IMG/VR virus record: IMGVR_UViG_3300032050_000777
Location: 1-24,558 of that record
Strand: one strand, 5' to 3'
Length of the DNA: 24,558 nt
Source of the DNA: a virus
Shown: in pieces, positions 1 through 24,558 of the stretch
How the letters are laid out: each line of letters starts with the position of its first letter
Position numbering within the stretch: position 1 is the first letter of the stretch
Translations under genes and position numbers: made by a program
Notes under the pieces: generated by a model
Seen by the model: the letters and a program-made list of their open reading frames with translations, nothing else
Databases searched by the model: none
Told to the model about the DNA's origin: nothing

Positions 1-228
1 GCCTTTTATGAAGGTATCAATCTTTGCTTCCAGCCTGTCAAGCCTATCAAGCACTCGATTGATGTCGTTATGGACTTCTACCTTGGTAACGTATTCCCGA
101 GCAATCTCTTCTCGGGTCTTGTTGAGCAGAATCTCAACCCGCTTAAGCTCAGTAGACTTTTCCTTCAGAACCCAAGACAACAGCCCAATAATCACCGACA
201 ACACGGTGTTCCAGATACTGAGTTCCAT
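1..228 (-). CDS. Small membrane-anchored coiled-coil protein, 3' end cut by window edge
   Basis: The reading frame starts at ATG 228-226 and stays open to base 1, giving 76 residues without a stop, so the C-terminus lies outside the window. Residues 4-22 (SIWNTVLSVIIGLLSWVLK) form one hydrophobic span. The charged remainder has heptad-like spacing of Leu, Ile and Val (DINRVLDRLDRLEAKIDTF), as in a coiled coil. A short N-terminal anchor plus coiled coil is a common form of small phage protein found near lysis genes, but nothing here proves a lysis role. It begins one base after the stop of the 84-aa gene at 230-484, so the two are probably co-transcribed. The Shine-Dalgarno is weak. The gene is likely real; its function is unknown. 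Confidence 0.7.
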   Translation of the reverse strand, partial: MELSIWNTVLSVIIGLLSWVLKEKSTELKRVEILLNKTREEIAREYVTKVEVHNDINRVLDRLDRLEAKIDTFIKG

Positions 229-229
229 T

Positions 230-484
230 TCAGCAGTTCCATGCCCTAAGCGATTTATTGATCCGGCTGTTGGGATCGTTGGCTGTCTTGGCGCTCGTGA
301 GTTTCTTCTTCATACCGGACATCCGGGCGCAAAAAGAGTCGCGGCGGGAGCCGCCCTCAGGTTGAGGGGCTTTGAGTCCCGGCTTGCCGGGGTTGGCGGC
401 GTTGTAAGAAGCACGGCCCTTGGCGTTAAGGCCACCCTTTTCGGATTTGCCTTCCTTGCGAGTCCAAGCGGGGGTCTTTGCCAT
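230..484 (-). CDS. Small basic phage protein, DUF6321-like
   Basis: This 84-residue, strongly basic protein begins MAKTPAWTRKEGKSEKGGLN and carries the blocks KGRASYNAANPGKPGLKAPQ and FCARMSGMKKKLTSAKTAND. I recognise this as a small conserved phage protein, which I believe is the family called DUF6321. The name is from memory and unverified. No enzyme motif is visible. The many Lys and Gly residues would suit nucleic-acid binding, but that is inference. It is the first gene after a candidate promoter with a palindrome (517-545) and ends one base before the next small gene, so both may form a short separately controlled unit at the end of the leftward module. The Shine-Dalgarno is poor (GGA about seven bases upstream of the ATG). 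Confidence 0.85.
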   Translation of the reverse strand: MAKTPAWTRKEGKSEKGGLNAKGRASYNAANPGKPGLKAPQPEGGSRRDSFCARMSGMKKKLTSAKTANDPNSRINKSLRAWNC

Positions 485-516
485 AACTAGTCCGTCAGAT
501 AGACGATGCTAAGCGA

Positions 517-545
517 AGTATAGACGGTAGGTACCGTCCCTACAA
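517..545 (-). promoter_or_regulatory. Candidate sigma70-type promoter reading leftward
   Basis: On the minus strand, TTGTAG (545-540) is followed by a 17-base spacer and then TATACT (522-517). That is a near-consensus -10 hexamer, a moderate -35 and ideal spacing. Transcription would start near 510, giving a leader of about 25 bases before the ATG at 484. It sits in the only gap of any size between the tail-type 202-aa gene and the small basic gene, where a promoter would be expected. The whole spacer is a palindrome, described separately. The call rests on sequence match only. Confidence 0.5.
523..538. promoter_or_regulatory. 16-bp palindrome in promoter spacer, candidate operator
   Basis: GACGGTA at 523-529 and TACCGTC at 532-538 are exact inverted copies separated by GG. 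The palindrome lies inside the 17-base spacer between the -35 and -10 hexamers of the candidate leftward promoter. That position fits a repressor operator or a spacer-acting activator site. The arms are too close to form a useful RNA hairpin. The regulator is unknown. Confidence 0.45.
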
Positions 546-552
546 GCCCCCG

Positions 553-1161
553 TCAAGGGGTCTGAATGAGCGTCCACGTTGTCGTTTGCGGGGTGTTGAT
601 TGGGTTCCATGTACGGCCCGGAGTATCTTCCGCCGTAGCGCCCTCGCTCATAGCAACATCTATTACTTTGGCGTTGGTGATGGTATCGGCAGCAGATGCG
701 TTTTCCGCCATGGTAAAGAAGCTCTCCATGGTGTTGGAGAGAGTCGATACACCACTAGTAGCCTCGGAGATGTAGTTATCCGTCGGCAAAATCCCCGTAC
801 GGACAAGCTCAGCGGCTTCCCCTGTAATACTGTAAGACCCAACTTCCAGATCCAAAGTCGGAGCGACGGGGACGTACTCCCCAAAAAACCAAAGGGACTG
901 GGTGCTACCTTCTACGTCATCTAGGTCAGAAAAGTTAAGAACCTGCCGCGCAAAATACCCACTAGTTACCCCAGTCCAAGCAGAGCTTAGTGGGTACGCG
1001 CCTAAACCAGCGTCCTCGTAAACAACAGGGCCGAAAAACCACTCAGACTGAGAGACCCCTTCTACGTTGGTTAAGTCGCCAAAAGCGATAACGGGGCGTA
1101 AAAGCGGCGTCCCTGTGGACCACCACGAGGATGTAGTAGGGAATGCGCCGTAACCAAGCAT
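553..1161 (-). CDS. Tail-fibre-like protein with a repeat shared with the 589-aa adhesin
   Basis: This is a 202-residue protein. Its first half has two related aromatic-rich segments: residues about 27-63, beginning FGDLTNVEGVSQSEWFFG, and about 77-94, FSDLDDVEGSTQSLWFFG. Each is followed by a G.Y-type motif. The middle contains GSYSITGEAAEL, one copy of the 22-residue repeat that fills the 589-aa protein at 6544-8313. The C-terminus (TWNPINTPQTTTWTLIQTP) resembles the Trp-rich ends of short-tailed phage fibre proteins. It begins three bases after the stop of the last paralog in the six-gene array, and that gene's CAAGGC-stop region supplies the only Shine-Dalgarno. Host recognition or fibre structure is inferred from composition and context. 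Confidence 0.75.
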   Translation of the reverse strand: MLGYGAFPTTSSWWSTGTPLLRPVIAFGDLTNVEGVSQSEWFFGPVVYEDAGLGAYPLSSAWTGVTSGYFARQVLNFSDLDDVEGSTQSLWFFGEYVPVAPTLDLEVGSYSITGEAAELVRTGILPTDNYISEATSGVSTLSNTMESFFTMAENASAADTITNAKVIDVAMSEGATAEDTPGRTWNPINTPQTTTWTLIQTP

Positions 1162-1164
1162 GTT

Positions 1165-1980
1165 TTAGCCTTGCGTCAAGGTTACTTCAAAACTAGAGGC
1201 GATATCTATTGAGCTATTAAGGTAGTTTCCGTAAACAAACATGAGGTAGCTACCGTTATAAACTCTTGGCATACCCAAACTTACTACGTCAGCAACACCA
1301 GTACCGTCCGCCGTGGTCTGACAATACAGTTGTGTTAGCACTCGATAGGCAACGATGTTAGTGTTTACACCGATTGCCGCAGTAAACGTAGCATCTTGGA
1401 CAGAACGAACCCCAACGTCCCCGCTCTGAAGTTTTAGGGGGAACCAACGATATTCTCGTGAGAAACCTTGTACATAAGGGGACAACACTGTCGCCGTTCT
1501 ACCAGCAACTCCTGCGCTATTTGTATAAGTTACAGTAACACCCCAATCTGGTGCTCCATCGTTTCCAGTAGGACCAATTTCAATAGCCAAATATACTCCA
1601 TCCCCATTAGTTGAGCCGTTATTATCTCTAGCCGGGAATGTAACGCTGTTGACCGTTTGCAGGGAGGTTGTACTTGAAAGAAGTCCGTGCCACAAACGGT
1701 CTACCATTAATATTTTTCTGGACGTAAGCGTAAAGTTACTCATCGGGCTGACTTTTAGCCCAGCGAGATACGTATTACCAGAGACCGGATTAGAAAAGGG
1801 TATGGCCCCAGCGTCAGAGTTTAAAAGTACGTTTCCAGAAGCCGCAGAGGGCTGAACCCCAGGACTAAAAAAAGAATACAGAATTCGAGTATCATTGTTT
1901 TGTCGATTAGCTATATTCCTAAACAAAGAATAGGTAGGTAGAAGGCCCGTAATTGCCTGATCCAAAGTAGAAATAGCCAT
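1165..1980 (-). CDS. Paralog 6 of tandem virion-protein array
   Basis: I place the start at ATG 1980 (MAISTLDQAITGLLPTY), giving 271 residues. It matches the N-terminus of the other five paralogs and follows a good Shine-Dalgarno (AGGGG) two bases after the previous stop. The frame also stays open to 2016, but that extension would overlap the previous gene and has no family match. Family motifs present in order are PFSNPVSGNTYLA, DRLWH, QTVNSVTFPARD.NGS, GVYLAIEI, YTNSAGVAGRT, LQSGDVGVRSVQ, NIVAYR and C-terminal TLTQG. The N-terminal 60 residues are the most divergent of the six. It is probably a virion surface or appendage protein. The family recurs in phages without an assigned function, as far as I recall. 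Confidence 0.85.
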   Translation of the reverse strand: MAISTLDQAITGLLPTYSLFRNIANRQNNDTRILYSFFSPGVQPSAASGNVLLNSDAGAIPFSNPVSGNTYLAGLKVSPMSNFTLTSRKILMVDRLWHGLLSSTTSLQTVNSVTFPARDNNGSTNGDGVYLAIEIGPTGNDGAPDWGVTVTYTNSAGVAGRTATVLSPYVQGFSREYRWFPLKLQSGDVGVRSVQDATFTAAIGVNTNIVAYRVLTQLYCQTTADGTGVADVVSLGMPRVYNGSYLMFVYGNYLNSSIDIASSFEVTLTQG

Positions 1981-1982
1981 GC

Positions 1983-2822
1983 TTACCCCTGCGTAACCGT
2001 CATCATACCTTGACAATAAGTGTCAATATCCTGAGTGGGCGTCATAACGACAAACGGCACTGTATTGTCGTACATAACCGGCATACCTCCAGTTAGAGGG
2101 TTTACGTCGTTTGGTACGTCTGCGTAACCCAACAAGACAGAGGCAATCTTTCTGTAGGCAACCAGATGCGCGACCCCGCTGCTATAGGGGGTTGTGAACG
2201 TAATATTTTGAATTGACCTGACGCCTCGATCAGAACCGTACAGGTTCAAATAAGTAAAAGTGCCAGCAGTGGTTGAGCCAGTCGGAAGTGTCGTAGTAGC
2301 CGCAGTGCCCCCGGCAATGGTTCTGGCTACGTTGTTTTCATTTGTGTACTCGACAGTTATTGTCGGTGTCACTGCACCAGAGGTCGCGGTGCTAATCTCT
2401 AGGCCCAAAAGTACGGCGAGCCCGTTAGTGGTACCGTTAGCATCACGAGGCGGGAAGGCGACAGAATTTACTGCTTGAGAGGCGGAAGACGTAATAGAAA
2501 TGCCGCTGTTATGCCAAAGTCTATCTGCCAGCATTACTGAGCCGGGAGGCAAAGCAGTGCCTGTTACCCTATAAGCGAGGGTGCTAAACCTTGCCAAATA
2601 GGTGGTTTCTCCCGCACCGGGGTTTACAAAACGTAGTTGCCCCGGATAGCTAGTCAGTGCCGCTCCACTAATACCGGGGGTTGGAGCAACTGCGGGGCCG
2701 GGGATCCCTGACTGATAAAATAAAGAAAACGGCCTGTTCACAACAGGAACGAACAAATTTTTATAAAAAAATACGCCCGGCTGACACCCCGCAATTACTC
2801 CGTTTACGTTAGCGATAGCCAT
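1983..2822 (-). CDS. Paralog 5 of tandem virion-protein array
   Basis: This 279-residue protein starts with MAIANVNGVIAGCQPGVFFY. It has the shared core: GIPGPAVAPTPGISGAALTS, GETTYLARF, LADRLWHNSGI, VNSVAFPPRDANGTTNG, VEYTNENNVARTI, GSDRGVRSIQ, HLVAYRKI and the C-terminal VTQG. It is closest to paralogs 1 and 4 in the proline-rich N-terminal segment, which suggests those three arose from a more recent duplication. The shared YTNSAGVAGRT motif has drifted here to YTNENNVARTI. The gene starts two bases after the stop of paralog 4, whose CAAGGC codons form the ribosome-binding site. There is no signal peptide or membrane span. A virion role is inferred from position between capsid and fibre-type genes. 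Confidence 0.87.
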   Translation of the reverse strand: MAIANVNGVIAGCQPGVFFYKNLFVPVVNRPFSLFYQSGIPGPAVAPTPGISGAALTSYPGQLRFVNPGAGETTYLARFSTLAYRVTGTALPPGSVMLADRLWHNSGISITSSASQAVNSVAFPPRDANGTTNGLAVLLGLEISTATSGAVTPTITVEYTNENNVARTIAGGTAATTTLPTGSTTAGTFTYLNLYGSDRGVRSIQNITFTTPYSSGVAHLVAYRKIASVLLGYADVPNDVNPLTGGMPVMYDNTVPFVVMTPTQDIDTYCQGMMTVTQG

Positions 2823-2824
2823 AA

Positions 2825-3640
2825 TTAGCCTTGGGAAAAAACAATCAAAGATTCAAATTCTGTTGCTGTATTGGTGTCCGGTCTAAATACAAGGAATGGC
2901 ACTGAGTCATTAAACAACTCCGGCATGGCCCCGGTCAGGCAATCTACGCCCAAAGAAAGGGCGTTTGGTATACAGGTGATTAAAGAAATCGGCCTATACG
3001 CTACCAGACCCATTGTCCCAACTAGATACCCGCCAGCAGTCAAACGAATAGACTGAACAGACCTAACCCCGGAATCCCCGCTCTGCAAACTAAAACAACA
3101 GAAAGTGCCGCTTGGTTGGCTCGATCCAATATTATCCGGTATGGTGTAGCCAAGCCGTCCCGCGACGCCCGCGCTGTTAGTATAGGACAGTTCAAATACT
3201 GCGTTACCTGACCCAAGAGTAGTAGCAATCTCAACTGCGATGTAAACGCCCTCTCCGTCAGAAGATTGATTTACATCTCGAGGCGGAAAAGCAACGGAGT
3301 TTACGGTCTGTACAGCCGGAGTATTTAGGTTAATCCCACTGCTGTGCCAGAGCCTATCCGCCAGCATAGCCCCGCCGCCGCTCCTTAGCGGGTTAGCTGA
3401 AAAGCGGGTAAGATAAGTTGACTGCCCCACCGGAGGGTTGGTAAATGGAATCTGTCCGGGGTAAGAAGTAAGCGCAGTGCCAGACATGCCCGAAGTCGGG
3501 GCGGCAGCAGCACCGGGAATGCTAGCTAAGTAAAATGGGGTAAACCACGGCGGCTCCCCAAGCCCCCCGCTAATTGTAGATCTATAGTAAATGGGTGGCC
3601 TACCACCGGCGATTACCCCATCCATACTAGTGATTGCCAT
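2825..3640 (-). CDS. Paralog 4 of tandem virion-protein array
   Basis: This 271-residue protein begins MAITSMDGVIAGGRPPIYYR. Core motifs are SIPGAAAAPTSGMSGTALTS, GQSTYLTRF, LADRLWHSSGI, QTVNSVAFPPRDVNQSSDG, GVYIAVEI, YTNSAGVAGRLG, LQSGDSGVRSVQSI, GLVAYRPIS and the C-terminal FSQG. It follows the unrelated 127-aa gene with no intergenic base and has its own strong Shine-Dalgarno, GGAGG eight bases before the ATG. Unlike the other paralogs it does not depend on a preceding paralog's end. The final tripeptide is SQG rather than TQG, so Gln-Gly is the invariant part. Function is unknown; a virion surface protein is the best guess. Confidence 0.87.
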   Translation of the reverse strand: MAITSMDGVIAGGRPPIYYRSTISGGLGEPPWFTPFYLASIPGAAAAPTSGMSGTALTSYPGQIPFTNPPVGQSTYLTRFSANPLRSGGGAMLADRLWHSSGINLNTPAVQTVNSVAFPPRDVNQSSDGEGVYIAVEIATTLGSGNAVFELSYTNSAGVAGRLGYTIPDNIGSSQPSGTFCCFSLQSGDSGVRSVQSIRLTAGGYLVGTMGLVAYRPISLITCIPNALSLGVDCLTGAMPELFNDSVPFLVFRPDTNTATEFESLIVFSQG

Positions 3641-4024
3641 TTACACAGCCTCCACGTACTGCGGGTCAAACGACGTACCAGACACGAGGATCGTCCCGTG
3701 CTCGACATCAAACTCCTGAATAGGGTATTCGCCGGGGTAAGTTACGTCAAATGGAGCGAGAACACGCACGTTCTGCCCTACCGTCCACGCGCCCCACACC
3801 CGCCCAGAGATCTCATCAGCACGGGCTTGCGTCAAAGCACCAGCCGTAACAAGTAGGTCAAGCCCCGCGAGAGTGCGTGAATCAAGTGTGTTGATCTTGT
3901 CAGTTACGTTATTAAACCGGAAAAGCCACGCCTCTACGTCTACGTTAGTCTTGGCGGAGTTCAGAACCCCGACAAACTCCGCATGGGTAAAGCGGTCGAT
4001 AAACTCTTGTTTGCTAAGTTCCAT
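3641..4024 (-). CDS. 127-aa helical phage protein interrupting the paralog array
   Basis: This 127-residue protein is unrelated to its neighbours. The N-terminal part (MELSKQEFIDRFTHAEFVGV, then a segment ending in LLVTAGALTQARADEI) looks helical. It resembles small phage proteins beginning with an LTKLQFLERFT-like segment and carrying an ALEA.GL...RA.EI block, which usually sit among tail or fibre genes. That resemblance is from memory. The C-terminus (residues about 75-127) looks beta-rich (VGQNVRVLAPFDVTYPGEYP, then VEHGTILVSGTSF). Placement between paralogs 3 and 4 suggests it serves them, perhaps as an assembly helper or adaptor, or that the array grew on both sides of it. Its start is coupled to the CAGGGC-stop of paralog 3. 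Confidence 0.8.
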   Translation of the reverse strand: MELSKQEFIDRFTHAEFVGVLNSAKTNVDVEAWLFRFNNVTDKINTLDSRTLAGLDLLVTAGALTQARADEISGRVWGAWTVGQNVRVLAPFDVTYPGEYPIQEFDVEHGTILVSGTSFDPQYVEAV

Positions 4025-4027
4025 GAT

Positions 4028-4879
4028 TTAGCCCTGAGTGTACTGAATCGTTGTAGCGCCGGAGTCCCCGCCTTGAAAACCAAAAGAATAACCCGCGAAG
4101 AGAAACAGAGTTTGCAATACTGAGTTATCAAAAAGGCGTGGGGCGGCGAGAGTTATGATGTCTCCAGCAGTACGCGCACCTTTTTGATTAAACGGAGGAA
4201 CAATACAAATTGGCCTAAACGCAATTAACCTTAAGCGGCTGTTTGCGTCAGTTAGGTAAGTCAAAGTCTGAATAGACTGAACGCCCGTGTCTCCAGAATC
4301 TAAACTAAACGGATAAATAGCAAAATGCCTTACGGTCGTAACAAAATCATTCGCCATCATTACACCAGCTCGCCCACTTACACCAGCGCTGTTAGTGTAG
4401 GAGATGGACGCAGTAGGCAGTGTACCGCCGAGGGTACTGGGATTATAAATCTCCAGAGCTACAAATACCCCCTCTCCTAAAGAGGAACCGTTTATGTCAC
4501 GGGTAGGCCAAGTAACGCTATTAACTGTCTGCGGGGTTAAAACTGCGGCGGTACCAGAACTCTCCCATAAACGGTCAATTATAAAAAAACTACCTTGAGA
4601 GGCCAGAGAAGTAGGGGGGGAATTAGACGTTCTGCGAACAGCGGCTAAATATGTATTGCCCGCTGCGGGGTTGGTAAAGGGCATTTGGCCTGTAGCAGAA
4701 GTAAGTGCAGTGCCAGCAAGGGTGCCAGATAGCGACGTTGAAGCCGGTGTAGGATAGCCAGTGTTATACCAGCTAGTATTCCAAGTCATGTCAAGAGTGG
4801 AAATAGTAGGGGGCTGTTTTACCACCTCTATGGGGGGCAACATACCGTCTACTGCCTGACTCAATGTAGTAATAGCCAC
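4028..4879 (-). CDS. Paralog 3 of tandem virion-protein array
   Basis: This 283-residue protein starts at a GTG (4879-4877) rather than ATG; the residues read MAITTLSQAVDGMLPPIEVV. Motifs are GTALTSATGQMPFTNP, GNTYLAAVR, IDRLWESSGT, QTVNSVTWPTRDINGSS, GVFVALEI, YTNSAGVSGRAG, LDSGDTGVQSIQ, LIAFRPI and C-terminal YTQG. It pairs with paralog 2: both have LLPP or MLPP at residues 12-16, DRLWE instead of DRLWH, and VTWP or VPWP where others have AFPP or AFPA. This pair therefore looks like a separate duplication. The ribosome-binding site lies in the CAAGGC end of paralog 2. Function is unknown; a virion protein is inferred. Confidence 0.87.
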   Translation of the reverse strand: MAITTLSQAVDGMLPPIEVVKQPPTISTLDMTWNTSWYNTGYPTPASTSLSGTLAGTALTSATGQMPFTNPAAGNTYLAAVRRTSNSPPTSLASQGSFFIIDRLWESSGTAAVLTPQTVNSVTWPTRDINGSSLGEGVFVALEIYNPSTLGGTLPTASISYTNSAGVSGRAGVMMANDFVTTVRHFAIYPFSLDSGDTGVQSIQTLTYLTDANSRLRLIAFRPICIVPPFNQKGARTAGDIITLAAPRLFDNSVLQTLFLFAGYSFGFQGGDSGATTIQYTQG

Positions 4880-4881
4880 GA

Positions 4882-5721
4882 CTAGCCTTGGGTAAACTGA
4901 TAGTTTATTTGATCGTAATAGCTTAAACTAGCTGACGTAATTACGTATTTTAAGTACATCAGTACACTATCATCAAATATTCGAGGAGCAGCTAAATTAA
5001 AAATGTCTTCTTCCGAAGACAACACTGTGTTTCCGCTAAATGAACTCGTAATGATAATCGGCCTGTAAGCAAACAAATTAGCGGTTCCACCACTCCAACC
5101 CCCAGCAGCAAAAGATACACTTTGTACAGACTGGACACCTACATCCCCAGCCTCCAGAGCAAAAAGCATTACCGATTTGAGCGCAGCTATACTGCTGGGG
5201 CGGGTAATGTTTTGCGCGATACGCCCGCTTATACCAACACTATTGGTATAATTAATCTCTACCGAAAACCCCGAGCTGGTAGAAGTAGGAAACTCAAGCG
5301 CTACATATACACCGTTACCTGATGAGGAGCCGTTTATATCCCTAGCGGGCCACGGGACGCTGTTAACAGTTTGAGTGGTTAATACGCCGGGTAAAAGGCC
5401 AGAATTTTCCCAAAGCCTATCCAATAAATAATAACAGTAACTATGCTCGTTCTGTTCAGCCCAAAAACTGGACGAAAAACGGGATAAGTAAGTGTTTCCA
5501 CTAGGGGGATTTGGAAAAGGCACCCCAGCGGGGGAGGAATACAGCGCCTGCCCGGCTAGCCCACTAGTATTTAAGGTTGCCGCAGGAGGGTATGCGCCAT
5601 AATACCAAAGCGAAATCCATCCACTTTGGTTAGAGCTAAGCGGCCCCGCAAGGTCAACTTTAATTGTGTTGACAGGAGGCAAAAGCCCACTCGCCGCCTG
5701 AGCAAGAGTAGTGATGGCCAT
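4882..5721 (-). CDS. Paralog 2 of tandem virion-protein array
   Basis: This 279-residue protein begins MAITTLAQAASGLLPPVNTI. Motifs in order are GLAGQALYSSPAGVPFPNPP, GNTYLSRF, LLDRLWENSGLLPG, QTVNSVPWPARDINGSSSG, GVYVALEF, YTNSVGISGRIA, LEAGDVGVQSVQSVSF, NLFAYRPI and C-terminal FTQG. The region around residues 75-95 has a family-unusual stretch rich in aromatic and acidic residues (SFWAEQNEHSYCYYLLDRLW). Such loop-length differences between paralogs suit variable surface loops on a shared scaffold. It starts three bases after the CAGGGG-stop of paralog 1. Virion role inferred. Confidence 0.87.
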   Translation of the reverse strand: MAITTLAQAASGLLPPVNTIKVDLAGPLSSNQSGWISLWYYGAYPPAATLNTSGLAGQALYSSPAGVPFPNPPSGNTYLSRFSSSFWAEQNEHSYCYYLLDRLWENSGLLPGVLTTQTVNSVPWPARDINGSSSGNGVYVALEFPTSTSSGFSVEINYTNSVGISGRIAQNITRPSSIAALKSVMLFALEAGDVGVQSVQSVSFAAGGWSGGTANLFAYRPIIITSSFSGNTVLSSEEDIFNLAAPRIFDDSVLMYLKYVITSASLSYYDQINYQFTQG

Positions 5722-5724
5722 GAC

Positions 5725-6531
5725 TTACCCCTGTGTAACCGTCATTGATCCTTGAATCGAGGTAGTAGTAGTTGTTTGGGGTAGAAAAATAACAAAAGGT
5801 ACCGTATTGTTAAACATCCGAGGCATACCGCTAGTCAGCGCGTCTACAGCGGCGGCAGAACCGGAAGCGGGGCACTGCACAGATACAAGTGGCCTGTACG
5901 CAACCAGATGAATAACACCACTTGTCCATGTAGCGCTGAGCGTAACGGACTGAACTGACTGCACGCCCAAGTCGCCAGCCTGCAAACTGATCGGGTAGAA
6001 CGTACCAGCGGCGGAGGTCGCATTCGTGGCAATGATATTGGTGCCCGTGCGGCCAGCGGCTCCAACGCTATTGGTATAAGAAACCGTGATTGTGGGGGTT
6101 CCAGCACCCGTCACGGTAGATACTTCAACCCCCAGCACAACTCCAGCGCCATTAACGGTGCCACTGGAATCCCTCGCCGGGAAAGCTACGCTATTGACAG
6201 TCTGCGGAGAGGTAGAAGTGATTGTAATGCCGCTGTTATGCCAGAGCCTATCGGCCAGCGTAACGGTGCCGATCTGCGCGGATGAAATGCCAACAAAGCG
6301 GGCCAGATAAGAGTTTCCACTTGCCGGATTGGTAAACGGCAACTGCCCTGCGTAAGAAGTAAGTGCCGCGCCGCTAATACCGGGAGTGGGCGCAACGGCG
6401 GGGCCGGGGATGCCCGCTGTATAAAACGTGGAGTACGGGCGACCAGCAACCAACGTACCAGACAGCGCTTTGATATAGAACTGAGGGATCTGTGCCCCAG
6501 CAATTACTTGGTCCAGATTCGTGATAGCCAT
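5725..6531 (-). CDS. Paralog 1 of tandem virion-protein array
   Basis: This 268-residue protein, first of the array in transcription order, begins MAITNLDQVIAGAQIPQFYI. It carries the clearest family core: GIPGPAVAPTPGISGAALTS, PFTNPASGNSYLARF, LADRLWHNSGITITS, QTVNSVAFPARDSSGTVNG, VSYTNSVGAAGRTG, LQAGDLGVQSVQSVTLS, HLVAYRPL, GMPRMFNNTVPFVIFLP and C-terminal TVTQG. There is no signal peptide, membrane segment or catalytic motif. The alternating small and hydrophobic residues suggest a beta-sandwich. The gap to the upstream 589-aa gene is 12 bases and its Shine-Dalgarno is weak (GGGC). I recall single-copy relatives in many phages annotated only as hypothetical; here there are six copies. Confidence 0.87.
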   Translation of the reverse strand: MAITNLDQVIAGAQIPQFYIKALSGTLVAGRPYSTFYTAGIPGPAVAPTPGISGAALTSYAGQLPFTNPASGNSYLARFVGISSAQIGTVTLADRLWHNSGITITSTSPQTVNSVAFPARDSSGTVNGAGVVLGVEVSTVTGAGTPTITVSYTNSVGAAGRTGTNIIATNATSAAGTFYPISLQAGDLGVQSVQSVTLSATWTSGVIHLVAYRPLVSVQCPASGSAAAVDALTSGMPRMFNNTVPFVIFLPQTTTTTSIQGSMTVTQG

Positions 6532-6543
6532 TGACTTTGCCCG

Positions 6544-8313
6544 TTAGTCGTCAAAAAGGTAGATTACAGCGTTGCCACCCACAACTAGAGTCCCAGTATA
6601 GATGCCATCGGGCCCGTAAACAACGCCTTGTCGGACGTCGGCTGGGTTGGGATAGAGCGTAGCTGGGAAGAGAGTAGCATCCTGCCCGGAGATCAAATAC
6701 GAACCAGATGCTGCATTAAAGAGTGAACTTGATAGCAGGCTAGCGGCCTGACCGCTTATAGCATAAGTGCCCGCATCGGCAAAGAGCGACGCTGCGGATA
6801 GCAGCGAAGCGGCCTGACCGCTTATATTGTACGCCCCAGCCTCGGCGTTCAGCAGCGTGTCGAGCGACAAGCCTGCGTCCTGCCCCGTGATAGCGTAGTT
6901 GCCCGCCTCAGAATTAAACAGCAGCGAACGAAGCAGCGCCGCACTAGTACCGCTGGTGTATCCGGGCTCGTTGTATCCGGGGTCTACGTAGTCTTCGCTG
7001 ATTGAATACTGACCGAGCCCTGCGGTAAAAATCTGCGCCCGGATCAGCGTGGCATCTTGCCCCGTTACAGCATAGCTACCAGACTCAGCGTCAAACGTAG
7101 CAACAGGTACATACAGAAGATCTGCCGCCTGACCCGTAATACTGTACGTACCTGAATCAGCACTAAATACCGAAGCGGTAAATAAACTTGCAGGCTGGCC
7201 TGTGACAACGTAGGTGCCTGCGTCAGCGGAAAAGTTGGCTGCGCGGGAAAGAGTCGCTGCCTGCCCCGTAATTACATACGCGCCCGTATCGGCAGAAAAA
7301 ACAGTGGAACGAAGAAGGGCTGCTAACTGCCCTGTCAGTAAATAAGAACCCGCATCAGCGGAGATGGCCTTAGCTAAAACAAAGTCTGCCGCCTGCCCAT
7401 TGATCGCGTAGGAGCCTGAGTTAGCAGAAAGTTCCTTAGATAGCGCAAGCGTAGCCGCCTGCCCGGTCAGGCTATACGCCCCAGCCTCGGCGTTGAACAA
7501 GCGTGAAGCGGCAGTAGTAGCCGCCTGCCCAGTGATGCTGTAAGACCCAACTTCAGCGTTGAACGAGATCGCTTGGATTTCTCGCACCCGCAGCATGACC
7601 ACCGGGCCGCGCACGTTGGTGAGCGTACCCGCCAGCGTGACCGTTACACTGGGTGCTGCCGTACTGCTGCCACTGCTGACAGACGCATAGGCACTGAAGC
7701 CACCAATGTCGTTGCCGGTGGTCGAATCAGGCTCGTTGATCTCGACGCCAGCAGCAAAGGTCGCACCGGTCGCCGTGGCTAAGTGGTTGCTGAACTGAGC
7801 CGGAGTTTGAACGTCGGTCGGGATACACATCGCCCAGATGGCGAGGTCACCCGATTCGAAGTTTGTTGCTGTTGCGCCGTTGGTCAGCGCCACCGTCATC
7901 GGTGAGGTGGGAGTCGTCGTCCTCTGACCGTCAGCCGATCCGTAACTGATCGCACCGCCGCCCGTGGGGATGCGAACGATAAACGCCCACGCGACGTTAC
8001 TGTTACCAAGCGAAACGTTCAGGTTACCCGTCTGTCCCGCAATCGGCGTATTCCACGAAAACACCCGCAGGTTCGTGTTGCCGGTGTCAGCACCCAGCGT
8101 AGCGCCGTAGCCACCCGCGCCAGTTAACTCCTCGCGGAGCGTCCAACCGCTTGGGGCCGGATTAGTGCCGCTGTTTGCGCTACCGGGCTTTTGACCAACA
8201 AACAGCAGAACAACGTCAGTGGCAAGTATGCCCGCCGGATAAGCCGGTGTGACAGTGGTGCCGTTTAGCGCCGAATAGGCTGCTGCTGCGGCTACTGGGG
8301 TGCCAAGAGCCAT
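6544..8313 (-). CDS. Adhesin-like virion protein with thirteen 22-residue repeats
   Basis: This 589-residue protein has three parts. Residues 1 to about 245 are beta-rich (DVVLLFVGQKPG, SGWTLREEL, LRVFSWNTPIAGQTG, WAFIVRIPTGGG) and resemble phage or bacterial carbohydrate-binding or fibre-head modules. Residues about 251-553 are thirteen repeats of roughly 22 residues with consensus F-x-A-x-x-G-x-Y-x-I-T-G-Q-A-A-x-L. Residues 554-589 (beginning YPNPADVRQGVVYGPDG) match a short motif I know from phage and bacterial surface proteins. The ninth repeat is degenerate and carries an extra segment, DPGYNEPGYTSG. A fibre, spike or capsid appendage is the likely role. It follows the 215-aa gene by 10 bases with a good Shine-Dalgarno (AAGGGG). 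Confidence 0.85.
   Translation of the reverse strand: MALGTPVAAAAAYSALNGTTVTPAYPAGILATDVVLLFVGQKPGSANSGTNPAPSGWTLREELTGAGGYGATLGADTGNTNLRVFSWNTPIAGQTGNLNVSLGNSNVAWAFIVRIPTGGGAISYGSADGQRTTTPTSPMTVALTNGATATNFESGDLAIWAMCIPTDVQTPAQFSNHLATATGATFAAGVEINEPDSTTGNDIGGFSAYASVSSGSSTAAPSVTVTLAGTLTNVRGPVVMLRVREIQAISFNAEVGSYSITGQAATTAASRLFNAEAGAYSLTGQAATLALSKELSANSGSYAINGQAADFVLAKAISADAGSYLLTGQLAALLRSTVFSADTGAYVITGQAATLSRAANFSADAGTYVVTGQPASLFTASVFSADSGTYSITGQAADLLYVPVATFDAESGSYAVTGQDATLIRAQIFTAGLGQYSISEDYVDPGYNEPGYTSGTSAALLRSLLFNSEAGNYAITGQDAGLSLDTLLNAEAGAYNISGQAASLLSAASLFADAGTYAISGQAASLLSSSLFNAASGSYLISGQDATLFPATLYPNPADVRQGVVYGPDGIYTGTLVVGGNAVIYLFDD
6655..7563 (-). repeat. Thirteen coding repeats of about 66 bp
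   Basis: This segment encodes the repeat block of the 589-aa protein. Units begin with F, L or I followed by residues such as NAEAGAY, SADSGTY or NAASGSY, and each contains a GQ core (ITGQ, ISGQ, INGQ) about ten residues in. Most units are 22 residues; the ninth has an insertion and its GQ core is lost (SISEDY). The DNA copies have diverged, so the array is old enough not to be a fresh slippage product. The seventeen bases CTGTAAGACCCAACTTC at 7538-7554 recur exactly at 830-846 in the 202-aa gene. Confidence 0.85.
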
Positions 8314-8323
8314 TGGCTACCCC

Positions 8324-8971
8324 TTACGAAATAGGCGTTGTGGGGAACGGCGGCGACTTATTTGGCACACCAAAGCGGTCTGTCTGATAAAACAGATCTG
8401 TCGCAAGAATGAAGACTGGATCAGGGAACGTATCGTTAGGATGCCCGCCGTCACGGAAGATGCGTACCAAGAACCGCATGTTCTGTTGCGCCAGACTACC
8501 GGGGAAATTATTTGCCGGCGCGTTAAAGTTCAGGTAATGCTCATACGCCACGCCTGTGCTGATCGTAGGCTCAACATAAATCGTGGTCGTAGCAGGAAAA
8601 ACTGATGCTGCGCCTTGCCCGTACGCCCATGCGTAAGTGAACTCAAGCCCAAACCGTACCGTGCCCGTGGACGTACTGTTCCCCGGCGACCAGTGAATAC
8701 CGTAGACAAGATCAGTACCGGGGCACCAGTCAAACGGCAAGTCGCTGGTCGAAAACGCCTCAGTCATGGACGTTGCGCTGTAAGACCAAGCGTTGATGCC
8801 GCCAATGAACGGGGCTAGTTCTGGTGGGTTACCCGTGCCAGACTCGATAGAAGGCTCACTGCCAACCTGCGCCCACGCAAGATCAGTCCTACCGGCGAGT
8901 GTAGAGAAGTTGCCATCCAACTCGGCGTAAGTAAGCGCCGAGCCTTTGACGTTGCGGTAGACGATAGGCAT
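8324..8971 (-). CDS. Virion or tail-fibre-like protein, 215 aa
   Basis: The N-terminus MPIVYRNVKGSALTYAELDG is a common opening of phage fibre and appendage proteins, where it acts as an attachment segment. The body is beta-rich, with the motif VYGIHWSPGNSTSTGTVRF followed by GLEFTYAWAYGQG. I recall similar segments in jelly-roll-type proteins of short-tailed phages. The C-terminal part includes MRFLVRIFRDGGHPNDTF and a Pro-rich tail. The gap to the 141-aa gene upstream is 12 bases and a GGGGCGG sequence precedes the ATG. A structural role is likely; whether capsid appendage or tail is not settled by the sequence. Confidence 0.8.
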   Translation of the reverse strand: MPIVYRNVKGSALTYAELDGNFSTLAGRTDLAWAQVGSEPSIESGTGNPPELAPFIGGINAWSYSATSMTEAFSTSDLPFDWCPGTDLVYGIHWSPGNSTSTGTVRFGLEFTYAWAYGQGAASVFPATTTIYVEPTISTGVAYEHYLNFNAPANNFPGSLAQQNMRFLVRIFRDGGHPNDTFPDPVFILATDLFYQTDRFGVPNKSPPFPTTPIS

Positions 8972-8983
8972 GGACCGCCCCTA

Positions 8984-9409
8984 TCAAGCCAGAGTGAAGA
9001 TAGCGCCGGGAGTGGTGTTGGAGAACTTGACGGTAAAGGACTCGCCGTTGTTAAGCGTCAACGCACTGCCGTAGTCCCACCACGCGATAAGGTTCTTGTT
9101 AACAGCGGTATCGTTGTACAGCACAACATACTGGAAAGCCGCAATCGCGCCACCAGAAGCCGTGAACACTACCTGAGTGCCGGAAACGGTCGTAGTGCCT
9201 GTTACTTCAGCAACCGTAATGGTCGTGGTAGCGCCACCAGCGGTGTAGCCGTTACCTGCGGTAATCTCAGGGAGATCAGCTTTAATCGCATCAGCAGAAG
9301 CCGAAGGCACGGTGTTGGACAGGTAGACCTTGAACACGTTGGTGTCAAAGTCATGAGTGCCAATAACAAGCTGTTCAGAGAAGTCTTGAAATTTATTGTA
9401 CGTTGCCAT
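8984..9409 (-). CDS. Phage virion structural protein, 141 aa
   Basis: The protein begins MATYNKFQDFSEQLVIGTHD and has the motifs KVYLSNTVPSASADAIKADL, EITAGNGYTAGG, TQVVFTASGG, FQYVVLYND and IAWWDYGSALTLNNGESFTV. These match a family of small beta-rich structural proteins seen in many tailed phages, often near the major capsid protein, and usually annotated as hypothetical or structural. The family is recognised from memory. No catalytic residues are apparent. It lies in a head-to-tail series of small virion genes, one base downstream of the 110-aa gene, with a weak AAGAG ribosome-binding site. Confidence 0.83.
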   Translation of the reverse strand: MATYNKFQDFSEQLVIGTHDFDTNVFKVYLSNTVPSASADAIKADLPEITAGNGYTAGGATTTITVAEVTGTTTVSGTQVVFTASGGAIAAFQYVVLYNDTAVNKNLIAWWDYGSALTLNNGESFTVKFSNTTPGAIFTLA

Positions 9410-9410
9410 G

Positions 9411-9743
9411 TCAGAACTCTTCTATTAGGGCAGTTACGGCCACTTCAGCAGCCTCACTGAGGTTGATAATCAAAGCGCCGTTTACCGGCCCCGTACAGAA
9501 CTGCCGTTTGCTAAGCGCGTAAACCCGGAACTTTTCTTCTGCGCCGAGAAAGATCCTAATCAAAGGCGAAGCGGTAGAACCGGGGTCGTTCAAGGTGTAG
9601 ATCCACCGCAGGCGCAGGCGCTTGCCCGCAGCGGGGGTGTAGATAGTCGTAGAGCCGGAAGCAGTGACTGTCGATACCACATGGGTAAAGTCATATTCAC
9701 CACTATCCAGCCCTTGGACGTAACTTACGCCGCTGACTGACAC
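9411..9743 (-). CDS. Small beta-rich virion-associated protein, 110 aa
   Basis: Translation starts at GTG (9743-9741) after a GGGG Shine-Dalgarno and reads MSVSGVSYVQGLDSGEYDFT. Recognisable segments are STTIYTPAAGKRLRLRWIYT, SPLIRIFLGAEEKF and GALIINLSEAAEVAVTALIE. The pattern of alternating hydrophobic residues and the L.LRW.Y motif fit a small jelly-roll or decoration protein found in phage structural operons. It lies three bases after the coiled-coil gene. The specific function is unknown. Confidence 0.78.
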   Translation of the reverse strand: MSVSGVSYVQGLDSGEYDFTHVVSTVTASGSTTIYTPAAGKRLRLRWIYTLNDPGSTASPLIRIFLGAEEKFRVYALSKRQFCTGPVNGALIINLSEAAEVAVTALIEEF

Positions 9744-9746
9744 GCT

Positions 9747-10265
9747 TTACCCCAACTTGGCTCGGAGAGACTCAAGTACGGATTCAGCGGCTTTACGCTT
9801 GGCCTCGACTTCAGCAAGAGCAGCCTCCGCAGCGGCCTTTTTAGCTTCAATCTCCGCATCACACGCAGCGACCTTTTCCGCAATACCTGCTTCAACTGCG
9901 GCAAGTTTTGCTTCAACTGCGGCAAGTTTTGCTTCCGTAGCCGCCAGAGTTTTCTTGCGTGTAGCGCCAGCTTCTGCGATTTCCAGAGACCGCGCCTCAA
10001 CCAAGCGGGCGGTCTCATCAAGCACATCCTGCTTGCTTTTGATAGCCTGTTCCATCTGACTATTCACTTCAGACAAACGCCTGTCTGCTTCTACGTAAGC
10101 CTCCTTAATTTCTTGCTCCGTAGCAGCAAACTCTTTGCGCTTGGCTTCGACTGCCTTCTCAAGTTCGTTGCGCTGCTGCGACATCTCAATAACAGCAGGA
10201 ATCGAGTCGAGGACAGGTTTCCAAGACGCCTCAAACTGCCGAAGGGCCCCAATGTCAATACTCAT
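9747..10265 (-). CDS. Coiled-coil virion-module protein, 172 aa
   Basis: Two ATGs are in tandem at 10268 and 10265. The second gives better spacing to the GGAGG that precedes them, so I use it (MSIDIGALRQFEASWKPVLD). From about residue 25 the protein is an almost unbroken Ala, Glu and Lys-rich helix (QRNELEKAVEAKRKEF; AEAALAEVEAKRKAAESVLE), a long coiled coil. A seven-residue block is exactly duplicated (AAVEAKL twice). It could be a fibre shaft, an internal rod or an assembly chaperone. The position between small head-type and fibre-type genes does not discriminate. Its start overlaps the stop of the 111-aa gene upstream (TAATG). Confidence 0.8.
   Translation of the reverse strand: MSIDIGALRQFEASWKPVLDSIPAVIEMSQQRNELEKAVEAKRKEFAATEQEIKEAYVEADRRLSEVNSQMEQAIKSKQDVLDETARLVEARSLEIAEAGATRKKTLAATEAKLAAVEAKLAAVEAGIAEKVAACDAEIEAKKAAAEAALAEVEAKRKAAESVLESLRAKLG
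9888..9929. repeat. Exact 21-bp tandem duplication inside the coiled-coil gene
   Basis: The 21-base unit TGCTTCAACTGCGGCAAGTTT occurs at 9888-9908 and again at 9909-9929 with no mismatch, followed by a third partial start (TGCTTC). It keeps frame and adds one heptad, seven residues, to the coiled coil. Exact identity implies recent slippage or duplication. Confidence 0.9.
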
Positions 10266-10267
10266 CA

Positions 10268-10603
10268 TTACCTCCCCGGCATGCCAGCTTGGATGACAGT
10301 CATCGTCGCCTGACCGCTGGTGTACAGAGTGATATTCAACCGGACAGCCCGCACTGGGTAGTTGTAGTTACCATCCAGTGAAGTCGTTTTGGTCGTCAAT
10401 CCAGCCTGAGAAAACCAGACAGCCGTAGACGGGTCAAACCCTGCGGCATAAACATCGTCGTAGGTGTGCTCGACGGTATACGTCAGGTTCGCCCCGGCTG
10501 ACAGTGCCACTGCGACACTGACATTAAACGGTGACTGATTGATATCGAGAGGAATGGGGGCCGAAGCCCCCAGTCCCGTTAGTGCTGTACGGACTGGGCG
10601 CAT
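10268..10603 (-). CDS. Conserved phage structural protein, 111 aa
   Basis: The protein starts MRPVRTALTGLGASAPIPLD, a distinctive opening I associate with a small conserved protein in the structural operons of short-tailed phages. Other blocks are QSPFNVSVAVALSAG, LTYTVEHTYDDVYAAGFDPS, SLDGNYNYPVRAVRLNITLY and TSGQATMTVIQAGMPGR. All are beta-strand-like, with no enzyme motif. It is probably a head decoration or head-tail accessory protein. A GGGGG Shine-Dalgarno precedes the ATG, and the gap to the 159-aa gene is 13 bases. Confidence 0.82.
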   Translation of the reverse strand: MRPVRTALTGLGASAPIPLDINQSPFNVSVAVALSAGANLTYTVEHTYDDVYAAGFDPSTAVWFSQAGLTTKTTSLDGNYNYPVRAVRLNITLYTSGQATMTVIQAGMPGR

Positions 10604-10616
10604 GCTACCCCCTTAA

Positions 10617-11096
10617 TCAGTTCTGGAAGGTAGTCGGGTTCTGAGCGCCGTCTGAGCCACGCTGAGCGTAAAGAACAGTCACAATTGCTCGACCCGCAGT
10701 AAGAGTGGCAGTACCAACCGCAACGCGCACGTAGATCGTGGTGTCGGCAGTAGTCGAAGTCTGCCAAGCAAGCTGGGTAGCAGCCGTAGCAACACCACGG
10801 AAACGGCCACCCGCCGTAGTAGCAACACCAGCCATCAGTTCAGCGCCACCCGAAGTGGTACCGACCGAGATCGTCGTAGTACCAGCGGTAGCGGCAACAA
10901 CCTGATCGACCACAATATCCACAATCTGTGAACCTTGGGGGACAACAAAACGTGCGCCGTCTACGTTGCCTACGATAGTGCCGGTAAGGTCACCTGTGTC
11001 ATAGGACTGATTAAGCACGGCCAAGCCAGTATTACGGCCTGCGCCATAACGAACGGTGCCAGAACGAACGGGGCCGGAGAAAGTAGCGAAACTCAT
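10617..11096 (-). CDS. Probable head decoration-type protein, 159 aa
   Basis: This 159-residue protein begins MSFATFSGPVRSGTVRYGAG. It has NTGLAVLNQSYDTGDL, FVVPQGSQIVDIVVDQV and a long Thr, Ala and Gly-rich beta-type C-terminal half ending in IVTVLYAQRGSDGAQNP. Phages of this gene order often carry such a protein just after the major capsid gene, and I read it as a capsid-associated protein. It is the first gene after the capsid-gene terminator and follows a candidate promoter (11115-11142), so it may be expressed from a separate transcript. GAGGA precedes the ATG. Confidence 0.78.
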   Translation of the reverse strand: MSFATFSGPVRSGTVRYGAGRNTGLAVLNQSYDTGDLTGTIVGNVDGARFVVPQGSQIVDIVVDQVVAATAGTTTISVGTTSGGAELMAGVATTAGGRFRGVATAATQLAWQTSTTADTTIYVRVAVGTATLTAGRAIVTVLYAQRGSDGAQNPTTFQN

Positions 11097-11114
11097 TTTA
11101 AATGTCCTCGTATG

Positions 11115-11142
11115 GTTCTACCGTTTGAGGAAAATCTGCCAA
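11115..11142 (-). promoter_or_regulatory. Candidate leftward promoter behind the capsid terminator
   Basis: On the minus strand, TTGGCA (11142-11137) matches the -35 consensus at five of six positions. A 16-base spacer separates it from TAGAAC (11120-11115), a four-of-six -10. It lies in the 147-base gap between the capsid terminator and the 159-aa gene, where a new start would be needed. An 8-bp inverted repeat, TTCTACCG at 11116-11123 and CGGTAGAA at 11149-11156, brackets it and overlaps the -10. Evidence is sequence match only. Confidence 0.38.
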
Positions 11143-11195
11143 GCCAGTCGGTAGAAAAACAATAATCTTGGATACGCAGAAACTAACACACCAGA

Positions 11196-11224
11196 CAATA
11201 AAAGAGAAGGGGGCCGAAGCCCCC
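11196..11224 (-). terminator. Intrinsic terminator after the major capsid gene
   Basis: On the minus strand a perfect six-base-pair G+C stem, GGGGGC and GCCCCC with a TTCG tetraloop (11224-11209), is followed directly by the T-rich TTCTCTTTTATTG. It lies 20 bases after the stop of the capsid gene. It probably ends, or partly reduces, transcription of the highly expressed head genes before the small virion genes downstream. Confidence 0.8.
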
Positions 11225-11243
11225 TCCCTGCAACCCTAAAGCC

Positions 11244-12152
11244 TTAGGCTCCGGGGGAAGCGAACATACCGAGCGGATCCGACCAACCGAACGAATAACG
11301 CTCACGGGCCTTGTAACGCACGTTGCCCGTATCGAAATCACCGTCCATTCCGGTACTCATCGGGGTACGAACAAAGTGCTTCAGACCGTTGGGAACGTCC
11401 GTGGTCAGGAACCAAGCGTTGTTGTCGGTCAAGAAGTGGTTCACGGTGTAGCCACCGGGGATCGAACCGTTGTTCTTCAGGGCGTTGATATCGTTGTCAG
11501 TGGTACCGACACGGAGTTCGGTTTCCAGCAGACGGGTAGCAACGAACTGGAGAGCGGGCGGAACAATCAGCTTCTTGGGCTTAGCGGCGATCAGCAGACC
11601 ACGCTCATCCGTCCATGCAGCGATCTGAATAACAGCAGCCTCAAGCGAGGTCTCATTCAGGTCGGCAGCAGTCGCGGGGCGGTTGCTGTTAACGTCGCCG
11701 TTAACCAGCGGGTGAGCCGTCGAGAACAGAGCAACGCCGTCACCGCCCGGAACTACAGCGGAGAAACCATTGTTCAGAACCGAAGCGGCCTTAACCTGCT
11801 TGGTGTACGCCATGGCACGGGCCAGAGCTTTGGTGTAACGAGCAGACAGGCTGTCGTACAGGTTGTCCTCGATGGCCTCTTCGGTCAGCGAGAAACCCAG
11901 AGCAATGGTTTCGTGGTTGTAGCGAGCAGTCCAAGCCTCTTGCGCGTTATCGTAGGCAATCGCGCTGCCTTCGTTCTTCACCGGAGCGGCGGAGAATCCA
12001 GACAGTTTGGTTTCCTCTTCAAACGAACGCTCGGAGGTCTCGGTCTCATAAATCTCCTTATGCTCTTCGCCGTAGCGTGAGTATTCCAGACCGAACAGAG
12101 CGTTCAGACCGGGCAGGAGTTCCTTAAGCAGTTGTGCGCGTGAAATAGCCAT
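11244..12152 (-). CDS. Major capsid protein (HK97-fold, gpT-like)
   Basis: This 302-residue protein forms the icosahedral head shell. It begins MAISRAQLLKELLPGLNALF. Typical blocks are EYSRYGEEHKEIYETETSER, the E-loop-like SFEEETKLSGFSAAPVKNEG, and NHETIALGFSLTEEAIEDNL. Further on are a helical segment LSARYTKALARAMAYTKQ, ALFSTAHPLVNGDVNSNRPA, the segment KPKKLIVPPALQFVATRLL, and the C-terminal VRYKARERYSFGWSDPLGMF. Length and motifs fit the Mu gpT-like branch of HK97-fold capsid proteins. It lies downstream of a scaffold candidate and two capsid-associated proteins, and is followed by a strong terminator, as expected for the most abundant virion protein. No N-terminal protease domain is fused to it. 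Confidence 0.93.
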   Translation of the reverse strand: MAISRAQLLKELLPGLNALFGLEYSRYGEEHKEIYETETSERSFEEETKLSGFSAAPVKNEGSAIAYDNAQEAWTARYNHETIALGFSLTEEAIEDNLYDSLSARYTKALARAMAYTKQVKAASVLNNGFSAVVPGGDGVALFSTAHPLVNGDVNSNRPATAADLNETSLEAAVIQIAAWTDERGLLIAAKPKKLIVPPALQFVATRLLETELRVGTTDNDINALKNNGSIPGGYTVNHFLTDNNAWFLTTDVPNGLKHFVRTPMSTGMDGDFDTGNVRYKARERYSFGWSDPLGMFASPGA

Positions 12153-12165
12153 GTTAAGTCACCCC

Positions 12166-12975
12166 TTAGGCCACGTAGTAACGATGGGCACCGAAGGTGA
12201 TCTTAACGAGCACTTCGGGAGATTGAACAAGAATCAGCGTGCCGGACGCAGTGGTCGAAGCGGCCATCGTCAGGGTCTGCGAGGTAGCAGACGAAACGGT
12301 AGCAGCGGTGCCCACAACGCCAATCCACTCAGGCTGACCAGTTGCAGCGACCAGTTGGAACATATCAGTACCAACGGGGATCACTTGACCCACAGTCAGG
12401 CCAGACACAACGATAGACGTTGAGCCGGTGCCAGAAACGTAGGTGCAACCAGTGGTCACTTGCGTATCCGGAACGAGGCCCAGAACACGGAAGTTACCAG
12501 TACTAGAGGACGCAGCAACCACACCACCAGCCGAGTTGCCAGTAGTGGCAGAGCCGGTCGAGGTATTGCCAGCCATGTTCGCACCAACCAGCGACTGAGT
12601 TGCCGAAGCAATCGTCGGGGTACCGGCAGCGGTCACAACAGCAGCCTTGAACACAGTATCCGGATCATCACAAACGATGGCTTTGATATCGCCAGCGGTG
12701 ACGTTACCGGGGTAATACTGCGAGAAGCGCTTTTGCTTGCTCACCGGGTCGGTATACGAACAACCAAGGAACACGCCAACCGCCACATTGCTGGTAATGG
12801 TGTTAGCCAGAATGGTGATAAATCCACTGGAAAGCTGGACGAAATCACCGTAATAGATGGCCGTGTTGTAGTTGTAGTCAATAGGATATTCACGGGTGGA
12901 ACCCGAGAACACTTGCCCGCCAATCAGGTTGACAGGCCGGAACCCATAGGGTGCCGAAACAGTCGGGTAGGACAT
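12166..12975 (-). CDS. Capsid-associated structural protein, 269 aa
   Basis: The N-terminus MSYPTVSAPYGFRPVNLIGG and following GSTREYPI.Y mark a conserved phage protein encoded directly upstream of the major capsid gene in this gene order. I recognise it from memory as a structural protein, probably head decoration. Residues 30-115 look beta-rich (AIYYGDFVQLSSG, VGVFLGCSYTDPVSKQKRF). Residues about 120-245 are unusually rich in Ser, Thr, Ala and Gly (NTSTGSATTGNSAGGVVAAS). The C-terminus is LVQSPEVLVKITFGAHRYYV. A TAGGAG Shine-Dalgarno precedes the ATG and only 13 bases separate it from the capsid gene. Confidence 0.8.
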   Translation of the reverse strand: MSYPTVSAPYGFRPVNLIGGQVFSGSTREYPIDYNYNTAIYYGDFVQLSSGFITILANTITSNVAVGVFLGCSYTDPVSKQKRFSQYYPGNVTAGDIKAIVCDDPDTVFKAAVVTAAGTPTIASATQSLVGANMAGNTSTGSATTGNSAGGVVAASSSTGNFRVLGLVPDTQVTTGCTYVSGTGSTSIVVSGLTVGQVIPVGTDMFQLVAATGQPEWIGVVGTAATVSSATSQTLTMAASTTASGTLILVQSPEVLVKITFGAHRYYVA

Positions 12976-12994
12976 TTAAAACTCCTAAGATTAA

Positions 12995-13441
12995 TTAGAC
13001 GCCCTTACCGAAAGAAGTCCCCGATTTGCGCTCCTTAAAGAGCGGCATGCGCGGGTCGTTCTGACGCATAAGGTTGTTATCAACGGCTTCCGTCTGAGCG
13101 TTGGTTTGCTTGGCAATGTACTCATTGCGTTGCGCGACAAACTCAGTCGGCGTTTTGCACAGCAGGAGACCACCAATCTCGATGTTGTCCTTAAACCGCG
13201 ATTGCGGGTCAGTCAACAAACGAAACTTAGGCTGCTCTTCGACAGGTACCGGCTCCCACCCTTCCCGGAGTTTGCCCGAGAGATTGCGGGGATCAGGAGA
13301 GTTCAACGTAGAAACACGCACCCAGTGATAATCATATCCGGGCTGTTTGTCAGGCTCGGGCAGAAGTTCAGGCGGCATCCACTGTTTAGGACGCGACTGG
13401 ATCTCACGGGTTTCGAGTTCACGGGTAAGTCGTTCAGCCAT
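12995..13441 (-). CDS. Conserved head-module protein of unknown function, 148 aa
   Basis: This 148-residue hydrophilic protein begins MAERLTRELETREIQSRPKQ, with the blocks WMPPELLPEPDKQPGYDYHW, LREGWEPVPVEEQPKFRLL and LLLCKTPTEFVAQRNEYIAK. The C-terminal part is helical and basic (FKERKSGTSFGKGV). It overlaps the end of the scaffold candidate by eight bases, so the two are translationally coupled. I recall homologues in the same place, between scaffold and capsid genes, in related short-tailed phages, without a proven role. An internal head or assembly protein is possible. Confidence 0.75.
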   Translation of the reverse strand: MAERLTRELETREIQSRPKQWMPPELLPEPDKQPGYDYHWVRVSTLNSPDPRNLSGKLREGWEPVPVEEQPKFRLLTDPQSRFKDNIEIGGLLLCKTPTEFVAQRNEYIAKQTNAQTEAVDNNLMRQNDPRMPLFKERKSGTSFGKGV

Positions 13442-14363
13442 TTCGGGACTCCAATTTCAATGCCTCTTTGGCATATTGCTCAGGTGTAAGACCCAGTTTC
13501 TTTGCCAACTGGACTTGGCTGGCCTTCAGTCTGATCTTGTTTGAAGACGTACTGCGGACAGCGGGTGCTACAACTGTGCCTGCCTTAGGCTTAACGGGCT
13601 CCTCTGCCTCAAAGGCTTCGGGAAACCGTTTACGCATTGTTTTGTCCAATGTGCGGTAATAATCCTCAGACCCAACAGAAACTCCGCTTTCCCTAAGCTC
13701 TTCATGCAGGCCAAGGGCATATGCGGTCATTCCTTTGTGCTTTCCAAACCACTCATTGCGCTCTTGCCACGCTAATGCTTTATGGTCAGGTCCAGCTTGT
13801 TTTTGGACTGATTCATATGTTTGTTGCGTTTTTACAGCAGAATCTTCTTCGTGTAAAGGGGGTAGCTTAAAGTTTTTAGCCTGCAACAGCTTAATGCTTG
13901 CATCTTGAAGCTGTTGCTGCGCCTCCAAAACCCGATCCGAGTCGCCAGATTCAAACGCCTCTTTGTATTCTTTTTTCGCTGCATCAAGCTCCATTGAAGC
14001 CGCGCTTTGAATGGTGCTGGCGTACTCTTTTTCACCCGTAGTCAAGATCTCTTTGATGCGCTTATTCTCATCAAGGAGTCTTTTTGCAAATGTCAGGGCC
14101 TCTTGCTGCTCACGCAAAGCGGCTTCTTTCTCCCGACGTTCGTCATGCCAAACCTTACGCATCTGCTTAAGGCGTGATTTGACGTTCTCGTCGTAAGACT
14201 CAAGCTCATCTTGCTCAAGCTCCTGCACCAAATCCTTTGGCATAGGAGTGCGACCACGGTCTTCTTCGGGGGTGTCATCCTCAATTTCAATTTCAACTTG
14301 GGATGAAACCTCTTTTTCAAGCTCATCAGGGAACTTGAACTCTTCCATTTCCATTGGAGGCAT
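13434..14363 (-). CDS. Probable capsid scaffolding protein
   Basis: This 309-residue, highly charged protein has an acidic N-terminus (EIEIEDDTPEEDRG) and a long central coiled coil from about residue 60 to 170 (RLKQMRKVWHDERREKEAAL; AAKKEYKEAFESGDSDRVLE). A small, probably helical C-terminal domain follows, with RKRFPEAFEAEEP, a Pro and Val-rich linker and SQVQLAKKLGLTPEQYAKEA. Acidic start, central helix and basic helical end are the usual plan of phage scaffolds, which bind the capsid shell through the C-terminus. Position between portal and capsid genes supports this. There is no protease motif. GAGGAG six bases upstream decides the ATG start. Confidence 0.8.
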   Translation of the reverse strand: MPPMEMEEFKFPDELEKEVSSQVEIEIEDDTPEEDRGRTPMPKDLVQELEQDELESYDENVKSRLKQMRKVWHDERREKEAALREQQEALTFAKRLLDENKRIKEILTTGEKEYASTIQSAASMELDAAKKEYKEAFESGDSDRVLEAQQQLQDASIKLLQAKNFKLPPLHEEDSAVKTQQTYESVQKQAGPDHKALAWQERNEWFGKHKGMTAYALGLHEELRESGVSVGSEDYYRTLDKTMRKRFPEAFEAEEPVKPKAGTVVAPAVRSTSSNKIRLKASQVQLAKKLGLTPEQYAKEALKLESRNG

Positions 14364-14375
14364 CTTGTACTCCTC

Positions 14376-14801
14376 TTATTTGCGTTTAATGCCACGGGGA
14401 TCTTCTACAACCCCCTCGACTGAATCATCATTGATGATTCGGAACTCCCGCCCATGGATGACTAGTCGGGTGCCTGCGTGCGGGCGCACAAGGACAAAAT
14501 CGCCCTTTTTGCACCACGGCCCGGTGGGGAACTTGCTTTCGTCCTTATAGCAATCAGGCCCAAGATCCACCACAAAAAGAACCGTCGTAAGAAGTTCTTC
14601 GTTGCGAAGAGTCAGGTCTGCTTTAATAAGTCCTACTTCGCTGTCCTCAAACTCTTTATCTGCCTCTGGAATCGCACAAAGAATGCGATACCCCGTCGGC
14701 CTAGGGAGTTGTCGGGCTTTTTCTTCAGCAGAAGCGCTTGGGCGATAAGCGCCCACTACCTGCGGATTGCCGGGGTTTGTAGCCAGCAAAATGTCAGTCA
14801 T
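14376..14801 (-). CDS. Phage-encoded GroES-like co-chaperonin
   Basis: This 141-residue protein has the Cpn10 fold signature from about residue 38: GYRILCAIPEADKEFEDSE, then SEVGLIKADLTLRNEELLTT in the mobile-loop region. After it come VLFVVDLGPDCYKDESKFPT, CKKGDFVLVRPHAGTRLVIH and GREFRIINDDSVEGVVEDP. This follows the GroES order (first strand, mobile loop, V..lGp, vk.GD.Vl, the hairpin with a basic residue, and I.ddDi.av). The mobile loop has GLI where GroES has an IVL-type tripeptide, the part that docks on GroEL. It would probably cap host GroEL during capsid folding; adjacency to scaffold and capsid genes supports this. The N-terminal 37 residues are an extension not found in GroES. Confidence 0.83.
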   Translation of the reverse strand: MTDILLATNPGNPQVVGAYRPSASAEEKARQLPRPTGYRILCAIPEADKEFEDSEVGLIKADLTLRNEELLTTVLFVVDLGPDCYKDESKFPTGPWCKKGDFVLVRPHAGTRLVIHGREFRIINDDSVEGVVEDPRGIKRK

Positions 14802-14982
14802 CCATATTCTCCATATTGGACTTCAGGTCTAGGGCGTAACTCCTCGCAGTGAGCAGACCACGAATCTCACCACAAAGTCTTTTGTATTCCTCAAAACTGG
14901 CGGCTTTGCCCTCCGCCAGATGTTCTTTCAAGGTCTGAACCTTCTCGTCAATCTGAGGGATCAAAACGTCGAGTACGGTCAT
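14794..14982 (-). CDS. Small helical protein between portal and GroES-like genes
   Basis: This 62-residue protein begins MTVLDVLIPQIDEKVQTLKE and is almost entirely helical, with AEGKAASFEEYKRLCGEIRG and a C-terminal LDLKSNMENMDD. Its start overlaps the portal stop by four bases (ATGA) and its end overlaps the GroES-like gene by eight, so all three are translationally coupled. Small helical proteins at this position are common in related phages. I cannot assign a function; a head-assembly accessory role is inferred from coupling alone. Confidence 0.8.
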   Translation of the reverse strand: MTVLDVLIPQIDEKVQTLKEHLAEGKAASFEEYKRLCGEIRGLLTARSYALDLKSNMENMDD

Positions 14983-17471
14983 TTAGGTTCCTTGGGTTTC
15001 TGTGCCCGAGCCTGCATGGCGGCATGGCGCTCCTGCAACTCCCGCAGTTTCGCTTCTTGATGCTGGCTGGACATATGCTTGAGTACGTCCACACCCAGAT
15101 CCATCATTGCGGCGTTCTTATCGTTCGACATTTGCGCGGCGGTCTTCAGCATGTCTGTCTGAATCCGCTTAGCATCAGTTTGTTGCTGTGCAGCAATTCG
15201 CTCACGTTCAACCTGAATCTGCTGCTGCTTAAGCTGAGCGTCCTGCTGATCTTTGGCTGCTTTGCGCTGCTGATCCTGTGCCTTGATCTGAAGTTCCTGC
15301 ATTTGCATCTGAACCAGAGGGTCTTGGGCTTGCTGTTGAGCCTTCTGTTGAGCAGCCTGCTGTTGGTTCTGCTGAAGCAGCCGTTGCGAAGCCTGTGCAA
15401 GAAGCGGGGCGAGTTTGGCTTCAACCTCAGGCGGCATGTTGATATCCTCGCCAGCTTCGTCTTTCTGAGGCGGCAGGGAAAAGCCCAATTGCTGCTCGAT
15501 CTGCTTGCGGTACTCAAACCCAAGGTGCTCATTAATATGAGCCATCATCGCAGAGGCCAACTGCTGAGCCATAGGGTTGCTCTGCAACAGTTGCTGAATC
15601 TTCGGATCCTGCATCGCAGACATATGCACCATGATGTGTGCCTGATGGTCTTGATAAGCGAACGCCTTGACTGGCTTCATCATCAGCACGTTTTGATTCT
15701 CAGACACCGGATCCATCGGCTTCTGATCCTCATCCATTGGGACTAGTTTGCTGGCTTCTTTAACCCCAAGAACGTCCAGCATCTGCCTATGGAGCAGGGG
15801 CATGTTGTACAACTGGGGTGAGCCTTGAGCCAACTGCATCACGGCCTGATACTGAACAATCTTCTGCGCCATGGTGGACGCATTCGGATCACTCACCGGG
15901 ATGACATCAACGTCGTCGTAGTCGGACTTCTTGGCCTTGGGGTCCCCCTCGTCCGGGTCATACGAATACTCATCGGGGGTGTAATCCCTAATGATGTCCC
16001 GCAGCAGCACCAACTCCTGCTTCATTGAATAGTGGATGCGGGCCTGAACAGCGCTCATCGTCTTGAGAGTGCGCTCAAGAATCGCCAGCGTCGTCCCGAC
16101 AGGGGCTTGTGACGACATATCACTAATCTGGAGATCAGCCGTATTGGCGAACCGGCGTCCCTCCTCAATTATCTTGTCCATCAGCCCAGCCAGCGTCTGG
16201 CTCGGCTCTTTATAAGGAAGCGGCAGCAGATTATCGCGGATCGTGCCACTAGGCACATCTACATCTCGCCACTCTCCGGGGCTAATCGGAGTGTCGTCAC
16301 CCTTGACCCGCATGCCACGGGCCTTGAAACCACCGGGCAGATTAGAAAGCGTACCTGCATCGACCAACTGACGAAGCAGCGAAGTCGAAGATTTGGCATA
16401 CGCGCCAATCAAATGGATCAGACCAAAGCAATAGAACCCAAAGCCTGGGATATAGCCGTAGTGGACCAAGTGATTACGCTTGACATTGGTATTGTCATCC
16501 GGTTGCCAATTGCGCCGGATAGACAGCACCTTGGCTGAGCCCTTCTCCAGCGTGACGATATACGGCAGCTTGATGCCGTCCTCGCTCTCATGCCCCGGCA
16601 GATCCAACTCAACCTGAATCTCCAGCAGCTTATAGCGCTCATCAGAAGTCGCTCGAAAGCCCAGCCGCTCGGCAATCTTCTTCTCTACTTCGTCCAGCAC
16701 ATTGTTAGGATCGCCAAGATCAATATCCCGGTAGAACCCAGCAACCTGAAGCCTGCGTAGCTCGTTTTCAGTCTTACGCATCACGTGAGTGATACGTGGA
16801 GCAGACGCCAAGTCACTCGCGCCATAGGGCACTACGATATCTTCAGCAGGCACATACATCGCCACCTGACGCTGCAAGTGCGGGTCGTAGTACACCTTCT
16901 TGAACGCATTCCCCGCAAGCCCCAGGCCCCACAGCATGCGCTCATGCTCAGGCCGGTACTCAGTCATAACGTCGGTCAACTGATGGTTCATGTCCTCTTG
17001 GACACGCTCAGCGGACTCTTTCTTGGCTGGGGTTTCCTTGCCAATGACCTTGGTTTTGACCGGCCCAGCAGCCGGGAAGGTGCTCATCATGGTTTCAGAC
17101 TGAAACTTCACCAGCGCCTCTGAAAGCATGGGGTGATACACACCACAAGCCCCCTCCCAAGGCTCAGATCGCTCCTCGATCTTCATTCCAAGAAGCTCAA
17201 GGCCGTCAACATAAGTCTGAATCCAGTCCTTGCGACTGGCAAGGTCATCGTTAAAGTCGCCTAGCAGTTCTGCCGCAAGCGAATCCAGGTCACCCTCATC
17301 AATGTCTTCGGCAAGGTTTTTATCGAAATCGTCGCCAGAACTTGGCGTCAAGCTGATTTCCAAGTCCCCAATAGTGATATCCACAGACTCCGGGTTCTCA
17401 ATCTCAATCTCAATCGGTTCAGCATCAATAAAAGCTTCCGGATTAAGCGCCTTGTCAAAGTTTGTCGCCAC
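14979..17471 (-). CDS. Portal protein (P22-like, long Gln-rich C-terminus)
   Basis: This 830-residue protein forms the dodecameric DNA channel at one capsid vertex. The start is GTG (17471-17469), preceded by GGAG at seven bases. After an acidic N-terminus come the core blocks SRKDWIQTYVDGLELLGMKI, PWEGACGVYHPMLSEALVKF and TFPAAGPVKTKVIG. They are followed by HERMLWGLGLAGNAFKKVYY and YVPAEDIVVPYGASDLASAP, all typical of the large P22-like portals of short-tailed phages. A helical region around GTTLAILERTLKTMSAVQAR probably corresponds to the channel stem. Residues about 687-830 are Gln-rich and predicted coiled coil (LLQQNQQQAAQQKAQQQAQD), suiting the helical barrel known in P22. It lies directly after the large terminase, its docking partner. 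Confidence 0.93.
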   Translation of the reverse strand: MATNFDKALNPEAFIDAEPIEIEIENPESVDITIGDLEISLTPSSGDDFDKNLAEDIDEGDLDSLAAELLGDFNDDLASRKDWIQTYVDGLELLGMKIEERSEPWEGACGVYHPMLSEALVKFQSETMMSTFPAAGPVKTKVIGKETPAKKESAERVQEDMNHQLTDVMTEYRPEHERMLWGLGLAGNAFKKVYYDPHLQRQVAMYVPAEDIVVPYGASDLASAPRITHVMRKTENELRRLQVAGFYRDIDLGDPNNVLDEVEKKIAERLGFRATSDERYKLLEIQVELDLPGHESEDGIKLPYIVTLEKGSAKVLSIRRNWQPDDNTNVKRNHLVHYGYIPGFGFYCFGLIHLIGAYAKSSTSLLRQLVDAGTLSNLPGGFKARGMRVKGDDTPISPGEWRDVDVPSGTIRDNLLPLPYKEPSQTLAGLMDKIIEEGRRFANTADLQISDMSSQAPVGTTLAILERTLKTMSAVQARIHYSMKQELVLLRDIIRDYTPDEYSYDPDEGDPKAKKSDYDDVDVIPVSDPNASTMAQKIVQYQAVMQLAQGSPQLYNMPLLHRQMLDVLGVKEASKLVPMDEDQKPMDPVSENQNVLMMKPVKAFAYQDHQAHIMVHMSAMQDPKIQQLLQSNPMAQQLASAMMAHINEHLGFEYRKQIEQQLGFSLPPQKDEAGEDINMPPEVEAKLAPLLAQASQRLLQQNQQQAAQQKAQQQAQDPLVQMQMQELQIKAQDQQRKAAKDQQDAQLKQQQIQVERERIAAQQQTDAKRIQTDMLKTAAQMSNDKNAAMMDLGVDVLKHMSSQHQEAKLRELQERHAAMQARAQKPKEPK

Positions 17472-17500
17472 AGCTTGGCTCCAGTCGAGTTACGTTCATC

Positions 17501-19033
17501 TTAGTAATACGCCCTCTTCGTTCGGTAAGAAGGCTCATCATCTTCATCCGAGGCTAGTCGAATAAACCCGCCCTTGCGATACCTGAGCAGCGCCTGCGTC
17601 ATCGAGTCAACCATGTCATCGTGGTCCCCAGCCGGGAAAGCGGCTACCTCTTCGATCAGTTCTTCTGCCCAGTGCGTATTAGGAACCCAAACCATACCAG
17701 AAGCAAATATATCCGCTACTGCGTTCAGTCTAGCAATTTTGTCATTGCCCCTGCTTGGCGTGAACTCCTGCACGGGGATGCCCATGGCGCGTAATTCAAA
17801 GATCAAAGGTGAGCCAGCAGCCTTCGCTTCCACAATCAAGCTATCCACCTCCCAGTCTTTGAACTCCTGGTAGGCCCTGGCTTTCAGTTCAGGAAACTCC
17901 ATACGCTTTTTGAACGCATTCAACAGGATCACATTGGACTGCGGCCTTCCCGAATCATCATCAATATAGAACACCCCCCACGTTGTACAAGCCGAGTAGT
18001 CAGCACGCTCGCTCTTCAAGAACGCCGTGTCCCAAGACTGGATGATGAACTCACAGTGTGGCGGGTCATCTTTCTCCCAGATCTTCCACCACTCCCGCTT
18101 GACAATTGCCCCCTCTTCAGAGGTCGGATTCTGCTGGTACTGAGCTTGCCATTTGCTATTTGGAAGCTCAAGCCGCAATGCATTAAGCAACTCATAAGAC
18201 CAAAACTCAGGCCACAAAGGCTTATCTGAAGGCAATATAGCTGGGAATTCAATAACCTCCCACTCGTCTCCACCTCGCTGCGCCGAATCTTTCAATACTC
18301 TGCCGGTCAAATCTCTCTTTGCCCAGCGGGTCATCACAATAACAATAGAACCTCCCGGCTGCAAACGCTGCCGTGGGCCAGATGTATACCACTCATACAC
18401 CGAATCAAACACCGATGGATCTGATTCGGCAAGCTTTGCCTCCTGCTCCGAGTGAGGGTCGTCAATAATCAAAAGATCCGCACCCTTGCCAGTCAAAGTG
18501 CCGCCAACACCAATAGCAAAATACTCGCCGTTTTCATTGGTAGACCACCGTCCCGCAGCCTTGGAATCATGCCGTAGAGCCACATTCGGAAAAACCTTGG
18601 AGTAGGACTCACTGTCCACCAAGTTCCTCACTTTCCGGCCAAAACCAACAGCCAACTCCCCAGTATTAGAAGACTGAATAATCTTCTTCTGCGGAAACTT
18701 ACCCAAATACCACGCCGGCAAAAGATAAGAAGCAAACTCCGACTTCGTATGCCTAGGAGGCATATTGATAATCAACCTCTTTAACTCACCTCTAGCAACT
18801 CTTTCAAAAGCATTTGCCATGATCTGATGATGTCGCCCCCCAATAAAACTAGGCCACATCGTTTTAACAAACTCCATAAAATGCTTCTGGCCCCTCTCCC
18901 GCCTCAAAGCATTGCCATACTCATCCGCAATCTGAATCAGATGCTCACGCTGACCATCCGGCAATTTATCAATAACCGCACCCAACTGAACATCAGTCAT
19001 TGTGGACAGCAACTCAAACAACTCATCCTTCAA
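17501..19033 (-). CDS. terL: Terminase large subunit
   Basis: This 510-residue packaging motor has an N-terminal ATPase and a C-terminal nuclease. MPPRHTKSE (residues 91-99) is the Walker A-like loop, LLIIDDP (187-193) is Walker B with its acidic residues in DDP, and VIVMTRWAKRDLTG (231-244) is the coupling motif. The RNase H-like nuclease shows SWDTAF (Asp335), VEAKAAG (Glu402) and FPAGDHDDMVDSMTQAL (466-482, Asp476). The start is an unusual TTG (19033-19031), supported by an excellent Shine-Dalgarno (AAAGGTGAGGG) seven bases upstream and a four-base overlap with the winged-helix gene (TTGA). The next ATG would lose ten residues only. All catalytic residues are present. Confidence 0.95.
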   Translation of the reverse strand: MKDELFELLSTMTDVQLGAVIDKLPDGQREHLIQIADEYGNALRRERGQKHFMEFVKTMWPSFIGGRHHQIMANAFERVARGELKRLIINMPPRHTKSEFASYLLPAWYLGKFPQKKIIQSSNTGELAVGFGRKVRNLVDSESYSKVFPNVALRHDSKAAGRWSTNENGEYFAIGVGGTLTGKGADLLIIDDPHSEQEAKLAESDPSVFDSVYEWYTSGPRQRLQPGGSIVIVMTRWAKRDLTGRVLKDSAQRGGDEWEVIEFPAILPSDKPLWPEFWSYELLNALRLELPNSKWQAQYQQNPTSEEGAIVKREWWKIWEKDDPPHCEFIIQSWDTAFLKSERADYSACTTWGVFYIDDDSGRPQSNVILLNAFKKRMEFPELKARAYQEFKDWEVDSLIVEAKAAGSPLIFELRAMGIPVQEFTPSRGNDKIARLNAVADIFASGMVWVPNTHWAEELIEEVAAFPAGDHDDMVDSMTQALLRYRKGGFIRLASDEDDEPSYRTKRAYY

Positions 19034-19269
19034 TTGATATCCCTCACCTTTAACCCAGTTGGCCTAATGCTCCTAGCCATCCTCGGCTTATGAACACACA
19101 ACCCCAACTCAACTAACTTCTTCATTTTCCGGGAAATATTCCCCCGGCTCTTCTCCCCTGTCACTAACAACAAATCATCTACCGAAGGCCCAAACCCAAA
19201 CCTCTTCCACCACTCATCAATAGCCAACAACAACGTCTTCTGTGCAGGTGTCACTTTCTTGCTCCTCAT
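19030..19269 (-). CDS. LexA-type winged-helix DNA-binding protein, no protease domain
   Basis: This 79-residue protein aligns by eye with the N-terminal DNA-binding domain of LexA. VTPAQKTLLLAIDEWWKRFG corresponds to LexA's T..Q...F..I.....; GFGPSVDDLLLVTG to the GmPPTraEIA region; and KSRGNISRKMKKLVELGLCV to the recognition helix and the L...G wing, with ARSIRP at the end. There is no Ser/Lys autoprotease domain. It overlaps the large terminase by four bases, so it is made with the packaging genes. It may be a transcription regulator acting at the nearby palindrome (19326-19341) or at late promoters, or a DNA-recognition partner of the terminase. The DNA-binding call is firmer than the role. 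AAGGA lies nine bases before the ATG. Confidence 0.8.
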   Translation of the reverse strand: MRSKKVTPAQKTLLLAIDEWWKRFGFGPSVDDLLLVTGEKSRGNISRKMKKLVELGLCVHKPRMARSIRPTGLKVRDIN

Positions 19270-19289
19270 TTCTTACAATCCTTACAACC

Positions 19290-19318
19290 TGTGGATAACT
19301 CTGTGGATATGTGGATAA
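19290..19318. promoter_or_regulatory. Cluster of three DnaA-box-like sites
   Basis: TGTGGATAA at 19290-19298 and 19310-19318 are exact reverse complements of the bacterial DnaA box TTATCCACA. TGTGGATAT at 19302-19310 differs at one base. All three point the same way within 29 bases, and an A/T-rich stretch (CCAAAAATATATCC) lies some 55 bases away. This lies in the 116-base gap between the winged-helix gene and the small terminase candidate. Origin, DnaA-regulated promoter and DnaA titration site are all possible. Confidence 0.6.
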
Positions 19319-19325
19319 CTGTTCC

Positions 19326-19341
19326 ACTAACAAATGTTAGT
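19326..19341. promoter_or_regulatory. 16-bp palindrome upstream of the winged-helix gene
   Basis: ACTAACA (19326-19332) and TGTTAGT (19335-19341) are exact inverted arms around AA. The site is 57 bases before the ATG of the LexA-type winged-helix gene and eight bases from the DnaA-box cluster. Its core AACAAATGTT resembles the Gram-positive LexA operator core GAAC-N4-GTTC, apart from the outer G/C pair. It may be an operator for the adjacent gene. The remaining sequence of the gap shows no convincing -35/-10 pair. Confidence 0.45.
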
Positions 19342-19385
19342 CACAATCCTATGACAATCTGGGTTACGGCCAAAAATATATCCCC

Positions 19386-20219
19386 CTACCCATCTGATTT
19401 GTCAATGGCAAGGGGGGGTGTTTTTGTAACGTCGTTACTTTGCGCGCTGGGAAAATTTGATGGGGGTGGGTCGGAAAAAATAGGTGATTCAGTGTGTGAA
19501 TTGCTGTGCAAGGGCGCGGGCGCAGGCGCGGCCGATCGCGGGGGAGTGGGGGTGTGCCGGTGCTCGTCGCGCTCGCTCGCAAGCCGGCGGGGGGGTGCAT
19601 CCTGGATTTCGATGTCATCAGCTCCGATATAGATAGCCGGCTCCGGTCGCTCGCCAAGCTGGCCGGCATCGGTAGCATTGTCCGGCAGTGGCACCGCATC
19701 AACCGCGCCAGCGCGCAAGGCCGACCGCAGGCTATCCAGTAGGGCAGCTCGAGCACGGCCCGGATCCGTCACGGAGACAACCTCGCGGCGCTCGGTGAAC
19801 GCCGCCACCTCGGTCACTTTGCCGAGTAGCTCGAGCGCGCGCAGCCGCTGAGCTGGCGCTACATCATCATCAATAGCATGGCGGGTCAGCCGCTCAATGA
19901 CCAGAGCACGGAGAGCCGCAGGGGTTCGATGCCGCTCAGCCTCCGCAGCCAGCCTGAAGGCCTCGACCTGAGCCTGCACTGCGCCAAGCTTCGCCAGCTC
20001 TTGCCCTCGCCTTGACTGGGTTTCGGGCCTTGCCTTACTTGCTGGGTTGAATGCCCGATATGCAGCCGCCTTGCTGTTGCCTAGCGCTAGCGCCCGAGCG
20101 AACTCAACTTGTCGTGCGCTGAGTCGCTTTTCCTTTGCCTTTGCTGCCCCTTGTAGGACGCTAGCTAGCGGCACGGTATCGAGCGCCGCTTGTATGTCCT
20201 TTCTTCGCTTTAGTGTCAC
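19386..20219 (-). CDS. terS: Probable terminase small subunit
   Basis: I take GTG 20219-20217 as the start (MTLKRRKDIQ after initiator Met) because GAGGG lies seven bases upstream. The frame stays open to an ATG at 20336 with no good ribosome site, so the product is 277 or 316 residues. The conserved part, RLSARQVEFARALALGNSKA then AAYRAFNP, is the helix-turn-helix signature of small terminases (L..Q..Fa.....Gns.a.AyR.a). ETQSRRGQELAKLGAVQAQV, a helical oligomerisation-type segment and a disordered Pro-rich tail (HTPTPPRSAAPAPAPLHSNS) follow. It would bind the packaging site on phage DNA and activate the large subunit. It is clearly G+C richer than the terminase and portal genes, so it may have been exchanged separately. 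Confidence 0.78.
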   Translation of the reverse strand: MTLKRRKDIQAALDTVPLASVLQGAAKAKEKRLSARQVEFARALALGNSKAAAYRAFNPASKARPETQSRRGQELAKLGAVQAQVEAFRLAAEAERHRTPAALRALVIERLTRHAIDDDVAPAQRLRALELLGKVTEVAAFTERREVVSVTDPGRARAALLDSLRSALRAGAVDAVPLPDNATDAGQLGERPEPAIYIGADDIEIQDAPPRRLASERDEHRHTPTPPRSAAPAPAPLHSNSHTESPIFSDPPPSNFPSAQSNDVTKTPPLAIDKSDG

Positions 20220-20245
20220 CCTGTAGCCCTCGATTGTTGCGGTAC

Positions 20246-20269
20246 ACAGTGGGGATGATGCCGCACTGT
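20246..20269. promoter_or_regulatory. Inverted repeat in the divergent control region
   Basis: ACAGTG at 20246-20251 and CACTGT at 20264-20269 are exact inverted arms with a 12-base interior. The site is upstream of the preferred GTG start of the small terminase and 33 bases from the rightward TTGACA. A second short inverted repeat, GCCC-TTC-GGGC, follows at 20271-20281. It could be a regulator site; its meaning is unproven. Confidence 0.35.
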
Positions 20270-20301
20270 CGCCCTTCGGGCAAGCCGCAACGCCCAGGCA
20301 C

Positions 20302-20331
20302 TTGACAAGCAATCCCAGGCTATGCGATGCT
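20302..20331 (+). promoter_or_regulatory. Candidate rightward early promoter
   Basis: A perfect -35 hexamer TTGACA (20302-20307) is followed after 18 bases by GATGCT (20326-20331), a weak -10 with three matches. TATGCG at 20321-20326 looks better but is too close. The start would be near 20338, leaving a leader of about 55 bases before the first rightward gene at 20394. Being the only such -35 between the divergent modules, it is the best candidate for driving the early operon. Confidence 0.42.
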
Positions 20332-20332
20332 C

Positions 20333-20364
20333 TCATCTGATGGGCAGCTGGCCCGTCATCTGAT
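20333..20364. promoter_or_regulatory. Pair of direct repeats (TCATCTGAT) at the presumed early start site
   Basis: TCATCTGAT occurs at 20333-20341 and 20356-20364, 23 bases apart, about two helical turns. Between them is GGGCAGCTGGCCC, which includes the palindrome CAGCTG. The pair sits just downstream of the candidate promoter, a usual place for repressor binding. Two same-face half-sites could bind one regulator. Confidence 0.4.
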
Positions 20365-20393
20365 CAACCCAGAACAACCCGGAGAATGAATCA

Positions 20394-20573
20394 ATGAACG
20401 CTTATCACGCTTTTGGATTCCCAAACCGCCGCGCATACCTCGAAGACCTCGCCGACAGCAACGGCCTGCCCATTGATGCCGTGCTAGCCCTCGCTGATTT
20501 GCTGGGCCCGTCCGAAGACTTTGATGGACTGGTAACGGCCTGCGAAGACGCCGAGCACCTCGATCTGTTCTGA
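20394..20573 (+). CDS. First early gene, 59-aa acidic protein
   Basis: The start ATG at 20394 follows GGAGA by eight bases. An earlier ATG at 20386 runs into a stop after three codons. The product begins MNAYHAFGFPNRRAYLEDLA and is predicted helical and acidic towards the end (LGPSEDFDGL; CEDAEHLDLF). The segment YLEDLADSNGLPIDAVLALA looks like a compact helical unit and has a faint helix-turn-helix feel, but it is too short to assign. Codon use agrees with its G+C-rich neighbours. A hairpin follows the stop. Function unknown. Confidence 0.75.
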   Translation: MNAYHAFGFPNRRAYLEDLADSNGLPIDAVLALADLLGPSEDFDGLVTACEDAEHLDLF

Positions 20574-20580
20574 CCCTTTT

Positions 20581-20596
20581 GCGCCCTTCGGGGCGC
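20581..20596 (+). terminator. UUCG-loop hairpin after the first early gene, possible weak terminator
   Basis: GCGCCC (20581-20586) and GGGCGC (20591-20596) pair perfectly around a TTCG tetraloop, eight bases after the stop of the 59-aa gene. What follows is CCTTTCGG, not a proper T-run. It may attenuate transcription or protect the transcript end rather than terminate fully. Confidence 0.4.
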
Positions 20597-20614
20597 CCTT
20601 TCGGAGCTTTCCCC

Positions 20615-20725
20615 ATGTTCACCCGTACCCGCTCGATCAGGTCTGCCTTTTGGGCCGGGCACGGCAGCTCCGCAATGCCAGAATTGTCGCAAGCATGGGC
20701 GGCAATCGACAAAGCAACCCGTTAG
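20615..20725 (+). CDS. 36-aa phage microprotein
   Basis: The frame ATG 20615 to TAG 20725 encodes 36 residues, starting MFTRTRSIRSAFWAGHGSSA and ending AWAAIDKATR. The pattern M-F-T-R-x-x-I-R-x-A-F-W resembles small early phage proteins I recall, which are usually somewhat longer. CGGAG lies about eight bases upstream. It fills the space between the hairpin and the next gene, ending nine bases before the next ATG. The function is unknown. It is short enough for chance to be possible, but the ribosome site, spacing and N-terminal motif favour a real gene. Confidence 0.6.
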   Translation: MFTRTRSIRSAFWAGHGSSAMPELSQAWAAIDKATR

Positions 20726-20734
20726 GAATGCAGC

Positions 20735-20947
20735 ATGAGTGAAGCAACCAACCCCCGCAGCTTGCACGACGCGATGCGCCGGATCAGCGCGCTTGCTTAC
20801 GCAGCAAGGCTAGACCTGCATGAGTTCAGAGAAAACCCCGCAGAGTACGACGGGGGGGAGTACATGAACGCAGTGGCCGAGGCCGTGGTCGAGATTGAAG
20901 AAATCGCGATGTGGGTTCGCAACGCATACAAAAGCACAACCCGTTAA
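20735..20947 (+). CDS. Small acidic early protein, 70 aa
   Basis: This 70-residue protein begins MSEATNPRSLHDAMRRISAL. It is predicted helical throughout (AYAARLDLHEFRENPAEYDG; MNAVAEAVVEIEEIAMWVRN), with no recognised domain. TAGGA precedes the ATG by seven bases. It ends 25 bases before the ATG of the 246-aa gene. An alternating helix pattern could support dimerisation. Function unknown. Confidence 0.78.
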   Translation: MSEATNPRSLHDAMRRISALAYAARLDLHEFRENPAEYDGGEYMNAVAEAVVEIEEIAMWVRNAYKSTTR

Positions 20948-20972
20948 CCCTTCACCCTCGGAGATTCTCGCC

Positions 20973-21713
20973 ATGCCACTAGGCTATATCGCATACGAAG
21001 GCCCGTCTGCAATTGACGGCGCGCCCATTGTCGTGATCGTGACCGGAATCAAAAGCTCTGCTAATCGCAAAACCGGTTCGATGGTGCAAACGTTTATTCT
21101 GCGCCAAGATATCCACCCGACCGAAGCGCTCAAGACGGGCGCAGATGAGTCTATCTGCGGCCAGTGCGAGCATAGGCCCATGCTGGCCAAACAATCGGGC
21201 AAGGCGCCGTGCTATGTCGACGTCTCACGGGCGCCGGCATCCGTGTGGCGCGCATATCGTCGCGGCCGGTACGTCAAGGCGCCATTGCATGTGATCGCCC
21301 GCGCCCTGGCCGCTCGCGTCTTGAGAATTGGAACCTACGGTGACCCTGCGGCCGCTCCGGTTCGCGTATGGCAAGCGCTGACCGTGTATGTTGCCGGCTG
21401 GACAGGCTACAGCCACCAGTGGCGCACGCTGGGCAGAGAATGGCAGCTACTGGTCATGGCGAGCGCTGACTCGCCTGCTGACCGTGCCGATGCCAAGGCG
21501 GCCGGCTGGCGTACTTTCCGGGTCAGTATCGGCCTGGACAGGCAAGACGGCGAGATATCGTGCCCGGCATCAAAGGAAGCCGGCGCTCGCGTGCAGTGTG
21601 TCGATTGTCGATTGTGCAAAGGCGCGCAGATTGCAGCAAAGGATATCGTCATTGCCGACCACGCGCTCGGGCACAAGCGTCGCGTGATCAACCTTCAACC
21701 CGTGGGAGTCTAA
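20973..21713 (+). CDS. Conserved early phage protein with two Cys clusters (DUF7227-like)
   Basis: I choose ATG 20973 (MPLGYIAYEGPSAIDGAPIV), giving 246 residues. The frame is open from 20895, but that extension overlaps the previous gene, and GGAG sits just before 20973. Motifs are VVIVTGIKSSANRKTGSMVQ, the block TGADESICGQCEHR with Cys62 and Cys65, then APCYVDV with Cys80, VWRAYRRGRY, and a C-terminal cluster Cys197, Cys209, Cys212 and Cys215 (CVDCRLCKG). The CxxC pairs suggest zinc or another metal. I recall this opening in a widespread early-region family of proteobacterial phages without a known role, probably DUF7227; the name is unverified. DNA or RNA handling is possible, not shown. 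Confidence 0.83.
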   Translation: MPLGYIAYEGPSAIDGAPIVVIVTGIKSSANRKTGSMVQTFILRQDIHPTEALKTGADESICGQCEHRPMLAKQSGKAPCYVDVSRAPASVWRAYRRGRYVKAPLHVIARALAARVLRIGTYGDPAAAPVRVWQALTVYVAGWTGYSHQWRTLGREWQLLVMASADSPADRADAKAAGWRTFRVSIGLDRQDGEISCPASKEAGARVQCVDCRLCKGAQIAAKDIVIADHALGHKRRVINLQPVGV

Positions 21714-21717
21714 CGTA

Positions 21718-21915
21718 ATGCCTTGGTTTGTCTGCTTTGCAATCCCGCCGCGCACAGCGCTCAACTTCCACCGCGACCGGGTTGGTATGTCGGCGCTCGA
21801 CGACCTAACCCGCGAGGAAGCCATCGACAGCATCCGGCGAGCGTTAGAGGCCAAAGGACACGAGCACTTGACGCTTGTCGAAGCGTATCAGTACACCGAA
21901 AACGAGGAATCTTAA
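21718..21915 (+). CDS. Small early protein, 65 aa
   Basis: This 65-residue protein begins MPWFVCFAIPPRTALNFHRD, four bases after the stop of the 246-aa gene and preceded by GGGAG. The C-terminal half is helical and acidic (LTREEAIDSIRRALEAKGHE; EAYQYTENEES). The N-terminal MPWFVCFAIPPR is hydrophobic but too short for a membrane span. No family is recognised. Tight packing suggests expression with its neighbours. Confidence 0.75.
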   Translation: MPWFVCFAIPPRTALNFHRDRVGMSALDDLTREEAIDSIRRALEAKGHEHLTLVEAYQYTENEES

Positions 21916-21917
21916 TC

Positions 21918-22130
21918 ATGCCAAGCTCGACGACGACCACCGCGCTCGCAAAAGGCGAGCCGGAAAAATTCCAGCCCCTAACGCTGGCCGACCGCATCGC
22001 CCTGGAACCGCCGCCCGATGCCCGATTCATTCGCAGGGGTCAGGGGTTTGTTGAATTTTCCAACGGGCAAACGATTACGCGCTGGCAATGGCTGAGCGCT
22101 GGCCGAATCATCACCACAAGGGACGCATGA
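21918..22130 (+). CDS. Small early protein, 70 aa
   Basis: The start is ATG 21918 (MPSSTTTTALAKGEPEKFQP), just after the preceding stop, with GAGGA nine bases upstream. The open frame begins further left, but that part runs opposite another gene and is not needed. The middle LTLADRIALEPPPDARFIRR and the end SNGQTITRWQWLSAGRIITT are hydrophilic with several Trp and Arg residues. No domain is recognised. The stop overlaps the start of the next gene (TGATG). Confidence 0.75.
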   Translation: MPSSTTTTALAKGEPEKFQPLTLADRIALEPPPDARFIRRGQGFVEFSNGQTITRWQWLSAGRIITTRDA

Positions 22131-22402
22131 TGTCATTCTCCGCTAAATTTCCGGGCCGTTGCGCCCGGACAGGCAACCCGATCAACCGGGGCGACATGAT
22201 CGAGTCAGTCGGCAAAGGGCGATATGCCCTGCTGGCCCCTCCGATGAACCGTGACGACGACGAGAGCGCCGCCGCTGAGCGCTACATGACCCGCGCCGGA
22301 CTGGTGTCGGATGTTTGGGTTATGAGCTCAGGGAAGGAGCTCTATCGAAACAAAAGGGGCAGGTGCGAGGACGCGCCGTGCTGCGGGTGCTGCAATGTCT
22401 AA
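22130..22402 (+). CDS. Cys-rich small early protein, 90 aa
   Basis: ATGs occur at 22127 and 22130. The second has better spacing (six bases) to AAGGGA and is used here (MSFSAKFPGRCARTGNPINR); the first would add one residue. The segment CARTGNPINRGDMIE recalls zinc-ribbon or nuclease-flanking motifs in which C.(2-3)..PI..GD follows a treble clef, but only one Cys is present there. The last twelve residues, CEDAPCCGCCNV, hold five Cys in a C-x4-CC-x-CC pattern, suggestive of metal binding or disulfides. Other phage proteins share the G.PI..GD segment. Function unknown. Confidence 0.75.
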   Translation: MSFSAKFPGRCARTGNPINRGDMIESVGKGRYALLAPPMNRDDDESAAAERYMTRAGLVSDVWVMSSGKELYRNKRGRCEDAPCCGCCNV

Positions 22403-22523
22403 GCTCCGAATTGTCTATAACCGCATCTTGGGCGGCTGGTTCATCGTCCGGGGGCCGCATCAAACCCCGATCAGTGGCCGGTTCAACACTCGGGCCGAAG
22501 CGCTCGCGAGGTTGCGGCCATGA
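22395..22523 (+). CDS. 42-aa early protein overlapped at both ends
   Basis: The frame ATG 22395 to TGA 22523 encodes MSKLRIVYNRILGGWFIVRG and then HQTPISGRFNTRAEALARLR plus a final Pro. The pattern GGWFIVRG-x-x-x-T-P-I-x-G-R-F-x-T-x-x-E-A is a recurring beta-beta-alpha unit in tiny phage proteins. It overlaps the previous gene by eight bases and shares ATGA with the next one, so translation is coupled. Its own ribosome site is weak. Function unknown. Confidence 0.7.
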   Translation: MSKLRIVYNRILGGWFIVRGPHQTPISGRFNTRAEALARLRP

Positions 22524-22717
22524 TCCACACAATTAATTGGATCGATCAACCCGCGCAGACGGTCAGCGCACCGACTGTGCGCGGCCTGCCGGCAGATGAC
22601 CCCCAGGCCGCGCAGGATGCCCTGATTCGGGCGTTCAACGCATGGGGGCAGCTTGGGCACTTCGACGCATCAATCGACGAGCACTGGACCATTTTGGAAC
22701 TCATGGAGGGAAAATGA
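22520..22717 (+). CDS. Small early protein, 65 aa
   Basis: This protein begins MIHTINWIDQPAQTVSAPTV and ends in helical AFNAWGQLGHFDASIDEHWT. GAGG lies about eight bases before the ATG, which overlaps the preceding stop. Its own stop overlaps the start of the 97-aa gene (ATGA). No family is recognised. The short length and acidic, amphipathic character match other host-takeover-type phage proteins, but no role can be assigned. Confidence 0.73.
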   Translation: MIHTINWIDQPAQTVSAPTVRGLPADDPQAAQDALIRAFNAWGQLGHFDASIDEHWTILELMEGK

Positions 22718-23007
22718 ACGACTCTTCAAGCATTCGCATCAGCAAAAACGGGGCGGTTGCAGTCACTGGCCCGGACGCGATACTGCTCTACAAAGCCCTG
22801 GCCTTGCGCTCGGCGTTGCAGTTATACGCAAAAACAAAAATTCGACCGACTCGGCATATTGGCCCGACCGATATGCTCGAGCTGGCCGGAGAATTCTCGC
22901 GCCGCAAATACAAGCGCGGGGCATTCGCGGAGGCAATTTCCGACCTGACGGTTTGGATTGACACAATGAAAGCCGCACTCCCGATCATTGACGAGGGGGA
23001 AGAATGA
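22714..23007 (+). CDS. Early protein, 97 aa
   Basis: ATG 22714 follows the strong Shine-Dalgarno GGAGGG and overlaps the preceding stop by four bases. The open frame begins earlier at 22642, but that part is covered by another gene. The product begins MNDSSSIRISKNGAVAVTGP and has DAILLYKALALRSALQLYAK, HIGPTDMLELAGEFSRRKYK and AEAISDLTVWIDTMKAALPI. It is a helical protein without a membrane segment. The central TRHIGPTDMLELA stretch could be a turn between two helices. Function unknown. Confidence 0.78.
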   Translation: MNDSSSIRISKNGAVAVTGPDAILLYKALALRSALQLYAKTKIRPTRHIGPTDMLELAGEFSRRKYKRGAFAEAISDLTVWIDTMKAALPIIDEGEE

Positions 23008-23396
23008 GCACTTACATGGGCATCAATGTTGCGTCAGCGGACGGCATGCGGTTCGCCGACCTTATCGTGGACGGCATCAAAACCCTGGAATCACGGCATA
23101 CCGACTCGCTGCGACCTTATGTGGGCAGGCGTGTTGCCATCGTCAGGACAGGAGAAGGTCCGGCAAAGGCAATCGGAGCGGTTACGGTCGGCGAGCCCAT
23201 CCAAGTAAACGCACGGGAGTTTCACAATCTCCGGGACCAGCACTGCGTTCCCGCTGGGTCAGTCTTCGACTGCCACTATTCGACGAAGTGGCTATATCCA
23301 ATGATCGACCCTGCTCGCTTCGCTCATGAGGTTGAAGTCGAGCGCGGCATTGTGGCTCGCAAGCTTAAAGAAGACCCGCAGGAGGTCCGCGCATGA
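23004..23396 (+). CDS. ASCH/PUA-like domain protein
   Basis: This 130-residue protein resembles ASCH-fold proteins, which bind RNA or act on modified nucleosides. After MSTYMGINVASADGMRFADL come GIKTLESR (residues 24-31; the G.K..E.R motif of ASCH) and the strand-rich VGRRVAIVRTGEG. AKAIGAVTVGEPI and a His/Cys-containing loop (HNLRDQHCVPAGSVFDCHY) follow. The aromatic TKWLYPMIDPARF and a charged helix close the domain. ASCH proteins in phages are sometimes linked to RNA or modified-base metabolism; I see no proof here. The ATG overlaps the preceding stop (ATGA) after GAGGGGGAAG. Confidence 0.72.
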   Translation: MSTYMGINVASADGMRFADLIVDGIKTLESRHTDSLRPYVGRRVAIVRTGEGPAKAIGAVTVGEPIQVNAREFHNLRDQHCVPAGSVFDCHYSTKWLYPMIDPARFAHEVEVERGIVARKLKEDPQEVRA

Positions 23397-23632
23397 ACCC
23401 GCTGTTCGATGTTTGGTCCCCCGACGAGGTTGCGGAGTGCCTGGGAGGAGTTGGGCACGACCTGTATCGACGTTTATGGGAGCTGGTCGAACTAGTCCCG
23501 CCGAATGGGGAAACGCCGGACACCTGTTTTGAACGGGCATTGTCCAAGGTTTGGGACAAGCTGGACGCATACGAACAGGCCGAATTGAATCGGCTAGCAG
23601 AAGCCCAGGAACTTCAATTGGAGAGAGAATGA
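23393..23632 (+). CDS. Acidic helical early protein, 79 aa
   Basis: This protein begins MNPLFDVWSPDEVAECLGGV after a near-perfect AGGAGGT ribosome site; its ATG overlaps the preceding stop by four bases. The sequence is acidic and helical (VGHDLYRRLWELVELVPPNG; AYEQAELNRLAEAQELQLER). The Pro-Pro-Asn-Gly turn separates two helical parts, which could form a helix pair. No family is recognised. The next gene starts two bases after its stop. Confidence 0.75.
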   Translation: MNPLFDVWSPDEVAECLGGVGHDLYRRLWELVELVPPNGETPDTCFERALSKVWDKLDAYEQAELNRLAEAQELQLERE

Positions 23633-23633
23633 A

Positions 23634-23807
23634 ATGAAAATACGCGCCAGGGTGACATGGACTGACTCCTTCATTTTCGTGCTCGAAATTGAAGACGGAT
23701 CAGATATTAACAGCGTCGAAGTTAGAGACATGGTTCGCGAAGCGGCATTCGATTTGCCGCCGACCGATTCTTATCAAGTGATTGACGAGATTGAGGAGGT
23801 CAAGTGA
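23634..23807 (+). CDS. 57-aa early protein
   Basis: ATG 23634 to TGA 23807 gives MKIRARVTWTDSFIFVLEIE, then GSDINSVEVRDMVREAAFDL and an acidic tail (YQVIDEIEEVK). The first half reads as two beta strands and the second as a helix. GGAGAG precedes the ATG by about six to eight bases. The stop overlaps the GTG of the next gene (GTGA). Base use is less G+C rich than in the first early genes. Function unknown. Confidence 0.72.
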   Translation: MKIRARVTWTDSFIFVLEIEDGSDINSVEVRDMVREAAFDLPPTDSYQVIDEIEEVK

Positions 23808-23911
23808 CGGCAGAAGAATGGAAATTGGCCCTTTGGGCTATCTCTCCCCTCCTGTATTTCCTGGGGGTCATGTTGATTGGTTGTCTTTTTGGACTAAATG
23901 ACGATGAATGA
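23804..23911 (+). CDS. 35-aa single-span membrane microprotein, GTG start
   Basis: GTG 23804 follows an exceptional Shine-Dalgarno, GAGGAGGT (five bases upstream), and overlaps the preceding stop by four bases. The product reads MTAEEWKLALWAISPLLYFL then GVMLIGCLFGLNDDE. Residues about 8-30 form one uninterrupted hydrophobic helix with small Gly residues, and an acidic LNDDE tail follows. It is a clear single-pass inner-membrane peptide. In phages such peptides can be holins, antiholins, superinfection-exclusion or membrane-protein inhibitors. Position in the early operon, away from any lysin, favours exclusion or host interference, which is inference. It was found by translating below 60 residues. 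Confidence 0.7.
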   Translation: MTAEEWKLALWAISPLLYFLGVMLIGCLFGLNDDE

Positions 23912-24197
23912 CATTCACGAAGTGGTCTTGTGGGCTCGCAAACAATCCAAGGCTTCCCACAGTAAATTCCTGGGCATTCCCAGTGCATTGAATTGGAGGG
24001 AAACCGTGCGCGATTTGCTGGTGTATCAGCAAGCTGAATATCTCAGTCGCAGCCTCAAAATCGAACGAGAGCAAGCTCTGCAAACACTCCACGATTCCGA
24101 CCAAAAAGATTGGCCGAGGCTGATCTGCGAGGCGACTGGGGCAAGCAAAGAATTCAAACAAATGTCCATGGAATTTTTTGACAGGGGGGAAAGATGA
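23898..24197 (+). CDS. Early protein, 99 aa
   Basis: The frame starts at ATG 23898 (MTMNDIHEVVLWARKQSKAS); an alternative ATG at 23904 has no better ribosome site. It overlaps the end of the membrane microprotein by 14 bases, so it is coupled to it. The body is helical with FLGIPSALNWRETVRDLLVY, QQAEYLSRSLKIEREQALQT and a C-terminal ASKEFKQMSMEFFDRGER. No motif is recognised. Base composition is closer to A+T than the genes at 20.4-22.5 kb. Function unknown. Confidence 0.75.
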   Translation: MTMNDIHEVVLWARKQSKASHSKFLGIPSALNWRETVRDLLVYQQAEYLSRSLKIEREQALQTLHDSDQKDWPRLICEATGASKEFKQMSMEFFDRGER

Positions 24198-24403
24198 GGT
24201 TCATGATCGGTGAGATTGAGTTCATCGACGGAGATGCTTATGTCCACCGTCTCAGTCGATACATTGAGGCGTCTGAACAAGACGCATCACTCAATGAAGT
24301 CAAAGAGGATTGGATAGCTCTGGACCATTTCGAAGGTGATATTCACGTTCGATCCATTGAGATCGGGGAATGGGTGACCCTAAACAAAGGGAACAACGAA
24401 TGA
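24194..24403 (+). CDS. Early protein, 69 aa
   Basis: This protein begins MRFMIGEIEFIDGDAYVHRL, with strand-like and acidic segments (NEVKEDWIALDHFEGDIHVR; IEIGEWVTLNKGNNE). It follows a strong GGGGGGAAAG ribosome site and overlaps the preceding stop by four bases. A short beta-barrel-type fold could be guessed from the pattern of alternating hydrophobic residues, but no family is recognised. Its stop overlaps the start of the NinX-like gene. Confidence 0.75.
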   Translation: MRFMIGEIEFIDGDAYVHRLSRYIEASEQDASLNEVKEDWIALDHFEGDIHVRSIEIGEWVTLNKGNNE

Positions 24404-24558
24404 AAACTTCAGAACTTGAAGGCCCCGCCCTCGATTGGGCGGTTTCGAAGTGTGAAGGTGTCGAATGGGAGCAGGGCGACTTGGACGCCGGGGAGTATGG
24501 CCCCGGATTCATGCCCACTACCAACTGGTCACAGGGTGGCCCGATCATCGAGCGGGAA
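24400..24558 (+). CDS. NinX-like DUF2591 protein, 3' end cut by window edge
   Basis: ATG 24400 overlaps the preceding stop (ATGA) and the frame is open to the window end, giving 53 residues. MKTSELEGPALDWAVSKCEG matches the opening of phage NinX/DUF2591 proteins (MKTSEL.G..LD.WVA...G). The block FMPTTNWSQGGPIIERE matches their conserved YSPSTDW.QGGPIIE segment. The function of these early phage proteins is unknown. The two features are diagnostic, so the family call is good even for a fragment. AAGGGA lies about ten bases before the ATG. Confidence 0.83.
   Translation, partial: MKTSELEGPALDWAVSKCEGVEWEQGDLDAGEYGPGFMPTTNWSQGGPIIERE

Follow-up and report, generated by a model that had tools for sequence, protein, structure and literature searches.

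Several described systems bear on clusters of DnaA boxes in phage DNA. DnaA as a repressor or an activator has been reviewed (PMC8203912), and at uvrB, DnaA and LexA act on one promoter region (PMC6015884). In E. coli, DnaA boxes carried on multicopy DNA are known to titrate the protein (PMC5835720). Among phages, an origin with DnaA boxes has been predicted (PMC11512268), and the listed features of the injection stop signal of T5 include DnaA boxes (PMC13250531). The open-access literature yielded no account of such boxes at a terminase operon, the setting of the cluster described here.

The cluster lies in the IMG/VR virus record IMGVR_UViG_3300032050_000777, of which the 24,558-base stretch analysed is called the window below. 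It occupies the gap between two packaging-module genes, whose features are as follows.

17501-19033, minus strand: terminase large subunit TerL (phrog_38, E = 1.3e-106; Terminase_6C)
19030-19269, minus strand: LexA-type winged-helix (HTH) DNA-binding protein of 79 aa, without peptidase domain (phrog_3502; PF01726)
19290..19298, minus strand: DnaA box 3, exact TTATCCACA, a consensus match, with the ATG of the LexA-like gene 20 bp further on
19302..19310, minus strand: DnaA-like box 2, ATATCCACA, with one mismatch and one base in common with box 1
19310..19318, minus strand: DnaA box 1, exact TTATCCACA, a consensus match
19326..19341, no strand assigned: palindrome ACTAACAAATGTTAGT, a putative operator for the LexA-like protein, of a class found in 42 of 78 relatives
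19370..19419, minus strand: C-run/G-run inverted repeat, then TATATTTTT, spanning the end of TerS; candidate terminator, promoter or terminase site
19386-20336, minus strand: terminase small subunit TerS (phrog_51, E = 2.7e-4 in the window and 2e-8 in the relative G002)

A first-pass annotation, made from the letters alone, had noticed two exact boxes and one single-mismatch copy in one orientation at 19290-19318, and a sequence scan confirmed all three on the minus strand, with start-to-start spacings of 12 and 8 bp. Exact TTATCCACA occurs in the 24,558-base window only as boxes 1 and 3. Exact and one-mismatch matches together number 6, against 3.8 expected, and the remaining one-mismatch sites (10915, 17377 and 22521) are unremarkable. 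The close matches are nevertheless grouped far beyond chance, as the annotation had judged: Markov models of the window predict only 4e-9 to 1e-8 such clusters, and the most lenient local model no more than 6e-5.

The gap between TerS and the LexA-like gene measures 116 bp (19270-19385), the size given by the annotation, and its placement of the boxes between packaging genes also held, TerL being identified at E = 1e-106 and TerS weakly in the window (3e-4) and clearly in G002 (2e-8). Read along the minus strand, TerS comes first and has at its end the C-run/G-run inverted repeat, which carries a T-rich tail; the palindrome ACTAACATTTGTTAGT, then the boxes, the LexA-like gene and TerL follow, the last two genes overlapping (19030-19269 and 17501-19033). 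The 79-aa protein itself scores just under the cut-off of PF01726, LexA_DNA_bind (0.0019, 18.4 bits, cut-off 23.7), and its assignment to the LexA DNA-binding domain comes through homologues above the Pfam cut-off (1e-6 and 2e-8); at only 79 aa, it is not a full LexA repressor with a C-terminal autopeptidase domain. Scans of the 116-bp gap for sigma-70 promoters and terminators stayed at chance level, with no clear sigma-70 promoter, and an Rfam search of the window gave no match. The nearest cultured phages by TerL are Pelagibacter phage HTVC027P and lake phage DSL-LC04 (56-58% identity). A host search through homologues of the HTH protein in cellular genomes returned two distant matches and no host. 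Two further coding features were noted in passing: a predicted 589-aa protein built of repeated SGSYAITGQAA-like units (window 6544-8313, minus strand), and, in the relative L045 (1189-3693), a TerL with a 324-aa, intein-like insertion after NMPPRH in the ATPase domain.

Relatives were compared across 80 TerL loci, several of which represent one virus. Together these loci hold 19 exact boxes, 15 of them at this one spot, where about 5.5 would be expected overall. The boxes occur here in three genotype groups: the window's virus, with the cluster unchanged in four contigs; L008/L224, with three exact boxes spaced 12 and 12 bp; and L010/L045, with two exact boxes at a spacing of 12 plus decayed copies. 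Spacer bases vary among the groups (GAG, GGG, AAG), and the 9-mers are unchanged. G002 (IMGVR_UViG_3300017766_001583), a 66-kb relative, is probably complete, since its first 50 bases recur near its end; it contains exactly three exact boxes in the whole 66 kb, all of them at the gap between TerS and the LexA-like gene (28.9 kb). The exact consensus, the 9-mer boundaries kept while spacers vary, and the status of these sites as the sole perfect boxes of G002 together suggest that the three sites are probably true host-DnaA boxes.

Loss of the boxes in close relatives had been named beforehand as an argument against a function, and the comparison gave a divided answer: they are kept in the three groups but absent at this place from L006, L007 and L009, whose TerL is 88-91% identical and whose contigs, being fragments, leave room for boxes elsewhere. 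These three carry 4-8 palindromes in place of the boxes. On the TerL tree the box-bearing entries require at least two changes. The boxes are lineage-specific, not conserved, and broader searches that combined the palindrome with a box brought up no additional relatives of this operon.

The conserved element of the control region is instead the palindrome. In 42 of 78 relatives, TAACA-n-TGTTA stands no more than 300 bp upstream of the LexA-like gene, compared with 0.17 in shuffles; a control stretch taken from within the adjacent coding region contains none. In 60 of 63 sites the inner flanking bases are complementary (G:C 39, T:A 14, A:T 5, C:G 2); all four pairs are used, as expected for a selected twofold-symmetric operator. 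We infer that the LexA-like product is the protein that binds it. The boxes sit between or beside the palindromes, shortly upstream of the start codon of the regulator, and because the near relatives that lack boxes have additional palindromes there instead, the place itself appears to be regulatory. The first-pass account of the gap was right about the boxes but overlooked the adjoining, more conserved palindromic operator. The window's virus has a second copy with the same half-sites upstream of its parB-helicase-primase operon, and G002 likewise has one before parB, with its own half-site. Three other relatives hold many TAACA-n-TGTTA copies per genome (G007 28, G010 21 and G009 12; records of L046, L079 and L070), mostly spaced through one region and resembling stoperator-type repressor sites.

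A separate observation concerns the neighbourhood of parB in the same phages. An approximately 260-nt conserved noncoding element (L372:12995-13294, minus strand) belongs to the window's virus beyond the right end of the window and is present in 14 other aligned loci (L400-L405 and L407-L414); the gene that lies a few hundred nt downstream is the ParB-like one or, in some contigs, a different gene. Its consensus fold has 44 pairs, 14 of them with compensatory changes; paired cells amount to 98%, compared with 89% in shuffles, and the covariation score is 0.335, compared with 0.155 in shuffles and 0.03-0.11 when slid. It has no match in Rfam even at E<=1 and looks like an undescribed structured phage RNA.

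In each of the three genotype groups, about 10-45 bp separate the end of the boxes from the regulator start downstream, which by position places the boxes within the promoter/leader region of the operon. From this arrangement we tentatively favour, at somewhat short of an even chance, the reading that they are genuine host-DnaA boxes serving as an accessory, lineage-specific part of the operator/leader that controls the HTH-TerL operon. The boxes, their context and their turnover can be read directly from the genomes; the regulatory steps are a proposal. Adjoining the palindromic operator a few tens of bases before the start codon of the LexA-like regulator, the boxes would be bound by DnaA head-to-tail. 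Bound DnaA would repress or modulate transcription of the HTH-TerL operon early in infection, repression being suggested as the sign of the effect by the box position. As phage copies multiply, DnaA would be spread over more boxes and the operon released, a putative relief by titration. Since three near relatives lack boxes at this place, any such role must be dispensable or replaceable. Among the earlier proposals, DnaA control of the terminase unit appears to fit the anatomy best.

The main rival, which we regard as unlikely, is that the cluster is the replication origin of the phage, where host DnaA would form oligomers on the boxes, melt nearby A/T-rich DNA and load the DnaB of the host. 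Three boxes in one orientation, spaced by roughly a helical turn, would suit such an origin, as would the finding that the only exact boxes of G002 lie here. The genes scanned in G002 include primase, helicase, Erf, exonuclease and RusA but no DnaA, and no DNA polymerase was recognised in its ORF list, so that host replication proteins may be used. Several observations nonetheless weaken the origin reading. The boxes are missing from this place in the near relatives L006, L007 and L009 (fragment contigs), so the site is not conserved as an origin should be, and about 6-9 kb separate it from the replication genes (ParB-like, helicase, primase). Cumulative GC skew, which the annotation had proposed as a check, has its extremes at 5.2 and 64.8 kb in G002 and does not turn at the boxes (28.9 kb), although skew is a weak test in phages. 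The A/T-rich stretch reported beside the boxes is present but moderate, with 61% A+T in the gap as a whole and only 67.5% in its best 40 bp, which is in the top 2% of the window and of G002 yet below 75%. Of the earlier interpretation, the identity of the boxes is supported by consensus, retained 9-mers and G002, and the origin is weakened. A host-DnaA sink, in which many phage copies with three high-affinity boxes each would withdraw DnaA and stop host initiation, is improbable: the boxes are perfect and related tandem arrays in other viral contigs mostly have 3-14 copies, but here there are just three per genome, and a sink would have no need to sit in the leader of a regulator.

The adjoining C/G inverted repeat raises another alternative, that the boxes take part in a genome-terminus function (a packaging cut or a DNA-entry pause) with the repeat as the terminase site; we consider this quite improbable. 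Many relatives have the repeat upstream of their HTH gene; genomes in which it was found have it at a single place, upstream of TerL, and in distant relatives it is a tight palindrome. Similar arrays occur near the record ends of cultured phages (VB_Ship_A7 at 115-148; Seahorse less than 100 bp from the right end) and in annotated terminal repeats of T5-like phages. Contig ends, however, show no sharp cut, and G-runs alone can break assemblies; without a sharp peak, contig ends were rejected as terminus evidence. The repeat itself may be a site of terminase cutting or a special promoter. The idea of a stable terminator hairpin at the TerS end was rejected, the hairpin being no more stable than shuffles (z -0.84). 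In relatives such as L035, L046 and L079 the repeat is followed by TATATTTT upstream of TerL, and the tight palindrome of distant relatives reads ATACCCCC-A-GGGGGGTAT. Finally, it is very improbable that these are not DnaA sites in practice, whether as a repeat recognised by some phage protein or as a short tandem repeat that is neutral. The arrays do gain and lose copies in the manner of a 12-bp repeat, as the decayed copies of L010/L045 illustrate, but the unit kept between lineages is the DnaA 9-mer rather than a 12-mer, and a reversed-letter control pattern gave 15 IMG/VR matches against at least 120 for the DnaA pattern.

That comparison comes from an IMG/VR scan for three tandem boxes, which matched at least 120 contigs, as opposed to 15 in all for the reversed-letter pattern. 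Among 119 arrays from the matches listed, the prevailing spacings are 11 and 12 bp; 108 arrays have no opposite-strand box within 150 bp, and 104 lie outside a long ORF. A TerL homologue stands within 3 kb at 37 loci among the matches listed, with the array 5' of TerL in 37/37, and at several loci of one type among these matches the array sits, like that of the window, directly between TerS and TerL. A rule that arrays always lie 5' of TerL was not upheld in this simple form, most noncoding DNA near TerL being 5' of it. Measured against random noncoding positions, the 5' placement gave P = 8e-7 over all 41 TerL matches among those listed; reduced to 16 TerL lineages among the matches listed, 13 were seen versus 8.9 expected (P = 0.015). 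With P only 0.015 over 16 lineages, the association of arrays with terminase is suggestive only. Cultured phages with comparable arrays carry them in T5-like terminal repeats, near the ends of T7-like and Arthrobacter phages, and in microviruses.

It is conceivable, though distinctly unlikely, that unrelated aquatic phages have repeatedly gained tandem host-DnaA boxes at the start of the packaging module, coupling packaging genes or the packaging end to host DnaA level or phage copy number. Tandem DnaA-box arrays are in any case a recurrent, little-studied feature of phage noncoding DNA. If DnaA does control the packaging operon, the replication initiator of the host would serve the phage as a timer or as a gauge of copy number; even otherwise, the site shows a control region in which DnaA boxes and phage operators turn over fast.

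Set beside known systems, the locus is a new example of a kind already known, since viral contigs repeatedly carry same-orientation arrays spaced by 11/12 bp, often 5' of terminase genes or close to genome ends. Like DnaA-dependent origins (oriC and the predicted origin of PseuGes_254), it has a cluster of boxes that share one orientation and lie roughly a helical turn apart, but its A/T-rich stretch is moderate, the skew of G002 does not turn there, and near relatives are without boxes. Like the T5-like terminal repeats and injection stop region, it combines several DnaA boxes with palindromes in noncoding phage DNA; the T5 repeats are much larger and lie at the genome terminus, and the site here is a 116-bp gap upstream of the LexA-like gene and TerL. 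High-affinity boxes with a potential for titration recall a datA-type locus, although datA has more boxes and an IHF site and promotes ATP hydrolysis. E. coli promoters regulated by DnaA (dnaA, nrdAB, and uvrB with LexA) resemble it in having consensus boxes beside a LexA-type operator in the control region of an operon; they differ in that here the operon is a phage packaging operon, the regulator has no LexA peptidase domain, and the DnaA effect is putative.
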